NCBI GenBank assembly: GCA_029260655.1
Contig: JAJDCU010000007.1
Coordinates: 1 to 63,759, forward strand
Direction of reading: 5' to 3'
Source of the DNA: Phycisphaeraceae bacterium
GTDB taxonomy: Bacteria > Planctomycetota > Phycisphaerae > Phycisphaerales > Phycisphaeraceae
Length of the DNA stretch: 63,759 bases
Positions 1 to 63,759 of the stretch are shown piece by piece. Each line of letters opens with the position of its first letter. Position 1 is the first letter of the stretch. Under the pieces are notes generated by a model, which saw only the letters and a list, made by a program, of their open reading frames with translations, had not been told where the DNA came from and did not search any database. A program made the position numbers and the translations under genes.

Positions 1-303
1 CAAGCCTTTGCAGATGAATACTCCCGCCTTGTGACCGCCAACCCGGCTTGGCTTGCGTTATTCATACCTTCCGCAATGTTATATCTGATCCTGTTTCCAA
101 ATCTGAACTTAAGGAAAACACCGTTCGATAGATGGCTAACAACAACCTCCCCGGATGGCGTTATTTCCCCATGCATACAGTGCGGGTCTGTTTTGACTGA
201 CGGCCAAGAAGAAGTGTGCCCTAGATGCGGTGAAACTATTTATCGGCTAAATGAGCAAGTGGAAACCGAAGCGAATCAAGCACGATCAATCTTGAATCAC
301 TGA
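1..303 (+). CDS. C-terminal part of a membrane-anchored zinc-ribbon protein (5' end outside window)
   Basis: The frame is open from base 1 to the TGA at 301-303, so the gene probably starts left of the window; a GTG at 31 is the first possible start inside it. A hydrophobic stretch (LALFIPSAMLYLILF) is followed by two Cys pairs, C-x2-C and C-x2-C (CIQC and CPRC), a zinc-ribbon arrangement like the small membrane zinc-ribbon proteins at 23551-23925 and 34849-35445. It ends by overlapping the 3' end of the convergent rmuC gene by 18 nt. Function is unknown; in planctomycetes such proteins are usually annotated only as hypothetical. Confidence 0.6.
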   Translation, partial: QAFADEYSRLVTANPAWLALFIPSAMLYLILFPNLNLRKTPFDRWLTTTSPDGVISPCIQCGSVLTDGQEEVCPRCGETIYRLNEQVETEANQARSILNH

Positions 304-1614
304 TGAAGAATTCTGCTTCACTTCGCGGGGGATGATCTCGATCTGTGGTGCGGGGTCGGCGGGGAGTTCTTTGGGGGAGTCGGCGCCGAGGTCTTTGAAT
401 TTTCGGGCGCTGGTGACGATTCTTGTTTCGAAGCTGCCGACGAAGTCGTTGTAGCTCTTGACGGCCCGGCCGAGGTTGGCGCCGAGCTTATCGACGTGGC
501 CGGTGGCGACGGAGATGCGTTCGTGCAGTTCTTTGCCCAGGTCACTGATCTTGCGGGCGTTTTCGGCCATGCGTGTTTCTCGCCAGCCCATCTCTACGAC
601 GCGGAGCAGGCTGATGAGGATGGCGGGGGTGGCGATGACGACGCCGTTGGCCATCGCGGACTCGGCGAGTGAGGATTCGGCGTCGAGTGCGGCGGTGAGG
701 AAGGCTTCGCCGGGGACGAACAGGACGACGAAGTCGGGGGCCTGGGTGAGGCTCTGGGCGTAGGACTTTCGGGACAGGTCGTTGACGCGCGACTTGAGGT
801 CGGAGGCGTGGCGGGCGAGAAACTGTTTGCGTTGATCGGGGTCGTCGGTTTCCATGGCCTGGAAGTAGTTTTCGCCGACGGCCTTGGCGTCGATGACGAT
901 GGATCGGCTGGACGGGAGGTTGACGACCATGTCCGGGCGGAGCTTATCGTCGCCGTTCCAGATGGTGACCTGCTCGTCGAAGTCGCAGTAAGCCGACATC
1001 CCCGCCATCTCGACGATTCGGCGGAGGGTGATCTCGCCCCATCGGCCGCGCGCGGTGGCGGAGCCCTTGAGCGCGGTGGTCAGCGCGGTGGTCTGATCGC
1101 CCAGGCGTCGCTGCACGTCGATCATGGAGGCGAGTTGTTGGCGGAGCGATCCCTGGTCCTGCTTGCGGTCTTTTTCGATGTCGGTGACGGCCTTGCTGTG
1201 CTTATCCAGCGACTCGCGGATGGGCTTGATGAGAGATTCGATGGCTTGCTTGCGTTGTTCGAGTTGGGCGGCGGCGTCTTTTTGTTCGCCGTCGAAGGTT
1301 TTCTTGGCGAGCTGGAGGAACTGTTCGTTGGACTGCTTGAGGACGTCGCCAGCCAGGGCTTTGAACTTGTCGTCCAGGCCTTCGTGTTTGGCGCGTTGTT
1401 CGGTGAGTTTGTTTTCTTTCTCGTTGACCGAGCCCTGGAGCTGGTCGATCTGGTCCATGTAGCCTTCGATGGCGGATTCGCGTTGACGCAATTCGTCGGT
1501 GACACGGTCTCGCTCGGCGCGGAGGGCGCGTCGTTCGGCCAGGAGCCAGACGCATCCGGCCGCCGCTGCGGCGAGGAGGATCAGTGCGGTGATAAAAAGG
1601 ATCTGCCAGGGCAT
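286..1614 (-). CDS. rmuC: RmuC family DNA recombination protein
   Basis: About 442 residues. An N-terminal membrane segment (ILFITALILLAAAAAGCVWLL) is followed by a long charged coiled coil (roughly residues 30-170) and the RmuC nuclease-like domain, recognisable from the stretch ARGRWGEITLRRIVEMAGM, the acidic core LRPDMVVNLP...IVIDAKA and VVLFVPGEAFLTAAL. RmuC limits inversions and other rearrangements at short inverted repeats in E. coli; its fold resembles restriction endonucleases. The start chosen is the ATG at 1614 (MPWQILF), immediately before the membrane segment; upstream starts add 14 residues without a membrane or domain signal. Its presence is notable given the many inverted repeats in this window. 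Confidence 0.9.
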   Translation of the reverse strand: MPWQILFITALILLAAAAAGCVWLLAERRALRAERDRVTDELRQRESAIEGYMDQIDQLQGSVNEKENKLTEQRAKHEGLDDKFKALAGDVLKQSNEQFLQLAKKTFDGEQKDAAAQLEQRKQAIESLIKPIRESLDKHSKAVTDIEKDRKQDQGSLRQQLASMIDVQRRLGDQTTALTTALKGSATARGRWGEITLRRIVEMAGMSAYCDFDEQVTIWNGDDKLRPDMVVNLPSSRSIVIDAKAVGENYFQAMETDDPDQRKQFLARHASDLKSRVNDLSRKSYAQSLTQAPDFVVLFVPGEAFLTAALDAESSLAESAMANGVVIATPAILISLLRVVEMGWRETRMAENARKISDLGKELHERISVATGHVDKLGANLGRAVKSYNDFVGSFETRIVTSARKFKDLGADSPKELPADPAPQIEIIPREVKQNSSSVIQD

Positions 1615-1721
1615 AGGACGATTGTACCCGACCCGGGCCAAGGCCCTTTGGGCCATGACCCGGCTTAGGCGCGGAGGGGGCGCGACGGGAGAATGGGGAT
1701 AAATTCCGGGGGGACTGGGGG

Positions 1722-2147
1722 TCAGGCCTGGAGGTCGATGTGTGTGTACAGCGCGTCGGGGTCGGCTGGGGGGGCGGCGGCTTGAAGCTGGACGGCGGGG
1801 TCTGCGGTGGCGGCGAGCTGGCGGAGCAGGGTGTCGGCGTCAGGGAGCTTTCTGACCTGGGCGGCAGGGTCTTCTAACGCCTGGTCCTGCTCGTCAGGCT
1901 GCTCGTCGCCCTGCGGGTTGTCCGGGTGCTCGCGGTCGGGCTGCTGGTTGTCCACGTGCAGGCGTGTGGCGGCCTCGTCGGCGTCGTGCTCTTCCAGGCC
2001 CAGCAGGCGGGTCTGAAAGACCTCGGTGTCACGCTGGGCCTGACCGGTCCGGTTGCTCTCGCGCTTATCGCGCTGCCGGGCGACCTGCTGGGATTGCAGG
2101 CCCGTCTGGGCGACCGCGGCGGCGATTCCGGTTCCTAACACGCTCAA
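1722..2147 (-). CDS. hypothetical acidic, Gln-rich protein
   Basis: 141 residues from a TTG start with an AAGGAG ribosome binding site 7 nt upstream (2155-2160); a GTG at 2143 is an alternative. The N-terminus (SVLGTGIAAAVAQTGLQSQQVA) is followed by a charged helical region and a disordered Asp/Gln/Pro-rich middle. I recognise no domain. The good ribosome binding site and codon use like the neighbours argue that it is a real gene. It follows the nusG terminator on the same strand and precedes rmuC. Confidence 0.55.
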   Translation of the reverse strand: MSVLGTGIAAAVAQTGLQSQQVARQRDKRESNRTGQAQRDTEVFQTRLLGLEEHDADEAATRLHVDNQQPDREHPDNPQGDEQPDEQDQALEDPAAQVRKLPDADTLLRQLAATADPAVQLQAAAPPADPDALYTHIDLQA

Positions 2148-2352
2148 CGCAAGGCTCCTTCAAGGAGGTCCATGCCTCCGTATCCCTATCATCGGCCAGA
2201 GAGGCTTTTGGCCTTAAAATTAGTGCATAACGGCTGTTATTGAAGCCTGTTATCCGAATAAGGCGGGATGGGGGATTTATGATTTGTGATGACAGATCAC
2301 AGTTGGATCGGACGGCGTGCTGAGGCACGCCTTGCCGTGGGGAGTGGATATG

Positions 2353-2375
2353 AAAAAACGCCCGGCTGGCGGGCG
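2353..2375 (-). terminator. intrinsic terminator after nusG
   Basis: Read on the minus strand, CGCCCG-ccagc-CGGGCG is followed by six T residues. It lies about 140 nt beyond the nusG stop and closes the tuf-secE-nusG transcription unit. Confidence 0.8.
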
Positions 2376-2512
2376 CTTGGGGGCTGATTGTGTAGAACGC
2401 GACACTTCGCGGCGCTTCGTGGGGAACGTGCGTGAGAATGCAGGAACAGGCGATGGTGGCGGGATTTCGATTCCGGTTGGCGAAACCCGATACCCCGAGA
2501 CCCGCGTCCGGG

Positions 2513-3295
2513 CTATTCCTCGGCCTTCTCGATGAGCCAGTACTCCAGCTCGACCGGGGTCGATCGGCCGAAGATCGTGACGATGACGCGGACCTTGCCC
2601 TGGTCCGGGAGCAGCTCGTCGACGTTGCCTTCCATGTTTTCGAACGGGCCCTCGCGGATCTTGATCCGGTCGCCCTTCTCGAACTCCATCTTGACGGTGG
2701 GCTGTTCCTCGGCGGGCATGGAGGCCATCTGCATCTTTTCGATCTCGGGGATCGACATGGGCGAGGGCCGGCCCGCGGTGCCGATGAAGTCGCCGACGCC
2801 TGTGGTTTCTTTGATGAGGAAGAAGACGTCCTGGGGGATCCGCCCGTCGTGCTCGAGCTGCATCTCGACGAAGACGTACCCGGGGTAGAGCTTCCTTTCG
2901 ACGATCTTCTGTTTGCCCCCCTTGATGATCTTTTCTTTTTCGGTCGGCACGAGGATGCGGTTGACCAGGTGCTCGAAGTCCTCGATCTTAATCTTGCGAA
3001 GCAGGGTTTCGCGGACGGAGTCTTCCTTGTTGGAAGCAACGCGGAGGACGAACCAGTTCATCCCCGGTGTGACCAGCAGTTCGTCGTCCATGCCGCCGGC
3101 AGTATCGCCCGCGGTGTCTGCCCCGGCATCAGCTGCCGTGTCTTCCGCGGCGCCCTCGTTTGAGAGTTCCGAGTTGCCGGCATCCTCGGCAGGGGCCTCG
3201 CTCGCCTGTACGGGGGGCGCGGGGTCGGCGTCGGGTGTGTGCCCGGCGTCGGTGGCTGCCTGCTGCTCGTCCTGGATCAGATTATCGTCGGCCAT
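2513..3295 (-). CDS. nusG: transcription termination/antitermination factor NusG
   Basis: 260 residues. The first 78 residues are an acidic, Ala/Asp/Glu-rich extension without predicted structure. The NGN domain follows (MNWFVLRVASNKE, LYPGYVFVEM) and binds RNA polymerase; a C-terminal KOW domain (FEKGDRIKIREGPFENMEG) contacts Rho or ribosomal protein S10. A typical bacterial NusG has about 180 residues, so the extension is the main oddity. It is the last gene of the tRNA-Thr-tuf-rpmG-tRNA-Trp-secE-nusG unit, 42 nt after secE, and is followed by a terminator instead of rplK. Confidence 0.97.
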   Translation of the reverse strand: MADDNLIQDEQQAATDAGHTPDADPAPPVQASEAPAEDAGNSELSNEGAAEDTAADAGADTAGDTAGGMDDELLVTPGMNWFVLRVASNKEDSVRETLLRKIKIEDFEHLVNRILVPTEKEKIIKGGKQKIVERKLYPGYVFVEMQLEHDGRIPQDVFFLIKETTGVGDFIGTAGRPSPMSIPEIEKMQMASMPAEEQPTVKMEFEKGDRIKIREGPFENMEGNVDELLPDQGKVRVIVTIFGRSTPVELEYWLIEKAEE

Positions 3296-3337
3296 GTTGG
3301 GTTTGCCTTGATCGATGCCCGCGGGGCGTTGACCGGG

Positions 3338-3730
3338 TCAGCCTTCCAGCACCTTCATCGCACGGAACAGCGTGCCGAACCCGATGTTGATCATAAACAG
3401 GAGCACGGCGATAAACGCGGTGCCGCAGATCACGACCCAGGTCGAGCCGACGATCTCTTTCTTGCTGGGCCAGTTGACCTTTTTCATCTCGGCCTCGGTG
3501 GCGATCATAAAGTCGGCGATGCGGGGCTTGTTCAGGACGAAGTAGACCAGGCCGCCGAAGAACGCGATCACACCCACGGCCATCCCGCCCTGGTAGTAGA
3601 TCAGGTTGTCCTGGATCGATTCGATGGTGGTCATTTTTTCCCACAGCCAGGCGACGCCGGCCAACACGATCACCCCCACGCCGATGGCGGAGAGCATCCG
3701 TGTGTAGTAGCCCTGTCCTGGTTTGTACAT
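3338..3730 (-). CDS. secE: preprotein translocase subunit SecE
   Basis: 130 residues. Two extra N-terminal membrane segments (MLSAIGVGVIVLAGVAWLW and GGMAVGVIAFFGGLVYFVL) precede the conserved SecE core: amphipathic helix EAEMKKVNWPSKKEIVGST and the final membrane helix. SecE clamps the SecY channel in the inner membrane. Three membrane segments, as in E. coli, rather than the single one common in other phyla. It sits between tRNA-Trp and nusG as in many bacteria. Confidence 0.96.
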   Translation of the reverse strand: MYKPGQGYYTRMLSAIGVGVIVLAGVAWLWEKMTTIESIQDNLIYYQGGMAVGVIAFFGGLVYFVLNKPRIADFMIATEAEMKKVNWPSKKEIVGSTWVVICGTAFIAVLLFMINIGFGTLFRAMKVLEG

Positions 3731-3819
3731 CGTTCAAGCCCTGGGGCGGTGCCCCGTTACGGTTGTCTGGTTCGTTGGCAGGTCAAGCCGGGGTCCGCAC
3801 CGGCCCGCCCCGTCCCGCA

Positions 3820-3892
<73 letters not shown>

Positions 3893-3982
3893 AAACATAG
3901 CCATTAGCTTTTAGCTGTTAGCCATCAGCTAGACATCGGCCCTCCCGGGCAAACGGCCAATGGCTAATGGCTAACGGCTGGT
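3893..3982. repeat. TTAGCC-word repeat between tRNA-Trp and rpmG
   Basis: The spacer consists largely of variants of the word TTAGC[CT]: TAGCCATTAGC, TTTTAGCTGTTAGCC on the left and GGCTAATGGCTAACGGC on the right. The two halves are imperfect inverted repeats, so transcribed RNA could fold into a hairpin. The same words fill the next spacer (4163-4263). Confidence 0.75.
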
Positions 3983-4162
3983 TCACTTCCGCTTGATCTT
4001 GTGCAGCGTGTGCTTACGCAGGCGAGGCGAGTACTTCTTCATACCCGCCTTGAGCTTCTCGGGCATGCCGCCCTTGACGTTCACCGGCGTGCGGTAGTTC
4101 AGGTCACCGCACTCGCTGCACTGTAGCCAAACATATTCAACTGCATCGGCTTTCTTAGCCAT
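3983..4162 (-). CDS. rpmG: 50S ribosomal protein L33
   Basis: A 59-residue gene, starting [19 protein letters not shown] and ending in the basic tail [10 protein letters not shown]. Two Cys (CSEC) remain of the zinc-binding set found in C+ forms of L33; the second CxxC pair is absent, so this is probably a C- or degenerate form. L33 binds 23S rRNA near the E site. It lies between tuf and tRNA-Trp, its classical place. Confidence 0.93.
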
Positions 4163-4263
4163 CGTTTTAGAGCCTTTAGCTTCTAGCCGTTAGTTATTTG
4201 CCAACCTTTAGCCAATCTGCACTGTCCGTGCTAACGGCGAAAGGCTAACAGCAAATGGCTTGC
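4163..4263. repeat. TTAGCC-word repeat between tuf and rpmG
   Basis: A second spacer made of TTAGC-type words: CCTTTAGCTTCTAGCCGTTAG on one side and GCTAACGGCGAAAGGCTAAC on the other, again arranged as imperfect inverted repeats. It resembles the repeat at 3893-3982 on the other side of rpmG. Confidence 0.7.
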
Positions 4264-5469
4264 TTACTCCACGACCTTGGTCACGACGCCGGCGCCGACG
4301 GTCCGGCCGCCTTCGCGGACGGCGAAACGCACGCCCTCTTCCATCGCGATGGGCTTCTCGCCCAGGTCGATCTTCATAGTGATGTTGTCGCCGGGCATGC
4401 ACATCTCCGCGCCGCCGGTCAACTCGATCGCGCCGGTCACGTCGGTGGTCCGGAAGTAGAACTGGGGCTTGTACCCGGCGAAGAACGGGGTGTGACGCCC
4501 GCCCTCTTCCTTGGTCAGCACGTAGATCTCACCCTCGAACTTGGTGTGCGGGGTGATGGACCCGGGCTTGGCGAGCACCTGGCCGCGTTCGATCTGGTCC
4601 TTCTCGACGCCGCGGAGCAGGGCCCCGACGTTGTCGCCGGCGATCCCGCTATCGAGGGTCTTGTTGAACATCTCGACGCCGGTGACGGTCGACTTCTGGG
4701 TGTCGGTGAACCCGACGATCTCGACCGGGTCGCCGACCTTGATCTGGCCCCGATCGATACGCCCGGTGGCGACGGTGCCCCGGCCCTTGATCGAGAACAC
4801 GTCCTCGATCGACATCAGGAACGGCTTATCGACCTCACGCTCGGGCTCGGGGATCCAGGTGTCGATCGCTTCCATCAGTTCTTGGATGCACTTGATTTTC
4901 TCAGCATCTTCAGGGTTCTGAAGCGCGGGGAACGAAGCGCCCTTGATGATCGGGGTGTCGTCCTCGAAGTCGTACTTGGCCAGCAACTCCTGGACCTCCA
5001 GCTCGACCAGTTCCAGCAGCTCGGGGTCGTCGACCAGGTCGACCTTGTTCAGGAAGACAACGAGCTTGGGCACGTTTACTTGGCGGGCAAGCAGGACGTG
5101 CTCGCGGGTCTGGGGCATCGGGCCGTCGGCGGCGGACACGACCAGGATCGCGCCGTCCATCTGCGCGGCGCCGGTGATCATGTTCTTGACGAAGTCGGCG
5201 TGGCCCGGGCAGTCGACGTGGGCGTAGTGCCGGTTTTCTGTTTCGTACTCCACGTGCGAGGTCGCGATCGTCATGATCTTGGTCGCGTCACGGCGGCCGT
5301 CCGATTCAGACGCCTTGGCGACCTCGTCGTAGGGCTTGTACGTCGCCAGGCCCTTGGCGGCCTGAACGGCGGTGATCGCCGCGGTCAGAGTGGTCTTACC
5401 GTGGTCGACGTGACCGATGGTGCCAACGTTCACGTGCGGCTTGGTACGCTCGAATACAGCCTTCGCCAT
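4264..5469 (-). CDS. tuf: elongation factor Tu
   Basis: 401 residues, full length. G1 GHVDHGKT (19-26), G3 DCPGH, G4 NKVD and the [13 protein letters not shown] stretch are all intact, followed by domains II and III ending in [17 protein letters not shown]-Tu delivers aminoacyl-tRNA to the ribosome. It is preceded by tRNA-Thr, as in the E. coli thrT-tufB operon, and followed by rpmG. An open frame of about 407 codons on the opposite strand is only a high-GC shadow. Confidence 0.99.
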
Positions 5470-5619
5470 CGTCTATAAACCTCCGCCTAACAGTCGGTGT
5501 TATCTGGTCGCTTCATGGCCCGTCGTGTTAGACGCCGGCGGGCCTGACCGTTAATCTTAACTCGTCCTGACGCTCCGGTGGGTCGGGCCTACGCCCGACG
5601 CGAAAACGCCCCAAAAAAA

Positions 5620-5691
<72 letters not shown>

Positions 5692-5754
5692 GGCCTTCAC
5701 CTTACGGCCCCGCTACCCATCACGCAGCACATGCGGCCGAATCCAAGACTCGGC

Positions 5755-5782
5755 ACTTTAGCGACTTCACACCGATTAACAA
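5755..5782 (-). promoter_or_regulatory. putative sigma-70 promoter of the tRNA-Thr-tuf-nusG unit
   Basis: On the minus strand TTGTTA (5782-5777) and TAAAGT (5760-5755) are separated by 16 nt, about 65 nt before tRNA-Thr. Position and hexamers fit; no transcript data. Confidence 0.5.
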
Positions 5783-6154
5783 GGGGCGTCGAACTGGCCT
5801 AGTAACCAATTCACGCCCCTAACAACAGGCCGCCGCTAAACAGCTTTCGCACCGTGAACAACAGAAAAAACCTGCTGTCCACTCATATGCAGAAAGTAAC
5901 ATCCCAGGTCTCGGCCGTCAAACCCGCTAGAGCGGGCAAATCGATGCCAGCTAAGCCAAACGCCGACCCCAACGGGCTTGATCGTGTAGGGCCAACACAC
6001 TACGCCGGGTAAAATCCATAATTCGCTTTATAGCATGAGATTACGTGCCAGCCAGCTTCCAGGTCCCAACCGGTGTCACCTTAGTTGCCCGTTCACCGAG
6101 CCAGTGACCCGCGTCAAAAACCCCGCCTAAGCCACTAGCAGGACCGCTCAAGGA
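5783..6154. other. intergenic region without recognisable gene
   Basis: About 370 nt between two divergent promoters. It contains one copy of the CCGCTAAAC word (5833-5841) and a small hairpin CCCGCT-ag-AGCGGG near 5930. I see no convincing ORF or RNA gene. Confidence 0.5.
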
Positions 6155-6183
6155 TTGTTTGATTGTCCGCAACGACCTATCAT
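6155..6183 (+). promoter_or_regulatory. putative promoter of the Nfu-type gene
   Basis: TTGTTT (6155-6160) and TATCAT (6178-6183) with a 17-nt spacer; the expected start of transcription near 6190 would give a leader of about 58 nt. Confidence 0.5.
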
Positions 6184-6247
6184 GTATCAGGCAAAGCCGT
6201 ATGGACACGGGATTTGGCCAACACGACCCAGGACCCCCGGACCCCTC

Positions 6248-6511
6248 ATGACCGAGCATACCGACCAGCCCCAAGACCCGCTAAGCATCTACCAGCGGGT
6301 CGAACAGGTCATCGAACGCATCCGCCCAGCGGTGCAGTCCGATGGCGGAGACTTGGAACTGGTGGGCGTCACCGACGAAGGCGTCGTCCAGGTCCGCCTG
6401 CACGGCGCCTGCATCGGCTGCCCGTCCAGCAGCATGACCCTGCACATGGGGATCGAGCGGAACGTGCGGGAAAAAGTCCCCGAAGTGACTGCCGTTGAAC
6501 AGGTTACTTAA
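6248..6511 (+). CDS. NifU-like C-terminal domain Fe-S protein (Nfu type)
   Basis: 87 residues. The single domain is the NifU C-terminal/Nfu fold: RVEQVIERIRPAVQSDGGDLELV, then the cluster-binding motif C-x2-C within GACIGCPSSSMTL, and GIERNVREKVPEV. Such proteins carry a 4Fe-4S cluster between two subunits and hand it to target enzymes. The ATG at 6248 was chosen because it directly precedes a normal Nfu N-terminus; the upstream 31 codons look untranslated. Followed by csrA after 148 nt. An iscX-like gene lies elsewhere (27187). Confidence 0.9.
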   Translation: MTEHTDQPQDPLSIYQRVEQVIERIRPAVQSDGGDLELVGVTDEGVVQVRLHGACIGCPSSSMTLHMGIERNVREKVPEVTAVEQVT

Positions 6512-6659
6512 TATGGGCTAGCGCAAGCCCAGGCCGCGGCCGCTTGGACTGTGCCTTATGCCCGGGATTGTCGTCGCACCACAGCCGGGCCTCAGGACGG
6601 GGCCCGTCGGTCCGCAGACTTTCGCGGACGCCGGGCCGGAATGGTCAGGAGACCAACGC

Positions 6660-6893
6660 ATGCTCGCACTCACACGCCGCGTCGGTGAAGAAGTCGTCAT
6701 CGGCGACCCCAAGAACCCCCAAGGTGTCATCCGCATCGTCGAGATCCAGGGCGACAAGGTCCGCCTGGCCTTCGACTTCCCCCGCGAAACACAGATCAAC
6801 CGCCGAGAGCTCGCCGACCAGAAAGCCCGAGGCGAAAAGCCCCCCGCCAACCCCGCCCCGGGGAAGTCGGGCAACAACGGCGACAAGAAGTAA
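6660..6893 (+). CDS. csrA: carbon storage regulator CsrA
   Basis: 77 residues. MLALTRRVGEEVVIGD at the start, then VIRIVEIQGDKVRLAFDFP and INRREL, the CsrA core that dimerises and binds GGA in RNA hairpin loops to control translation. The ATG at 6660 has an AGGAG site 8 nt upstream. A Lys/Pro-rich tail of about 20 residues extends beyond the core. In planctomycetes csrA is often tied to flagellar or stalk regulation, but no flagellar gene is present here. Confidence 0.93.
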   Translation: MLALTRRVGEEVVIGDPKNPQGVIRIVEIQGDKVRLAFDFPRETQINRRELADQKARGEKPPANPAPGKSGNNGDKK

Positions 6894-6914
6894 GCCCCCC
6901 ACCATTGCTATTTA

Positions 6915-6937
6915 GCCCCGGGTCGACAGCCCGGGGC
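6915..6937 (+). terminator. GC-rich hairpin after csrA, possible terminator
   Basis: GCCCCGGG-tcgacag-CCCGGGGC starts 21 nt after the csrA stop. The following T run is weak (cgagtttg), so termination is plausible rather than certain. Confidence 0.5.
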
Positions 6938-6961
6938 CGAGTTTGCGCTGTGTGACAATGA

Positions 6962-7741
6962 ATGAAACCTCAGAACTCCCCAGGCGGCACACCTGAAAAA
7001 CTAGGCGATTTCACCGATCAGGCCACGGCCTACCACACGGCCCGCCCCGGCTACCCGTCGGATCTGCTCGAACACCTAAGCAATCACATCAGCCTTCCGC
7101 CGCGCGCCGCCGTCACCGACCTGGGCGCAGGCACCGGCATCTTCACCGCAGAGTTGGCCGAGCGCGGCCTCAGCGTCAGCGCGGTCGAACCCAACGCACA
7201 GATGCGTGAAATGGCCAAACCGCATACTTGCGTCACATGGATCGATGGCACGTTCGATCAAACCCATCTGCCCGAGGGTTCGCAACAGTGGGTCGTTGCG
7301 GCGCAGGCTTTTCATTGGGCCGACCCGACCACCGCGCTGCCCGAGGCCCACCGCATCCTCAAACCGGCCGGCTATTTCACCGTGCTCTGGAACAACCGCC
7401 TGAACCACGACGCGCCCGCCCTCGCCCAGGCCTGGGCCGTCATCAAACACTTCGTCCCCGACTTCGACGACAACTACCGCGAAAACGATTGGCCCGAAGT
7501 GCTGACCTCGACCGGCCATTTCGCCGACGTGCATCCCTTCCAAGTCCGCCACGAAATCAAGATGCCCAGGGAACGGTTCCTTAATCTCTGGCGCAGCCAC
7601 AACCGCCTGAACACCCTCGCCGGGCCGCAACGGTTCGCCAAAATCATCAAAGCGATCGAAGACGATCTCGATCGGGCCGAAATGCAAAGCGTGACCGTAC
7701 CGTACCTGTGCAAGTCGTGGACGGCTCGACGGAACGATTAA
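6962..7741 (+). CDS. class I SAM-dependent methyltransferase
   Basis: 259 residues. Motif I is AVTDLGAGTGIFTAELAERG (about residues 49-68), with the acidic residue of motif II in VSAVEPN and a motif near VVAAQAFHW, followed by AHRILKPAGYFTVLWNN, typical of the Methyltransf_11 group. The N-terminus (FTDQATAYHTARPGYP) resembles uncharacterised methyltransferases of the trans-aconitate/SAM-methyltransferase type. The substrate cannot be told from sequence. Convergent with the phosphorylase gene downstream. Confidence 0.85.
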   Translation: MKPQNSPGGTPEKLGDFTDQATAYHTARPGYPSDLLEHLSNHISLPPRAAVTDLGAGTGIFTAELAERGLSVSAVEPNAQMREMAKPHTCVTWIDGTFDQTHLPEGSQQWVVAAQAFHWADPTTALPEAHRILKPAGYFTVLWNNRLNHDAPALAQAWAVIKHFVPDFDDNYRENDWPEVLTSTGHFADVHPFQVRHEIKMPRERFLNLWRSHNRLNTLAGPQRFAKIIKAIEDDLDRAEMQSVTVPYLCKSWTARRND

Positions 7742-7781
7742 TAACACATCACGGACTGAGTTGCGGATGAGCCCATGTGGG

Positions 7782-8684
7782 TCAGGTGAAATACTTCCCC
7801 CATAAAACTTCTAGGCGTTTCACTTCCGCTTGATCGAGTTTTGATTTATCTGACCAGATGCCCAGCGCAAGCGCGGTGTGAGCGGGGCTGGGTGTGTTTG
7901 CGAGGGCGGAGGTGTCACGTAACGCCTCTTTCATCAGGGCGACGTTCGCCTTGGTCGCTTTCTGGAGGTTGCCGATGATTTCTTCGAGCAGGGCTTGGGA
8001 CGACGCGCTTGGGTCGTGGGGCTTCCAGCAGTCGTAGTCGGTGGGCATGGCGATCATGGCGTAGGCGATCTCGGCCTCACGGGCGAGCCTGGCTTCGGGC
8101 ATGGCGGTCATGCCGATCAGGTCGCCGCCAAATGCCTCGGACCGGTGCATGTTGGATTCGGCTTGGGTTGAGAAGGCCGGGCCTTCCATGACGATGTAGG
8201 TCCCCTGCTCATGGACGCGCACGCCATCGAGCCGCTTGGCGGCTTCACACAGCCAGTTGCGCATCACCTGGCAAAACGGCTGGGACAACTCGACGTGGAC
8301 GGCGGCGTGTTCGTCGAACGGGTTGGCGCGGTTGTAGGTCTTGTCGATCAGTTGATCGACGAGGACAAGATCGCCGGGGGCGATTTCTTCGCGCAACGAC
8401 CCGGTCGCGCCGCTGGCGAGGATGTGGGTGACGCCCAGGGACTTCATAGCGTAGATGTTGGCGCGGTACGGGACGGCTGAGGGGTTGAGCGTGTGGCCGA
8501 TCCCGTGGCGCTGGAGGATCGCGACCTCGACGCCGTCCCAGTCGGCGAGCGTGATGGGGGAACTGGGTTTGCCAAACGGGGTATCGATCTGCACGGTTTC
8601 GCCGGCCTCGGCGCCCAGGGCGTCGCCCAGCCCGCTGCCGCCGATGATCCCGATCCGGATGCCGTCGCTGCTGGTCTGATTCAT
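7782..8684 (-). CDS. mtnP: S-methyl-5'-thioadenosine phosphorylase
   Basis: 300 residues from the ATG at 8684. The phosphate-binding GGSGLGD near the N-terminus, QRHGIGHTLNPSAVPYRANI, and EGPAFSTQAESNMHRS are the hallmarks of the MTAP/PNP-2 family; the stretch LIGMTAMPEARLAREAEI binds the purine base. The enzyme splits methylthioadenosine to adenine and methylthioribose-1-phosphate, part of methionine salvage. A further in-frame start adds 19 residues that do not match the family. No other salvage gene is adjacent. Confidence 0.93.
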   Translation of the reverse strand: MNQTSSDGIRIGIIGGSGLGDALGAEAGETVQIDTPFGKPSSPITLADWDGVEVAILQRHGIGHTLNPSAVPYRANIYAMKSLGVTHILASGATGSLREEIAPGDLVLVDQLIDKTYNRANPFDEHAAVHVELSQPFCQVMRNWLCEAAKRLDGVRVHEQGTYIVMEGPAFSTQAESNMHRSEAFGGDLIGMTAMPEARLAREAEIAYAMIAMPTDYDCWKPHDPSASSQALLEEIIGNLQKATKANVALMKEALRDTSALANTPSPAHTALALGIWSDKSKLDQAEVKRLEVLWGKYFT

Positions 8685-8978
8685 GCTGCGATCATAACCC
8701 AAGCGGACCCCCCGGCCACCCCCGCAGTGCCTTCGAAACACACGGGGATCTCATTCGCCGCCGTAACGCCCGACGCTGTACTTGCGTAAACATGATGGCC
8801 GGGCGGTGTCAGAGAGGAAGCGGGGTCCGGCCAGAATTAAATCAGCAAGGTGCGTGGGCACAAAAAATAACGAGGAAGATCCGGCCCGCGTGCCATAAGG
8901 CCGCTGGAGCTACGACCAACCCTACAAGCGCGTGACGGGCATCAGCGGACGCTCTTGATTAAAGAAAGGGGCCAAGCC
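8685..8978. other. GC-rich intergenic region with several short hairpins
   Basis: About 290 nt between divergent genes. GGCCGG and CCGGCC around 8813-8840 can pair, as can GTGC-gtg-GGCAC near 8850-8862. No known RNA family motif is visible, in particular not the SRP, tmRNA or RNase P core sequences. Confidence 0.4.
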
Positions 8979-9719
8979 ATGTCATCACTTCCCCCTACAC
9001 CCACGCCTGCAGGAAAGACCAGCCGTCCCCACGCCGCCAGCCACGCACCGCCCACCGAGGCCGTTAAACGGCAGGCACAGGAGGCCCCCGCCCTCGAGCA
9101 CCCGTCGATCGCTGCCCCGACCAACACCCAGCGGGTGCCGGCCGTGCCTGAACAGACCCCCACACACGGTTTAAGTCAGACGATCCTGCTAGCGTTGATC
9201 GGGCTGGCGTGTGTCGGCGCGGCGATCGGGCTTGCCTACTTGATGGGTGATTTCCGGCAGATGGGCCAATTCCTTGAAGATCCCACCGAATGGGCCAGCA
9301 CAGTGTCGTTGGCTGGGTACCCGTCAGCCCCGAGTTACCTGGGCCTGTTGTTGGCCTGGCCCGGTGGAAAGATCATCGCCTGGGCCCTGGTTATATGCAT
9401 GGGTATGGGCCTGATGTCCCTGCGTGCCGGACGGCGTCTGCCAATCGCCTTGCCGGCGAAGGTTCTGTCGATGACGGCCGCGGGATTGCTGCCGCTACTG
9501 ACGGTCGACTTCATGATCGCGTCGAACTTCGAATTCGTCAGCACACACGCGATGCCGACCGTGCTGCTGAACGATCCGGTCCGGCTGGGCGCCTGGGTGA
9601 GCGTGTTCCTGACCTGTGCCCTGATCATCTGCTTCGTCGCAGACGTTCTGGTCATCCGCTGGGCCTGGCGTCGCGAGGACCGTCTGCGTCTGGCGTATCT
9701 GGATGCGGCCGGGACCTGA
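8979..9719 (+). CDS. hypothetical four-helix membrane protein
   Basis: 246 residues from the ATG at 8979, which follows a purine-rich AAAGAAAGGGG. The first 70 residues are Pro/Ala-rich and probably disordered in the cytoplasm; four hydrophobic segments follow (for example ILLALIGLACVGAAIGLAYLM and VSVFLTCALIICFVADVLVI). I recognise no domain. It is followed after 85 nt by a secreted unknown on the same strand, so the two may be cotranscribed. Confidence 0.7.
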   Translation: MSSLPPTPTPAGKTSRPHAASHAPPTEAVKRQAQEAPALEHPSIAAPTNTQRVPAVPEQTPTHGLSQTILLALIGLACVGAAIGLAYLMGDFRQMGQFLEDPTEWASTVSLAGYPSAPSYLGLLLAWPGGKIIAWALVICMGMGLMSLRAGRRLPIALPAKVLSMTAAGLLPLLTVDFMIASNFEFVSTHAMPTVLLNDPVRLGAWVSVFLTCALIICFVADVLVIRWAWRREDRLRLAYLDAAGT

Positions 9720-9804
9720 GTTCGTTGTAACACCCCGTGCGGGCCCGACGTATCCATGGGTGAGACACGAGCATTCACCCCGCTTCAGCCGGAGAACAAT
9801 GACC

Positions 9805-10755
9805 ATGAAACACCTCCTCGCCACGACCGTAATCGCCGCCAGCCTGGCTGTAAGCCTGCCCGCTATTGCCGCCGAGCCGACACTGGTCCCGGCGGACGCG
9901 CGTTTTACGGTGACGCTCAACCCGTCGAGGCTGATGCAGAGCCGCCTTGGACAGACGATCCTTGACCGGGTCCGTATCGAAGAGCCGAATATCGACGAGG
10001 TCATCGACGAATTGTCCGAGACGGTCGGGATCGACCTGCGGACCGCCCTGGGTCAGACGACGCTTTTCGGGACGGGGTATCTGCGTGGTGATTTTGCGCT
10101 GGTGTCGGACATCGGGCCGACGTCGGGAAACATCAACGGGCTGCTGCTGGCGGCACCTGGGTACGACTCCAGCGTGTACCGCGAGAAGGTGATCGTGCAC
10201 TCGCTGCCAACCGAGGAGCAGCCGGGCCAGCCCAACCGGATTTACTGCGCGATGCCTAAGAACCCGGACACGGGATCGTTCTACCTGGTCGCGTCTTTCG
10301 ACCCGCAGCGGACCCGTGACATGATCGACCAGACGCTGGACACCAACGTGCGGCTGACTTCTGACGACCCTAACGAGGGGACGCTGCTCGAAGCATGGTT
10401 CAGCGGCCTGCCCGAGTTGGTCAGCGTCTCCCACGCCGGGGGCCCGCCTTCGACGGTGGCCAACCTGGTTCAGCAGGCACACCTGTCACTGAATGACGCG
10501 GGTGATTCCGTGGCGGGCGACCTGACCCTGACGATGTCCGACAACGTGCGTACCCAGCAGGTGTTCGAGCTGATGCGTGGCGGGCTGGCGATGCTGCAGC
10601 TGGCGGCGACGGCCGATCCCGAAGCCCAACCGTTGGCGGAGATTGGGAACATGTTCAATATCCAGCACGACCCGGAGGATCAGGATGTGACCGCCCGGTT
10701 CAACTGTTCGTATGACAAGCTTGATCAGCTGCTTGAAACCCTGGATGGCATGTAG
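9805..10755 (+). CDS. hypothetical secreted protein
   Basis: 316 residues with a clear signal peptide (MKHLLATTVIAASLAVSLP, then AIAAEP). The ATG at 9805 is preceded by GGAGA at the right distance; an ATG two codons upstream is less well placed. The mature part starts TLVPADARFTVTLNPSRL and contains a repeated alpha/beta pattern, similar in style to planctomycete proteins of the DUF3352 kind and to the secreted protein at 44527-46383. Function unknown. Confidence 0.75.
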   Translation: MKHLLATTVIAASLAVSLPAIAAEPTLVPADARFTVTLNPSRLMQSRLGQTILDRVRIEEPNIDEVIDELSETVGIDLRTALGQTTLFGTGYLRGDFALVSDIGPTSGNINGLLLAAPGYDSSVYREKVIVHSLPTEEQPGQPNRIYCAMPKNPDTGSFYLVASFDPQRTRDMIDQTLDTNVRLTSDDPNEGTLLEAWFSGLPELVSVSHAGGPPSTVANLVQQAHLSLNDAGDSVAGDLTLTMSDNVRTQQVFELMRGGLAMLQLAATADPEAQPLAEIGNMFNIQHDPEDQDVTARFNCSYDKLDQLLETLDGM

Positions 10756-10825
10756 CCGAGGCACCATCTTTGGGACCCCACCACGACGTACACTAATGGG
10801 AACGGCTCCCTCGCGTCATGGAATC

Positions 10826-10897
10826 GTTTAGCGGGCGATCGCAGATCGCCGGTCCAGGACACGGGGACACACGCGGATCTACGATCCGCCGCTAAAC
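10826..10897. repeat. three-stem inverted repeat with CCGCTAAAC arms
   Basis: Outer arms GTTTAGCGG (10826-10834) and CCGCTAAAC (10889-10897) pair perfectly. Inside are two further perfect hairpins, GGCGATC-gca-GATCGCC and GCGGATC-tac-GATCCGC. Single CCGCTAAAC words also occur between genes at 5833, 21659 and 39905. Confidence 0.85.
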
Positions 10898-10953
10898 GGG
10901 GCAAGTGACATCGAACGGTTTGCGAAGAACGATCCAGTCATAAACATCTGCCC

Positions 10954-11646
10954 ATGGACAGCACGTTGAGCGACAAGCGCCAGACAGGCACCGATCGACT
11001 GGACACGCTGAGCGAGGAAGTACTCGCCCGGCGTGTTCAGCTTGGGTGCGTCCACAGCTACGAAGAGCTGGACCGTCGGCTCCGTCCGAAGCTGGTGTAC
11101 CTGCTACACAAGCGCACCGGCAGCCGGGAGGACGCCGAGGATCTGGCGCAGCAGGCGCTGATGCGGGCGTACCAGAAGATCGACAGTTACGATCCCAAGC
11201 GCCGTTTTCGGTCGTGGCTATTTACGATCGCCGTGCGTCTGGCGATCGACGCCCATCGAAAACGGGGGATCCAAACCACGGGCGAGGGGATTGATCGTGC
11301 CGTGGATACGAAACCCGGGCCGGCCGAGACGGTGAGCCGGCTCGACGGGCAGAGGCGTCTGTGGGCCCTGGCGGACCGGGTGCTGGACCCGACGCAGCGG
11401 ACGGCCCTGTGGCTGCACTACGGCGAAGAACAAAAGGCCAAAGAGATCGCAAAAACCCTGGGGATCACGGCGGTGCATGTGCGTGTGCTTCTGTACCGAG
11501 CGAGGCGGGCGCTGATGGCGCACCTGGATGCGCCCGAGCAATCGCAAACTCAGCCAATGATGGGTCCGCCGGTGGAACCTGTGCCGGTGAAAGAAGCTGT
11601 CACGATTCGGAGTGACGCGAGCATAAATAAAGGAGCCGTGACATGA
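10954..11646 (+). CDS. ECF-type RNA polymerase sigma factor
   Basis: 230 residues. Region 2 spans about residues 38-105 (LRPKLVYLLHKRTGSREDAE, DLAQQALMRAYQKIDSYDP, FRSWLFTIAVRLAIDAHRK) and region 4 about 145-190 (TQRTALWLHYGEEQKAKEIA, TLGITAVHVRVLLYRARRAL). Extracytoplasmic-function sigma factors direct RNA polymerase to stress or envelope promoters. The last codons overlap the next gene by the sequence ATGA, so translation is coupled to the membrane protein that follows, a likely regulator. The C-terminal 40 residues are outside the sigma domains. Confidence 0.88.
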   Translation: MDSTLSDKRQTGTDRLDTLSEEVLARRVQLGCVHSYEELDRRLRPKLVYLLHKRTGSREDAEDLAQQALMRAYQKIDSYDPKRRFRSWLFTIAVRLAIDAHRKRGIQTTGEGIDRAVDTKPGPAETVSRLDGQRRLWALADRVLDPTQRTALWLHYGEEQKAKEIAKTLGITAVHVRVLLYRARRALMAHLDAPEQSQTQPMMGPPVEPVPVKEAVTIRSDASINKGAVT

Positions 11647-12305
11647 TCCGATGGCTATCACAACTGTGGGTCAGCGCATCGGTCGACCGCGGCGGACCGC
11701 CGTCTAGACTTTGGCGGTGGACGTTCGGGCGTCTCGCGTCGCACCGCCGGCTGGCCTCGCAGATGCGCCAACTCGACGGGCAACTCAAACGGCAGGCCAT
11801 CTCACAGCAGCGGGCGATCTCGCATGAGCGCCTGCCGGTCGGGCGTTACACACCACGACCGTCCGGGGCGGACGACGGGGCTGGTGCCACAGGTGCCGGG
11901 CTATTCGCGGGTAGCAGAGGCTGGCTGCGGCCGGCGCTGACGGCGGGGTCACTTGCCGTGGTGTTCGCGGTGGCCTGGGTCGCCTGGCCCGGTGAGCCAA
12001 CTGAGACACCCCAGGGGCTTCGCTCGATCACAACCGAATCGTTCGCACAGGTCTGGGGGCCGTTTGCCCGGCAGGCCGAGATGACCGGGCGGGCTTTACG
12101 TGACCAGACCACACAGGTTACGCAGCTGCCCCAAAGACTGCCGGCGATCGACCAGGTGGTCAACGACCTGGGCGAAGCGATCCAGTCGCCGATCCGGGAC
12201 GAGGCCCAGCGTTTCGCGGACGACCTGCGTGGGCCCTGGATCTACCTGGCGGGGCAACTGCCCAGGCCGCCGCGCGACCGACAACAGGCCCCAACCGAGG
12301 GTTAA
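11643..12305 (+). CDS. single-pass membrane protein coupled to the sigma factor, putative anti-sigma factor
   Basis: 220 residues; the ATG overlaps the stop of the sigma gene (ATGA). A basic N-terminal cytoplasmic part with RLASQMRQLDGQLKRQ is followed by one membrane helix (LTAGSLAVVFAVAWVAWP) at about residues 99-116 and a roughly 100-residue outer domain with no recognised fold. Size, topology and coupling fit an anti-sigma factor, but no zinc-binding HxxxCxxC motif is present, so the role is inferred from context only. Confidence 0.7.
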   Translation: MIRWLSQLWVSASVDRGGPPSRLWRWTFGRLASHRRLASQMRQLDGQLKRQAISQQRAISHERLPVGRYTPRPSGADDGAGATGAGLFAGSRGWLRPALTAGSLAVVFAVAWVAWPGEPTETPQGLRSITTESFAQVWGPFARQAEMTGRALRDQTTQVTQLPQRLPAIDQVVNDLGEAIQSPIRDEAQRFADDLRGPWIYLAGQLPRPPRDRQQAPTEG

Positions 12306-12539
12306 TCCATTGGGACTCACAAGCCAGTGAGCGGAAGCCGGACGTTTAGCCTCCGCCGATCGCAGCGGGCATGCCGCCTGGCGGAAAGTATCCATGAAGG
12401 CTGATCGGACGGGCCTGGGGGGATCCGGTCGGCCCTGAGAACAACCCGGCATGACCCGATGGGTCGCCAAAAGTCCGCCGGCGCGTACAATAACGCACCG
12501 CGTGTCGGTGGGTAGGGCGTGCTGGGAAAGGTCGATTAG

Positions 12540-13100
12540 TTGGAAAGCCAGGCATTCCGTGAACTAGCGATGGCCGAGATGGATTCGCTGTATCGCATGG
12601 CGATGCACCTTGCCCGTAACCCCGAAGACGCCTCGGACCTGATGCAGGAAACGTATCTCAAGGCGTTCAAGGCCGAGGCCCGTTTTGAGCTGCGCGAAGC
12701 GGGGGTTCGGCCGTGGTTATTCAAGATCCTGCACAACAACTTCTACACCCGTGTCGGCAAGAAGAGCCGTGAGCCGGTGCTGTCCGACGACCTGTCGTAT
12801 CAGCCCGGGCCCGGCGGCGACCCCAATGAGGCGGGCCCGGCCTGGGACCTTAAGCACCTGAACTGGGAGCAGGTGGACGACCGGCTGAAAAAAGCGATCC
12901 ACGACCTGCCTGAACACTACCGGGAGGTGCTGTTGCTGTGGGCGGTCGAGGGCCTGAAATACCGTGAGGTGGCCGAGGTGATGGGTGTGCCCCTTGGGAC
13001 GGTGATGAGCCGGCTATACCGGGCCCGGTCGATCCTGGCCCAGTCGCTGGGCGATCTGGCGGCGGAACACGGGATCGCCGTGGACGGGCCGGGGCCATAA
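12540..13100 (+). CDS. ECF-type RNA polymerase sigma factor
   Basis: 186 residues from a TTG start 9 nt after a GGGAAAGG site. Region 2: MDSLYRMAMHLARNPEDASD, LMQETYLKAFKA, RPWLFKILHNNFYTRV; region 4: HDLPEHYREVLLLWAVEGLK, YREVAEVMGVPLGTVMSRLY, RARSIL. It belongs to the RpoE-like ECF group common in planctomycetes. A TACAAT hexamer at 12486-12491 may be its promoter element. The anti-sigma-like gene at 13273 follows after 172 nt, which contains two short overlapping ORFs. Confidence 0.92.
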   Translation: MESQAFRELAMAEMDSLYRMAMHLARNPEDASDLMQETYLKAFKAEARFELREAGVRPWLFKILHNNFYTRVGKKSREPVLSDDLSYQPGPGGDPNEAGPAWDLKHLNWEQVDDRLKKAIHDLPEHYREVLLLWAVEGLKYREVAEVMGVPLGTVMSRLYRARSILAQSLGDLAAEHGIAVDGPGP

Positions 13101-13190
13101 AATCGTCTCTGACAAACAGGAAGGGGCCGATCCCCGATAATACCGCCGTAGGCGATCAGCCAGCAACCAACGAGCAGACAGAAGGATTTT

Positions 13191-13283
13191 TTGTGGTTCT
13201 GGGGCAATTCCGGGAAGAAACAGGACGCCCGGTGGGTTACTCCCCGGGGCAGTTCACACAGGCAGTGCCATCATGACGACTGA
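13191..13283 (+). other. possible short ORF(s) between sigma factor and anti-sigma factor genes
   Basis: After AAGGA (13182-13186) two overlapping small frames begin. TTG at 13191 opens 30 codons starting (M)WFWGNSGKKQ and ending inside the next gene. GTG at 13193 opens 27 codons whose TGA overlaps the next start as ATGA (13273-13276). Either could couple translation to the anti-sigma gene. Both are too short to call a gene from sequence alone. Confidence 0.3.
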
Positions 13284-14154
13284 CAGACCCATGAAAAACG
13301 ACGACCAGACCCTCGCGGCGTTTGCCGACGGGGAACTCACCGGCGAGCAGAACCTGGAGGTTCTGCGCCAGATGTCTAACGACCCCGACACCGCCGAGCG
13401 GGTCGCCCAACACCAGCAACTGCGTCAGGCGGTGGCCCGTGCGATGGATGACCCGTCGCTGACGACCCCGGCAGTGCTGCGTGACCAGATCGCCCAATTG
13501 GCGGCAACCGTGCAGGCCGACCCCCCGGCGGACGCCGCGCCACCCGCTTCAGACCAACGTACACCGGTGCTGGCTGTGATCGGCCGATGGCTGCCCGCGG
13601 CGGTCGCGGCGCTGTTTTTCATCGGGGCCCTGACCGCCCTGAGCATCGCCGACAGGACCGGCCCCCAGTTGATCACCTCCGCCAACGTCATCAACGCCTC
13701 GATGATCGACGACTTCGGCGCCAGGCATTTCAAGTGCTCTCGCAAGATCACCCCGATGGCTCAGACCGATCTGTTCCCCCGCGACCTGGCCGCCCTGCCG
13801 GGCGAACTGAGCGATTACTTCGATCAGCCGATCGACCCGGACGTGCTGAACCTCTCGTCGGTCGGCTATGAGTTTGACATGGCCGGGCTGTGCATCGTCC
13901 CCGGCAAAGGCGCTGTCCACCTGATCTACACCGCCCAGGCCCCCGATGGGCAGATCGATGCGCTGAGCCTCTGGCTTAGACCCGTTGACGCCGACTCGGG
14001 CATCGAGCCCAACCAACTCTACACCGCGGCCGAGCCCAGCAAGAACTTCCCCATGCTCGTCTGGCGTCACGGTGATATGGCCTACCACCTCGTCGGGGAC
14101 TCCTACGACGCGGTCCAAAGGGCTTTTGACGCCATCAGCGCTTACCAGGATTAA
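13273..14154 (+). CDS. membrane-anchored anti-sigma factor-like protein
   Basis: 293 residues. The N-terminal cytoplasmic part (DDQTLAAFADGELTGEQNLE and VAQHQQLRQAVARAM) matches the short helical anti-sigma domain, though the HxxxCxxC zinc motif is missing. One membrane helix at about residues 97-118 (WLPAAVAALFFIGALTALSI) leads to a ~170-residue outer domain ending LVGDSYDAVQRAFDAISAYQ. Position after the ECF sigma factor supports the role. An ATG 6 codons downstream is a possible alternative start. Confidence 0.8.
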   Translation: MTTDRPMKNDDQTLAAFADGELTGEQNLEVLRQMSNDPDTAERVAQHQQLRQAVARAMDDPSLTTPAVLRDQIAQLAATVQADPPADAAPPASDQRTPVLAVIGRWLPAAVAALFFIGALTALSIADRTGPQLITSANVINASMIDDFGARHFKCSRKITPMAQTDLFPRDLAALPGELSDYFDQPIDPDVLNLSSVGYEFDMAGLCIVPGKGAVHLIYTAQAPDGQIDALSLWLRPVDADSGIEPNQLYTAAEPSKNFPMLVWRHGDMAYHLVGDSYDAVQRAFDAISAYQD

Positions 14155-14234
14155 GCCGGGCCCGGTCCTCACAGAGCCTCTCCCGCCGCCGACATGCCGT
14201 ACGGTGACAGCCCGGTCCACCGCCGCCTAAAACC

Positions 14235-14264
14235 TTGACCAAAAGCGTGTTTGCGTGGTACAAT
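14235..14264 (+). promoter_or_regulatory. putative sigma-70 promoter of ilvB leader
   Basis: TTGACC (14235-14240) and TACAAT (14259-14264), spacer 18 nt. The expected transcription start (about 14271) is only 1-3 nt before the ATG of the leader ORF. Confidence 0.65.
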
Positions 14265-14272
14265 GCCCGCTT

Positions 14273-14350
14273 ATGCTGTCTGATGGAACCCAAGCCCTGA
14301 TCCTCACCGACCTGCCGGCACAAACGGCCGTGGGGGTCGTTGTTAGCTGA
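14273..14350 (+). CDS. putative ilvB leader peptide rich in Leu/Ile/Val
   Basis: A 25-codon ORF, MLSDGTQALILTDLPAQTAV followed by GVVVS and a stop. Nine of 25 residues are branched-chain amino acids: four Leu, one Ile, four Val, with three Val in a row just before the end. It lies directly downstream of a promoter and 163 nt upstream of ilvB. Leader peptides rich in the end-product amino acids regulate ilv operons by attenuation in E. coli (ilvB, ilvG). No textbook terminator with a T run is visible between it and ilvB, so the mechanism could differ. Confidence 0.55.
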   Translation: MLSDGTQALILTDLPAQTAVGVVVS

Positions 14351-14513
14351 GCGGAAGACCCGCACCGCCCATCGGCCAAGGGCGCGACTCAATACCCAGG
14401 CGACCATCGGCCGCTTCATCCATCCGTCCGACAGACACGAAACTGACAACCGCACCAGACACGACCCGAAGCCGACTCGGCCGGGCTGTCACCAGATACG
14501 ATCGGATCGTCCC

Positions 14514-16301
14514 ATGCCCGCACACAGCAACCACCTGAACACCGAAACCATCGGGTACGCCGGCCCCGGTAAGCCGACCGACAAATACCTGGGGATGACC
14601 GGGGCCCAGATCTTCCACGACATGATGCGAGACCACGGCGTGGAGGCAATCTTCGGATACCCCGGCGGCGCGATCCTGCCGGTGTTCGACGCGATCCATG
14701 AGTCGCCGCACTTCAAGTTCATCCTCTCCCGCCACGAGCAGGGCGCAGGGCACATGGCCGAGGGCTACGCACGGGCGTCGGGGAAGGTCGGGGTGGTGCT
14801 GGTAACCTCCGGCCCCGGTGCGACCAACACCGTCACCCCGATGCAGGACGCCCTGATGGACGGCACGCCGCTGGTCGTTTTCGCCGGTCAGGTCGCCACC
14901 GGTGCGATCGGGTCCGACGCCTTCCAGGAGGCGGACATGACCGGGATCAGCCGGCCTTGCACCAAGTGGAACGTGCTGGTGAAAGACGTGGCGGACCTGC
15001 CGCGCGCGATCAACCAGGCGTTTTACATCGCCACAAGCGGCCGGCCGGGCCCGGTGTTCGTCGACCTGCCCAAGGACATGACCGCCAGTAAGCTTAGCGA
15101 GCCGGTCCATGACCAGCCGCACCTGCCGGGCTACCACATCCGCGAGCTGGGCACCTCCAGCGAGATCCAGCGCGTCGCCGAGATGATCAACGGCGCCAGC
15201 AAGCCGCTGCTATACGTCGGCCAGGGCGCGATCATCTCAGACGCGACCGACGTGCTGCGTAAGTGCGCAGAAAAAGCCAATATCCCCGTGACCACGACCC
15301 TCCAGGGGCTGGGCGCGTTCGACGAACACTCGCCCTTGTCGCTTAACATGCTGGGGATGCACGGCGCCGCCTACGCCAACTGGGCGGTGCGCGACGCCGA
15401 CTGCATCATCGCCGTGGGCGCGCGCTTCGACGACCGGGTGACCGGGAAGATCTCCGCGTTCGCGCCCGGGGCCCGCGCCGCCGAAGCCGAGGGACGCGGC
15501 GGGATCATCCACTTCGACATCGCGCCGGAGAACATCAACAAGGCCGTGCAGGTCACCATCGGCGTCGAGGGCGACGCACGGAAGAATCTGGAACTGTTGC
15601 TACCGCTGCTGCAAGACAACGACCGAGGCGACTGGCTTAAAACCGTACGCAAATGGAAAAGTGACCACCCCTTCGCCTACGACCACGACGAGCGGGAGTT
15701 CCACCTCAAGCCCCAGGCCGTGATCGAGGAGCTGTACAAGCAGACCCAGGGCGACGCGATCGTGACCACCGGCGTGGGCCAGCACCAGATGTGGGCCGCC
15801 CAGTTCTACAAGTTCAAAACCCCGCGCCAGTGCATCACCTCGGGCGGCCTGGGCACGATGGGCTACGGGGTGCCCGCGTCCGTCGGCGCCAAGCTCGCCT
15901 GCCCCGACACGCCGGTGGTCAATATCGACGGCGACGGGTCGTTCAGCATGACCGCCATGGAGATGACCACCGCCGCGCAGTACGGCATCGCCGCCAAGAG
16001 CATCATCCTCAACAACGATTTCCAGGGCATGGTCAAGCAGTGGCAGGATCTGTTCTACGAGGAACGCTACAGCCACACGCAGATGCACAACCCCGACTTC
16101 TGCAAGCTCGCCGAGGCGATGCGCTGCAAGGCCGTCCGCGTGACGAAGCTCAGCGACCTGCCCGCGAAGATGAAAGAGTTCCTCGACCACGACGGCCCGG
16201 CGATCCTCGAAGCCATGGTCGAAAAACACGAGCACGTCTACCCCATGCTCCCGGCGGGCAAGACCGTCGACGACATGGTCTTGGGCCCGGCGAAGAAGTA
16301 G
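14514..16301 (+). CDS. ilvB: acetolactate synthase large subunit
   Basis: 595 residues. The N-terminal TPP domain has FGYPGGAILPVFDAI and the catalytic Glu in HEQGAGHMAEGYARASG; SGPGATNTVTPMQDALMDGT and QVATGAIGSDAFQEADMTGI follow. The C-terminal TPP/Mg site is NIDGDGSFSMTAMEM...ILNND. The enzyme condenses pyruvate (or 2-oxobutyrate) to acetohydroxy acids, the first step of valine, leucine and isoleucine synthesis. The ATG at 14514 is preferred; an upstream TTG would overlap the leader region. The regulatory subunit ilvN and ilvC are not in the window. Confidence 0.96.
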   Translation: MPAHSNHLNTETIGYAGPGKPTDKYLGMTGAQIFHDMMRDHGVEAIFGYPGGAILPVFDAIHESPHFKFILSRHEQGAGHMAEGYARASGKVGVVLVTSGPGATNTVTPMQDALMDGTPLVVFAGQVATGAIGSDAFQEADMTGISRPCTKWNVLVKDVADLPRAINQAFYIATSGRPGPVFVDLPKDMTASKLSEPVHDQPHLPGYHIRELGTSSEIQRVAEMINGASKPLLYVGQGAIISDATDVLRKCAEKANIPVTTTLQGLGAFDEHSPLSLNMLGMHGAAYANWAVRDADCIIAVGARFDDRVTGKISAFAPGARAAEAEGRGGIIHFDIAPENINKAVQVTIGVEGDARKNLELLLPLLQDNDRGDWLKTVRKWKSDHPFAYDHDEREFHLKPQAVIEELYKQTQGDAIVTTGVGQHQMWAAQFYKFKTPRQCITSGGLGTMGYGVPASVGAKLACPDTPVVNIDGDGSFSMTAMEMTTAAQYGIAAKSIILNNDFQGMVKQWQDLFYEERYSHTQMHNPDFCKLAEAMRCKAVRVTKLSDLPAKMKEFLDHDGPAILEAMVEKHEHVYPMLPAGKTVDDMVLGPAKK

Positions 16302-16325
16302 GCGGGCAAGCGGAGTCGACTTCGC

Positions 16326-16658
16326 ATGATGAAGATCGGGACGTCTAGCAGGCGGGTAATCGCCGGGGCCCTTGCGGCGGCGCTGTTGTATGTCGGTTCA
16401 TACTCTATCCTGAGTATGCAGGGAACCTACGTCATGTACGTCGGAGCCGGGGCAGACGGTAGCGCGGATTGGTTCCCGCTGTGGTGCCAGAACATGACGC
16501 CCAGTCCGACGACAGGCCGATTGGATACAGAATATCCAAACATGCTCGGGTTCTTTTACTTACCGTTGCTGATTGCTGATCGTTCATTCGTGCATCCACA
16601 CCAAAAAGACTATTGGCAACAATTGACTCCCGATCAGCAGCTACATCATGTCAGATAA
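16326..16658 (+). CDS. hypothetical small exported or membrane protein
   Basis: 110 residues. One hydrophobic N-terminal segment (VIAGALAAALLYVGSYSILS) and a soluble part containing WFPLWCQNMTPSP and LGFFYLPLLIADRSFVHPH. Its base composition is visibly less GC-rich than the neighbours, especially in the second half. No family recognised. It starts 24 nt after ilvB but is probably not functionally linked. Confidence 0.55.
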   Translation: MMKIGTSSRRVIAGALAAALLYVGSYSILSMQGTYVMYVGAGADGSADWFPLWCQNMTPSPTTGRLDTEYPNMLGFFYLPLLIADRSFVHPHQKDYWQQLTPDQQLHHVR

Positions 16659-16708
16659 CACATCACGATAATGCGAGGCGGGGTTATGGCCACCGTTAGA
16701 AAAACAGC

Positions 16709-16714
16709 TATTAT
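16709..16714 (+). promoter_or_regulatory. -10 element TATTAT directly before a start codon
   Basis: TATTAT is separated from the ATG at 16721 by 6 nt, so transcription should start at the ATG. No ribosome binding site is present. The -35 region is weak. Confidence 0.5.
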
Positions 16715-16720
16715 CGTGAC

Positions 16721-17866
16721 ATGAAAAGCTTACTCCTGATCATACAGGCGCTTCTTCTCCAACTGAGCGCTTCATCTGCGCTCGCCCAAAGCTACGGTTT
16801 CGAACACACGTTCAAGAACCTTCAATTCCAGCGTCCGGTGCTGATCGCCGCCGCGCCGGGCGGGGCTGACCGTATGTTCGTCATCGAGCAGGCCGGGCGG
16901 GTCTTGTGGTTTGAGAGCCGGCCGGGCGTTCGGGGATCAGATGTCCACATCGCACTGGACATCCGTCACAAGGTCAACAGCAAGGGCAACGAGGAGGGCC
17001 TGCTCGGGCTCGCGTTCCACCCGGACTTTGCAAATAACCATTGCGTCTACCTGCATTACTCTGCCAGTGCGCCGAGGCGCAACGTCCTGTCTCGGTGGAC
17101 CATGGACCGTAGCGCCAACGTGATCCTCCCCGACAGCGAGCGCGTCATCCTCGAAGTCGAACAGCCTTTCAGTAACCACAACGGCGGACACATCGCGTTC
17201 GGCCCGGAAGGGTATCTCTACATCGCTCTGGGCGACGGCGGCGCAGGCGGAGACCCCCACGGGCACGGCCAAAACCTTTCCACCCTGCTCGCAACCCTCC
17301 TGCGCATCGACGTCGACCAACCCGACAACGCCAAACCCTACGGCATCCCCAAGGACAACCCCTTCCTCAACACCCCCGGTTCCCCCGGCGCACGCCCGGA
17401 GATATACGCCTACGGCCTGCGCAATGTCTGGCGGTTCAGCTTCGACCCTAAGACCGGCGACCTCTGGGCCGGCGACGTCGGGCAGAACGCGCACGAAGAA
17501 ATCGACATCATCACCAACGGCGGCAACTACGGCTGGAACGCTCGCGAAGGGTTTAGCTCTTACAACGGCGGGGAAAAAGCAACTGACATGATCGACCCGG
17601 TCATCGACCTGCCCCGACGCGATGCCGCGTCGGTCACCGGCGGATACGTCTATCGCGGCAAGACCATCCCCGAACTAAACGGCGCGTACATCTACGGCGA
17701 TTACGTCACCGGGATCATCTGGCGCCTGCGCTACGATGGCCATCGGGTCACCGAAAACGAACAGATCGGTAACGTCCCCGAGATCGCAAGCTTCGGGCTG
17801 GATACACACGGGGAACTCTATATCTGTTCACTGCAAGGGCAGATCTACAAGCTGACGCCTAAGTAA
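16721..17866 (+). CDS. PQQ-dependent sugar dehydrogenase (GSDH/HHIP family), secreted
   Basis: 381 residues with a signal peptide (MKSLLLIIQALLLQLSASSA, then LAQ). The soluble glucose dehydrogenase beta-propeller is recognisable from RMFVIEQAGRVLWFE, EEGLLGLAFHPDFANN, HNGGHIAFGPEGYLYIALGD, YAYGLRNVWRFSFDP and GDVGQNAHEEID. Members oxidise sugars or related compounds with PQQ in the periplasm; many planctomycete versions have unknown substrate. Probably translated from a leaderless mRNA. It stands alone, without PQQ synthesis genes in the window. Confidence 0.9.
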   Translation: MKSLLLIIQALLLQLSASSALAQSYGFEHTFKNLQFQRPVLIAAAPGGADRMFVIEQAGRVLWFESRPGVRGSDVHIALDIRHKVNSKGNEEGLLGLAFHPDFANNHCVYLHYSASAPRRNVLSRWTMDRSANVILPDSERVILEVEQPFSNHNGGHIAFGPEGYLYIALGDGGAGGDPHGHGQNLSTLLATLLRIDVDQPDNAKPYGIPKDNPFLNTPGSPGARPEIYAYGLRNVWRFSFDPKTGDLWAGDVGQNAHEEIDIITNGGNYGWNAREGFSSYNGGEKATDMIDPVIDLPRRDAASVTGGYVYRGKTIPELNGAYIYGDYVTGIIWRLRYDGHRVTENEQIGNVPEIASFGLDTHGELYICSLQGQIYKLTPK

Positions 17867-17882
17867 GCGTCGGCGTGCCCGA

Positions 17883-18134
17883 TCAGTTAGGCGGTTGCCC
17901 CTCTTCCGCATCGCCGGTCACTGACGGGTTGCGCCGCCCAAGCTCCGCGAACAACGCCGTCAGAACTGCGTCCAGATAGAGTCCCAGCGCGATCGCGCTG
18001 ACGATGCAGCAGCCCACAGCCAGCGTCACGGCCCCCATCACCAGGCAGGCGACCGCGCCGGCGAGCATCATCAGCCCGCAAGCCAGCAGCATAAACCGCA
18101 CCATTTGGTCCGCGAAGCTCTGGATTTTTTTCAT
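17883..18134 (-). CDS. small two-helix membrane protein downstream of recJ
   Basis: 83 residues with two hydrophobic segments (MLLACGLMMLAGAVACLVMG and TLAVGCCIVSAIALGLYLDA) and a polar C-terminus. Its ATG overlaps the recJ stop codon as ATGA, so the two genes are translationally coupled. No family recognised. Confidence 0.65.
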   Translation of the reverse strand: MKKIQSFADQMVRFMLLACGLMMLAGAVACLVMGAVTLAVGCCIVSAIALGLYLDAVLTALFAELGRRNPSVTGDAEEGQPPN

Positions 18135-19993
18135 GGTGTCACTGCTGTCAATACTTTGAAGTCTGTGATGTGTAGCTCCGGCCGGCGCACGCCCCGCCAG
18201 GCGTTGACCTTGGGCTCGAACAACAAGTCGACGGCCGCGCCGGCGGGGAGAATCCGGGCGTGATCTCCCATCCCAAACGCCACCGCACGCAGCGTCCGTC
18301 CGCTCTGCGCGATCGTCATCGACAGGTGCCTGCCGGACGCCCCCATCCGCTGCGCCGGTCGGTCCAGCACCGCGCCGCGCACAAGAAGCCTGGGCGTGGG
18401 GTTGCCCCTGCCAAACGGCGCGAGCCGGGCGAGCGAATCAAACAGTTCGAGCGTGCAATCGCCCAGGCCGATCTCGGCGTCCACCGTGACCGCGCGGACC
18501 AGGCCCTCTTCACTGAGTAGGCCGTTGACCTGCTGAACCAACGCCTCGCGCAAGGCGTCGACCTTGTCGACCTCCAGCGTGAGACCGGCCGCCATCGCGT
18601 GGCCGCCGAACTTTTCGAGCAGGTCACCGCAGGCCTCAAGGGCGTCGTGGATCGACACACCCTCGACACTGCGTGCCGAACCCTGCGCCTTGCCTTGGTC
18701 GAACCCGAGCACCACCGCGGGCCTGGCAAACGCATCAACCAACCGGCTGGCGACGATCCCGACCACGCCGGGGTGCCAGCCCTCGGAGCCCACGACGATC
18801 GCCCGGCGGTCCGGCGCGTCGTAGCCCCGGTCGATGACGATCTGCTTGGCCCGGTCGGCAATCTGTCGCTCGGTCGCGCGCCGGCGTTCGTTTTCAGCCG
18901 TCAGGAAACGCGCCAGCTCGGTCGCACGCGGCCCCTCGGCGGTCGTCAGTATTTCCAGAGCGTCCTTGGCATGGCCCATCCGCCCGCAGGCGTTGAGACG
19001 GGGACCCAAAACGAAACCGACGTGGTACGCGTCGATCTTCTCATCACGCAGACGTGCCGCATCGATCAGCGCATTGAGCCCGGCGAACCGCGTCTGCTTG
19101 ATCCGGCCAAGCCCGAACGTCGTCAGCACCCGGTTCTCACCGATCAACGGCACGACATCCGCCACCGTCCCCAGCGCCACCAGCGACAGCAACTCGATCA
19201 TCAGCTCCCGATACGCGTCCGGCAACCGGTCAGACCCGCACAACTCACGCGCAAACTGCCAGGCGAGCTTGAAGGCGACCCCCGCGCCGCAGAGATGGGG
19301 GCAGGGGTAGGCGTTGGGGGTTGGGGGTTGGGGATTCGGAATTGGGGAAGTAGAGTCAGATAGTGCGGGGTGGACGAGTGTGTGCGCATCCGGGAGCGCA
19401 TCGGGGTCGAACTGATGGTGGTCTGTGATGATCAGGTCGACACCCTGGTCACGCGCGGCTTGCGCCGGTTCGACAGCGGTGATGCCGCAGTCGACGGAGA
19501 TGATCAGTGGCTTGGGATCGTGTGCCTGGGCGAGTTGGACGATCGCCTCGGCGCTTAGGCCGTAGCCCTCGTCCAGGCGATGGGGGATGTAGGTATGAAC
19601 GTCGGCATCGGCGAGCTTGAGGGTGTGCCAGAGCACGGCCGAGGCGGTCACGCCGTCGACGTCGTAGTCGCCGTAAATCACGATCGGCTGGCGATCCGAA
19701 ACGGCCTGGGCGATCCGCTTTGCGGCTTGCACCGCGCCGGGCAGCAGTGCCGGGTCGTGCAGGTGAGTCAGCTTCGGCGTGAGGAACCGCTGGGCGGCCT
19801 GCGCCAAGTCGCCAACGCCCGGGCTATCTGACAAATTCTCGGAGTCTATCGAGCGTTTGGCGAGGATCTTCCCAACCAGCGGCGGCAAGCACAGTGAACG
19901 CGTCAACTCCGCGGCGGCCTGCTCGACATCCGGTCCGTTCTCGACCGGCCGCCAGCGGTAGTGTGTCCCTGCCTCCTGCATGAGCGACATCAT
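18131..19993 (-). CDS. recJ: single-stranded-DNA-specific exonuclease RecJ
   Basis: 620 residues. DHH domain: VIYGDYDVDGVTASAVLWHT (about 104-124), ISVDCGITAVEPA, TDHHQF (190-195); DHHA1 and OB parts follow, with GGHAMAAGLTLEVDKVDALR and AFGRGNPTPRLLVRGAV. RecJ degrades single-stranded DNA 5' to 3' in recombination and repair. Between VHPAL and the conserved CGAGVAFKL lies an extra proline-rich stretch (SPIPNPQPPTPN, about 216-227) encoded by a C-rich repeat that also occurs in other genes of this window. The exact start (19993 or the Met at residue 5) is uncertain. Confidence 0.94.
   Translation of the reverse strand: MMSLMQEAGTHYRWRPVENGPDVEQAAAELTRSLCLPPLVGKILAKRSIDSENLSDSPGVGDLAQAAQRFLTPKLTHLHDPALLPGAVQAAKRIAQAVSDRQPIVIYGDYDVDGVTASAVLWHTLKLADADVHTYIPHRLDEGYGLSAEAIVQLAQAHDPKPLIISVDCGITAVEPAQAARDQGVDLIITDHHQFDPDALPDAHTLVHPALSDSTSPIPNPQPPTPNAYPCPHLCGAGVAFKLAWQFARELCGSDRLPDAYRELMIELLSLVALGTVADVVPLIGENRVLTTFGLGRIKQTRFAGLNALIDAARLRDEKIDAYHVGFVLGPRLNACGRMGHAKDALEILTTAEGPRATELARFLTAENERRRATERQIADRAKQIVIDRGYDAPDRRAIVVGSEGWHPGVVGIVASRLVDAFARPAVVLGFDQGKAQGSARSVEGVSIHDALEACGDLLEKFGGHAMAAGLTLEVDKVDALREALVQQVNGLLSEEGLVRAVTVDAEIGLGDCTLELFDSLARLAPFGRGNPTPRLLVRGAVLDRPAQRMGASGRHLSMTIAQSGRTLRAVAFGMGDHARILPAGAAVDLLFEPKVNAWRGVRRPELHITDFKVLTAVTP
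19311..19345. repeat. C-rich in-gene repeat within recJ
   Basis: On the recJ sense strand the word AATCCCCAACCCCCA is followed by ACCCCCAAC and preceded by a near copy. The same 15-mer occurs in sense orientation at 29863-29877, about 33821-33837 and about 36018-36032, each time within a protein-coding frame. Confidence 0.85.
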
Positions 19994-20173
19994 ACCGCCG
20001 TCGAACCTGACTTGTGAGGTATACTCATGACGGCCTCATGGATGCTCATGCATGTGAGGCTGAGGCTGGGCGAAGCGCCCCCGTCGACCCGTCTGGCAGC
20101 CGGATGTGGCTGACCGGGTTAAACTGGGGCGGCTTACATCGCTGCACGATCGGAACACACACAAGGATCAAGG

Positions 20174-21637
20174 ATGATCCGGCGCACCCTAAAACGACAA
20201 CCCAAACCCCTTCGCCGCGGCTACTTGGCCCGACCGCGTATGCTTCGTGCCTCAAGCAGGCAAGCATGCATCACATTCGGAGCCCTGTTAATAGTGTTGA
20301 CGACGGTGACGTTCACCGGCTGTACACGCAGAGGGCCTGTGACGCCCACGCTCAGGCCCGCGCCGACCCGTGTGACGCCAGCCGAAACCCGGGACACCCG
20401 CAGGCACATGCTGCTGCCGACGGTCGCGTCGATTAATCGTGAGCCCGTGGTCCGGGTCCGGATTCAGAAAAACGCAGCGCGTGTCGAGGTGTCCACCGGC
20501 CAGTCACTGTTGATCGGCCCGGCGACGGCGGGAGACGGCGCTGGCACGACACGTCGATTCACCCGCGCGGTCGCGGTCACTTACTACCGCGGGGCGTTCC
20601 TGGTGACCGACACCCGCGGCCAGACCGTCCGGTGGGCGCTCAGATCGATGCGGCTGACCCCGGGAACAAGTGCGGGCGCGGCGTCGGGCGCTCCGTTTGC
20701 ATTCAACGGCAAGCCCTACCCCGGCTCGCTGGTGCTGGTGCCCGTCAAAGATGAGAACGGCCGACCGACCGGTCGGATAGACGTGGTCAACCATGTGGCG
20801 ATGGAGTCGTACCTGCCGGGGGTGATCGAGCGTGAGTTGTACGGCTCGTGGGACCCGACGGCCTTCCGCGCCGCGGCGATCGCCGCAAGGACCTACGCGG
20901 TGTTCGAGTCGTCACTGAACAGCCAAAAGCACTACGACATCGAGTCGACCACGGCCAGCCAGGTCTACGGCGGTCGTTCGGCAAATCCCAAGGTCTTGCA
21001 GGCGGTTGAGCAAACACGGGGGCTGCTGATCGCTTATCACGGGCGGATCGTGCCGGCGTTCTACTCAAGCTCGTGCGGCGGGACCAGTCAGGACGCGAAG
21101 GCGGCGTTCACCTGGCTGCCGGGGCTGCCGAACATGCCGCCGCTGCGCGGCAAGAGCCGTGGGCCCTGGTGCCAATCAAGCGACAAGTTCCGCTGGGGCC
21201 CGGTCGCGCGTGCCAAGGCGCCGCTGGCGTTACGGTTCAAGGCGTGGGGGAACACGCAAGACCACCCGATCAAGTCGCTAAGGGGTATCCGTGACATCCG
21301 CGTCGCAAGGACTAACAGCGCCGGTCGTCCGACGGCTTTCTCGATCGCCGATCACGCCGGGATGACCTTCACCCTCGGGGCCGAGCAGTTCCGCCAGGCC
21401 GGCAATCATCCCGCGCCGGGATTGGGCAAGCCCGGCAAGGGCCGAACGCTTTACAGCAGCCACGTGAGCGTGAAGGTCAGCGCCTCGGCGGTCACGTTCT
21501 ACGACGGGCGAGGCTTTGGCCACGGCGTGGGCCTGTGCCAGTTCGGCACACAGGGGCTGGCCAAGGCGGGGTATAGCGAGTACTCGATCCTGGCGTACTA
21601 CTACCCCGGGTCGAAGGTGCTCCGGGCGTATCCATAA
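20174..21637 (+). CDS. SpoIID/LytB domain lipoprotein
   Basis: 487 residues. A basic N-terminus, a hydrophobic segment and TFTGC at about residue 50 look like a lipoprotein signal, so an internal ATG (20240) may be the true start although AAGGA precedes the ATG at 20174. The SpoIID core is clear: NHVAMESYLPGVIERELYGS, AAAIAARTYAVFES, STTASQVYGG, VVPAFYSSSCGGTS-like IVPAFYSSSCGGTSQD, and GFGHGVGLCQFGTQGLAKAG near the end. SpoIID-type proteins are lytic transglycosylases acting on denuded peptidoglycan. This points to peptidoglycan remodelling, consistent with murB elsewhere in the window. Confidence 0.9.
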   Translation: MIRRTLKRQPKPLRRGYLARPRMLRASSRQACITFGALLIVLTTVTFTGCTRRGPVTPTLRPAPTRVTPAETRDTRRHMLLPTVASINREPVVRVRIQKNAARVEVSTGQSLLIGPATAGDGAGTTRRFTRAVAVTYYRGAFLVTDTRGQTVRWALRSMRLTPGTSAGAASGAPFAFNGKPYPGSLVLVPVKDENGRPTGRIDVVNHVAMESYLPGVIERELYGSWDPTAFRAAAIAARTYAVFESSLNSQKHYDIESTTASQVYGGRSANPKVLQAVEQTRGLLIAYHGRIVPAFYSSSCGGTSQDAKAAFTWLPGLPNMPPLRGKSRGPWCQSSDKFRWGPVARAKAPLALRFKAWGNTQDHPIKSLRGIRDIRVARTNSAGRPTAFSIADHAGMTFTLGAEQFRQAGNHPAPGLGKPGKGRTLYSSHVSVKVSASAVTFYDGRGFGHGVGLCQFGTQGLAKAGYSEYSILAYYYPGSKVLRAYP

Positions 21638-21658
21638 CACGCCGGAGACTGGATCACC

Positions 21659-21694
21659 CCGCTAAACCGCAAGCGGCTTGCCGGCGACTTGCCG
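21659..21694. repeat. CCGCTAAAC repeat with GCAAGCGGCTTGC hairpin
   Basis: CCGCTAAAC (21659-21667) runs into GCAAG-cgg-CTTGC and a second ACTTGCCGG word. It follows the stop of the SpoIID-like gene and could act as a 3' hairpin. It shares the 9-mer with the element at 10826-10897. Confidence 0.6.
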
Positions 21695-21746
21695 GTGGTA
21701 TTGACCGCCGCTTGAAGGTGTGCCGTTGGATGTATCCGGATCCGTC

Positions 21747-22520
21747 TTACCCCTCGACCGGCTGCCCCAGATGCGACCGCCGGCGGGATGCCTGCTGGAT
21801 CTGCGAGTCCATCGACTGGGGAATCGTCGGGATCGTCTTGAGCTTCCACGACTCCATGTCGAACCGGCTGGTGATGTAATCGACCCCCTCCTCGACGCTG
21901 TCGGTGACGTGGAACAGGTCCATGTCCGGGGGGCTGACGGTCTTGTATTTTTCGACCATCGTGCCGCGCATCCAGTCGACCAGGCCGTCCCAGAAGTCGT
22001 GCCCGATCAGGACGACGGGGAAGGGCTCGATCTTGTTCGTCTGGATCAGTGTGATCGACTCGAAGAACTCGTCCATCGTCCCGAACCCGCCGGGGAAGCA
22101 GACGAAGCCGCAGGCGTACTTGACGAACATGACCTTGCGGATGAAGAAGTAGCGGAAGTCGAGCTGGTGGGTCTGGTATCGGTTGGGGTCCTGCTCCATG
22201 GGCAGGTCGATGTTCAGGCCGACGCTCTTGCCCCCCGCCTCGAACGCGCCCTTGTTGGCGGCTTCCATGATCCCCGGCCCCCCGCCGGTAATGACCGCCA
22301 TGTCACGCTTGACGATCTCCTTGCCGCAGTCGACCGCCTGCTGGTAAACGGGGTCGTCTTCCAGGGTCCGTGCCGAGCCGAACACCGTCACCGCCGGGCC
22401 TACCTCGCTCATCACCTCGAACCCGTCGACGAACTCCGAGAGGATGCGGAACAGCCGCCAGGTCTCTCGGCTAAGTGCCGCCTCGCGGCCCAGGACATTG
22501 TTGCTTTCACCGTTTGCCAT
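21747..22520 (-). CDS. LOG family protein (TIGR00730 type)
   Basis: 257 residues from the ATG at 22520 (MANGESNN), which has GGAG 6 nt upstream; an ATG four codons earlier contains that site and is unlikely. Motifs: VTVFGSARTLEDDPVY, ITGGGPGIMEAANKGAFEAG and PGGFGTMDEFFE, the signature of LOG/lysine-decarboxylase-like nucleotide phosphoribohydrolases. The family hydrolyses nucleoside monophosphates such as AMP or cytokinin nucleotides. Physiological role in planctomycetes unknown. Confidence 0.9.
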   Translation of the reverse strand: MANGESNNVLGREAALSRETWRLFRILSEFVDGFEVMSEVGPAVTVFGSARTLEDDPVYQQAVDCGKEIVKRDMAVITGGGPGIMEAANKGAFEAGGKSVGLNIDLPMEQDPNRYQTHQLDFRYFFIRKVMFVKYACGFVCFPGGFGTMDEFFESITLIQTNKIEPFPVVLIGHDFWDGLVDWMRGTMVEKYKTVSPPDMDLFHVTDSVEEGVDYITSRFDMESWKLKTIPTIPQSMDSQIQQASRRRSHLGQPVEG

Positions 22521-22595
22521 GCTGATCTCCATTCTTCTTTTCTACTGACTCTTGTGTATCTCTATTCGTTATTGTCATTGTATCGCGGCGCAACT

Positions 22596-22627
22596 AAAAA
22601 CCGGCCGGAAATATCGTCTCCGGCCGG
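22596..22627 (-). terminator. intrinsic terminator after rplT
   Basis: On the minus strand CCGGCCGGA pairs with TCCGGCCGG across a 9-nt loop, followed by TTTTT. It ends the rpmI-rplT transcript 33 nt after the rplT stop. Confidence 0.9.
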
Positions 22628-22659
22628 GGGTGAGTGACTTGTCAAAGTCGCCCCGGCGG

Positions 22660-23034
22660 TCAGGCCGCGGGCTGGAGGGATTCGAGACCGGCCTTGGCCT
22701 GCTCGACTATCTTGTCAAACCCGGCGGGGTCGGCGATGGCGATCTCGCTGAGCATCTTGCGATTCAGCGTGATGTTCGCCGCCTTGAGCCCGGCGGTAAA
22801 CCGGCTGTAGTTAATATCACGCATCCGGCACGCGGCGCTGATGCGGGTGATCCACAGCTGCCGGTAGTCACGCTTAACAAGCCGGCGGTCCTTGTAGGCG
22901 TACACACCGGCCCGGATGACCGCTTCCTGCACACGACGCCACTGCGTTCTTCGTGCCCCGCGGTTGCCTTTGACTTTCTTGAACCAGCGGACCTTCGCCT
23001 GTCGGCGGGCCGCGCCTTTGCGTGCTCTTGGCAT
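22660..23034 (-). CDS. rplT: 50S ribosomal protein L20
   Basis: 124 residues. The basic N-terminal arm MPRARKGAARRQAKVRWFKK, then YAYKDRRLVKRDYRQLWI, TRISAACRMRDINYSRF and LNRKMLSEIAIADP are typical. L20 is an early assembly protein of the large subunit. It follows rpmI on the same strand. infC does not precede the pair and pheS/pheT do not follow, unlike in many bacteria. Confidence 0.98.
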   Translation of the reverse strand: MPRARKGAARRQAKVRWFKKVKGNRGARRTQWRRVQEAVIRAGVYAYKDRRLVKRDYRQLWITRISAACRMRDINYSRFTAGLKAANITLNRKMLSEIAIADPAGFDKIVEQAKAGLESLQPAA

Positions 23035-23143
23035 CGCTAATCTCCTTTACGCGACGGCGGGGGTTGGGGCGTTTGCCCCGAACACTTGATGGACCCGACT
23101 CGCAGTACTCAATGTCAGGATCGACCCGTGCGGGCCTCCCTGT

Positions 23144-23362
23144 TTACTTGGCGTCGATCGGCTTTAAGGGGCGGTGAAGCATCCCTTGCAGCCGTTTCAT
23201 ATCGCCCCGCTTGGCCACAAACTTACCACGCAGACGCCGGCTCTCGTTGCCGGTCGACACGCTGTTGAGGTGGCTGGTCCCGGACTTACGGAACTTGACC
23301 TTGCCCTTGGCCGTGATCTTCACACGCTTGAGCAAACCTTTGTGGGACTTCATCTTGGGCAT
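23144..23362 (-). CDS. rpmI: 50S ribosomal protein L35
   Basis: 72 residues from the ATG at 23362: MPKMKSHKGLLKRVKITAKG, then KVKFRKSGTSHLNS and the basic C-terminus. L35 always pairs with L20 in gene order. An upstream in-frame start would add 11 residues that do not fit the family. A promoter candidate precedes it. Confidence 0.97.
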   Translation of the reverse strand: MPKMKSHKGLLKRVKITAKGKVKFRKSGTSHLNSVSTGNESRRLRGKFVAKRGDMKRLQGMLHRPLKPIDAK

Positions 23363-23397
23363 CGTGTCGTTCCTTAGTTCGTTAGGCCGAGCCATCT

Positions 23398-23426
23398 ATT
23401 GTAGTCGGGCCGGCCGGGGATGCAAA
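23398..23426 (-). promoter_or_regulatory. putative promoter of rpmI-rplT
   Basis: TTTGCA (23426-23421) and TACAAT (23403-23398), spacer 17 nt. The leader before rpmI would be about 28 nt. Confidence 0.5.
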
Positions 23427-23550
23427 GGGGGCCGTCGGAGCGGGGTATAGAGGCTGGAATAGGGGTATGGGGCCATGGACCGGCACGACCGCCTGATTCG
23501 GCTATTTAGGCCCGGGGCGTGGGTCAGGGCAATTATAGATGGGTTGCCCG

Positions 23551-23925
23551 TCATTTCTCTGACTGTTCAAGTGGCTGCTCCAAGTCCACCCCAATCGTCT
23601 GTCCGCACTCGGGACACGTTGCGCCGCTGGTCCTGGGCGTTCCTCGCAAGTCATACCCACACTGTTCACACATTCCCACCTGCAGCTTGGTGGTCTTTCT
23701 CCAGACCTCTACCGTGACTAAGATTGAAGTGATCAGCACTGTTGGGGCCACAACTAACATCCCAACTAATATGACATCCAATGGGAAGTCGTCATACGCC
23801 CCCCCTAGGACCTGTAGAAGCCCCTCGTAGATCGCAGTAAACAAGCACGGACTTACCAGCGTGAGCAGCAGTCCGCCGATGGCGGCAAGAACCGTATAGG
23901 TCATACGTTTGTTGGCATGACGCAT
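23551..23925 (-). CDS. membrane protein with C-terminal YDLRG zinc ribbon
   Basis: 124 residues. Two hydrophobic segments (TYTVLAAIGGLLLTLVSPCL and DVILVGMLVVAPTVLITSIL) are followed by a zinc ribbon C-x2-CGYDLRG-x8-CPECG at the C-terminus, a form typical of Phycisphaerae. The ATG at 23925 (MRHANKRM) was chosen because TTGACC-N16-TATCTT ends 7 nt before it, indicating a leaderless transcript; an upstream in-frame start would lie before that promoter. Function unknown. Confidence 0.75.
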   Translation of the reverse strand: MRHANKRMTYTVLAAIGGLLLTLVSPCLFTAIYEGLLQVLGGAYDDFPLDVILVGMLVVAPTVLITSILVTVEVWRKTTKLQVGMCEQCGYDLRGTPRTSGATCPECGQTIGVDLEQPLEQSEK

Positions 23926-23932
23926 GCCGACC

Positions 23933-23960
23933 AAGATAGCCACGGGTGATAGGTGGTCAA
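23933..23960 (-). promoter_or_regulatory. promoter placing transcription start at the ATG of the zinc-ribbon gene
   Basis: TTGACC (23960-23955), 16-nt spacer, TATCTT (23938-23933), then 7 nt to the ATG at 23925. One of the best cases for a leaderless mRNA in this window. Confidence 0.6.
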
Positions 23961-24018
23961 GCTGTTGAACGGAGTATCCCCCGGCAAAGCCGGGGGCTGA
24001 GGGGTAGATGCGCAACGA

Positions 24019-25761
24019 TTATTCTGTCGGCACATCGACGAAGGGACTGAGCGGCTGGGCGGGGGTGATCTCGGGGTCGGGGGTGCCGTCGGGATCGGGT
24101 GCTGGGTTGGTTTCGGGGGCGGGGGCGAGGTTCAGTTCGATGCGGTAGTAGTGCGGGCCGGGTCGTCGGAGGGCGGCGGTGTGGAAAGCGGTGTCGGTGG
24201 TGAACTGGACCTTTGCCCCGGGGATGAACTCATCAAACATCTGATCGCTGTTAACGCCGTCGACGGCGAGGAACCATTGGCCGTGTTGTTGCGCGGCGTA
24301 GGCCAGGTGTCGGCTGTCAGGGCTGAAGGTCAGGTGTCGGACCCGGTCGTATTCACCGATGACTTCGCCATCGAGCACGACGACGGGTTGGCCGTAGCGG
24401 TAAGCGAGGTACGCGGTGCGTTGGCTGTCGGGGCTGAAGGTGAGGGTCCGTGCGTCGATGCGTTCGAATGGTTGCTGGGGTTGACCGTCGACGATCAGCG
24501 ACCATCGCCCGCCGTAGAGTGCGCCGTAGGCCAGGTGTTGACTGTCGGGGCTGAAGCGCAGGCCGCCTGACAGGAGCTGTGAAAACGTCTGCTGTTCCTG
24601 GCCGTCGAGGACCAACGCCCAGCCGTGTTGCTTCTTCGCTGCGTAGACGAGGCTGGCGCCGTCGGGGCTGAGGGTGAGGCTGTCCTTGCCGATGGCGGCG
24701 TAGACGGGGCCGGGTTGGCCGTTGTGTACGACGAACCATTGGCCATCGCGTTTGAGGATGGCGGCGAGCGTCTGGCCGTCGTGGCTGAGGATTAGCTGCC
24801 CGGCGCGCTGGGCGTCGTAGCCCGGGACGTATTGGTGGTTCTGGTAGACGCGCCAGGTGCGGTCGTCGCCCATCGCCCAGTAGGCGAAGGTGCGACCATC
24901 GTCGCTGAGGACGGGCGCGGCTTGAATGGAGCGGAACCCGGGCCCGGGCTGGTGGCGGTCGACCAGATGCCATCGGCCATCCTTGACCGCGAGGAAGAGC
25001 ACGGCTGGGCCTTGGCTGGCGGGGGTTAACCCTGTGGCGAGCCGGTCCCACTTGGGTCCGGGCTCGCCGTTGACGACCACGCGCCATTGCTGGCCATCGA
25101 ACGCCGGGTAGGCCAGTGTGGACGAGTCGCCTGTGAAGACCAACTTATCGAAAAGGACGGTGTCGGCCATGGGCTGGGGCTGCTCGCCTTCCACGACAAA
25201 CTGCTGGTCCTCCATCCGCGCCAGGTAGACAAGGCGCTCGCCGTTGGGGCTGAACCGTACGGCCGACGCGGCCTCAAACCCCGGGAGGGTCCGCCACTTG
25301 TAGTAGAGCCACCATTTGTTTGAATACATCAGCACCGCGGTGGATTGGCTGTCAGGCGTAAAGACCGGGTCGGTCACATATTTGACCCCGATGGAGCTGT
25401 GGTCGTCCTGGGAGTAGCCGAAATACTGATATTCCCTGCCCCAGCGGTGGCGAAACGCCACGTGGGCCGAATCGGGGCTTGCGACCGCGGCTCCTTTGGG
25501 AATCAGCCGGTCGGGCCTGGACCCGCCTAAGGGGATCGCCCGCTGGGACATGATCGGACCGGGATCCGGCTGATCCTCCCCGAGGAACACCACCGCACCG
25601 GGGGCATCGCTATCGGGGATATCGCCGCCGGAGGTATCGCTGGGCGGGGCCTGGGCGGGCGTCGCTGGGGGCGGGTCGCTGGGGGCGGGCGCGGAGATAG
25701 CGGGGCCTGAAAAAGCCCATAAAACCAGCGTCAGGAGCATTGCTCGCGTGTTCGCAGGCAT
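24019..25761 (-). CDS. secreted WD40-like (PD40) beta-propeller protein
   Basis: 580 residues with a signal peptide (AMLLTLVLWAFSGPAISAPA). After a Pro-rich linker come about ten repeats of the form LxFSPDSQHLAYxA...GQWxLVVDGxxxxxFDxI, for example LRFSPDSQHLAYGALYGGRW and LTFSPDSRHLAYAAQQHGQW. They match the PD40/TolB-like propeller. The C-terminal tail is Pro/Asp-rich. Such propellers bind proteins or ligands in the periplasm or outside; the partner here is unknown. Divergent from dnaN. Confidence 0.8.
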   Translation of the reverse strand: MPANTRAMLLTLVLWAFSGPAISAPAPSDPPPATPAQAPPSDTSGGDIPDSDAPGAVVFLGEDQPDPGPIMSQRAIPLGGSRPDRLIPKGAAVASPDSAHVAFRHRWGREYQYFGYSQDDHSSIGVKYVTDPVFTPDSQSTAVLMYSNKWWLYYKWRTLPGFEAASAVRFSPNGERLVYLARMEDQQFVVEGEQPQPMADTVLFDKLVFTGDSSTLAYPAFDGQQWRVVVNGEPGPKWDRLATGLTPASQGPAVLFLAVKDGRWHLVDRHQPGPGFRSIQAAPVLSDDGRTFAYWAMGDDRTWRVYQNHQYVPGYDAQRAGQLILSHDGQTLAAILKRDGQWFVVHNGQPGPVYAAIGKDSLTLSPDGASLVYAAKKQHGWALVLDGQEQQTFSQLLSGGLRFSPDSQHLAYGALYGGRWSLIVDGQPQQPFERIDARTLTFSPDSQRTAYLAYRYGQPVVVLDGEVIGEYDRVRHLTFSPDSRHLAYAAQQHGQWFLAVDGVNSDQMFDEFIPGAKVQFTTDTAFHTAALRRPGPHYYRIELNLAPAPETNPAPDPDGTPDPEITPAQPLSPFVDVPTE

Positions 25762-25944
25762 CCATCTCCCCTTGGGTTCACCCGTACAAGCCGGGACGGC
25801 CTTGGCCCGTAACCACGGCCCTTACCCCAGGTCCGTACCCCCCTGTTATCGGTGAGTTTTCCCCCGGTCTTTGGGGCCCGCCCGGTTTGCCCGCCCACGG
25901 GCCAGTGGGTAGATTGTGCTGCTCAATTAAGCAAGGTGATTCCT

Positions 25945-27045
25945 ATGAAGGTGATTTGTGATCGTGGCGCTCTGGTTGAGTCGCTGAACGTGATCGGCGG
26001 CGTCGTGGCGGCACGCACCCCCCGGGCGGCCCTGACCTGTGTCAAGCTCAGCGCGGGCCCGGATGGGCTGTCGCTGTCGGCGACCGACGGGGAGATCTCG
26101 CTGCGCCTGGGCACCGCCCGCGTCGAGACGAGCGAGCCCGGCGAGGCGCTGGTCCCGGCCGACAAACTCCAGCAGATCGTCCGCGAGTCGATCGACCCCA
26201 CCCTGACGCTGCACACCGAGCAGGACGTGGCGCACATCACCGGGCAGGACTCGAAGTTCAAGGTGTTCGGCCAACCGGTCGCAGACTTCCCCGCGATCCC
26301 GCAGTTCAAGGGCGACGCCGACTTCGAGGTCACCGCCGGCGAGTTGCACCGGTTGATCGCGATGACCATCTTCGCCACCGCCCGGGAAAACAGCCGGTAC
26401 GCCATCAACGGCGTGCTGCTGGAACGTGATAAAAAGAAACTGGTCGTGGTCGCGACCGACGGCCACCGCCTGGCGCTAGCCAAGGGCACGTGCAAGCCGG
26501 CGACCGATGAGGCGGCCAGCGCGATTGTCCCGACCAAGGCCTTGAACCTGCTGCTGAGGCTGTTCGACGACGCCGACCAGACCGTCCGGGTCAAGATCGC
26601 TGACAACCAGATCCTCTTCGCCACCGATCAGGCCGAGCTGTCGTCGAACCTGGTCGAGGGCAACTTCCCGCCTTACAAGGACGTGGTGCCCAAGGACGGC
26701 GACAAGAAGGCGGCCCTCTCGACGGACCTGTTCATCTCCGGCGTGCGGCGTGCGGCGCTATTGACTAACGAGGAGTCCAAGGGCGTTCGGATGGCGTTCG
26801 CGCCCGACGGGCTGACCCTACGCAGCCGGGCCCCTGAGATGGGTGAAGCCGAGATCAACGTCGACCTGGCCGAGTTTGTCGGCGAGCCGATCGAGATCGG
26901 GTTCAACCCCGGGTACCTGCTGGACGCGCTGAAAGTGGTGGATGAAAACCAGGTGCACCTGGAGTTCAAGGCCCCGAACAAGCCGGGCGTGCTGCGGACG
27001 GGCCCGAACTTCCTGTACGTGATCATGCCGGTCAACCTACAATAA
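25945..27045 (+). CDS. dnaN: DNA polymerase III beta subunit (sliding clamp)
   Basis: 366 residues starting MKVICDRGALVESLNVIGGV. Conserved stretches: LSATDGEISLRL, FATARENSRYAINGVLLERD, VATDGHRLALAKG, EGNFPPYKDVVPK and the C-terminal FNPGYLLDALK...YVIMPVNL. The ATG at 25945 has AAGGTGAT upstream. It encircles DNA as a dimer and tethers the polymerase. dnaA, recF and gyrB are not adjacent, so this is not the usual origin-proximal cluster. Confidence 0.98.
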   Translation: MKVICDRGALVESLNVIGGVVAARTPRAALTCVKLSAGPDGLSLSATDGEISLRLGTARVETSEPGEALVPADKLQQIVRESIDPTLTLHTEQDVAHITGQDSKFKVFGQPVADFPAIPQFKGDADFEVTAGELHRLIAMTIFATARENSRYAINGVLLERDKKKLVVVATDGHRLALAKGTCKPATDEAASAIVPTKALNLLLRLFDDADQTVRVKIADNQILFATDQAELSSNLVEGNFPPYKDVVPKDGDKKAALSTDLFISGVRRAALLTNEESKGVRMAFAPDGLTLRSRAPEMGEAEINVDLAEFVGEPIEIGFNPGYLLDALKVVDENQVHLEFKAPNKPGVLRTGPNFLYVIMPVNLQ

Positions 27046-27186
27046 GCCGCCTAGAATCGGTTGTCATCATGGGATTCACGCCGGACCTGAGAGCCTCCAA
27101 GCGGGCCGAAGGTTCGGATATCCCCGGAAACCCGGGCCTTCGCTTCGCTCATGGCCCGGCGTGGGATGAAAGACGGAGCCGCCGCC

Positions 27187-27459
27187 ATGGCTGAAACCTT
27201 TGGTTGGACCGACATCGAAGAGATCGTCCTGGCACTGGACGAGGCCCATTCGGACACCGATCCGCTGAGCGTGCGGTTCACCGAGCTTCGGAAGATGGTC
27301 GAGGCCTTGGACGAGTTCGAACCCGAGCCGGGACACAACGTCAACGAGCAGATCCTCGAGGCGGTCCAGGCCGGCTGGCACGAGGAGCGGCAGGAGCAGG
27401 CAGCGCTGGACCGGGACGAGGACGAACCGGGCTATGAGCCAAATCAGCCGTTCCGTTAA
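27187..27459 (+). CDS. IscX-like Fe-S assembly protein
   Basis: 90 residues from the ATG at 27187, with GGAG 8 nt upstream. FGWTDIEEIVLALDEAHSDT, DPLSVRFTELRKMVEALDEF and NEQILEAVQAGWHEE follow the IscX pattern (W-T/D...D-P...V-R-F-T-D/E...N-E-x-I-L-E-A). IscX is a small acidic helical protein that modulates the cysteine desulfurase IscS. The family is usually about 65 residues; here an acidic tail adds about 20. No isc genes are adjacent; the window has one other Fe-S gene at 6248. Confidence 0.75.
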   Translation: MAETFGWTDIEEIVLALDEAHSDTDPLSVRFTELRKMVEALDEFEPEPGHNVNEQILEAVQAGWHEERQEQAALDRDEDEPGYEPNQPFR

Positions 27460-27480
27460 ACCGGGCAAGGTTTCGGCCCC

Positions 27481-27512
27481 AACCGGGTTGAAAATCAATG
27501 ATTTTCCCGGTT
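27481..27512. terminator. strong AT/GC hairpin after the iscX-like gene
   Basis: AACCGG pairs with CCGGTT and, inside, GAAAATC pairs with GATTTTC across loop aat, with a 3-nt bulge (GTT) on one side. There is no T run, so it may stabilise or terminate the dnaN-iscX message. Confidence 0.55.
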
Positions 27513-27557
27513 CCCCCGGCCGAGGCCGACCCGGATCGACTACAGTATTAATTAGTC

Positions 27558-28256
27558 ATGAAACCCGCTGAACTTACCGCAACCCAGCCCGCCGAATTGG
27601 CCGAGGCTAAGCCCCCGACCGAGGCGGAACCTGCGCCCGCGTCGCAGCAGGTTCCAGCCCCGCCGAGGTCGACCCACAGCCCCCAGAAGATCGGCTGGTT
27701 CAAACGGCGTCTGCACCGGCTGGAAGCACGCATCTCCCGGCTGTCGACCAAGAATAACTTCTGGCACCGGTTCTTCAGTTGGATCTTCCTGCCGCTGGCC
27801 TACCGCAGCGGGATCAAGTTCAAGCACGTCGCCCGGGACTCGTTCTCCGTCGTCCTGCCCTTCCGCCGATTCAATAAGAACTGGTACTCCGCCATGGCCG
27901 GCGCGTCGCTGCTGGGCAACTCCGAGGTAGCCGGCGGGATGTTCGTCTTCGGCAAGTGCGGCGGGGACTACACCGTCGTCTGCAAACACCTGGACTACAA
28001 GTTCCTGCGCCCCTGCTACGGCCCGGCGATCTACAACATCCACCCCCGCGAAGAAATCGACCCCCTGGTCAAGGCCGGCGGCGAGTTCAACCTCACCCTC
28101 GACATGACCGTGGTCCAGGCCGTCCACAAGAAAGACAAGGCCGAGCCCCGCGTCGGCAAAGCCACCATCACCTTCCACGTCACCCCCAAGGCCCACGCCA
28201 GGGCCAAGTGGCACCGCCGACTGCAACGGCTGGCGGGGAAGGCGAAGAAGAGCTGA
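27558..28256 (+). CDS. DUF4442-like hotdog-fold protein
   Basis: 232 residues. The first 60 are Pro/Ala/Glu-rich and likely disordered; then a basic stretch and the domain beginning GIKFKHVARDSFSVVLPFRR. FNKNWYSAMAGASLLGNSEV and VCKHLDYKFLRPCYGPA fit the PaaI/DUF4442 hotdog thioesterase-like group. Substrate unknown. TACAGT (27541-27546) lies 11 nt before the ATG, with no ribosome binding site, so the leader is at most a few nucleotides. Confidence 0.7.
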   Translation: MKPAELTATQPAELAEAKPPTEAEPAPASQQVPAPPRSTHSPQKIGWFKRRLHRLEARISRLSTKNNFWHRFFSWIFLPLAYRSGIKFKHVARDSFSVVLPFRRFNKNWYSAMAGASLLGNSEVAGGMFVFGKCGGDYTVVCKHLDYKFLRPCYGPAIYNIHPREEIDPLVKAGGEFNLTLDMTVVQAVHKKDKAEPRVGKATITFHVTPKAHARAKWHRRLQRLAGKAKKS

Positions 28257-28308
28257 GCCTCATTCCCCCCGCCATCAATCGCCTGCTTCGATGCGCAATT
28301 GATTATTC

Positions 28309-28500
28309 TTATATCTCGTCTGCCTGGCGCGTTAGTGCAAAGTAGATGACATAGATCCATGAGATAATACCCGCGAGAAGCGCCCACAGAATCGAGCGGT
28401 TCCGCTGCCATGAACAGACAATCGCGATTGCGGAGCCGAGCCCGATGCCTGTCTGGGTGGCGGTGTGCGTTACCTCGTGAGCGATAAGGGGAATGATCAT
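28309..28500 (-). CDS. small two-helix membrane protein, conserved type
   Basis: 63 residues from the ATG at 28500, which has GAGG 5 nt upstream. The pattern IAIVCSWQRNRSILWALLAG followed by IISWIYVIYFALTR recurs in many bacteria as a small uncharacterised membrane protein (usually SW[ES]RNKSILWA...G...YVIYFALTR). No function is known to me. Confidence 0.7.
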   Translation of the reverse strand: MIIPLIAHEVTHTATQTGIGLGSAIAIVCSWQRNRSILWALLAGIISWIYVIYFALTRQADEI

Positions 28501-28643
28501 GGTGTCCTCACGAACTGAGAATTGAGACTCCACCAGGCTCGACCATGTGGGCGATATGACCCGGGATACCCGTCTACCAAAGAATACCCGATCGCATCTC
28601 GCCGGTCAGTCCTGCCCCCCGCCCACCTGCACCATTCACGCGA

Positions 28644-28649
28644 TACACT
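28644..28649 (+). promoter_or_regulatory. -10 element TACACT before a start codon
   Basis: TACACT ends 7 nt before the ATG at 28657; no ribosome binding site is present, so the mRNA is probably leaderless. Confidence 0.45.
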
Positions 28650-28656
28650 CTCGCGG

Positions 28657-29892
28657 ATGCAGACCCCGGAATCTCACAGCCCATCCCATGATGTCCCCCC
28701 GCCGATGCGCGGGCCGTTGGCGGCGATCCTGTGGGGGTGTTTCCTGGGCTGTTCCTGGACGTGGGTGATCGGGATGTTTTTCCCGGTGTTGCTGGTGCGG
28801 GACTACGGGTTGTGGGGCTGGGTGGTGTTTGCGGTGCCGAACGTCCTGGGGGCGGCGGCGATGGGGTGGGTGCTTAAAAACCGGGAAACGAGCCTTCGGA
28901 TCGTGCAGAAGCACGCTTCGGCCTGCCGGTGGTTTGGGCTGGTGACGGTGGCGTACCAGATGTACCTGGTCGGGGCGTTGGCCGGGCCGATGGGGTTGAC
29001 GGTGGCCGGGATGGTCATGCTGGCGGTGCTGGTCGCGGGCCGGGCCGACCATCTCCGTGACACCTACGCGGCGCTGCTCATCTTCGCGGTGTCGATCGGC
29101 CTGTTTATCTATGCACAATCCACCGGCAAGCTGTGGACGCACCTGGACCCGGCGGCGTTCACCGGCCGACTGACCACGATTGACCTTTACCTGTTTGCCC
29201 CGGCGGCGTTGTTCGGGTTTGCTTTGTGCCCGTACCTGGACCTGACTTTTCACCGGGCACGCCAGGCCACCACGGCCGGGACGGGCAAAGCGGCGTTTAC
29301 GGTCGGGTTCTGCGTGGTGTTCTTCTCGATGATCGTGTTCTCGCTTGGGTATGCCGGGGCGCTCGCCAACGCGACCGGGCACATCGGGCTGGACCTGGCG
29401 CGCTTACTCTGGCCGGTGCTGCTGGTGCAGTTGGTGGTGCAAGGCGGGTTCACGATGGCGGTGCATGTCCGGAGCCTGACGCTCAGGGGCAACCGGCGGG
29501 TGGAGTTTGGGCTGTTTATCACGCTGGCTCTTGGGCTGATGGTGGGACTTGGGGTGCTGCTGATGGACGGCGAGCCGGGGCCCTGGATGAAGTGGACCTT
29601 CGTCACATCGGTTACGGAACTTATCTACCGCATGTTCCTGCTGCTCTACGGCACGGTGTTCCCCGCCTACGTCCTTTTGTGCATGATCCCGACTTACCGA
29701 CAGGTTTCACACAAGGCCAAACTCATCGTCTTCGCCGCCGCCGCCACGCTAAGCTACCCCCTCGCCTGCGTCGCCTTCATCGCCAACCGCTCGCTATGGG
29801 TCCTGCCGATATTCGCACTGATGGTGACCGCCCGCATCCTGATCGAATTGTTGCCTTCTGCTAATCCCCAACCCCCAGCCCCCAACCCCTAA
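28657..29892 (+). CDS. hypothetical polytopic membrane protein with repeat-derived C-terminus
   Basis: 411 residues with about ten hydrophobic segments, for example MGLTVAGMVMLAVLVAG and AAFTVGFCVVFFSMIVFSLG. I recognise no transporter family. The last ten residues (ANPQPPAPNP) and the stop codon come from the C-rich repeat found in recJ and tilS, which suggests that insertion of the repeat replaced or extended the original C-terminus. The gene ends 5 nt before the RdgC-like start. Confidence 0.7.
   Translation: MQTPESHSPSHDVPPPMRGPLAAILWGCFLGCSWTWVIGMFFPVLLVRDYGLWGWVVFAVPNVLGAAAMGWVLKNRETSLRIVQKHASACRWFGLVTVAYQMYLVGALAGPMGLTVAGMVMLAVLVAGRADHLRDTYAALLIFAVSIGLFIYAQSTGKLWTHLDPAAFTGRLTTIDLYLFAPAALFGFALCPYLDLTFHRARQATTAGTGKAAFTVGFCVVFFSMIVFSLGYAGALANATGHIGLDLARLLWPVLLVQLVVQGGFTMAVHVRSLTLRGNRRVEFGLFITLALGLMVGLGVLLMDGEPGPWMKWTFVTSVTELIYRMFLLLYGTVFPAYVLLCMIPTYRQVSHKAKLIVFAAAATLSYPLACVAFIANRSLWVLPIFALMVTARILIELLPSANPQPPAPNP
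29863..29892. repeat. C-rich repeat forming the 3' end of a membrane protein gene
   Basis: AATCCCCAACCCCCA followed by GCCCCCAACCCCTAA; the TAA inside the repeat is the stop codon of the gene at 28657-29892. Confidence 0.85.
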
Positions 29893-29897
29893 TTCTT

Positions 29898-31199
29898 ATG
29901 CCCTTTAACTCCGGCCGCCTGACCTTCTGCCGTTTCGCTGTCACCGGCGACGCCCCCACCACCGCCGACGACACCGCGCTGGCGATCCTCAATGAGCACG
30001 CCTTCAAGGCTACCGAGATCGGCGCGCCCGACGAGGTCGAGGCCGGGTTCGTCACCGGCGAACACATCCTCGACACGCAATTCACCTACGAGAAAAATGG
30101 GTTCGGCGACGCGCTGCTGTTCGCGGTGCGGATCGACACGCACAAGGTGCCTTCGGACCTCAAGCAGGCCTACCGCAAGATCAACGAGCTGGCCGCGGCG
30201 GCGGGCAACCCGTCGGGTTTCGCATCCAAGGCCCAAAAGCGCGACGCCAAGGATGAAGCCGAGCGTTCCCTCCGCGACGACTTGGCTGCGGGCAAGTTCC
30301 GTCGATCGAAGATGGTGCAGATTCTGTGGGACCTGCCGTCGCAGACGCTCTACTGCGCCGCGACCGGGAGCACGTTGCTGGAGCAGTTGGCGAAGCTGAT
30401 GAAGTCGGCGTTCGCGGTAGACCTGCAATACCAAAGCGCCGGTGCGCTGGCCGGGCGCTTGCTGCGCGGCGTAGGCAAGGGCCGGGACTACGAAGACCTG
30501 CGCCCAAGCGCCTTCACCAAGCCCCCCGCAGGCGCGACGGAAGATCACGAAGACGCCGGGGGAACCGACGGAACCGGGGGCCCACACGACCTGAACACAC
30601 CGCTGGTCCCCTGGGTCGTCAAATCGGTCGACCTCAAAGATTTCCTGGGCAACGAGTTTCTTCTCTGGCTGTGGTGGATCAGCGAGACGCAAGAGGGCGC
30701 GCTAAAGCTCACCGACGAGCACGGCAACCAACGCGAGGCGTTCCTGGCGATCGACAAGGCCCTGGACATGGACTGCGCCTGGGACGCCGGGGGCAAGCAG
30801 ACGCTGCGTGGCGCGGGCCCGACGAGGCTGATCGAGGCCGGCGACGCGCTGGCGACGGGCAAGTGGCCGCGCAAGGTAGGCCTGATCCTCTCCGATGGCG
30901 AATACCAGTGGGAGCTGACCTTCCAGGGCGATCAATGGTCGATTTCCGCCGCGCTGCTGCCGACGATCGAGGACGCCCCGGGCCCCCGCGAACAACTCGA
31001 ACAACGCCTGCACCTGGCCCGCGCCCTGGCGCAGACCCTCGAGGGGATGTACCGCACGTTCCTCAGTGCCCGCACCGCAAGCAACTGGCCCACGAAACGC
31101 ACCACGATCCGGCGGTGGATCGCGGATCGGCTCCCAGGCCCAGTCGGCCGATCACAGGCCCCGGCGGAAAAACCGCTGGTTGCCGAAATCGCAGGGTGA
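29898..31199 (+). CDS. RdgC-like recombination-associated protein
   Basis: 433 residues. The overall pattern resembles RdgC: an N-terminal domain beginning MPFNSGRLTFCRFAVTGD, a charged helical stretch (AQKRDAKDEAERSLRDDLAA) followed by KMVQILWDLPSQTLYCAATG, and a C-terminal helical part. RdgC forms a ring around DNA and restrains RecA. The protein is about 130 residues longer than E. coli RdgC and contains a Gly/Asp linker near residue 220. The match is by eye and moderate. Starts 5 nt after the preceding gene. Confidence 0.55.
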   Translation: MPFNSGRLTFCRFAVTGDAPTTADDTALAILNEHAFKATEIGAPDEVEAGFVTGEHILDTQFTYEKNGFGDALLFAVRIDTHKVPSDLKQAYRKINELAAAAGNPSGFASKAQKRDAKDEAERSLRDDLAAGKFRRSKMVQILWDLPSQTLYCAATGSTLLEQLAKLMKSAFAVDLQYQSAGALAGRLLRGVGKGRDYEDLRPSAFTKPPAGATEDHEDAGGTDGTGGPHDLNTPLVPWVVKSVDLKDFLGNEFLLWLWWISETQEGALKLTDEHGNQREAFLAIDKALDMDCAWDAGGKQTLRGAGPTRLIEAGDALATGKWPRKVGLILSDGEYQWELTFQGDQWSISAALLPTIEDAPGPREQLEQRLHLARALAQTLEGMYRTFLSARTASNWPTKRTTIRRWIADRLPGPVGRSQAPAEKPLVAEIAG

Positions 31200-31217
31200 A
31201 GAACCTGTCTATTCTAG

Positions 31218-31223
31218 TATAAT
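31218..31223 (+). promoter_or_regulatory. -10 element TATAAT upstream of ald
   Basis: A perfect TATAAT 32 nt before the ald start; CAGGAG at 31244-31249 is the ribosome binding site. The -35 region is poor. Confidence 0.6.
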
Positions 31224-31255
31224 GCGTGGCTCACCCTAGTTTTCAGGAGTTAGCG

Positions 31256-32356
31256 ATGATTATCGGCGTCCCCAAAGAAACCAAGCCGGACGAGTACCGC
31301 GTTTCGATGCTGCCCGTGGGCGTGGAGCTATTAGTGAAGGACGGGCACAAGGTGCTTGTTCAGACGCACGCCGGGACCAACAGCGGATACGAGGACGAGC
31401 AGTACGCCGCCGCCGGGGCCGAACTGGTCGACGAGGCCGCCGATGTCTGGGCCAAGTCTGAGATGATCGTCAAGGTCAAGGAGCCGATCGGCGACGAGCT
31501 GTCGATGATGACCCGAGGCCAGACGGTGTTCACATACTTCCACTTCGCCGCCAGCCGGGAGTTGACCGAGGGCTGTTTAAGCGCCGGGGTCGCCGCGGTG
31601 GCGTACGAGACACTGACGGACAAGCACGGCCGACTGCCGCTATTGACTCCGATGAGCGAGGTCGCCGGCCGTATGAGTGTGCAGGAAGGCGCGAAGTATC
31701 TGGAGAAGCCGATGGAGGGCCGGGGGATCCTGCTCAGCGGTGTGCCGGGCGTCGAGCCGGGCAACGTGCTGGTACTCGGCGGCGGGGTCGTGGGCACACA
31801 GGCCGCCAAGCTCGCCGCCGGGATGGGGGCCCACGTGGTGATCGTCGACGTCAACCTCGATCGGCTGCGCTACCTCGACGACGTGATGCCGGCGAACGTG
31901 ACCACCGCCTACTCCGACCCGCACACGATCCGCAAACACCTGCCGCTGGCGGACCTGGTCATCGGCGCGGTCCTGATCCCCGGCGCCCGCGCGCCAAGGC
32001 TGATCTCCCGTGAGATGCTCAAGACGATGAAGCCCGGCGCGGTGATCGTCGACGTCGGCGTGGACCAGGGCGGGTGCGTCGAAACCACCAAGCCCACCAC
32101 CCACGGCGACCCGATCTACATCGTCGACGGCGTCGTCCACTACTGCGTCGCCAACATGCCCGGCGCCGTCGGCCGGACCAGCACCCAGGCGCTCTGTCAC
32201 GCGACCCAGCCCTACACCCTGCGGCTGGCCAAACACGGGATCGACAAACTCGTGAACGAAGACAACGCCTTCGCCACCGCGCTGAACACCAAGGACGGCA
32301 AGCTCACCAACCAGGCCGTCGCCGAGGCCCACGACATGGTCGGTGTGCTGGTGTGA
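31256..32356 (+). CDS. ald: alanine dehydrogenase
   Basis: 366 residues, MIIGVPKETKPDEYRVSMLP at the start. The substrate Lys and His are in VKVKEPIGDEL and YFHFAAS, and the NAD site is VLVLGGGVVGTQAAKLAAGM. The enzyme interconverts L-alanine and pyruvate plus ammonia with NAD, and can feed cell-wall alanine. The ATG at 31256 carries a CAGGAG site. Convergent with dapA across a long inverted repeat. Confidence 0.96.
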   Translation: MIIGVPKETKPDEYRVSMLPVGVELLVKDGHKVLVQTHAGTNSGYEDEQYAAAGAELVDEAADVWAKSEMIVKVKEPIGDELSMMTRGQTVFTYFHFAASRELTEGCLSAGVAAVAYETLTDKHGRLPLLTPMSEVAGRMSVQEGAKYLEKPMEGRGILLSGVPGVEPGNVLVLGGGVVGTQAAKLAAGMGAHVVIVDVNLDRLRYLDDVMPANVTTAYSDPHTIRKHLPLADLVIGAVLIPGARAPRLISREMLKTMKPGAVIVDVGVDQGGCVETTKPTTHGDPIYIVDGVVHYCVANMPGAVGRTSTQALCHATQPYTLRLAKHGIDKLVNEDNAFATALNTKDGKLTNQAVAEAHDMVGVLV

Positions 32357-32366
32357 ATTAGCAATC

Positions 32367-32511
32367 AACCGCGAAGGCGCAAAGATCGCGAAGCAGAACA
32401 AGAATACGGCCCACAGAGTTTCACAGATTAAGACGTGGCCGATCCGAGTGATTTCCTAATCTGTGTCTATCTGTGGGCAAAGCTCCGGATCGGCTTCGCG
32501 CCTTCGCGGTT
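32367..32511. repeat. nested inverted repeat between ald and dapA
   Basis: Outer arms AACCGCGAAGGCGC (32367-32380) and GCGCCTTCGCGGTT (32498-32511) pair perfectly over 14 bp. Inside, GCCCACAGA (32409-32417) pairs with TCTGTGGGC (32470-32478) and CACAGATTA (32422-32430) with TAATCTGTG (32457-32465). GCCGATCCG and CGGATCGGC offer a competing 9-bp pair. It fills almost the whole gap between the two convergent stop codons. Confidence 0.92.
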
Positions 32512-32535
32512 AAACCCGCACCGCCCTAAGGCCCC

Positions 32536-33411
32536 TCACAACACGCCCTGTTCCTTGAGCAGCTTCTCTAGCTTCTCACGGTTGTCGCCAGCCATCTCGC
32601 ACATCGGCAGACGCAACTCGCCGGTGTCCTTCCCCGCTAACGCCATCGCCGTCTTGATCGGGATCGGGTTGGTCTCGATGAACATGCCCTTGAAGATGGG
32701 AAAAAGATCGAGGTGAAGACGGCGCGCCTGCGCCGTATCGCCAGATAACACCGCGTCCGCCAGCGCCTTGACCCTCGCCGGGAGCAGGTTCGCCAGCACA
32801 CTGACCACGCCCTTGGCGCCCACCGAGGCAAGCGGCAGCGTCAATGAATCATCGCCCGACAGGATCGTAAACCTCTCGGGGTCGCACAACGCGGCGATCT
32901 CGCTGGCCAGGTCCAGCGAACCGGTCGCTTCCTTGACCGCAACGACATTCGGGTGCGCCGCCAGTCTCGAAACCGTCGCCGCCGTCATCGCCACACCGCA
33001 TCGCCCGGGGATGTTGTACAGCACCATCGGCAGATCGACCCCGTCGGCGATCGCCATGAAGTGGCGGTACAAGCCTTCCTGCGTCGGCTTGTTGTAGTAC
33101 GGGTTGACCTGAAGCGACGCATCCGCGCCGACCTCCTTGGCGTGTTGAGTCAGCCGAAGTGCCTCGTCCGTCGCGTTCGAGCCCGTGCCGGCGATCACCG
33201 GGACACGCCCGGCCGCGGCCTTGACCACCGCCTCGATCACCTTATCGTGCTCGTCGTGCGACAGCGTCGGCGACTCGCCTGTCGTCCCCACCGGGACCAG
33301 CCCGTCGATCCCCTCGGCGATCTGGTGTTCTACGTTCCCCGTCAGTCGGTCGTAGTCGACCTCGCCATCCCGAAACGGGGTGACCAGCGCGGTCAGTGCG
33401 CCCTTGAACAT
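32536..33411 (-). CDS. dapA: 4-hydroxy-tetrahydrodipicolinate synthase
   Basis: 291 residues. MFKGALTALVTPFRDGEVDY at the start, GTTGESPTLSHDEH, the catalytic Tyr in MVLYNIPGRCG and the Schiff-base Lys in VAVKEATGS. It condenses pyruvate with aspartate semialdehyde on the way to lysine and diaminopimelate, a peptidoglycan building block. The ATG at 33411 matches the family N-terminus and lies 7 nt after AAGGAGG; an ATG two codons earlier is too close to that site. Confidence 0.96.
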   Translation of the reverse strand: MFKGALTALVTPFRDGEVDYDRLTGNVEHQIAEGIDGLVPVGTTGESPTLSHDEHDKVIEAVVKAAAGRVPVIAGTGSNATDEALRLTQHAKEVGADASLQVNPYYNKPTQEGLYRHFMAIADGVDLPMVLYNIPGRCGVAMTAATVSRLAAHPNVVAVKEATGSLDLASEIAALCDPERFTILSGDDSLTLPLASVGAKGVVSVLANLLPARVKALADAVLSGDTAQARRLHLDLFPIFKGMFIETNPIPIKTAMALAGKDTGELRLPMCEMAGDNREKLEKLLKEQGVL

Positions 33412-33437
33412 GTCCATGCCTCCTTCGTTGGCGCGAC

Positions 33438-33466
33438 ACTGTATCGCCCGTGTGCTACTGGGGCAA
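33438..33466 (-). promoter_or_regulatory. putative sigma-70 promoter of dapA
   Basis: TTGCCC (33466-33461), 17-nt spacer, TACAGT (33443-33438). The leader to the dapA ATG is about 20 nt and contains AAGGAGG. Confidence 0.6.
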
Positions 33467-33493
33467 AACAAGAAAGCATATCACGGAGAGCCC

Positions 33494-33648
33494 GGAGACA
33501 CGGAGGCGCGGAGAAGACCAGATGTTATGAAACAGGGATGAACGGTGATAAGCAGAAGAGATAATGCTACGGCCGAGCGCTTTGTCCTATCCGCGTTCAT
33601 CTGCGTTCATCCCTGTTCCCTCAGCCTGCTCCGCGCCTCCTTGTCTCC
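33494..33648. repeat. nested inverted repeat upstream of dapA
   Basis: GGAGACACGGAGGCGCGGAG (33494-33513) pairs with CTCCGCGCCTCCTTGTCTCC (33629-33648), 19 of 20. Inside, AACAGGGATGAACG (33531-33544) pairs perfectly with CGTTCATCCCTGTT (33604-33617). The inner word recurs at 36561 and 42033. Confidence 0.92.
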
Positions 33649-33676
33649 ACGATCTTTGTGATTTCTAATCCCCGGA

Positions 33677-34246
33677 TCACGGCTTGCGCAGCGCCAGGAT
33701 CAGTTCGATCTTCCCGACGTGCTCGTCAAGCCGGCGTGCGATCTCGACGGGGTCGTGGCCCTGGTCTGCCAAGTCGCAGACGGAGCGCTTCAACGCGTCG
33801 TCGGGGCTGGGGGTTTCGGGGCTGGGGGTTGGGGATTGGGGGGCGCGTAAGGTTTGAGCCTTGAGGGGTGAGCCTTGAGGGGGCTGAGCCTGGGGCGCGT
33901 CTTGGCCGGCCCGCTCAAGCTCCTTTAGCTCAGCGATTCGGGCGTCGGCCTCGTCAATCAGATGCTCCATCTGCACCGCTTTGGCATCGAGCTGCGCACC
34001 GAAACGCTTACCGAGCTGCTCGATCTCGACCATCAAAGCCTCCAGGTCGCCGCGCACCGCTTGCTTTTGGCTAAGCTCCTGGATCTGCTCGCGGGGGGTC
34101 GTCCGACCGGCCGCACGCCGACGGCGCTTGCGGATCCCCATCAGCATCCCCATCGTGATCAGCAACACCCCCAGGAACGGGATCGCGATCTTGGCAAAAG
34201 GCGGCAACTCGGGCATGTCTGACACAAGCGCGATGATCTGGTTCAT
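33677..34246 (-). CDS. membrane-anchored coiled-coil protein with repeat-derived linker
   Basis: 189 residues: one N-terminal membrane helix (KIAIPFLGVLLITMGMLMGI), a basic patch, a coiled coil (about 52-115) and a C-terminal helical motif (LADQGHDPVEIARRLDEHVG) resembling the small helix-turn-helix found at the end of DUF6115/DUF2802-like proteins. Residues about 118-150 form a Pro/Ser/Gln linker encoded by two C-rich repeats. Its ATG overlaps the stop of the LarC-like gene (ATGA). Function unknown. Confidence 0.7.
   Translation of the reverse strand: MNQIIALVSDMPELPPFAKIAIPFLGVLLITMGMLMGIRKRRRRAAGRTTPREQIQELSQKQAVRGDLEALMVEIEQLGKRFGAQLDAKAVQMEHLIDEADARIAELKELERAGQDAPQAQPPQGSPLKAQTLRAPQSPTPSPETPSPDDALKRSVCDLADQGHDPVEIARRLDEHVGKIELILALRKP
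33800..33887. repeat. double C-rich repeat inside a coding region
   Basis: On the sense (minus) strand the word CTCAAGGCTCACCCCTCAAG is followed by AATCCCCAACCCCCA and further CCCCAGCCCC units. The first word has a near copy in mnmA (about 44129-44152), the second in recJ and tilS. Confidence 0.8.
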
Positions 34247-34731
34247 CCCTGCGCCCCCCGCCCCCCCGGAAGACCCTGCGCCGCCGACTGCGCCGCGTCC
34301 AGCACATCACGCAACACCGCCCCGCTCTCCTGCGCCAGCTTCTTCACATCCTCGAACTCCGGCCGGGCGACGACAATCTTCCCATCCAACTCACCGACCT
34401 TGATCCGCACCTTGCCGTAGGCCGTGTCCACCGTGACGTGCCGGCGGTCCAGCACCAGCCTGCCCCAGTCCCGGAACCGCACCCCAAAGCTCCCGGTCAG
34501 TTCGATCATCAGCCGGGCCAATTCGTCCCGCTTCTCATTCTCACACAACAGCGACAGCATCACCCCCGGCCGACCCTTCTTCATCCCGATCGCCGCCGTC
34601 CAAACATCCAACGCCCCCGCCGCCATCAGCGTCCGCTGCGTATCACCCAGCAGCTCCCCGGTCACATCATCGAGGTTGACCACGATCTCAGTCACCTCGG
34701 TCGGGCTCGGGTTGGTTGGGTCGGGGGACAC
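34243..34731 (-). CDS. stand-alone LarC C-terminal domain (nickel insertion protein family, DUF111)
   Basis: 162 residues from a GTG with GGAG 7 nt upstream. VVNLDDVTGELLGDTQRTLM, GALDVWTAAIGMKKGRPGVM and SLLCENEKRDELARLMI, then GVRFRDWGRLVLDRR and VKIKVG-like VRIKVGELDGKIV match the C-terminal half of LarC (LarC2). Full LarC, the nickel chelatase that completes the lactate racemase cofactor, has about 400 residues. Only this half is present; LarB, LarE and LarA are not in the window, so the role may differ. Confidence 0.75.
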   Translation of the reverse strand: MSPDPTNPSPTEVTEIVVNLDDVTGELLGDTQRTLMAAGALDVWTAAIGMKKGRPGVMLSLLCENEKRDELARLMIELTGSFGVRFRDWGRLVLDRRHVTVDTAYGKVRIKVGELDGKIVVARPEFEDVKKLAQESGAVLRDVLDAAQSAAQGLPGGRGAQG

Positions 34732-34848
34732 GGGAAGGCTCCGGGAAACAGGATCACACGCACTGAGTGTAACCTATGAGCGAAGATCATTGCGACTTGG
34801 GCGAGCACCGGGCCCGGTCTGTTATCATGATGAACAACGGGGAGGCCC

Positions 34849-35445
34849 ATGTCGGAACCTTCTGAAAAACTCAGTCCATACGATCACGACAGCGGCACAG
34901 TGCAGATGCTATGCCCCCACTGCCTGGAGCCGGTGGACCCGATCTCGCACTTCTGCAACGCATGCGGAGGGCCGACCAGAATGCACTCGGCGATCGACCC
35001 TATGGGGCAGGTCTACACCGCCGGGCACGCTTACCGGCAAGCAACGGGGAAGCCCGTGAATCTCATCATTGTGCTGGGCGTCTGGCTGATCTTTGCGCCG
35101 CAGCTGGTGCCGTTGGTTTTCATAACGCTGGGGATAACGCAATCGCTCGTGCAGTCGAGTGCCGGGTTGGATTACTCCGGCTTCAACACCTACGATTTTT
35201 TCAGCGGCCTGCTCGGCATCCTTATCACCCTGGGGATGTCAGTTGTCTCCTTTCTGATCATCTTCAAGACCACACGGGGCTACATCCATACCCGACGGAG
35301 GGAGCGCGGCCTGTGCGTGCAATGCAAGTACGATCTACGTGGAAGCATGGGTCAACCGAGGTGCCCGGAATGCGGTAGCGAGATAGACTGGTTTGAGGAC
35401 GACGATGAGTACGTTGAACAAAATGCCATCGAAACCCAAGACTAA
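34849..35445 (+). CDS. membrane protein with two zinc ribbons
   Basis: 198 residues. An N-terminal ribbon (CPHCLEPVDPISHFCNACG), two membrane segments (NLIIVLGVWLIFAPQLVPLV and LLGILITLGMSVVSFLIIF) and a C-terminal ribbon CVQCKYDLRGSMGQPRCPEC. GGGGAGG precedes the ATG. Related in design to the protein at 23551-23925. Its last 41 nt overlap the tilS start, so the two are coupled. Function unknown. Confidence 0.75.
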   Translation: MSEPSEKLSPYDHDSGTVQMLCPHCLEPVDPISHFCNACGGPTRMHSAIDPMGQVYTAGHAYRQATGKPVNLIIVLGVWLIFAPQLVPLVFITLGITQSLVQSSAGLDYSGFNTYDFFSGLLGILITLGMSVVSFLIIFKTTRGYIHTRRRERGLCVQCKYDLRGSMGQPRCPECGSEIDWFEDDDEYVEQNAIETQD

Positions 35446-36532
35446 TCTCCGCTCATCACTCATAGGCCACCACCCCCTGGTCAAAGCCGTTGCGCTTGGC
35501 CTGCGCCGTCGTTGCGGGGTGGGTGAGGGGGCGCATGTGCTGGTGGCGGTCAGCGGGGGCGGGGATTCGGTGGCGCTGCTGCGGGCACTGGCGGCGCTGA
35601 AGGACCGAAGAAGGTGGCGGCTACAGTTGACGGTCGGGCATGTGCAGCATCATCTGCGGGGGGATCAGGCGGAACAGGATGCGGGGTTTGTTCAGGAACT
35701 TGCACGGCAGCTGAAGCTGCCTCGCCTGCGGCGGGACCTGGACCTGTCCGGTGTGGCGGGGAACGTCGAGAACGCGGCGCGGCGGGCGCGGTACGGGGCG
35801 CTTGTCCAGATGGCGAGGGAGTGCGGGGCGCAGTTCATCGCGACGGGGCATCACGGGGACGATCAACTAGAAACATTACTCATGCGGATGCTGCGCGGCG
35901 CGGGGACCGCCGGGATGCGCGGGATCGCGTGGCGGAGGCGTGTGGATTCAGGTTTTAGGGATCAGGGATCGGCAGAAGACGGATGTGACACTTCCTCTTC
36001 CAAAAATCCCAATCCACAATCCCCAACCCCCACAACCCTCATCCGCCCGATGCTCGCGGTCACCCGGGCCCAGGTCACGGACTATCTGCACACGGTCGAC
36101 CAGCCCTGGCGGGAGGACCACACGAACGCGGATGTGTCTCGCTGGCGTGCGCGTTTGCGGGCCGAGGTGTTGCCGGTGCTTGAAGCGATCCGTCCGGGCG
36201 CTGGGCGCAAGGCGACGGGGTTCGCCGACCATCTTCGGGATGTGCATCGGGTGCTGGATGAGGCGGTCGAGGCGGCGTTAAGGTACGTCGATCACGATGG
36301 CGATCAGGTGACGCTAAGCCGCGAAGCGGCGAAGCGGATGAGCCGTGCGGTGCTGTCGGGGTTGATCAGGCGGTTGCTGTTAGATATGGGCGCGGCTGGG
36401 GACAAGCTGGGGGCGAAGCAGCTCGGGCAAGTAGTCCGTGCGATCCGAGACAAGGAAGGCGGGGAAAGGACGTTCACCTTCGCTAACGGGGTGACACTGA
36501 CCGTTACGCGCGATCAGGTTTCGATCGGGTGA
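35405..36532 (+). CDS. tilS: tRNA(Ile)-lysidine synthase
   Basis: 375 residues from the ATG at 35405, inside the end of the previous gene; TTG (35393) and ATG (35423) are alternatives. PP-loop LVAVSGGGDSVALLRAL, VQHHLRGDQAEQDAGFV, RYGALVQMARECGAQFIATG and HHGDDQLETLLMRMLRG are intact. TilS makes lysidine at the wobble position of tRNA-Ile(CAU). About 32 extra residues (180-211), Ser/Asn/Pro-rich and ending NPNPQSPTPTT, separate the catalytic core from LIRPMLAV and come from a C-rich repeat. Confidence 0.93.
   Translation: MSTLNKMPSKPKTNLRSSLIGHHPLVKAVALGLRRRCGVGEGAHVLVAVSGGGDSVALLRALAALKDRRRWRLQLTVGHVQHHLRGDQAEQDAGFVQELARQLKLPRLRRDLDLSGVAGNVENAARRARYGALVQMARECGAQFIATGHHGDDQLETLLMRMLRGAGTAGMRGIAWRRRVDSGFRDQGSAEDGCDTSSSKNPNPQSPTPTTLIRPMLAVTRAQVTDYLHTVDQPWREDHTNADVSRWRARLRAEVLPVLEAIRPGAGRKATGFADHLRDVHRVLDEAVEAALRYVDHDGDQVTLSREAAKRMSRAVLSGLIRRLLLDMGAAGDKLGAKQLGQVVRAIRDKEGGERTFTFANGVTLTVTRDQVSIG
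36000..36036. repeat. C-rich repeat inside tilS
   Basis: The word AATCCCCAACCCCCA appears with flanking CCCAATCCAC and CAACCC. It is read as PNPQSPTPTT, a different frame from the recJ copy but the same strand. Confidence 0.85.
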
Positions 36533-36560
36533 ACCGCAGAGGCGCAGAAAAAGACGGTGA

Positions 36561-36639
36561 AACAGGGATGAACGCGGATAGATCAGGCGTTGAGTAGGTG
36601 CCGACAGTAGACACACAGCCATCTGCGTTTATCCCTGTT
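36561..36639. repeat. inverted repeat between tilS and rsfS
   Basis: AACAGGGATGAACGCGGAT (36561-36579) faces ATCTGCGTTTATCCCTGTT (36621-36639); 17 of 19 positions are Watson-Crick and the two others are G-T, so the RNA can pair throughout. The right arm contains the rsfS stop codon. Upstream, ACCGCAGAGGCGCAGA (36532-36547) resembles words in the other repeats. Confidence 0.88.
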
Positions 36640-37102
36640 AGCCTTCTTCCGATTCCTTTGGTTCTTCTGCCCTGCGCCATTTGATCCTCGGCGCATCGCC
36701 CCAGAGCATCTCCAGGTCGTAGTGCGCTCGGGCGACCGGCTCGAAGAGGTGGACGATCGTGTCGACATAGTCCAGGACAAGCCAGGTCGAGTCGGCGTCG
36801 CGTTCGGAGCCGAACCTGTCAAGCCCCTGCTCGCTGGCCAGTTCGTTGACCTGTGAGGCGACGCCCTTGATCTGCCGATCACTGGTGCCGGTCGTCATGA
36901 GGATGAAGTCGGTCAGGTCGCTTAGACCGCGGACGTCGAAGATGAGTGTGTCTTCGCAGTGCAGGTCGTTCAGCAGACGGGCGGCGTCGATGACGAAGGC
37001 GAGGACCAGGCGTTCGCGGTCGGTCCCGGCGGCGGCGGGCTTGGGCCGGTCGGTCAGGTGCAGGGCGCCGGCGGTCGGGTCTTGTCGTGGATCGGGTGTC
37101 AT
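36638..37102 (-). CDS. rsfS: ribosomal silencing factor RsfS
   Basis: 154 residues from the ATG at 37102. The RsfS/Iojap domain covers about 30-145: AARLLNDLHCEDTLIFDVRG, SDLTDFILMTTGTSDRQIKG and DYVDTIVHLFEPVARAHYDL. It binds ribosomal protein L14 and blocks subunit joining under starvation. The stop codon lies in a repeat arm, so the last residues (EEPKESEEG) may be repeat-adjacent additions. It is not next to nadD, its common neighbour. Confidence 0.92.
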   Translation of the reverse strand: MTPDPRQDPTAGALHLTDRPKPAAAGTDRERLVLAFVIDAARLLNDLHCEDTLIFDVRGLSDLTDFILMTTGTSDRQIKGVASQVNELASEQGLDRFGSERDADSTWLVLDYVDTIVHLFEPVARAHYDLEMLWGDAPRIKWRRAEEPKESEEG

Positions 37103-37124
37103 GGCTTGCTTAACTATAGGTGAC

Positions 37125-37155
37125 AAAAAACCCCCGACGGTGTTCCGCCGGGGGC
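37125..37155 (-). terminator. intrinsic terminator after hppA
   Basis: Minus strand: CCCCCG, 12-nt loop, CGGGGG, then TTTTTT. It separates hppA from rsfS. Confidence 0.88.
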
Positions 37156-37213
37156 GAGGGATTGTATCAGAATCGACGCCCAGAGTGGCCCAGGCGTTGG
37201 GGGCTTGGCGGGG

Positions 37214-39838
37214 TCAGCCCAGCCCGATCCACCCGCCGATGATCGGTGAGAACTTCACGATCAGGCCGGTGAAGACGACGCTGACGATACTCACCAGCTT
37301 GATGAGGATGTTCAGGGATGGGCCGGAGGTGTCCTTGAACGGGTCGCCGACGGTATCGCCGACGACGCCGGCCTTGTGAGCGTCCGAGCCCTTGCCGCCT
37401 TGGGCGCCGGTCTCGATGTACTTCTTGGCGTTGTCCCAGGCCCCGCCGGCGTTGGCCATGAAGATGGCCATGGCGAAGCCGCAGACCAGCGTGCCGGCGA
37501 GCAGGCCCATCACACCGGGCACGCCCATGACCAGCCCGACGATGATCGGGACGATCACCGCCATGCAGGACGGGACGATCATTTCCTTAAGCGCCCCGCT
37601 GGTCGAGATCGCTACGCAGTTGGCGTAGTCGGGGTACGCGTGCCCATCGACGGTGGTCTTGAACGGCCACTTCATCGGGTCCTTGAGGTCTTCGTCGCTG
37701 ACGCCGTCGGCCTTGAAGCCCTGCTTCATGATCCCGAACTGACGGCGGCACTCGTTCATCATCGCAAACGCCGCCCGGCCGACCGCGTTCATCGTCATCG
37801 AGCAGAAGACAAACACCAGCATCACCCCCAGGAACAAGCCGCAGAGGACCCTGGGGTTCATCAGGGTGACGTTGTAGTAGGCCATGACCTGCGGGAGGGT
37901 GGCGGACTTGACGCGGATGATGTCGAACTCGACCCGCCCGGCATCATCGGAGACGTGCGCGTGGTAGACGCTGCCGTCGTCGCTCCATTGACCGGCGACG
38001 AAGCGGGACACCGGCTCCACCTCCGACATGATGGCGTCGATACGGTCGACCTTGACCTTGCCGTTGGTCACGATGCCGCCGGCGAAATCGTCCTGCGAGT
38101 CGTTGATCGCCAGCACACCGTGGCCCTGGTAATAAACCGTGGGGCTGGCGCCTTCGCTGAACTCGAAAGCGGCGTTACCCTTGATCTGAACAAACGGGTT
38201 TTCGACCTGCTTGTTGATCGAGGACTGGACGGTGATGACGTAGGCCGCCAGCAGCGCGAGCGCCGTCAGTGCGGCGGACCCGATGGCGAAGCCCTTGCCG
38301 GTGGCGGCGGTGGTGTTGCCCAGTGAATCGAGCATGTCGGTGCGTTCGCGGACGAACGGGGGCTGCTGGGTCATCTCGGCGTTGCCGCCGGCGTTGTCAG
38401 CGATCGGGCCGTAGGCGTCGGTCGCCAGGGTGATCCCCAGGGTCGAAAGCATCCCGACCGCGGCCAGGCCCACGCCGAACACGCCCATCAGGAAGGTCTC
38501 GCCCCCGCCGGCGAGGTTGAACGCAAACAGGATCGCAAACACGATGGTCAACAGCGGGACCCAGGTCGAGAGCATGCCCTCGGCGATGCCGGCGATGATC
38601 ACGGTCGCGGGACCGGTCTGGGCCTGCTCGACGATCCGCTTGGTGGGCTTATGTTCGTAGCTGGTGTAGATCTCCGTACCAAACGCGATGATCAGCCCGG
38701 CGACCAGCCCGGTGACGATCGCGCCCCAGATGCCCAAGGCGCTGACCGACTCGACATCACCCACAAGGTAGTTCAGCAGGAAGTACGACCCGACGACGAT
38801 CATCGCCGAGCTGATCCACACGCCCATGTGCAGGCTCTTAAGTAGCTGTGCGAAGCTGGCGTTTTCCTTGGCCCGGACCAGGAAGATCGAGAGGATCGAA
38901 GCGATGATGCCCAGCCCGGCCAGCGCCGGGGGCGCGACGATCAGGGCCAGAGCCTGCGTGGTACCCAACTCCAACCGGACGGCGGCCGCGGCGGCCAGCG
39001 CCATCGCGGCGAGGATCGAACCGTAATAAGACTCGTAAAGGTCGGCGCCCATGCCGGCGACGTCGCCGACGTTGTCACCGACATTGTCGGCGATGGTGGC
39101 GGGGTTACGGGCGTCGTCCTCGGGGATCCCGGCCTCGACCTTGCCGACCAGGTCGGCGCCGACATCCGCGGCCTTGGTGTAGATCCCGCCACCGACGCGG
39201 GCGAACAGGGCTTGAAGCGATGCACCCATCGCGAAGCTCAGCGTGATCGTGGTCAGGTTCACCAGGTCGCCCGGATCGGAGATGACCATCACCTTGTTCA
39301 GCACGATAAACCAGACGGAGATGTCCAGAAGCGCAAACCCGGTCACGCACAGACCCATGACGGCCCCGGCGCGGAAGGCGACTTTCAGTGCGCCGTTGAG
39401 CGATTCCTTGGCGGCGGCACAGGTTCTGGCCGAGGCGTTGGTCGCGGTCTTCATGCCCAGGTACCCGCACAGGCCCGACAGCAGCGACGCGACCAGCACG
39501 CCCACCGGCGTCAGCTCGTGCTGCAGGCCCATCGCCGCCATCGCCACCAGCACCAACACCAGGACGATGATCACGGCGAAGACGACCTTGGCCTGCCGAC
39601 TGAGATAGGCATAGGCCCCGTCGCGGACGGCCTGTGCGATCCGGACCATCTCCGGCTCACCCTCGGAGTTCTTCATGAAGCCCTTGTAAAAAACCAGCGC
39701 GAACAGCAGCGCCAACACCCCGCCGATCGGCGCTAACAGGTAAGCGCAGGGCAGCCCGGCCACCGTCTGGCCGAGCGTCGCGGTCGACACAAGAGACCCG
39801 GACCCAATAACCGGTGCGATCAACGCCATAGCTGACAT
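37214..39838 (-). CDS. hppA: membrane-bound, probably K+-dependent pyrophosphatase
   Basis: 874 residues with about 16 membrane segments. Pyrophosphate site: DVGADLVGKVEAGIPEDDAR and DNVGDNVGDVAGMGADLYES; also ATDAYGPIADNAGGNAEM and the C-terminal GDTVGDPFKDTSGPSLN. The motif GNTTAATGKG has Ala where K+-independent enzymes have Lys, so it should need K+; whether it pumps H+ or Na+ is not decided. An extra domain of about 120 residues (about 538-660) lies between two membrane helices, by topology outside the cytoplasm. It conserves energy from PPi hydrolysis. Confidence 0.95.
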   Translation of the reverse strand: MSAMALIAPVIGSGSLVSTATLGQTVAGLPCAYLLAPIGGVLALLFALVFYKGFMKNSEGEPEMVRIAQAVRDGAYAYLSRQAKVVFAVIIVLVLVLVAMAAMGLQHELTPVGVLVASLLSGLCGYLGMKTATNASARTCAAAKESLNGALKVAFRAGAVMGLCVTGFALLDISVWFIVLNKVMVISDPGDLVNLTTITLSFAMGASLQALFARVGGGIYTKAADVGADLVGKVEAGIPEDDARNPATIADNVGDNVGDVAGMGADLYESYYGSILAAMALAAAAAVRLELGTTQALALIVAPPALAGLGIIASILSIFLVRAKENASFAQLLKSLHMGVWISSAMIVVGSYFLLNYLVGDVESVSALGIWGAIVTGLVAGLIIAFGTEIYTSYEHKPTKRIVEQAQTGPATVIIAGIAEGMLSTWVPLLTIVFAILFAFNLAGGGETFLMGVFGVGLAAVGMLSTLGITLATDAYGPIADNAGGNAEMTQQPPFVRERTDMLDSLGNTTAATGKGFAIGSAALTALALLAAYVITVQSSINKQVENPFVQIKGNAAFEFSEGASPTVYYQGHGVLAINDSQDDFAGGIVTNGKVKVDRIDAIMSEVEPVSRFVAGQWSDDGSVYHAHVSDDAGRVEFDIIRVKSATLPQVMAYYNVTLMNPRVLCGLFLGVMLVFVFCSMTMNAVGRAAFAMMNECRRQFGIMKQGFKADGVSDEDLKDPMKWPFKTTVDGHAYPDYANCVAISTSGALKEMIVPSCMAVIVPIIVGLVMGVPGVMGLLAGTLVCGFAMAIFMANAGGAWDNAKKYIETGAQGGKGSDAHKAGVVGDTVGDPFKDTSGPSLNILIKLVSIVSVVFTGLIVKFSPIIGGWIGLG

Positions 39839-40049
39839 TTTTTATTTTCCTTATTCGATCAATTGCTCAAAAGAAAAAACGGCCGGCCCTCGAACGGGAC
39901 GGCGCCGCTAAACACCCCAACCCAAACGGTTAAAAACAGATTGCACGGATCGGATACGCGGATGCCCGATGCATCGGCCAACCCTTGCGTATGGCTTGAA
40001 CGGCCGGCCCGACGCCGTAGGCACGGAGCCCGGCCCGGTCAGGTCGGCT

Positions 40050-40082
40050 GAAAAAAAAACGCCCCGCTATACGCGAGGGCGT
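40050..40082 (-). terminator. intrinsic terminator overlapping the rpsU stop
   Basis: Minus strand: ACGCCCTCGC pairs with GCGGGGCGT across gtata, followed by nine T. The last codons of rpsU form the left arm. Confidence 0.88.
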
Positions 40083-40282
40083 CGTGGGACCGGCGCTTGG
40101 CCTAGCTGTTGACGGCGCTTGACGGATTTACGCATCGCTCGCTGCTTACGCTCGCTGGGCTTCTCATAGTAGGCCCGGCGCTTGATGTCTTTGGTCAGGC
40201 CTTCCTTCTCGCAGAGCTTCTTGAACCGGCGCATCATCTGCTCGGCCGATTCGCCGCTGCGTGCCTTGATACGGATCGCCAT
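40067..40282 (-). CDS. rpsU: 30S ribosomal protein S21
   Basis: 71 residues from the ATG at 40282: MAIRIKARSGESAEQMMRRF then KKLCEKEGLTKDIKRRAYYE and the basic tail. S21 helps mRNA base-pair with 16S rRNA during initiation. It is monocistronic here, with its own terminator. A longer upstream frame is not family-like. Confidence 0.96.
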   Translation of the reverse strand: MAIRIKARSGESAEQMMRRFKKLCEKEGLTKDIKRRAYYEKPSERKQRAMRKSVKRRQQLGQAPVPRRPRV

Positions 40283-40363
40283 AGGGGCTGCCTTTCGTTC
40301 CTGCTGACTGAAAAACCTCATTCACTGCTGATCGAGTCGCGTATTCTTGCAAACTGCCCGCCA

Positions 40364-40446
40364 GTATGCAAATCCAGCGGGGTAAACGCCTGTTAAGCAC
40401 AATCTCACATGCCCGGCATTGCTCGTAAATCACTCCATTTGCATAC
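40364..40446. repeat. perfect 10-bp inverted repeat upstream of rpsU
   Basis: GTATGCAAAT (40364-40373) and ATTTGCATAC (40437-40446) are exact reverse complements 63 nt apart, in the 300-nt region between the divergent rpsU and lipase-like genes. It could be a pair of operator half-sites or a looped RNA stem. Otherwise this region shows no gene. Confidence 0.6.
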
Positions 40447-40582
40447 TTTATAACTCTTCTTCTGGGCAAGGCGGCCCGTTGGCGGCCGGTGGTCATCGGC
40501 CGAGTAAGATAGGCCCGTCCAAATTAGCGGCCGACACAGGGTTGTTGGCTGTGGTCAGGCGTCATCCAAACGGAGCGGCACG

Positions 40583-42013
40583 ATGAAGCGATTCGGGGCA
40601 TGGTGGGCCATATCGGTGGTGGCGTTTTTCGGGTTACTCACCACCGGCTGCACCACAACCGTACGGGGCCCGGACCTGGGCGAGCTATATAACCGCGCCG
40701 CACAGCACCACGGGCCGATGCGCAACCCCGTGATCGTCATCCCGGGGGTCCTGGGTTCCAAACTGATCGATCAAGACACCGGCCGGATCGTCTGGGGCGC
40801 GTTTACCGACGGCTACGCCAACCCGAACCAACCAGAGGGCGCCCGTCTGCTCGCCCTGCCCATGGCGGACGGCAAGACCTTGGCCCAGTTGACCGACACC
40901 ACCGTCTCCGACGGGGCTCTGGAAAGTGTGAAAGTCTCCGTCCTGGGCCTGCCGGTCAGCCTCGAAGCCTACATGCATGTCCTGGGCACGCTCGGCGTGG
41001 GGGGCTACCGAGACCAGCCTCTGGGCGAAGCCGGCGCGATCGACTACGGCTCCGATCACTACACCTGCTTCCAGTTCGACTACGACTGGCGGCGCGACAA
41101 CGTCGAGAACGCACGCCGGCTGCATCGGTTCATCCAGGAAAAAACCGCCTACGTCCAGCAGCAGCTAAAGACCCGCTACGGGGTGGAGAATGCGGATGTG
41201 AAGTTCGACATCGTGGCCCACTCGATGGGCGGGTTGGTCTCACGGTATTACCTGCGTTACGGGGACGGCGACCTCCCGGCCGACGGAGCCCCACCGACCG
41301 TCACCTGGGCGGGCGCCAAGCACGTCCGCCGGCTGATCCTGCTGGGCACACCCAACGCCGGGTCGGCCAAGGCTCTGGAGCAACTGGTTCGGGGCGCGGA
41401 CTTCGCACCGATCCTGCCCAGGTACGAGCCCGCCTTGCTGGGGACGATGCCGTCGATCTACCAACTGCTGCCGCGCGGCCGACACGGTGCGCTGAAGGAC
41501 GCTCAAACCGGCGAAGTGATCGAAGATATCTACGACCCCAAGCTCTGGTGGCGGATGGGTTGGGGCCTGGCGTCACCGGATCAGGACCGGGTGTTGCGTG
41601 CGCTGCTACCGGGGGTCGATGACCCGGGCGAGCGACGCCGGATCGCGCTGGATCACCAGGCCAAGTGTCTAAACCGTGCCCGGCAATTCGCCCTGGCGCT
41701 AGACACACCGGCCACGGTCCCGGCGGGGACAACCCTGCACCTGTTTGCCGGGGACGCGGTCCCGACCCTTGCGGCGGTCTCGGCCCAGGAGGGTGAAGGC
41801 CGGCTCAACGCGCTTGATTGGAAACCAGGCGACGGGACCGTCTTGCGCAGCAGTGCTTTGATGGACGAGCGCATCAGCGGCGAATGGCGCCCCGGGCTTG
41901 TCTCGCCGATCCACTGGTCGACCGTTCATTTTATCTTCGCCGACCACCTGGGGATGACCCGCGACCCCGGGTTCAGTGACAACGTGCTGCACCTGCTGCT
42001 GGAAGCGCCGTGA
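40583..42013 (+). CDS. LCAT-like alpha/beta-hydrolase lipoprotein
   Basis: 476 residues. Lipoprotein signal with LLTTGCTT. The mature part has NPVIVIPGVLGSKLIDQDTG, the family start of lecithin:cholesterol acyltransferase-like lipases, and the nucleophile elbow IVAHSMGGLVSRYYLRYG; LGTPNAGSAKALEQL follows and a His in HWSTVHFIFADH could complete the triad. It probably acts on lipids or esters at the envelope. No neighbour clarifies the substrate. Confidence 0.82.
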   Translation: MKRFGAWWAISVVAFFGLLTTGCTTTVRGPDLGELYNRAAQHHGPMRNPVIVIPGVLGSKLIDQDTGRIVWGAFTDGYANPNQPEGARLLALPMADGKTLAQLTDTTVSDGALESVKVSVLGLPVSLEAYMHVLGTLGVGGYRDQPLGEAGAIDYGSDHYTCFQFDYDWRRDNVENARRLHRFIQEKTAYVQQQLKTRYGVENADVKFDIVAHSMGGLVSRYYLRYGDGDLPADGAPPTVTWAGAKHVRRLILLGTPNAGSAKALEQLVRGADFAPILPRYEPALLGTMPSIYQLLPRGRHGALKDAQTGEVIEDIYDPKLWWRMGWGLASPDQDRVLRALLPGVDDPGERRRIALDHQAKCLNRARQFALALDTPATVPAGTTLHLFAGDAVPTLAAVSAQEGEGRLNALDWKPGDGTVLRSSALMDERISGEWRPGLVSPIHWSTVHFIFADHLGMTRDPGFSDNVLHLLLEAP

Positions 42014-42032
42014 GACATTCAGAAGTTTTTGG

Positions 42033-42047
42033 AACAGGGATGAACGC
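42033..42047. repeat. solo copy of the AACAGGGATGAACG word
   Basis: AACAGGGATGAACGC, identical over 14 nt with the words at 33531 and 36561, in the 45-nt gap between convergent stop codons. No opposite arm is visible here. Confidence 0.7.
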
Positions 42048-42058
42048 TCGTCCTTGTG

Positions 42059-43054
42059 TCACGGCCAGATGACGACCTCGCGCTCAAGCGCGATGCCGCT
42101 GTGGTCCAGGACGGTCTGCTGGATATGGTCCATCAGGGCCAAGACGTCGTCGGCCGTACAGCAGGGGTGGGTGAAGATGAAGTTGGCGTGGCGATGCGAG
42201 ACCTCGGCGCCGCCGACGCGGTATCCCTTGAGTCCGGCCTGGTCGATGAGCTTGCCGGCGGAAACCCGTTCGGTCGGCGGGGGCGGGCCGTCCTCATCTG
42301 AATCGTGACCCGGCAACACAATACTTGGGTTCTTAAACGCGCAGCCGGCGGAGTTCTCCGACATCGGCTGGGTGCTCTTCTTGTAGAGGAAGATCTCCTT
42401 GACCCGCCGGGCGATGTCCTGGGGGTCGGCCTCGTCCATGTCGAACTCGACGTCGAGGATGTAGGGCGCGACGATGTTGGTTCTGCGGTAGCCGAAGACC
42501 AGGTCGTCGCGGTCACGGCTGTAGACCTGGCCGTTCTCGGCCATGACCTGGACCTTATGGACGGTGGACCCGATATCGCCAAACGCACCGCCGGCGTTCA
42601 TGCGGACGGCCCCGCCGACACTCGCCGGGATCCCCGCGACGTGCGCGAGCCCGGCCAGCCCGTCCTTGGCGCACTCGAGCACCAGCTTAAACAGGTCAAG
42701 CCCAGCGCCCGCGGTGATCTTCGTGCCTTGGACCTTGTATTGGCTAAACGCCAGGTCGTCCAGCTTCACCACCACGCCGGGCACGCCCCGGTCCTTGACC
42801 AGCAGGTTCGCGCCGCTGCCGAGGATATTGACCGGGACCTGCTGTTCATAACAGCGGGCGACCAGCGCCGAGAGTTGTGCGACCCCCGCGGGATGAGCCA
42901 GCACCTGCGCCGCGCCGCCGACGCCGTACCATGTCATCTCTTTGCCGATCGGCACGTCCGTGTCAAAACGGATGCCCATCCCATCCAGCATCGACGCCAG
43001 TTGTTCGCTTTGATGTGACGTTTGCTTATCGCCTGCTGACACTGCCCACTCCAC
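42059..43054 (-). CDS. murB: UDP-N-acetylenolpyruvoylglucosamine reductase
   Basis: 331 residues. FAD domain: KEMTWYGVGGAAQVLAHPAG, VNILGSGANLLVKDRGVPGV; catalytic region: GIPASVGGAVRMNAGGAFGD, YRRTNIV and NSAGCAFKNP with the proton-donor Ser/Cys position; final Glu in GIALEREVVIWP. It reduces the enolpyruvyl group to make UDP-MurNAc, evidence that this organism makes peptidoglycan. The GTG at 43042 has GGAG 6 nt upstream and may be the true start, shortening the protein by four residues. Confidence 0.95.
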   Translation of the reverse strand: MEWAVSAGDKQTSHQSEQLASMLDGMGIRFDTDVPIGKEMTWYGVGGAAQVLAHPAGVAQLSALVARCYEQQVPVNILGSGANLLVKDRGVPGVVVKLDDLAFSQYKVQGTKITAGAGLDLFKLVLECAKDGLAGLAHVAGIPASVGGAVRMNAGGAFGDIGSTVHKVQVMAENGQVYSRDRDDLVFGYRRTNIVAPYILDVEFDMDEADPQDIARRVKEIFLYKKSTQPMSENSAGCAFKNPSIVLPGHDSDEDGPPPPTERVSAGKLIDQAGLKGYRVGGAEVSHRHANFIFTHPCCTADDVLALMDHIQQTVLDHSGIALEREVVIWP

Positions 43055-43125
43055 GGTCTATCTTCGGTGCTTCCGATCTCCGTCGGAGAGTTTATCGTCG
43101 ATCCGGGCCCTCGGCCGAGAATCCG

Positions 43126-44340
43126 TCACACGGGCTGTATCGCCTGGTCGATCCATCCCCCGCCGAGCACCCGGTCGCCGTCGTAACAGACCACGGCCTG
43201 CCCGGGGGTGACGGCGCTAACGGGCCGGTCGAAACGGACCTCAAGCGTGCCCGGCGAAGGGACGCGGAACCGCCCCGGCGACGGGGGGCTGTTGTAACGC
43301 ACCTTCACGCCGCAGGCCCGCCAATCTCCCGGCACGTCGTCGATCAGCCAGTTGGTCTGCGACGCGGTCAGGCCCTCGGCCAGCAGGTCGTCCTTGCCGC
43401 CGACGGTGACGGTGTTGCTGTCTGGATCACGATCGATGACGTAGATCGGATACCCAAACGCCACGCCGACGCCACGCCGCTGTCCGATCGTGAAGTGCTG
43501 ATGCCCGGGGTGTCGGCCGACCACCTGCCCCCGGCTGTCGAGGATGTCGCCTTCCACCACATCGTCTGGGCTTCTCCGTTCGACAAGGCGGGCGTAGTCG
43601 TTGTCGGGGACGAAGCAGATCTCCTGGCTGTCGGGCTTGTCACCGACGGGAAGGTTCAGATCCCGTGCAAGCTGGCGGACGTCGGCCTTGCGCATGTCCC
43701 CGATCGGCAGGAGCATCTCGTCGAGCCGGTCACGCGGGCTACCAAACAGGACGTAGCTCTGGTCCTTGGTTTCATCGAGCCCGCGCAGCAGGCGTGCGTG
43801 AGCCTGGGTCCCCTCTTCGGCGGCTTTGCCGTCACCGCCTCCTGTCGGCCGTTCGATCCGGGCGTAGTGGCCGCTGGCGATGTAGTCGGCGTCGATCGAA
43901 CGGGCGTAATCGTGGAGCTTGCCGAACTTCAGCCAGTCGTTGCAACGGACGCAGGGGTTGGGCGTGCGGCCGGCGTTGTACTCACCGACGAAGTAGTCGA
44001 TGATCCGGCCGAAGTCTTTTTTGAAGTTCACCACATAAAACGGGATATCCAACATCGCGGCTACCAGCCTGGCGTCGGAGGCGTCGTTGACCGAGCAGCA
44101 GCCGTGGTGATGGGGGCGGGCGGGCTTGGGGCTTGAGGGGTGAGGCTTGAGGTCGGGGTCGCAGGTGTCCGGACGGATGTTGTCGTACCCGTCGGCTGCC
44201 TCGGCCTCGTCGTCACTGCCCAGGCGCATGAAACAGCCGACGACCTCGTAGCCCTGCTGCTTGAGCAAGGCCGCGGCGACGGAGCTGTCCACACCGCCGG
44301 ACATGGCGACGACGACTTTTTTTCCCGTTCCTGGGCTCAT
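43126..44340 (-). CDS. mnmA: tRNA-specific 2-thiouridylase MnmA
   Basis: 404 residues. PP-loop VVAMSGGVDSSVAAALL (10-26), nucleophile Cys in NAGRTPNPCVRCND, second Cys in DSQEICFVPDNDYA, and GHYARIER. MnmA thiolates U34 of tRNA-Lys, -Glu and -Gln. Residues about 60-80 (DPDLKPHPSSPKPARPHHHG), just before the conserved CCS, come from a C-rich repeat. TAAAAT (44354-44349) lies 8 nt before the ATG with no ribosome binding site, suggesting a leaderless mRNA; a GTG one codon earlier is possible. Confidence 0.95.
   Translation of the reverse strand: MSPGTGKKVVVAMSGGVDSSVAAALLKQQGYEVVGCFMRLGSDDEAEAADGYDNIRPDTCDPDLKPHPSSPKPARPHHHGCCSVNDASDARLVAAMLDIPFYVVNFKKDFGRIIDYFVGEYNAGRTPNPCVRCNDWLKFGKLHDYARSIDADYIASGHYARIERPTGGGDGKAAEEGTQAHARLLRGLDETKDQSYVLFGSPRDRLDEMLLPIGDMRKADVRQLARDLNLPVGDKPDSQEICFVPDNDYARLVERRSPDDVVEGDILDSRGQVVGRHPGHQHFTIGQRRGVGVAFGYPIYVIDRDPDSNTVTVGGKDDLLAEGLTASQTNWLIDDVPGDWRACGVKVRYNSPPSPGRFRVPSPGTLEVRFDRPVSAVTPGQAVVCYDGDRVLGGGWIDQAIQPV
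44129..44152. repeat. C-rich repeat inside mnmA
   Basis: On the mnmA sense strand CCTCAAGCCTCACCCCTCAAG is the core, a near copy of the word in the gene at 33677. It encodes the proline-rich insertion before the CCS motif. Confidence 0.75.
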
Positions 44341-44348
44341 CACGGTTC

Positions 44349-44354
44349 ATTTTA
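44349..44354 (-). promoter_or_regulatory. -10 element TAAAAT before mnmA
   Basis: TAAAAT ends 8 nt before the mnmA ATG (5 nt before the alternative GTG); no ribosome binding site. Confidence 0.5.
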
Positions 44355-44526
44355 GCCGAATCGGGACACCGGCAAGGGAGCGGAAAGGTTATGATCTACG
44401 GGCCTAAGACGGGGCCCGTCAAGGGACGGTCAGCCGCGTTTGTCCCCCGGGCTGATCGCCGGTACGCTCACGGTCACGCATCAGGAAAATTAAGCACGTT
44501 CCACAAGGGAAACGAAGGAGTTTGTC

Positions 44527-46383
44527 ATGGCATACATCCAACCGTTCGCAAGTAGACTCGCCGCGGTAGCCGTGTTCACGGTCGCGACGGTGTTCACCGC
44601 GCCACAGGCCGGCGCCCAGGCCCCCGCCGCGCTGGCGCAGGCACCCCAAGGCGCCGACCTTGTGTTCATCGTCCCGAGCATGTCGCAGTTCAGCGGCAAG
44701 CTGGCGATGCTCAACCAGACGCTTGAACTGGACTCGCCGGAGATGACCGACGCGCTGGCCGCCTTCAAGGCCGAGATGGGGATCGCCGACGGCCTCAACG
44801 ACGCCGGGTCCGCGCTGGTGGTCATCCAAGACCTTTCGGTCGTCGCCAACGATGAAGACCCCGACATCCTCTTCATCCTGCCGGTGACGGACTACCAGGC
44901 ATTTATCGAGAGCTTCCAGGGCGTGGACGCGGACAACGACCAGATCGCGGAGTTGATCCACCCCGACGGGCAGTCGGGTTTTGCCCGCGAGTCCGGGGGG
45001 TACGTGGTGATGGGTGACAGCCTTGAGTCGGTGCGTGGCTACGCTCCCGGCGGTGACGCCGACGCGGTCGCCGATCGTATCGGTGAGTTGGGCCAACACT
45101 ACCTCAAGGACTGCGACGCGGCGATCTATCTCGACCTCGAAGCGCTGGCGCCGATGTTAACGGTGGAACTGGACAAAGTCATCGCCCAGATGCAGGGGGA
45201 GATGGGGCAGGCCGCGGAGATGGGGATAATGGGCGCTTCGGACCTGGAGATGGTCCAAGCGGTATTTACCCTCTACGCCAGCGCCGGCAAGGCCGTGCTC
45301 ACCGGCTCGCAGGGCGTGCTGTTTTCACTTGATATCAGTGAAGACGGGATCGGGCTGACCGACGCCATTGCTTTCAAGCCCGACTCGCCGATCCTCAAGT
45401 ACTTCCCCGGCGGGGATGGCAAGACGGTATCGATCCTGTCGCGCCTGCCCAAGGGCAGCTACCTCTTCGCCGGCTCGTTGGACCTCGAAGCGATCGCGGC
45501 GGGCGACCTGTTCGAGAACGCCCTGGCGCAGCTGCCCGAGGGGAACGCTCAGATCGATCAGGCACGCAAGGCGTTACCGATCATCCGCCAGGTACGCCAG
45601 GCCGCCGGGGTCTTCTACACCCCGGACCAGGCCGCGCTGATGGGCGGGGGCAGCCCGATGAACGTGCTATCGACGAGCAACGTCAACGACAGCGCCGAGT
45701 ACCTCAAGCTGAGCAAGGACAACATCACCAGCATGAACGGCACCTCGATCCCAATGGCCAACCCCATGGGCGGGCAACCGATGGCCGCGACCTACACCAC
45801 CAGCTACACCGACAACGCCCTGCAGCTGGACGGGGTGCAGGTTGACCAGTACTCGATGCAGGTCCAGATGCCCCAGGAAATGATAATGATGATGGGCCCG
45901 ATGGCGGGTTTCATGCAGATGTTCACCAACTTCAACGGGTACATCGCCGAGGATGACGGGCACGTATTGCAGACCACGACGCTGGACCAGCAGTTGATCG
46001 CCAAGGCGCTTGCGACCGGGAAGACCGGCGACGGGCTGGGCTCGGCGGACACCCTCGCCAAGATCCGTGACAAGGCCATCCCCCCGGGCGCCGCGTTCGA
46101 GGGATACGTCAGCCTCGCCGGGATCGCCGAGACGGCCAGCCCGTTCGCGATGATGTTCGGCTTGCCGGGGTTCGAGGCGCCCGTGGACCTGCCCCCGATC
46201 GGGTTGGGCCTGGGGATCAAGGACGAAGGCGCAGCCGCTCGCCTGTACGTGCCTAATAAGACCATCAAGTACGTCATCGACACGGCCAAGGACGTCCAGG
46301 CACAGATGATGGGCGGCCCCGGTGGACCCGGCGGCCCCGGCGCACAGCCGCAAGGCCCCGGCGCCCCGCCCCCGCCGTTCTAG
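44527..46383 (+). CDS. large secreted protein of unknown function
   Basis: 618 residues with a signal peptide (LAAVAVFTVATVFTAPQAGA). The mature part begins QGADLVFIVPSMSQFSGKLA and has repeated alpha/beta segments resembling DUF3352-type proteins, similar in style to the gene at 9805. Met-rich stretches (QMPQEMIMMMGPMAGFMQMF) and a Gly/Pro-rich tail (GGPGGPGGPGAQPQGPGAPP) are notable. GAAGGAG precedes the ATG. A terminator follows. Confidence 0.75.
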   Translation: MAYIQPFASRLAAVAVFTVATVFTAPQAGAQAPAALAQAPQGADLVFIVPSMSQFSGKLAMLNQTLELDSPEMTDALAAFKAEMGIADGLNDAGSALVVIQDLSVVANDEDPDILFILPVTDYQAFIESFQGVDADNDQIAELIHPDGQSGFARESGGYVVMGDSLESVRGYAPGGDADAVADRIGELGQHYLKDCDAAIYLDLEALAPMLTVELDKVIAQMQGEMGQAAEMGIMGASDLEMVQAVFTLYASAGKAVLTGSQGVLFSLDISEDGIGLTDAIAFKPDSPILKYFPGGDGKTVSILSRLPKGSYLFAGSLDLEAIAAGDLFENALAQLPEGNAQIDQARKALPIIRQVRQAAGVFYTPDQAALMGGGSPMNVLSTSNVNDSAEYLKLSKDNITSMNGTSIPMANPMGGQPMAATYTTSYTDNALQLDGVQVDQYSMQVQMPQEMIMMMGPMAGFMQMFTNFNGYIAEDDGHVLQTTTLDQQLIAKALATGKTGDGLGSADTLAKIRDKAIPPGAAFEGYVSLAGIAETASPFAMMFGLPGFEAPVDLPPIGLGLGIKDEGAAARLYVPNKTIKYVIDTAKDVQAQMMGGPGGPGGPGAQPQGPGAPPPPF

Positions 46384-46415
46384 TCAGCCGACCGATCCAC
46401 GTGACCGCAACTCAC

Positions 46416-46448
46416 GCCGGGCCTGCCACACGCAGCGCCCGGCTTTTT
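46416..46448 (+). terminator. intrinsic terminator after the secreted protein gene
   Basis: GCCGGGC, 14-nt loop, GCCCGGC, TTTTT, starting 33 nt after the stop codon. Confidence 0.88.
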
Positions 46449-46630
46449 CTTGGACGGGGCGGTTGTAGTTGAACCGTAGCGGATAATGTTTCGCCGCCGC
46501 GGCGCTGCAGTTGGGAAGCTCAAGCGTACATCCGTTCACATTAACAAGCCCTTCGAAAAACCGGCCGGATACCCCACAGAAGCACCGCAGTCGGTGCATC
46601 TGCGGGCTTGAGGGGGGTATTCGAAAGGCT

Positions 46631-47269
46631 CTACCGCCGATCGTCGTGCGGGTCAGGCTCCATCTCTTCTTCGTCCCAACCTGATACAAGCGCGCCCATG
46701 TGGTAAGCGAATGTTAATGCCAGACCCCACCCAATAATATCCCACAGCCGGAACAAGCTGTGTGGCTGCTGGGTCCTGACAACGGGCGTATCTGAAGAAT
46801 CGATGTACTCACGAACGATGCTACGCTTCTGGCTGTCGGTTAATTTCTCTAGCCGCGCCATCACCGCGCCGTGGAGCTCTCGCTCGGTAAGCCGCTCTTC
46901 GTCGATGGTCGGGCCCTGGGCCGAAACGTCAGCCAGAACGGCCTCGTAAACGAGATATGGGTCGGCATGTATCTCATGTGAGCTCACATACCATGCCCCC
47001 CCAGCGCAGGCTAAGCCCCTTCCTACGACCAGTGCCAACACCGTCAGCCAGAGCGCTAGCCATGCCCCCCTCGACGGCGTCAGTTGCAGTTTCTGCGTGA
47101 ACAGCCCCAAGCCCGCCCCGATCACCGGGGCCAACCAACCCAACCGATAGCCCAGGAAGACCCCCAGAAGGGCCCAGCCGATCCCCAAACCCAGCGCCAG
47201 GACGATCGGCCTTAGACCGATCGCCTGCGGCGCGGTGCTCTCTTCGTCGCCGTACACGATGTCTTGCAA
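46631..47269 (-). CDS. hypothetical three-helix membrane protein
   Basis: 212 residues from a TTG nine nt after the stop of the prepilin-like gene. Hydrophobic segments IVLALGLGIGWALLGVFLGY, WLALWLTVLALVVGRGLACA and WDIIGWGLALTFAYHMGAL surround a soluble loop with DEERLTERELHGAVMARLEK and DSQKRSIVREY. No family recognised. Probably cotranscribed with the prepilin-like gene. Confidence 0.6.
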   Translation of the reverse strand: MQDIVYGDEESTAPQAIGLRPIVLALGLGIGWALLGVFLGYRLGWLAPVIGAGLGLFTQKLQLTPSRGAWLALWLTVLALVVGRGLACAGGAWYVSSHEIHADPYLVYEAVLADVSAQGPTIDEERLTERELHGAVMARLEKLTDSQKRSIVREYIDSSDTPVVRTQQPHSLFRLWDIIGWGLALTFAYHMGALVSGWDEEEMEPDPHDDRR

Positions 47270-47278
47270 GATAATCGC

Positions 47279-48109
47279 CTATCGGGCTATGACCGGGTGG
47301 AACTTGTTCGCTTCCCACCGGCCGGTCTCGTTGGATGGATCATACGTGCCCAGATCGAATACCTCATCGCGCGCGTGAGGCCTGGCGTGGCCATCAAGGA
47401 ACCCCCACTGGGGCCGCTTGATGTGGCGGGCGGCCTCGACGTGGCGGCTGTACATGAAGTCGATTTCTTCATCCGTGTTCTCCGCCTGCGGGGTGGCCCA
47501 TGTCGCGGCGGAAATAAAATCACCGACCGCCGTAAAGCGCGTCTCGGTCAGCTCGCCAAACACAATGACGTTCTCCGGCACCATGATCTGATTGAAATCG
47601 CCGCGGAACATCTCCGTGGGCGGCCAGAGGTCCACCATGGCGGCGACGTTGGACGCGATCGCATTGATGCCGTAGCTGACCTCGCGGAACCGACCGGTCA
47701 GACCCGGTTTCTCCAGATCCCAGTGCGGGCTCTCGTCGCTTGGACACACCGCAATCAGGTGTGGGTCCACGTACGAACTCATGGTGTAGACCCAGCTGTC
47801 GTTTGGGTTCAGAACGCCCAGCTCTTCGGGTAAAACAGGGAAACTCGAGTACGGGAACCGACTCAACGGGTCGTCATCGATATACATGATCGCCCCCATC
47901 GTTGTCTGGCGGATATTACTCAGACATACCACCGCCCGGCCGCGCTCCTTGGCCTGCGACAGGGCAGGTAAAAGAATCCCCATGAGCAGGGAGATGATGC
48001 TGATCACCACCAGCAACTCGATGAGTGTAAAGCCGGCCGCCGTTACCCGCCGAGATCCGACGGCCTTGCCGTTCCAGCCCAAGCCATCATAAAAAGAGTC
48101 CGGAAGCAT
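47279..48109 (-). CDS. prepilin-type protein (type II secretion pseudopilin-like)
   Basis: 276 residues. A pre-leader of about 25 residues ends in AAG, followed by FTLIELLVVISIISLLMGIL, the class III signal recognised and methylated by prepilin peptidase, then LPALSQAKERGRAVVCLSNI, typical of the planctomycete pseudopilin family; the C-terminal WGFLDGHARPH matches the usual H-x-G (FxDGH) motif of that group. Such proteins are present in many copies in planctomycetes and may build pilus-like or secretion structures. Peptidase not in window. Confidence 0.9.
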   Translation of the reverse strand: MLPDSFYDGLGWNGKAVGSRRVTAAGFTLIELLVVISIISLLMGILLPALSQAKERGRAVVCLSNIRQTTMGAIMYIDDDPLSRFPYSSFPVLPEELGVLNPNDSWVYTMSSYVDPHLIAVCPSDESPHWDLEKPGLTGRFREVSYGINAIASNVAAMVDLWPPTEMFRGDFNQIMVPENVIVFGELTETRFTAVGDFISAATWATPQAENTDEEIDFMYSRHVEAARHIKRPQWGFLDGHARPHARDEVFDLGTYDPSNETGRWEANKFHPVIAR

Positions 48110-48278
48110 CGTGTGCTCACTTTCAGAGGGCGTTGTTGTTCAACCGCGTGATCTCTTTTATTCAGCCATCCGAAACCGTCCCTATCATACCTTGTTGTTG
48201 CTGGCGCCGACAAGACCCTGGCCGCATAATTCCGGCCCGGCCTCGCGGTCGCGGCGACACGCCGGTAATCTGACCGAC

Positions 48279-49460
48279 ATGATCAAAGCCTTGGCCTATA
48301 CCGCGGGGGGCGTGTTCTTGGTGTCACTGATCGGCGCCGCATTGGCCGACCGAGACACCGGCCAAGCCCCGGCGGTGGAGCAGGTCCATTCAGGCGCTTC
48401 CGAGCAAACGATCCATCCCACCACCGGGGCCGACAACGCACGGGCCCCGTTCATCGGCGCAGCGCTGAACCTCTACCACACCGATCAGTTGGATCTGTAC
48501 CTAAGGGCCATCGACCAGATCGCAGATACGGGCTTTAGCGCCGTCCAGATCGTCACGCCCATGTTCCAGACAGACGGCGCTTCGCCGGGGGTAGGGGTCG
48601 AAGTCGGCCCGGACCGGGGCCCCTCTCCAGAGGCGATCGCCGCCCTGCTGCGTCACGCCAAGGCACGCGGGCTGGCCACGATGCTGATGCCGCAGGTCAA
48701 CTTCACCGACCCGCGCGGCAATGAATGGCGGGGCAAGCTCCAGCCCGAGCAATGGGGACCGTGGTGGGCCAGCTACCGCCAGACCATCGACCGGTTCCTA
48801 GATATCGCCATCGAAAACGACGTGGATGTGTTCGTCGTCGGCTGCGAGCTGTTGACGACGCACAAGCCTGAGCACCAAGACCGTTGGCGGGGCATCATCG
48901 ATCAGGCGCGCACACGGTACAACGGGCTGCTGACCTATTCCACGACCTGGGACACCTACCACAAGGTCGGTTTCTGGGACCACCTGGATGCGATCGGCGT
49001 CAGCGGGTACTGGGACCTCACCACCCTAGCGGCAGACCCCCAGCACCCCACACCCGACGCGTTGCAGGCCCGCTGGCACGAGATCAAACAGAGCCTGCTG
49101 GCCTTTGCCCAGAGCCGAGGCAAGCCGGTGCTGCTGACCGAAGTCGGCTACCCCAGCCTGCCCTGGGCGCTGAAAGACCCGTGGAACTACGTCAACAGCC
49201 AGAACGCCCCGGCCGACCACGACGCCCAGGCCGCGGGTTATCGGGCGTTTATCTCGGCGTGGAACGGAGCTATCGCCCCGCCGGGCTCAGCCATCCTCGG
49301 TGACAGCCGGGCTTGGGGCGTGTTCTTCCATAAGTGGGACCCCTACCACCAGGGCGGACCCGACGACACCGGCTACGGCATGGCCGGCAAGCCCGCCCTG
49401 GGTCTGGTTCGTGATTGGCTGCACGGGCGACTGCCCAATAATCCCCCCCGTGCCCGATAA
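48279..49460 (+). CDS. glycoside hydrolase-like TIM-barrel protein (GH113/GTA type)
   Basis: 393 residues from the ATG at 48279. A hydrophobic N-terminus (ALAYTAGGVFLVSLIGAALA) suggests export. The barrel has ALNLYHTDQLDLYLRAIDQI, TGFSAVQIVTPMFQTDG, LRHAKARGLATMLMPQVNFT, NDVDVFVVGCELLTT with a Glu at the acid/base position and KPVLLTEVGYPSLPWALKDP with the nucleophile Glu. Substrate is not predictable; beta-mannan or related glycan is possible for GH113. Confidence 0.75.
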   Translation: MIKALAYTAGGVFLVSLIGAALADRDTGQAPAVEQVHSGASEQTIHPTTGADNARAPFIGAALNLYHTDQLDLYLRAIDQIADTGFSAVQIVTPMFQTDGASPGVGVEVGPDRGPSPEAIAALLRHAKARGLATMLMPQVNFTDPRGNEWRGKLQPEQWGPWWASYRQTIDRFLDIAIENDVDVFVVGCELLTTHKPEHQDRWRGIIDQARTRYNGLLTYSTTWDTYHKVGFWDHLDAIGVSGYWDLTTLAADPQHPTPDALQARWHEIKQSLLAFAQSRGKPVLLTEVGYPSLPWALKDPWNYVNSQNAPADHDAQAAGYRAFISAWNGAIAPPGSAILGDSRAWGVFFHKWDPYHQGGPDDTGYGMAGKPALGLVRDWLHGRLPNNPPRAR

Positions 49461-49652
49461 CTTTGGGCAAACCCGGCTCCGCACCAAATATCGCATCCCA
49501 AGCCCCCGCCAAACGATAGGTGGAGGGTCAAATAGCTCATCACCGATATTCACACGGGCAGATCTTGTTATGATCTCCCTCGACGAGCCGATGGAGTCAC
49601 CGGCACCATGAACGATCACACCCAACTCCGTGCCTTATCAAGGAAGACGACC

Positions 49653-51002
49653 ATGCCACAGCTATCCACAGACCGAAGAACCCCCAAGCCCAAGATCCGC
49701 AGCGCCGCCGTGCCTTCCGCGGTAGCTGTACTGACCCTGCTTACCGCCGCGGCCGGCACACCCGCCGACGTGGCCGCTGACGCGCCGGCGTCTGTCTCCA
49801 CGGTCAGCTCCCAGGATATTGAAGCGTTGCCCTCCCGCTCGGTCGACGACATCCTCAGCACGATGGTCAACGAGGGCAAGGTCCATCTGAACATCCGAGG
49901 TCGGGCCGAGATCGCCGACATGGACGGGCTAGAAACCAGCCAGGCCTATACCGTTCGCACCCGGCTGGGCTTCACTACCGGCGAGTACAACGGGATTTTC
50001 GCCCACATCGACTTCGAGAACATCAGCGCCGCCGACGACAGCCTCTATAACGCGGCCGGGACCAACGGCCAGCCCACGAAGACCGTCATCGCCGACCCCG
50101 AAGACACCGAGCTGAACCAACTGTATGCCAACTTCAACCTCGAAAGCCTGAATACCAATATCCGGGTCGGCAGGCAGCGGGTCATACTCGACGACGCACG
50201 GTTTGTCGGAAACGTCGGCTGGCGTCAGAACGAGCAGACGTATGATTCGGTCGTGGTCGCCCACACGATCAACGAACAACTAAACGCCATCTACGGCTAT
50301 GTCTGGGACGTCAACCGGATCTTCGGCCCCGACTCCGACATGGACCTGGACGCGAACACGCACGTGATCCGTCTTGCTTACGACGACGCCTCGTTCGGTC
50401 AACTCGTCGGGTTTGCCTACCTGCTGGATGTGGACGGCCTGGTGGGCGCCGCGGGCCTCTCCTCGGACACCTACGGCCTGCGCTACGAGGCCACGCGCGA
50501 CCTCAAGGGCGATCCGGATGGCCCCAAGCTCAACTACGTCCTGTCCTGGGCCCGGCAGCAAGACGCCGCTGACAACACCACGGACTACGAAGCGGACTAC
50601 TACCTCATCGACGTGAAGTACATCGAAAACGGCTGGTACGTCGGCGGAGGCCATGAGGTCCTCGGCAGCGACGACGGGATGACTTCGTTCCAGACTCCCC
50701 TGGCAACCGGGCACAAGTTCAACGGCTGGGCCGACGTCTTCCTCACCACGCCGATGGACGGCCTGGAAGACACCTACATCTACCTCGGCGGCGACCTGCC
50801 CGCCGGCTACAAGGGCAAGGTCGTTTACCACTGGTTCGACCCCGAAGACGGCAGCCGGGACTTTGGCGAAGAGTTCGACGCCGTCATCAAAAAGAAACTC
50901 AACGACCACGCCACGCTCCTCGCCAAGTACGCCTATTACAACGGCGACGCCGCCTTCGCCGATATCGTTCGGTTCTGGCTTCAGATCGAGCTGGTCTACT
51001 GA
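49653..51002 (+). CDS. outer-membrane beta-barrel protein (alginate export/porin-like)
   Basis: 449 residues from the ATG at 49653, with AAGGA 8 nt upstream; an ATG at 49608 is possible. After a signal region (SAVAVLTLLTAAAGTPADVA) the protein shows amphipathic strands: VHLNIRGRAEIADMDG, TVRTRLGFTTGEYNGIFAHI, VGRQRVILDDARFVGNVGWR and a C-terminal strand ending IVRFWLQIELVY with a terminal aromatic. It matches the alginate-export (AlgE-like) barrel group. An outer membrane protein supports a Gram-negative type envelope. Confidence 0.82.
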   Translation: MPQLSTDRRTPKPKIRSAAVPSAVAVLTLLTAAAGTPADVAADAPASVSTVSSQDIEALPSRSVDDILSTMVNEGKVHLNIRGRAEIADMDGLETSQAYTVRTRLGFTTGEYNGIFAHIDFENISAADDSLYNAAGTNGQPTKTVIADPEDTELNQLYANFNLESLNTNIRVGRQRVILDDARFVGNVGWRQNEQTYDSVVVAHTINEQLNAIYGYVWDVNRIFGPDSDMDLDANTHVIRLAYDDASFGQLVGFAYLLDVDGLVGAAGLSSDTYGLRYEATRDLKGDPDGPKLNYVLSWARQQDAADNTTDYEADYYLIDVKYIENGWYVGGGHEVLGSDDGMTSFQTPLATGHKFNGWADVFLTTPMDGLEDTYIYLGGDLPAGYKGKVVYHWFDPEDGSRDFGEEFDAVIKKKLNDHATLLAKYAYYNGDAAFADIVRFWLQIELVY

Positions 51003-51036
51003 CCGGACACCGAAACGACAACCCAATAGTCTTCCA

Positions 51037-51067
51037 AGCCCGCGAGCCGACGCTCGCGGGCTTTTTT
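51037..51067 (+). terminator. strong intrinsic terminator
   Basis: AGCCCGCGAGC-cgac-GCTCGCGGGCT followed by TTTTTT, 34 nt after the porin-like gene. Confidence 0.95.
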
Positions 51068-51124
51068 ATGTGATTTAGGCGGCCGCTCGCCTGATCCCCC
51101 GCGAATCGCTACCCTGTCCGCCCT

Positions 51125-52429
51125 ATGGCTAACAAAAACAAGGTCAACGTCCTGGTCTTGGGATCGGGCGGTCGCGAGCACGCCCTGGGCTTCAAGCTCA
51201 AGCGGTCCAAGCGATGCGGCAGGCTCTACTTCGCGCCCGGCAACGGCGGGACCGCGGCGATGGGGACCAACGTCACCGATCTGCCGTTCGACCCGGTCAA
51301 CACCAAGCACGCCGACGCCATCGACTACTTCTGCCGACAGAACAACGTCACGCTGATCGTCATCGGCCCGGAGGACCCGCTGTGCGGCGGGCTGGCGGAT
51401 CGGTTAGACAAGCCGGGACGCTACGTTTTCGGGCCTACCCAGGCCGGTGCCCGTCTCGAAGCGGACAAGGTTTTCAGCAAGCAGTTGATGCGCGCCACCA
51501 ACGTCCCCACCGCCGACGCCAAGACCTTCACCGACTACGACGCCGCTGTGAACTACGCCGAGAACCGTGAGACCCCGGTCGTCGTCAAGGCCGCCGGGCT
51601 CGCCAAGGGCAAGGGCGTGATCGTCTGCGACGACAGCCCCCAGGCGCTCGATGCTCTCAAGACATGCATGGTGGACCGGGCTTTCGGGGACGCGGGCGGC
51701 ACGGTCATCATTGAAGAGCGTCTGGTCGGGCAGGAGGTCTCGATCCTCGCGCTGGTGGATGGCCGAAACATCTTCGTCCTGGACCCCACGCAGGACCACA
51801 AGCAGGTCGGCGAACGCGACACCGGGCCCAACACCGGGGGGATGGGCGCTTATTGCCCCACGCCGTTAGTCGATGACGCTTTGATGGCCACCATCCAGCG
51901 GGAGGTGCTGGTCCCGATCGTCGACGCGATGCGGCGTGACGGCACGGAGTTCAGGGGCGTGCTTTACGCCGGGCTCATGCTCACCGCCGGCGGGCCGAAG
52001 GTCCTGGAGTTCAACACGCGCTTCGGCGACCCCGAGTGCCAGCCCCTGATGATGCGGCTCAAGGGCGATCTGATCAGCATCATGATCGCCACCTGTGAGG
52101 GCAGGCTCGACAAGGCGGACCTGAGTTGGGACCCGCGCTGCTGCTGCTGCGTTGTCCTGGCGTCCGGCGGGTACCCCGGCGAATACGAGTCGGGCAAGCC
52201 GATCACCGGGATCGATGACGCCCAGACCGATCCAGATATCACCGTCTTCCACGCAGGCACGGCCCTCAACAAGCAGGGCGACCTGGTCACCGCCGGCGGG
52301 CGCGTCCTGAGCGTCTGCGCCATGGGTAACGACCTCAAGCAAGCCCAACAAAAAGCCAACGCCGCCTGCGAGAAGATCCACTTCGACGGCGCTTTCCACC
52401 GCACCGATATCGGGTACCGGGTGATGTAG
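51125..52429 (+). CDS. purD: phosphoribosylamine-glycine ligase
   Basis: 434 residues. VLVLGSGGREHALGFKLKRS, FAPGNGGTAAMGTNV, VIGPEDPLCGGLAD, the ATP-grasp part VVVKAAGLAKGKGVIVCDD, and EFNTRFGDPECQPLMMRL. It makes GAR in purine synthesis. A run of four Cys (RCCCCVVLASGG) replaces the usual A/CCVV stretch. TACCCT (51110-51115) lies 9 nt before the ATG with no ribosome binding site. purC is 3.7 kb downstream; the pur genes do not form an operon here. Confidence 0.96.
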   Translation: MANKNKVNVLVLGSGGREHALGFKLKRSKRCGRLYFAPGNGGTAAMGTNVTDLPFDPVNTKHADAIDYFCRQNNVTLIVIGPEDPLCGGLADRLDKPGRYVFGPTQAGARLEADKVFSKQLMRATNVPTADAKTFTDYDAAVNYAENRETPVVVKAAGLAKGKGVIVCDDSPQALDALKTCMVDRAFGDAGGTVIIEERLVGQEVSILALVDGRNIFVLDPTQDHKQVGERDTGPNTGGMGAYCPTPLVDDALMATIQREVLVPIVDAMRRDGTEFRGVLYAGLMLTAGGPKVLEFNTRFGDPECQPLMMRLKGDLISIMIATCEGRLDKADLSWDPRCCCCVVLASGGYPGEYESGKPITGIDDAQTDPDITVFHAGTALNKQGDLVTAGGRVLSVCAMGNDLKQAQQKANAACEKIHFDGAFHRTDIGYRVM

Positions 52430-52672
52430 CCTGAGGGATGAGGGTTGATATCCCCATCGTTACACCGGACACAGCATCTGTTACTCCGTCTCAAGTCATG
52501 ACTTGGGGCTCCACATCGACCCACAAGCGACTGTGGGAACGGGGGGCTGTGAATGAAGCCAATAATTTTCACAGGCTATCATTAGAAAGATGGATCAAAC
52601 CCCTGGCAGATACGTCTATCATTCGTAAACAGCTACAGGAACACTACGCTCATACTCCAATGGAGAGCCGCC

Positions 52673-54007
52673 ATGATCAGAGCCGTGTCCGTTCTCACCA
52701 TGACCGCCACCACGCTGATAGCCCCCGCGGTGACCCACGGCCAGGATCAGGAACAGGTTCATCGCGGCGACCACGCACTGGTGCGGTACACCGGGGTTGA
52801 AGCGGCGCAGGCCGAGGCGATCGCGACTGTCGTCGAAGCCACCCGGCAAGTAGCTATCGAACGTTACGGGTTCGACATGCCGGCAACAATCACCATCCGG
52901 GTCAACTCCCAACCGGGCAACAAGGTGCGGTTATTCAACGACGGGCACGACCGGCTGGACCTGAGTCTGCGATCGCCCGATCAGTTGCGTCCGCCAAACG
53001 AGAGCGGCATCTTCCACCTGTACGGCCTGTGCCACGAGGTGGGGCACCTGGCGATGTACCGGGCGATCCCCCGGCACGGCTGGCTGAACGCCGCCGGCGC
53101 CGAAGGGTGGGCGCACTTCATCGGATCGGAGATGGTCGACGGTGTGTACGAAACACACGGCGAGTCGGCATGGTGCTTCCCCTACGACTATCGGGAAGAC
53201 GGGACAGCTCGGCTCGATGCACAACTCGCCGAAGATGAGCCGGGTGAAGTAGCGCGTGCCGCGGGCTTGTGGCGTGAACTGGTCCGGATCATCGGCCCAA
53301 AGCACATCGCCCCGCTGTTCAGCGCGTGGGGCCAGGCGGAGCTTGACCCGAGCGACCCCGGCGCGGAGCTTCGACGCGTACTCCTGGACCTGCATGACGA
53401 TGAACAACTCACCGGCTGGTGGAACCGGGCCGAGCTCCTGATGATTCAGACCCAACCGCGCAGCGGATTCAATGCACGGACGGCCAAGCCGACGGCGCTG
53501 ATGCGGCAACCGAGAGAGTTGGCGATCGACAACGGTAAACCTGCCGGCAAGCGCAGCATCGCCGGCGGCGGGCACGCGGTCACACTCGAAACGCCGGGTC
53601 CGGGTTGGTACCTCACGAAAGTGCGCATCTTCGGATCGCGGTACGGCCACCCAAGGCCACCGAAGGAAGACTTCAGCGTCTGGCTCTGTGACGAAGACGG
53701 GCAGGTGATCCGCGAGTTCAAGTTCCCCTACGGCAAGTTTGCCCGTGGCAATCCCAAGTGGGTGATCCTGGCGACCGAGCCGACCGAGGTGCCCCAGCGG
53801 TTCGTGATCTGTGTCGGTTTCAACCCGACCGGGACCAAGGGCGTGTTCGTGCATCACGATTCGGGCCCCGGAGTTGGCGGCAATGATGAAGGGGGCCCGT
53901 CGCGCGTCGGGCTGCCGGGCCGGTTGGGCGATGCGATGTCCGAGGGGGATTGGATGATCCGGGCGTTGATCGATCAACGAAAGGACGCCGACGCGCTGCG
54001 TGAGTAA
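52673..54007 (+). CDS. secreted gluzincin-like metallopeptidase of unknown substrate
   Basis: 444 residues with a signal peptide (SVLTMTATTLIAPAVTHG). The zinc motif HEVGH (in LYGLCHEVGHLAMYRAIPRH) is followed about 20 residues later by AEGWAHFIGSEM, whose Glu fits the third ligand of gluzincins. The C-terminal part, with WYLTKVRIFGSRYGHPRPPK and DFSVWLCDEDGQVIREF, looks like an all-beta domain ending near FNPTGTKGVFVHHD. GGAG precedes the start. The beta domain may bind protein or sugar; unproven. Confidence 0.75.
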   Translation: MIRAVSVLTMTATTLIAPAVTHGQDQEQVHRGDHALVRYTGVEAAQAEAIATVVEATRQVAIERYGFDMPATITIRVNSQPGNKVRLFNDGHDRLDLSLRSPDQLRPPNESGIFHLYGLCHEVGHLAMYRAIPRHGWLNAAGAEGWAHFIGSEMVDGVYETHGESAWCFPYDYREDGTARLDAQLAEDEPGEVARAAGLWRELVRIIGPKHIAPLFSAWGQAELDPSDPGAELRRVLLDLHDDEQLTGWWNRAELLMIQTQPRSGFNARTAKPTALMRQPRELAIDNGKPAGKRSIAGGGHAVTLETPGPGWYLTKVRIFGSRYGHPRPPKEDFSVWLCDEDGQVIREFKFPYGKFARGNPKWVILATEPTEVPQRFVICVGFNPTGTKGVFVHHDSGPGVGGNDEGGPSRVGLPGRLGDAMSEGDWMIRALIDQRKDADALRE

Positions 54008-54036
54008 ATAGATCGGCGGCGCTCCCGGCGGGCCGT

Positions 54037-54747
54037 TCACCCCTGCGCCAGGCTCTGCATCAGCTCGATCAGTCGCGCCGCCCGTTGGCCGGTCTGTCTG
54101 CGCCAGCGTGAGTCGTGCATGGCGTCGGCGGCGGCGGCGTAGTCATTGCGGGCCAGCGCCCCGCGCAGGTTGCGCCACTTGTGCAACGAGCCGGTGTTGA
54201 ATGTCATGTCGATGATGACCAGTTGGGCTTCACGGGCAAGATGCTCGAACCCCTTGACCTGGCGCCTGGCTGTGTCAAGCGCTCGCCGTACATCGTGCTG
54301 TAAAAGCACGTCGATCTGGGAGTCGGTCAGCCTGATTTCCCCACGAAGCAGCGCCCGATACCCAACACCCGGCAGCAGCTGCGACAGATCGTCGGCCGCG
54401 CCGGGTCGATCAAGGTTAAAGCCCACGCCGATCGTCCGCCTGCCCCGCGAGTCCCGATAGACGCGGGTGCGCCGACCCTCGAACGGCTCGATGAACCCAA
54501 TCGCCTCATCGAACAAGGAGATCGGCGGCGGGTCTGCCAGGTGCTCTTGAACATTGTCTGTCAGGTCGGTCTGATTTGGATGCTGCGCCGCGGCCGGAGC
54601 CTGCGTCGATGCCGGCTGCGGTGTTGCTGTCTCGCCGAGCATCCGGACCGCCTCGATCCCCCCGATCAACACCATGACCAGTGCGGCGACGTAGAAAATC
54701 CGTCGCAGGGGTGCGGGGTCCAACAGGTGTCGTGTGTCGTGGTTCAT
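54037..54747 (-). CDS. membrane-anchored GH24-type muramidase (lysozyme)
   Basis: 236 residues from the ATG at 54747 with AAGGAG upstream. One N-terminal membrane helix (IFYVAALVMVLIGGIEAVRM), an Ala/Pro/Gln linker and a phage-lysozyme domain: catalytic Glu in FIEPFEGRRTRVYRDSRG, then RRTIGVGFNL (E-D-T triad pattern), and VIIDMTFNTGSLHKWRNLRG. GH24 enzymes cut peptidoglycan. With a membrane anchor and no phage genes around, it is more likely a cell-wall maintenance enzyme than a phage endolysin. Confidence 0.82.
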   Translation of the reverse strand: MNHDTRHLLDPAPLRRIFYVAALVMVLIGGIEAVRMLGETATPQPASTQAPAAAQHPNQTDLTDNVQEHLADPPPISLFDEAIGFIEPFEGRRTRVYRDSRGRRTIGVGFNLDRPGAADDLSQLLPGVGYRALLRGEIRLTDSQIDVLLQHDVRRALDTARRQVKGFEHLAREAQLVIIDMTFNTGSLHKWRNLRGALARNDYAAAADAMHDSRWRRQTGQRAARLIELMQSLAQG

Positions 54748-55017
54748 ACCCAGGCTCCTTGACGTACAGCGTCCGTGCCTGGGTAGCTTCAACCCCGATG
54801 CCGCGGAGCCCGGATGCCTCTATCTGATTGACTGCAAGATGTTTACGGCCGACGCATGATGGGTCCGGATAGCCCCGCCTGGGCCGGATGTTGTCCATGG
54901 CCAACACCGGCGCTTCCTTGATGCGCACGTCTGGAACAGGATGGTTTATGACGGTTGTGCCGATGGCAGAGGGTGTTCCGTCGCGCCGGGCGTGAAGCGT
55001 GTATCCTTACCTGCCTT

Positions 55018-56028
<1,011 letters not shown>

Positions 56029-56150
56029 CCGGCTGGGGTAACTGCGTATACCGACAGCTTATCCACACGCTTGAATTCCGCGCCAACATCGGTCACGCTC
56101 TGGGGGCATCGGGCGTGTGAAGTAGATGTAACCCGGCGGGGAGTTGACGG

Positions 56151-57101
56151 ATGCAGACGATGACCCAGGTAGTCATGCGGACCGACCTGCCGTTTAAGGG
56201 CCGAAGGCAGGGTAAGGTCCGTGATATCTATGAGGTAACGACGACCGCTGGCGAGCCGGCGCTCTTGATCGTCGCGACCGATCGGATCTCGGCGTTTGAT
56301 GTGGTGATGCGTAACGGCGTGCCTGGCAAGGGCGTCGTGCTGACCCAGATCAGCACGTTCTGGTTCGACCTGATCGCCAAACACTTCGGGGACAGGCTCA
56401 AACACCATCTGATCTCGACCGACCCGGCCGACGTCGCCGGGCTGAGCCCTAAGCAGATCGAGCAACTTAAGGGCCGGGTGATGATCGGGCGGCGCGCCAA
56501 GGTCGTCCCGATCGAGTGCGTGGTCAGAGGCTACCTGGCGGGGTCGGGCTGGCAGGAGTATCAAGCGTCCCAATCGGTCTGCGGCGTTGCGCTGCCCGCG
56601 GGCCTGAAACAGTGTGAAAAGCTGCCCGAGCTGATCTTCACCCCATCGACCAAGGAAGACGAAGGTCACGACGAGAACATCAGCTTCGCCAAGGCCTGTG
56701 AACTGGTCGGTGAACCCCTGATGCGCAAGCTAAGCGGTTTATCCATCGAGATATACAAGATGGCGCACGACTACGCACAAGAGCGAGGCATCATCCTCGC
56801 CGACACCAAATTCGAGTTCGGTCTGCCGATTCAAGGCGACAGCGAAGAACCGATCCTGATCGACGAAGCGCTCACGCCCGACAGCTCGCGCTTCTGGCCC
56901 GCCGATCAGTATCAACCCGGGCGCGATCAGCCGAGCATGGACAAACAGTACGTCAGGAATTATCTTCAAGACTTGGTAGACGATGGCCGATGGGATAAGA
57001 TACCTCCCGGGCCCAAGCTGCCCGACGAAGTGATTACAAACACGCTTGCGAAGTACCGACAGGCGTACAGCGAGTTGACCGGCCGTGAGTTGAACATCTA
57101 G
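56151..57101 (+). CDS. purC: phosphoribosylaminoimidazole-succinocarboxamide synthase
   Basis: 316 residues. GKVRDIYE near the N-terminus, VATDRISAFDVVMRNGVPGK, VPIECVVRGYLAGSGWQEYQ, FTPSTKEDEGHDENISF and LADTKFEFGL...LIDEALTPDSSRFWP are diagnostic for the long (eukaryote-like, about 300-residue) SAICAR synthase type. GGAG lies 7 nt before the ATG. It couples aspartate to CAIR in purine synthesis. A strong terminator follows. Confidence 0.97.
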   Translation: MQTMTQVVMRTDLPFKGRRQGKVRDIYEVTTTAGEPALLIVATDRISAFDVVMRNGVPGKGVVLTQISTFWFDLIAKHFGDRLKHHLISTDPADVAGLSPKQIEQLKGRVMIGRRAKVVPIECVVRGYLAGSGWQEYQASQSVCGVALPAGLKQCEKLPELIFTPSTKEDEGHDENISFAKACELVGEPLMRKLSGLSIEIYKMAHDYAQERGIILADTKFEFGLPIQGDSEEPILIDEALTPDSSRFWPADQYQPGRDQPSMDKQYVRNYLQDLVDDGRWDKIPPGPKLPDEVITNTLAKYRQAYSELTGRELNI

Positions 57102-57138
57102 CCTGCAATCGGTGCCCATCGGGCAGACCGATTCTCCC

Positions 57139-57172
57139 AGAGCCCACGATGCGCCACACGTGGGCTCTTTTT
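57139..57172 (+). terminator. intrinsic terminator after purC
   Basis: AGAGCCCAC, 12-nt loop, GTGGGCTCT and TTTTT, 37 nt after the stop codon. Confidence 0.93.
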
Positions 57173-57247
57173 GTTGGCGTATGGGCACGAGCGCGTACCG
57201 CAGAACCCTGTCGAACGGGCGGTTGTTGCGGACGGCCATTCAGCGAT

Positions 57248-57253
57248 TACAGT
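57248..57253 (+). promoter_or_regulatory. -10 element TACAGT before the CDF transporter
   Basis: TACAGT is 6 nt before the ATG at 57260 and there is no ribosome binding site; TTGCGG 16 nt further upstream may be the -35. Transcription is expected to start at the ATG. Confidence 0.5.
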
Positions 57254-57259
57254 AGCCCC

Positions 57260-58261
57260 ATGCCCGAGCCTAAGTCCGATCCGAGCCAACCGTATGTCGA
57301 GCGGGTCGCCTTACACGCGATCCTCGCCGGGCTCGTCATCACGTGCTTGAAGTTCGGGGTCTTCTGGCTCACCAACTCCGTCGCGGTGCTGTCCGACGCG
57401 CTGGAGTCGATCATCAACATCGTTGCGGCGGGGATCATGCTGTACACGGTCTGGCTGAGCAACCGCCCGGCGGACAAAGGCCACCCCTACGGGCACGGCA
57501 AGGCCGAGTTCCTGGCGGTGGGGATGGAGGGCTGGTTGATCCTCTTCGCCGGCCTGCTGATCGGGATCGAGGCGGTGCGTCGGCTTTTCAGCGGCGCGGA
57601 ACTGACCCACCTCGACGCCGGGCTGTGGATGCTCCTGGGTGTGGGCGCGGTCAGCGCGGCGCTGGCGGGTTACGTCTGGTGGTCCGGCCGAAGGTATCAA
57701 AGCGAACCGTTGATCGCCGACGGCAAGCACCTGATGACCGACGTCGCGTCGACGGCCGGGGTGTTGCTTGGGCTGCTGCTGGTGAGGTGGACCGGTTGGG
57801 GCTGGCTGGACCCGGTCGTGGCGATCCTCGTTGCCGGGCTCTGCATGGCGGTGAGTTGGCGTCTGCTTTGGAAATCGATCCACGGCCTGATGGACGGCAG
57901 CGACCCCAAGGATGATGACACGGTCCGCACGATCCTAAACGACGAGAAAACCGCGGGGCACATCATCGGATACCACAAGGTCCGCCTCCGCCACAACGGG
58001 CCGTTCCATTGGGTTGACATGCACCTTCAGGTGGACGGCGGGATGAATGTCGCCGACAGCCACACCCTGGCGTCGCGGATCGAGGGCCGTATTGAGGCCG
58101 CGCTGGGCCGGGCCAACGCCACCGCCCACGTCGAGCCTTACGCCCCCGCCAAAGACCCCGACAGCCCCGCGTACCTGCCCGACGGTCCCTCCACCAACGG
58201 CCAGGGAAATGGGCCCGACACCCCCACCGATCCCCCCATTGTCCGCAACGACCCTTTGTGA
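57260..58261 (+). CDS. cation diffusion facilitator family transporter
   Basis: 333 residues with six membrane segments. Metal site residues: SVAVLSDALESIINIVAAG in helix II and HLMTDVASTAGVLLGLLLV in helix V; HPYGHGKAEFLAVGMEGWLI lies between. The C-terminal cytoplasmic domain (VRLRHNGPFHWVDMHLQVDG, VADSHTLASRIEGRIEAALG) is the regulatory dimer domain. CDF proteins export Zn2+, Fe2+, Co2+ or Mn2+ in exchange for protons; which metal is not clear. Likely leaderless. Confidence 0.92.
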   Translation: MPEPKSDPSQPYVERVALHAILAGLVITCLKFGVFWLTNSVAVLSDALESIINIVAAGIMLYTVWLSNRPADKGHPYGHGKAEFLAVGMEGWLILFAGLLIGIEAVRRLFSGAELTHLDAGLWMLLGVGAVSAALAGYVWWSGRRYQSEPLIADGKHLMTDVASTAGVLLGLLLVRWTGWGWLDPVVAILVAGLCMAVSWRLLWKSIHGLMDGSDPKDDDTVRTILNDEKTAGHIIGYHKVRLRHNGPFHWVDMHLQVDGGMNVADSHTLASRIEGRIEAALGRANATAHVEPYAPAKDPDSPAYLPDGPSTNGQGNGPDTPTDPPIVRNDPL

Positions 58262-58315
58262 TATTCTTTCTTTTTCGGTCGCCACCCATCAAAGGGCCGG
58301 CCAACACACACCATT

Positions 58316-58389
58316 CGGGGTGTAGCTCAGCTTGGTAGAGCGCTTCGTTCGGGGCGAAGAGGTCGCATGTTCGAATCATGTCACCCCGA
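58316..58389 (+). tRNA. tRNA-Pro (anticodon CGG)
   Basis: A 74-nt cloverleaf: acceptor CGGGGTG/CACCCCG, D arm GCTC...GAGC, anticodon stem CTTCG/CGAAG with loop TTCGGGG (anticodon CGG) and T loop TTCGAAT. Discriminator A; CCA not encoded. Confidence 0.97.
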
Positions 58390-58407
58390 TTGCCGCAAAG
58401 CGGCAAT
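58389..58407 (+). terminator. 8-bp hairpin directly after tRNA-Pro
   Basis: ATTGCCGC-aaa-GCGGCAAT begins at the tRNA discriminator base. No T run follows; it may be a processing or weak termination signal. Confidence 0.55.
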
Positions 58408-58410
58408 AGA

Positions 58411-58535
58411 GCAGGAGAATGGAGAGAGGAGAAAGGAGAGAAGAGGCTGACGTGAAGGTTGGTCTCATAACGCCCATAAGCACGCAAGCCCCTCCTGCGG
58501 TCTCCTCTCTACTTTCTACTCACTTCCCGGGTCCT
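58411..58535. repeat. purine-rich/pyrimidine-rich inverted element before the four-helix-bundle gene
   Basis: The left part consists of GGAGA words (GGAGAATGGAGAGAGGAGAA) and the right part of CTCT/CTAC words (TCTCCTCTCTACTTTCTACT). GAGAGGAGA (58424-58432) pairs exactly with TCTCCTCTC (58501-58509). It fills the gap between tRNA-Pro and the broken gene at 58540. Confidence 0.75.
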
Positions 58536-58539
58536 CTTC

Positions 58540-58902
58540 ATGGCATTCGCATTTTAGAAGCTGCTGGTCTACCAGAAAGCCATCGCTTTCGCCGATGCGG
58601 TCTGCACATTAACCCGAGACCTGCCGCGTGGTTTTTTCTTCTTGAGCAATCAACTCAACCGAGCTGCGTTGTCCATCGCCGCCAACATCGCCGAAGGCAA
58701 TGGGCGGTTCACCAAGGCCGACCGACGCAACTTCTTCGGCATCTCACGCGGCAGTGTGCAAGAGTGCGTCCCGCTGCTTGAGTTGGCAGCAAGACAGGAC
58801 CTGATAAGCACCGAGCGACACGAGCAGCTAAAGGCTGATCTTGAAGAAATCGCCAAGATGCTGTCCGGGTTGATCAAAGGCTTGGAAAACAGGAAAGTAT
58901 GA
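58540..58902 (+). pseudogene. four-helix-bundle protein (23S rRNA intervening-sequence family) with an in-frame amber codon
   Basis: Read from the ATG at 58540 the frame gives MAFAF, then TAG (58555-58557), then KLLVYQKAIAFADAVCTLTR and the full family core: SNQLNRAALSIAANIAEGNG, RNFFGISRGSVQECVPLLEL and LEEIAKMLSGLIKGLENRK. Family members typically start FxFEKLxVYQKA, so TAG replaces a Glu codon (GAG) by a single change. Restart at the TTG at 58642 would lose helix 1. Either a recent pseudogene or a readthrough case. IVS proteins are helical and of unclear function; relatives occur inside 23S rRNA genes. Confidence 0.8.
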
Positions 58903-58939
58903 GACACGCTTCAGGCTCATGACGATCGAGGTCAAACCC

Positions 58940-59332
58940 ATGCCTTTTCGATTGTTCAAGACGGCTCACCAAAAGGTTTCAGACTTCTGCGAAGGCCGTA
59001 CTCGCCAATCTGACGACGAGTTTTTCATCGACTGTAATCTGCCGGAGGATAAGGATGCGGTGCGCGTGGCGTTGGCGGTTCGTCGTTCGGTTGCCCGGGT
59101 GGGCCTTATTGATCCGCTCTATATCCGGGCCGACGATCGTTATCCCGAGGAACTAAGCGCCCTGCCGTTATGGGACAGTATGGATTGGTTGGAATTACTT
59201 TTGTGCCTTGATGACGAACTCAAAACGACAATCCCCGATAAAGATGCTCAGCAGATCAAGACTGCCGGCTTCTCTGTCCGTCGATTTACTCACGATGTGC
59301 TTGAGGTAGTCAAGCGACTGAGAACCGGATGA
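58940..59332 (+). CDS. small protein with acyl-carrier-protein-like C-terminal half
   Basis: 130 residues from the ATG at 58940, with GAGG 8 nt upstream; an ATG at 58919 adds seven residues. The N-terminal half (VRVALAVRRSVARVGLIDPL) is unknown. The C-terminal half LWDSMDWLELLLCLDDELKT followed by TIPDKDAQQIK and RRFTHDVLEVV follows the ACP pattern, with DSMD where ACPs carry the phosphopantetheine Ser in DSLD. Whether the Ser is modified is unknown. No fatty-acid or polyketide genes are near. Confidence 0.6.
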   Translation: MPFRLFKTAHQKVSDFCEGRTRQSDDEFFIDCNLPEDKDAVRVALAVRRSVARVGLIDPLYIRADDRYPEELSALPLWDSMDWLELLLCLDDELKTTIPDKDAQQIKTAGFSVRRFTHDVLEVVKRLRTG

Positions 59333-59365
59333 CAACAGCGGTCAAAGACTACTGCCAGAGAACCC

Positions 59366-59608
59366 CTACCCATCCACCTTCACCACCACCAGCGTCGTGT
59401 CATCGACGCCCTGCCTTGGGCCGGTGAAACGGCGAACCTGTCGGAGGATGTGTTTCAAGCTAACTGACACAGATGGCGATTCATCCTCGGGCACACCTTC
59501 GAGTACAACCCCCACCCAGCCGGGCATTTTCACCCCGGGCTCAGTGCGTGCAGCCATCACAATCCGCATGACCCGACCAACCCGGGCCTGCTGCGAGAAA
59601 GCCTCCAA
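59366..59608 (-). pseudogene. remnant carrying the C-terminus of a SpoIIE-type phosphatase
   Basis: 80 codons from a TTG. The last 30 residues, KHILRQVRRFTGPRQGVDDT then TLVVVKVDG, nearly repeat the end of the phosphatase encoded at 60628-62430 (HILWHVRRFTGPRQGLDDTT). The upstream part, QARVGRVMRIVMAARTEPGV and WVGVVLEGVPEDE, is not from that phosphatase and weakly resembles the end of a PilZ-like domain. No full phosphatase domain precedes it, and a stop lies 14 codons before the TTG. Most likely a rearranged gene fragment. Confidence 0.6.
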
Positions 59609-59792
59609 CTGGCGCGTGATGTCGTGGGCCGCACGACCGGACCGGGTCCTTTATCCGATGCGGCTTTCGTGTGAACAGACGGGCCGGAGACACCGACATA
59701 TCCCTTGAGGTCGGCGCAGGCGTGTGAGAAGGCGTTCGAGCCTGCGCCCAGACCCTAAAGAGGGGTTTGATGTGGTTAAACCGGAGGCGGCT

Positions 59793-60542
59793 GTGACAAG
59801 GACAGGCCCGATTGTATTGATGGTCTTGTTCGTGATCGGTGCGTTTGCCGGTTCCTGTCCCGCCGAACTGAGGGATCGGCCCCGCGCGGTGTCGGACTTC
59901 CTGAAGTACGGACCGGGCCTGGCCAACCACCCGGTCAACATGGTCCCCTCGGCGAACATCTCGGTTCCACAAGACTGGCCGTTGAACGCCGACGGGTCGG
60001 TCACGTGCCTGACCTGCCACACGCATCTGCCGACATCATCCAGTTCGGTCGCGCGTTCGCTGCGCACGTTAGACGAAGGCTCGTCGGGTCAGACCCGGTT
60101 CTGCGGACAATGCCACAGCAGCGATACCCGCCAAACATCGGCGGGCCTGCACTGGCAGGCGATGAATGTGGCGCACATCCAGACCAAGAACGACAACCGT
60201 GGATCGGAGCATGGCTCGCTGGACGACTCGACCAAGCGGTGCCTGGGGTGTCACGACGGCATCAGCGCCGGAGACACCGGGTATTCGGTCTCATGGAATC
60301 TTGGGTCGGGTTTCATGGGCGGTTCCCAGCAGGATCACCCGGTAGGCATCCGATACCCCAGGCGATCCTCTCGCGATTCCGAGAGCGTGTTCCGGACCGT
60401 TTCGTCGTTGCCGGACGCGATCCGTCTGCCGGGGGGCCAGGTGGGATGCGTGTCGTGCCACAACCTGTACGCCGGGGAAGAAAAGCTCCTGGCCATTACG
60501 GATGACCGGTCGCTGTTGTGTCTTGCCTGCCATGAAATGTAG
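59793..60542 (+). CDS. secreted pentaheme c-type cytochrome
   Basis: 249 residues from the GTG at 59793, with GGAGG 5 nt upstream; GTGs at 59772 and 59724 are alternatives. A signal segment (IVLMVLFVIGAFAGSCPAEL) is followed by five heme motifs: CLTCH, CGQCH, CLGCH, CVSCH and CLACH. Pairs are spaced like doubled CxxCH domains (NrfH/DmsE-like electron carriers). It probably moves electrons in the periplasm; no oxidase or reductase partner is nearby. Confidence 0.85.
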   Translation: MTRTGPIVLMVLFVIGAFAGSCPAELRDRPRAVSDFLKYGPGLANHPVNMVPSANISVPQDWPLNADGSVTCLTCHTHLPTSSSSVARSLRTLDEGSSGQTRFCGQCHSSDTRQTSAGLHWQAMNVAHIQTKNDNRGSEHGSLDDSTKRCLGCHDGISAGDTGYSVSWNLGSGFMGGSQQDHPVGIRYPRRSSRDSESVFRTVSSLPDAIRLPGGQVGCVSCHNLYAGEEKLLAITDDRSLLCLACHEM

Positions 60543-60627
60543 TAGCCGTGCATTCGGCAATAAGGCGCAGGTCTGATGGGCTCGATGGTTCGGTGCGCCT
60601 GCGGTGATCGGGTGATGGGCTACACCG

Positions 60628-62430
60628 TCAGCCGTCGACCTTGACGACCACGAGGGTGGTGTCGTCCAGTCCCTGGCGTGGGCCGGTGAATCTTCGGACG
60701 TGCCAGAGGATGTGGTTGATGACGTCGACGGCGGACTTGTCCTTGGTCTCGATCAGCGCCTGCTCGATGCGTCGCCGGCCGAACTTTTCGCCTTGGTCGT
60801 TGAAGGAATCGACCAGCCCGTCGGTGTAGAGCAGCAGCACATCGCCCGGGGCCATGTCGAACAGGCCTTTTTCGTATTCCTGGTCGCACTGCACGCCGAC
60901 GAGCATCCCGCCGGTGTCCAGGGTGTGTATCTCGCCGTCGCGCAGGAGCATGGGCGGGTCGTGCCCGGCGCTGCAGTAGGTCAGCCGCAGGGTCTGCGGA
61001 TCGAACACGCCGTACCAGAGCGTGGCGAACTCGTTGTCGAGTGTGTCGCGCGAAAGCGCGTTGTTGACCCGGGCGATGACCTCGTCGAGGTCGTAGACGT
61101 CCTGCGCGTAAGCGCGTAGGCTGGCACGGACGCTGGCCATGAGCAGGCTTGCGGCGACGCCCTTGCCGACGACATCGCCGATGGCGATCCCGATGTGGCC
61201 GTCCAGGTCGATCACGTCGTAGAAGTCTCCGCCGAGCTCGAAGCTGGGGACGTAACGTGCGGCGAGGTCGAACGGTGGGAGGTTGGGCATCTCGCCGGGG
61301 AGCATGCGTCGCTGGACGTTGGCCGCCAGGTGCAATTGGCGCAGGACGCGCCGGCTCTGGGTGCGCTGAGCGTCCAGACGGGCGTTCTGGATGGCGGTCC
61401 CGAGCATCTGCGCGATCGCGGTAACCAGCTGGACCTCGAACGGGCTGAAGCTGCGCCGCTCGCCGGAGAACAGGTGGATCGTGCCGATGGCTTTACCCTG
61501 GAAAGTGATCCCGACGCAGAGCATGGATGCGAGCCCCTCGGCCTGCGCGTCGCCGGGGAAGATCACACGCGGATCGGTGGCCATGTCCTGGATATAGACG
61601 ACCTTGCCGGACATCGCCTCGCGGAGCATGTCGCTGTCATCGACGTTGATCGCGCCGGTGTCCAGGTACGCTTGGGACAGGTTGTAGATCGCGCGGGGGT
61701 CGAGCTTTTGCTTATCGTCCTTGTTGACCAGCCGGATGGCGACGGCCTTGGCCTTCATGACGTCGGCGACGGCCTGGGTGGCGGTGTCCAGGACCTCTTG
61801 CAGGTCGCGGCTGACCGACAGGACGGTGCTGACCTGGTACAGGGCGGACAGCTCCTCGACGCGCTGGCGGGCGTGGTACTCGTCGTAGCACAGCCGGGCG
61901 ACGGTGTTGGCCAGGACGTAGAGGAACTGGATGCCCGCGGCGCGGTGCGGCCCGCAGTGAAGCTCGGCGGCGTCGACCAGATCGTCGGCCTTGTCCTGGG
62001 GCACACCCAGCTTAAGCGCGGTCTCGCGGAGCTTGGCACGGTCGGCGTGGTCGTCTGCGTCGCGCGGCGGCGCAAGCGTGATCGAACCGAGCACCTGCCC
62101 CTCGACCACAATCGGCGCGGTGAACTGCCCGTCGTCATCGGGCGTGGGACAGATCAGTTGTTCAAGCAGCCGGTCGGACTCGTTGAGCGTTCCCGGGTCG
62201 ATCGACACGGTCAGCGGCTTGCCGTCGGCATCGAGGATCGCCGCCTTGAGCCGGGTGATAGCGGCGAAGCTGTCCTGGATTTCCTGGAGGGCGTCGGCAT
62301 CGATGAACTGTGTCAGCGACAGCTTGGGCGCCGCAGGCGCCGCGTCCTGCAGCGTAAGGCGGTACGGATCAAACGCCTGGCCGTCGTATCCCGCCGGCGT
62401 CGAGGAGGGCTTGGGGTCGGTGGTGGTCAC
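60628..62430 (-). CDS. PocR-like/GAF sensor with SpoIIE (PP2C) phosphatase domain
   Basis: 600 residues. An N-terminal sensory part about residues 38-200 (DADALQEIQDSFAAITRLKA, AAILDADGKPLT) resembles a short PocR domain; a GAF domain covers about 195-345 (LSALYQVSTVLSVSRDLQEV). The PP2C domain follows: LPPFDLAARYVPSFELGGDF, YDVIDLDGHIGIAIGDVVGK, YCSAGHDPPMLLRDGE, VLLLYTDGLVDSFNDQG and RQGLDDTTLVVVKVDG. It is a Ser/Thr phosphatase probably in a partner-switching (anti-anti-sigma) pathway. It starts 6 nt after the TPR protein gene. Confidence 0.9.
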   Translation of the reverse strand: MTTTDPKPSSTPAGYDGQAFDPYRLTLQDAAPAAPKLSLTQFIDADALQEIQDSFAAITRLKAAILDADGKPLTVSIDPGTLNESDRLLEQLICPTPDDDGQFTAPIVVEGQVLGSITLAPPRDADDHADRAKLRETALKLGVPQDKADDLVDAAELHCGPHRAAGIQFLYVLANTVARLCYDEYHARQRVEELSALYQVSTVLSVSRDLQEVLDTATQAVADVMKAKAVAIRLVNKDDKQKLDPRAIYNLSQAYLDTGAINVDDSDMLREAMSGKVVYIQDMATDPRVIFPGDAQAEGLASMLCVGITFQGKAIGTIHLFSGERRSFSPFEVQLVTAIAQMLGTAIQNARLDAQRTQSRRVLRQLHLAANVQRRMLPGEMPNLPPFDLAARYVPSFELGGDFYDVIDLDGHIGIAIGDVVGKGVAASLLMASVRASLRAYAQDVYDLDEVIARVNNALSRDTLDNEFATLWYGVFDPQTLRLTYCSAGHDPPMLLRDGEIHTLDTGGMLVGVQCDQEYEKGLFDMAPGDVLLLYTDGLVDSFNDQGEKFGRRRIEQALIETKDKSAVDVINHILWHVRRFTGPRQGLDDTTLVVVKVDG

Positions 62431-62436
62431 CGCAGG

Positions 62437-63759
62437 TTAGTTCCCGTCGGCAGGTTCAGGAGATGATTCGGTGACGGGGTCGGCTTGATCCAACCAGATC
62501 TCGCGGAGCAGCGCCAGCAACGGATCGCGTGGCGACTGGGCCTGCGCCAGCGCCAGGCCGTACCGGATGACCTGGCGTGAGGAGGCCTGGTATCCCAGGT
62601 AGGCCAGCAAGACAGGCGCGTCCTTGCCGCCCTCGCCCTGACTGATCGCGGTCTGCAACTCCTGCTGGACCCATTGCAGCCTGGACTGCGGGGGCAGGAG
62701 CTTGGCGTCGTATCGAGCGGCGATCAACTCGGGGTGCTGCGAGAACAGGGCCCTAAGGTTCATCCCCGCCGAACGGAACATGCCCGCGCCGAGTTGGGCG
62801 TGGACCAGCCCCATCCTGGGCAGCGGATCGTCTTTCGTATCGAGGATGATCTGTCGGTACCGCGCCTCGGCCGAGAGGTACTTCCCGTTGGCCAGCGCCG
62901 CTTCGGCCTCGCGGGTCAGCCGCGCGATGCGAGTCTTCTTGTTCGACGCCAGCGTCTCGAGCCGTGGCAGGTCGTAGTTCAGGCGTGCGACCACGTCGGC
63001 GGCGCTTTCGTCCTGATCGGCCTGGTCGTCCTCGTCAGGATGCGCCCGGCTGGCCATGCGCTGCGCGTAATCTTCGCCGTACAACTCTTCCATGATCTTC
63101 GCGTAAGCTCGTTCGGCCTCGGTCACCTGCCCGGTGGTGGGCTCGTCCAGCGGGTTGTCCCACCCGGCGACGTCGGCGCCGTCGGATCGGCCATCAGTGT
63201 CACGGATCGCACGCAGCAGCCTCAGGTAGGGGTCGGCCTGTTCGGCCGTGTCTTGATCCCGCTTCAACGGGCGGAACACCGAGTCCAGGAGCTGTTGATT
63301 GCGCGGGTCGCCATCGTCCTGCCGGGCGCCCAACGGATCGAGCTGGTCCTGCAGCTGCTTACCCAGAAGCAAGGACGGTGGGATCTGCCCCACCTGCAGG
63401 TTTTCAAGATCGACCTGCTGCGAGTCCTTGCTGCCAAGCGGGTCAAATAAGCGGGTGTTATAGCTTGGGGTGACGATCATGCTCGGCGGCGGCTCCAGGG
63501 CATTGGCCTCATGCGCCTGCTCGTACAATCGTCTGTTGAGCGCCTGGGTCGGCGCTAACTGACCACGCAGGCCAAGCGTCAGGCGCGGCGCGTAGCTCCG
63601 GATCGTGAGCGATCCGGCCAACTCCTCCAAGCTCTCGCCCGCGACGAGGTCGACGTCGCGCTCCACCAGCCGGGCCGTGATCGGGCGGCGGTCCTGGAGG
63701 AGGATCATCGTGCTGAGCTGCTCCTGACCGGGCGACAACGCGATCCGCCCGACCGCGAC
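62437..63759 (-). CDS. TPR-containing protein, 5' end outside window
   Basis: At least 440 residues; the frame stays open to the right edge, so the N-terminus is missing. The visible part has a long polar, Gln/Asp-rich region (LQDQLDPLGARQDDGDPRNQ) and a C-terminal helical repeat region: AEAALANGKYLSAEARYRQI and ILDTKDDPLPRMGLVHAQLG, AGMFRSAGMNLRALFSQHPE, which fits tetratricopeptide repeats. Probably an exported or envelope-associated scaffold; function unknown. It is followed at once by the phosphatase gene, suggesting one operon. Confidence 0.75.
   Translation of the reverse strand, partial: VAVGRIALSPGQEQLSTMILLQDRRPITARLVERDVDLVAGESLEELAGSLTIRSYAPRLTLGLRGQLAPTQALNRRLYEQAHEANALEPPPSMIVTPSYNTRLFDPLGSKDSQQVDLENLQVGQIPPSLLLGKQLQDQLDPLGARQDDGDPRNQQLLDSVFRPLKRDQDTAEQADPYLRLLRAIRDTDGRSDGADVAGWDNPLDEPTTGQVTEAERAYAKIMEELYGEDYAQRMASRAHPDEDDQADQDESAADVVARLNYDLPRLETLASNKKTRIARLTREAEAALANGKYLSAEARYRQIILDTKDDPLPRMGLVHAQLGAGMFRSAGMNLRALFSQHPELIAARYDAKLLPPQSRLQWVQQELQTAISQGEGGKDAPVLLAYLGYQASSRQVIRYGLALAQAQSPRDPLLALLREIWLDQADPVTESSPEPADGN

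Follow-up and report, generated by a model that had tools for sequence, protein, structure and literature searches.

A short open reading frame (ORF) ending in two conserved Val codons, with a hairpin abutting its stop codon, precedes the acetolactate synthase gene ilvB in members of the Phycisphaerae and, in the same form, valS. We consider it very likely that this element is a valine-sensing leader peptide (uORF) on a leaderless transcript, a reading inferred from sequence, with no expression data. The ORF, its Val codons, the stop, the hairpin, the spacing from the -10 box and the identity of ilvB and valS as targets are shown by sequence comparison. That the element senses valine is very probable, since it is also found upstream of the gene for the valine tRNA-charging enzyme (valS).

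The window, that is, the whole stretch of DNA analysed, comprises 63,759 nt from a Phycisphaeraceae bacterium (assembly GCA_029260655.1, contig JAJDCU010000007.1, positions 1-63,759, forward strand). The sequence-only reading had described a 25-codon ORF with nine Leu, Ile or Val codons and a GVVVS end, behind a promoter and upstream of acetolactate synthase, and this description held. Its interpretation as an attenuation leader peptide for ilvB is supported by sequence comparison, attenuation itself being without experimental evidence. The features of the locus are as follows.

14235..14264, + strand: promoter TTGACC, 18 nt, TACAAT, with TG before the -10 (extended -10), from a promoter search
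14271..14273, + strand: predicted transcription start (leaderless or a 1-2 nt leader), inferred from the -10 position
14273..14350, + strand: leader ORF MLSDGTQALILTDLPAQTAVGVVVS, then stop; 25 codons, with an end conserved upstream of ilvB in relatives
14336..14338, + strand: Val codon -4 (GTC), conserved in the ilvB and valS leaders of relatives
14342..14344, + strand: Val codon -2 (GTT, a rare Val codon in the window), conserved in the ilvB and valS leaders of relatives
14351..14363, + strand: hairpin abutting the stop, GCGG (14351-14354), loop AAGAC, CCGC (14360-14363), from pairing and covariation across relatives
14364..14513, + strand: untranslated spacer, C-rich and G-poor, without an intrinsic terminator; candidate Rho loading region (composition observed, function inferred)
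14461..14489, + strand: second hairpin, near the ilvB start, kept in six genus members and imperfect in the window itself
14514..16301, + strand: ilvB, acetolactate synthase large subunit (TIGR00118, 790.9 bits)

The nine branched-chain codons of the leader ORF are four for Leu, one for Ile and four for Val, and the reading frame closes with GVVVS-TGA. The promoter was the sole sigma-70-like site in 13500-15500 (mean of 0.2 in shuffles), and its -10 box ends 8 nt before the leader ATG; a leaderless transcript beginning at about 14271-14273 is predicted from the position of this box, the start being unmapped. The start of ilvB is likely to be at 14514, where the ATG aligns in six genus members. 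The hairpin at 14461-14489, for which the comparison was limited to genus members, has GACCCG in common with the leader hairpin. Two sigma-70-family genes lie near ilvB (10954-11646 and 12540-13100), the second being followed by a 293-aa ORF that matches no Pfam family and immediately precedes the leader. The interval 3' of ilvB (16302-17866) contains a 110-aa ORF and then a GSDH-family dehydrogenase ORF, and a glance at the annotation, without a dedicated ilvN search, revealed no ilvN-like gene immediately behind ilvB.

A search for ilvB in 101 relatives gave matches in 69; the listed genomes of families f2, f3 and f5 had no match as close as those of f1 and f6. The first upstream set consisted of 50 ilvB loci, with L170 and L172 added later among the readable f1/f6 loci. 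The end of the ORF and the part downstream were common to 44 of these 50, and TGAGCGG was invariant in those 44. The ORF end, the stop and the stop-adjoining hairpin (GCGG-N5-CCGC) were kept in 46 of the 53 readable f1/f6 loci. Five of the remaining seven (L014, L049, L050, L053 and L173) had a leaderless ORF of another shape with Val near its end, L051 had, on reading the sequence, an ORF ending V-V-A before the stop, and no leader of any shape was seen upstream of ilvB in L045 (G008). In L053 (G063), a GCGG-like hairpin is read through in the coding frame and the leader ends at a second TGAGCGG..CCCGC, as if the hairpin had been duplicated. Codon -2 was Val in all 44 aligned ilvB leaders and codon -4 was Val in 40, Leu in three and Ile in one; together with the 27 valS leaders described below, all rows having been picked by fuzzy motif match, Val occupied -2 in 71/71 and -4 in 67/71. 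The sequence-only reading had expected the ORF and its Leu/Val codons to be conserved in relatives, and the ORF end, the stop and the Val codons are indeed conserved. It had proposed to look for a conserved ORF rich in branched-chain amino acids (BCAA); what is kept is Val -4, Val -2, the stop and the hairpin abutting it, not BCAA richness as such.

The exact pattern was sought in one genome per species (84,980 species) and returned 38 stretches, every one of them in a record with a planctomycete title (Planctomycetota, Planctomycetes, Phycisphaerae, Phycisphaerales, Phycisphaeraceae, Phycisphaera or Algisphaera). For an estimate of chance, a pattern without the hairpin (a -10-like box, a start codon and an ORF ending GTN-NNN-GTN-NNN-stop) was used. 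It was found in 41/54 ilvB upstream regions (L171, without upstream sequence, included), 26/67 valS regions and 3/12 ilvB regions from the other families of the class, with 18/2660 mononucleotide-shuffled sequences positive in the control. Four loci from other Phycisphaerae families (L257, L258, L264 and L266) had V-x-V-R-UAG, and the 20 ilvB loci outside the class had no convincing leader, with two weak V-x-V-x-stop matches (L314 and L325).

The stem of the hairpin begins at the first base after the stop. Pairing was complete (272/272 cells across 68 rows), the covariation score was reached by none of 500 shuffles, and slid versions of the stem failed. These 68 rows had been selected with the stem in the pattern; 67 f1/f6 loci found without the stem in the pattern also carry the hairpin, 66 of them at offset 0, and for L120 the script gave a longer overlapping stem, one base on. 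The second stem pair was CG in 48/68 rows and GC in 20/68 (20 double changes). This compensatory swap distinguishes most valS copies, with GGGG-N5-CCCC in 21/27 and GCGG/CCGC in 6/27, and at least four switches were inferred on the IlvB tree among 26 labelled genomes (quick method, with 13 open forks). Such natural swaps provide ready controls. In the other families, L257, L264 and L266 have a strong hairpin of unrelated sequence starting at about the same place, as does L265, the stop of which has moved; the fold of L258 was not clear. The stop is displaced downstream in L049 and L050, and the hairpin there starts 6-7 nt past the first nucleotide of Val -2, versus 9 nt in the canonical form, so the distance from codon to hairpin looks roughly kept even without a kept stop.

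A covariance model of the element identified the ilvB copy in the genome of the window with 63.6 bits and a second copy with 38.7 bits, the next match scoring 15.2 bits. The second copy lies upstream of valS, and six further good-scoring second copies in relatives likewise lie before valS. The pattern TGAGSGGNNGRCCCSC had exactly two matches in this genome, at ilvB and valS, and the reversed control pattern had one. Among the 53 valS loci read in f1/f6, the motif was present upstream of valS in 27 genomes, including that of the window; five of the 26 loci without it have <420 nt of upstream sequence. An apparent valS motif was also detected in G022, by pattern match. The motif was found in 0/15 valS upstream regions in f2 to f5, and a leaderless ORF in 0/39 valS regions without the motif (strict rule). 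All 27 valS leaders have Val at both -4 and -2. Seven candidate third copies (L247-L253) were dismissed, as they had no V-x-V ORF upstream, and five weaker class-wide matches to the model, read from a longer list (G102, G257, G079, G243 and G324), lacked the architecture. L254 (ending V-A-V-I before the stop) and L255 (ending V-V-V-S) both lie close to contig ends and might be ilvB leaders truncated by assembly.

The identity of the two targets, and a loop of the form nnGAC that ends in GAC, the Val anticodon, in most copies, would also be expected if the hairpin were an operator bound by valyl-tRNA synthetase. Autoregulation of the thrS type is the model for this alternative, which we regard as very unlikely: loops ending in GAA, GGC or GGA occur, the hairpins of other families have different loops, and the Val codons are left unexplained.

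The leaders of the two genes differ in length and composition. The ilvB leaders have a median length of 27 residues and a median of six Val and are rich in Val and Leu (V+I+L account for 31.9% of the body, versus 13.9% and 9.8% in the two other frames). The valS leaders have a median length of 14 residues and a median of two Val codons, with 2.4% Val in the body, and are BCAA-poor outside V-x-V; examples are MSATPHISSVAVS, MFTHPSRFGVAVS and MLAFLPIPVVVS. What the two groups share is V(-4)-x-V(-2)-x-stop. The median of two Val codons in the valS leaders points to valine as the likely signal. Across loci the length ranges from 12 to 54 codons and the rest of the peptide is variable in sequence. 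That the codons and the stop are what matters is indicated by the free variation of codon -1 (S, R, I, L, M, A or G), the occurrence of all four Val codons at -2 and the replacement of one UGA by UAA (L134). GTT nevertheless predominates at -2, in 63/68 leaders versus 71/849 Val codons in window ORFs (p 3e-53; the reference ORFs, of >=1200 nt and taken from both strands, may include spurious ones). This preference exceeds the conservation of the peptide, and near the stop, too, the bases are kept to a degree that their codon meaning does not require; stalling alone does not explain this. A seldom used codon might provide a more sensitive stall site, although this is an inference.

Conservation at the base level across the stop, including GTT despite its seldom use, could instead suggest that the block GTTAGCTGAGSGGNNGACCCSC serves an unknown valine regulator as a DNA operator, with the ORF incidental. 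A dyad would likewise show paired changes, and the genome has only two copies. Against this explanation, which we consider very unlikely, the ORF opens with an in-frame start codon downstream of a -10 box and accepts every Val codon at -2; other families keep V-x-V and its position though the hairpin sequence is unrelated; the hairpin of L049 and L050 stays close to Val -2 though the stop has moved; and Ile and Leu leaders with terminators exist in the same genome (see below). A second alternative is a TnaC-like arrest, in which the nascent V-x-V-x end, possibly together with free valine, halts the ribosome during termination at the stop and so blocks Rho. The stop and last codons are indeed the most conserved part of the ORF, and a C-rich spacer lies downstream. 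This possibility is also very improbable, given the otherwise variable sequence and length of the peptide, the range of residues tolerated at -1 and the location of the stop several codons downstream of V-x-V in L049, L050 and L053. A valine codon sensor remains our preferred reading.

A -10-like box (>=4/6 matches, searched 4-13 nt upstream of the start codon) was found in 67/68 leaders, L015 being the exception, with its end 6-11 nt ahead of that codon; the start codons were 66 ATG and one GTG. The strict leaderless rule was met in 8/11 non-pattern f1/f6 ilvB loci and in 1/11 ilvB regions of the other families of the class. The ilvB and valS leaders therefore look leaderless, as inferred from -10 spacing, with start sites unmapped; the sequence-only reading had predicted a transcript start just before the ATG.

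The sequence-only reading had also suggested alternative terminator and antiterminator structures in 14351-14513. Searches of this interval for promoters, terminators and structure found neither a terminator nor an antiterminator, and the fold of the 260-nt leader (14271-14530) was no more stable than those of shuffles (z -0.28). No intrinsic terminator was found between the Val leader and the gene at any of 68 loci with a rule allowing loops up to 22 (7/1360 shuffles), a rule that does score the ileS, cimA and leuA leaders described below; an earlier short-loop rule scored 4/68 loci versus 18/680 shuffles. Nor was a conserved antiterminator of the Val leaders found, the one alternative counted being a pairing of the Val-codon GGUC with the loop GACC, seen in one local fold and unsupported across rows (80.1% of cells paired, no paired changes). 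When the region and four loci were scanned against Rfam, nothing rose above chance, the matches to T-box or other families lying far below gathering scores; the element of the window has no Rfam match.

The spacer between hairpin and gene contained more C than G in 37/41 ilvB and 22/25 valS loci (59/66 leader loci), compared with 22/37 motif-free valS regions (p 0.0008) and 32/66 regions upstream of the leaders. The genome encodes rho (C9, 612.6 bits). Rho is suggested because there is no intrinsic terminator, the spacer is C-rich and the gene is present; Rho-dependent termination is the output we prefer, on balanced odds, by inference and with no termination data. The C-rich signature is a weak criterion for Rho, and could conceivably do no more than mark transcribed leaders. 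The absence of a terminator, and a conserved hairpin near the ilvB start within the genus, would also fit a post-transcriptional role of the leader, in ilvB translation or in decay of the mRNA, in place of one in termination. We judge this unlikely, because the distance from the leader stop to the aligned gene core ranges from 83 to 395 nt, in any frame, and the comparison of the hairpin near the ilvB start covered genus members alone.

The genome of the window was also checked for leaders at five more genes (ileS, cimA, leuA, leuS and a third HMGL-like gene), and three had one.

ileS, L334 (G000:C17), TIGR00392, 663.4 bits: leaderless Ile leader MSAELPISIAITLIHSPGTR, then stop; -10 TATAAT 10 nt before ATG
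cimA, citramalate synthase, L337 (G000:C15), TIGR00977, 362.8 bits (for the piece given, below the whole-protein cut-off): leaderless Ile leader MSHAAAIIIGIAIQTSHR, then stop; -10 TATACT 9 nt before ATG
leuA, 2-isopropylmalate synthase, L336 (G000:C41), best model 437.6 bits (piece given): leaderless Leu leader MNHRNATIFANKLAGLLLSLELMARAG, then stop; -10 TACACT 9 nt before ATG

In this one genome, all three combine a leader ORF with Ile or Leu codons, a U-tract terminator and an overlapping antiterminator. The stop is UAG followed by GGG, and pairing is possible between UAGGG(C/U) and the terminator's first arm; the stop comes six to seven codons after the final Ile or Leu codon. A leaderless ORF with a terminator within 110 nt occurred in 0/504 stretches of the window, and neither such a leader nor a terminator was found at leuS or the third HMGL-like gene. 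The leuA leader was overlooked by the strict -10 rule and the short-loop terminator rules and detected by wider rules, and the ileS terminator was missed by the promoter/terminator prediction tool. Attenuation is strongly supported, because these leaders in the same genome have ordinary terminators and antiterminators. The ileS and cimA leaders bear I-A-I where valS leaders bear V-A-V.

In the mechanism we propose, the ribosome would begin translation at the 5' end of the transcript, and the speed of decoding at the Val codons just before the stop would report the level of charged Val-tRNA. The position of the ribosome would decide whether the stop-abutting hairpin can form. A ribosome normally shields the RNA to about 12 nt past the first nucleotide of its A-site codon; on this basis, the hairpin would stay free with the ribosome waiting at Val -4, and its first arm would be covered with the ribosome at Val -2 or the stop. 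The state of the hairpin would then set whether RNA polymerase proceeds into ilvB or, for the second copy, valS. The off state would most likely be Rho-dependent termination in the C-rich spacer after departure of the ribosome, because no intrinsic terminator follows. Stalling, the hairpin state meaning 'on' and the role of Rho are all inferred. That the free hairpin means 'on' is no more than a possible first guess for the Val leaders, by analogy with the genome's own Ile and Leu leaders, in which the arm starting at the stop is the antiterminator. Several observations count against the scheme: there is no terminator and no conserved antiterminator, the motif is missing at 26/53 f1/f6 valS loci and at ilvB of G008 (L045), Val -4 gives way to Leu or Ile in 4/44 ilvB leaders, few ilvB regions of the other families (1/11) satisfy the strict leaderless rule, and the 260-nt leader shows no unusual structure. 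A bolder reading, which may as readily prove wrong as right, is that Phycisphaerae have a set of leaderless leader peptides with one code per BCAA (Val for ilvB and valS, Ile for cimA and ileS, Leu for leuA). The Ile and Leu leaders would be compact classical attenuators with an antiterminator starting from the UAG stop, and the Val leaders a terminator-free class, in which two fixed Val codons gate a stop-butted hairpin that links ribosome departure to Rho.

Proteobacteria are known to have leader peptides upstream of ilvB. Such leaders also occur in Actinobacteria and others (PMC10272879, PMC1262725, PMC13236596). The ilvB-II, ilvB-OMG and Leptospira ilvB motifs (PMC10272879) resemble the element in having a short BCAA-rich uORF upstream of ilvB, but belong to other lineages, and the relevant sections describe no valS copy and no leaderless start. 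In the ilvB1 attenuator of M. tuberculosis (PMC13236596), BCAA codons are the sensor and the ribosome at the uORF stop masks the RNA that follows, a logic followed by the planctomycete ileS, cimA and leuA leaders; this attenuator has an intrinsic terminator and an antiterminator, whereas neither was found for the ilvB and valS leaders. Actinobacteria have classical attenuators at trpS and leuS, and cys leaders without obvious terminators for which Rho has been suggested (PMC1262725). These share with our element a leader peptide before a tRNA synthetase gene and a terminator-less leader, respectively, but concern other amino acids, with no stop-adjoining hairpin in the relevant sections and no mention of valS. 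The trpL leader of S. meliloti (PMC7298713) similarly has its ATG at the 5' end of the transcript, but is a Trp attenuator in an alphaproteobacterium. The literature searched (including PMC4833913 and PMC3890552) contained no leader common to ilvB and valS, no stop-abutting hairpin and no planctomycete leader-peptide system, in agreement with the sequence-only reading, which knew of no planctomycete case; that reading had not included the hairpin, valine as the likely signal or valS as a second target. If our interpretation is correct, leader-peptide control operates in a phylum for which none was found in print, and a synthetase gene and a biosynthetic gene are under one sensor, with leaderless translation as the entry. 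With a Val leader that has no terminator, and an element that is compact and conserved, the question of how a leader ORF attenuates without one becomes testable.

Mimicry of the D-arm of tRNA-Val by the conserved sequence (GTTAGCT-GAGCGG) was also considered and rejected, the best matches to three tRNA-Val genes being 11-13/25; two further tRNA-Val genes, in the tRNA array of C13, were omitted from this comparison. That array (L333, G000:C13:28000-45000) contains 36 tRNA genes with many anticodons, 35 of them within about 7.4 kb, other single tRNA genes being scattered elsewhere, and may represent a tRNA-array or mobile unit.
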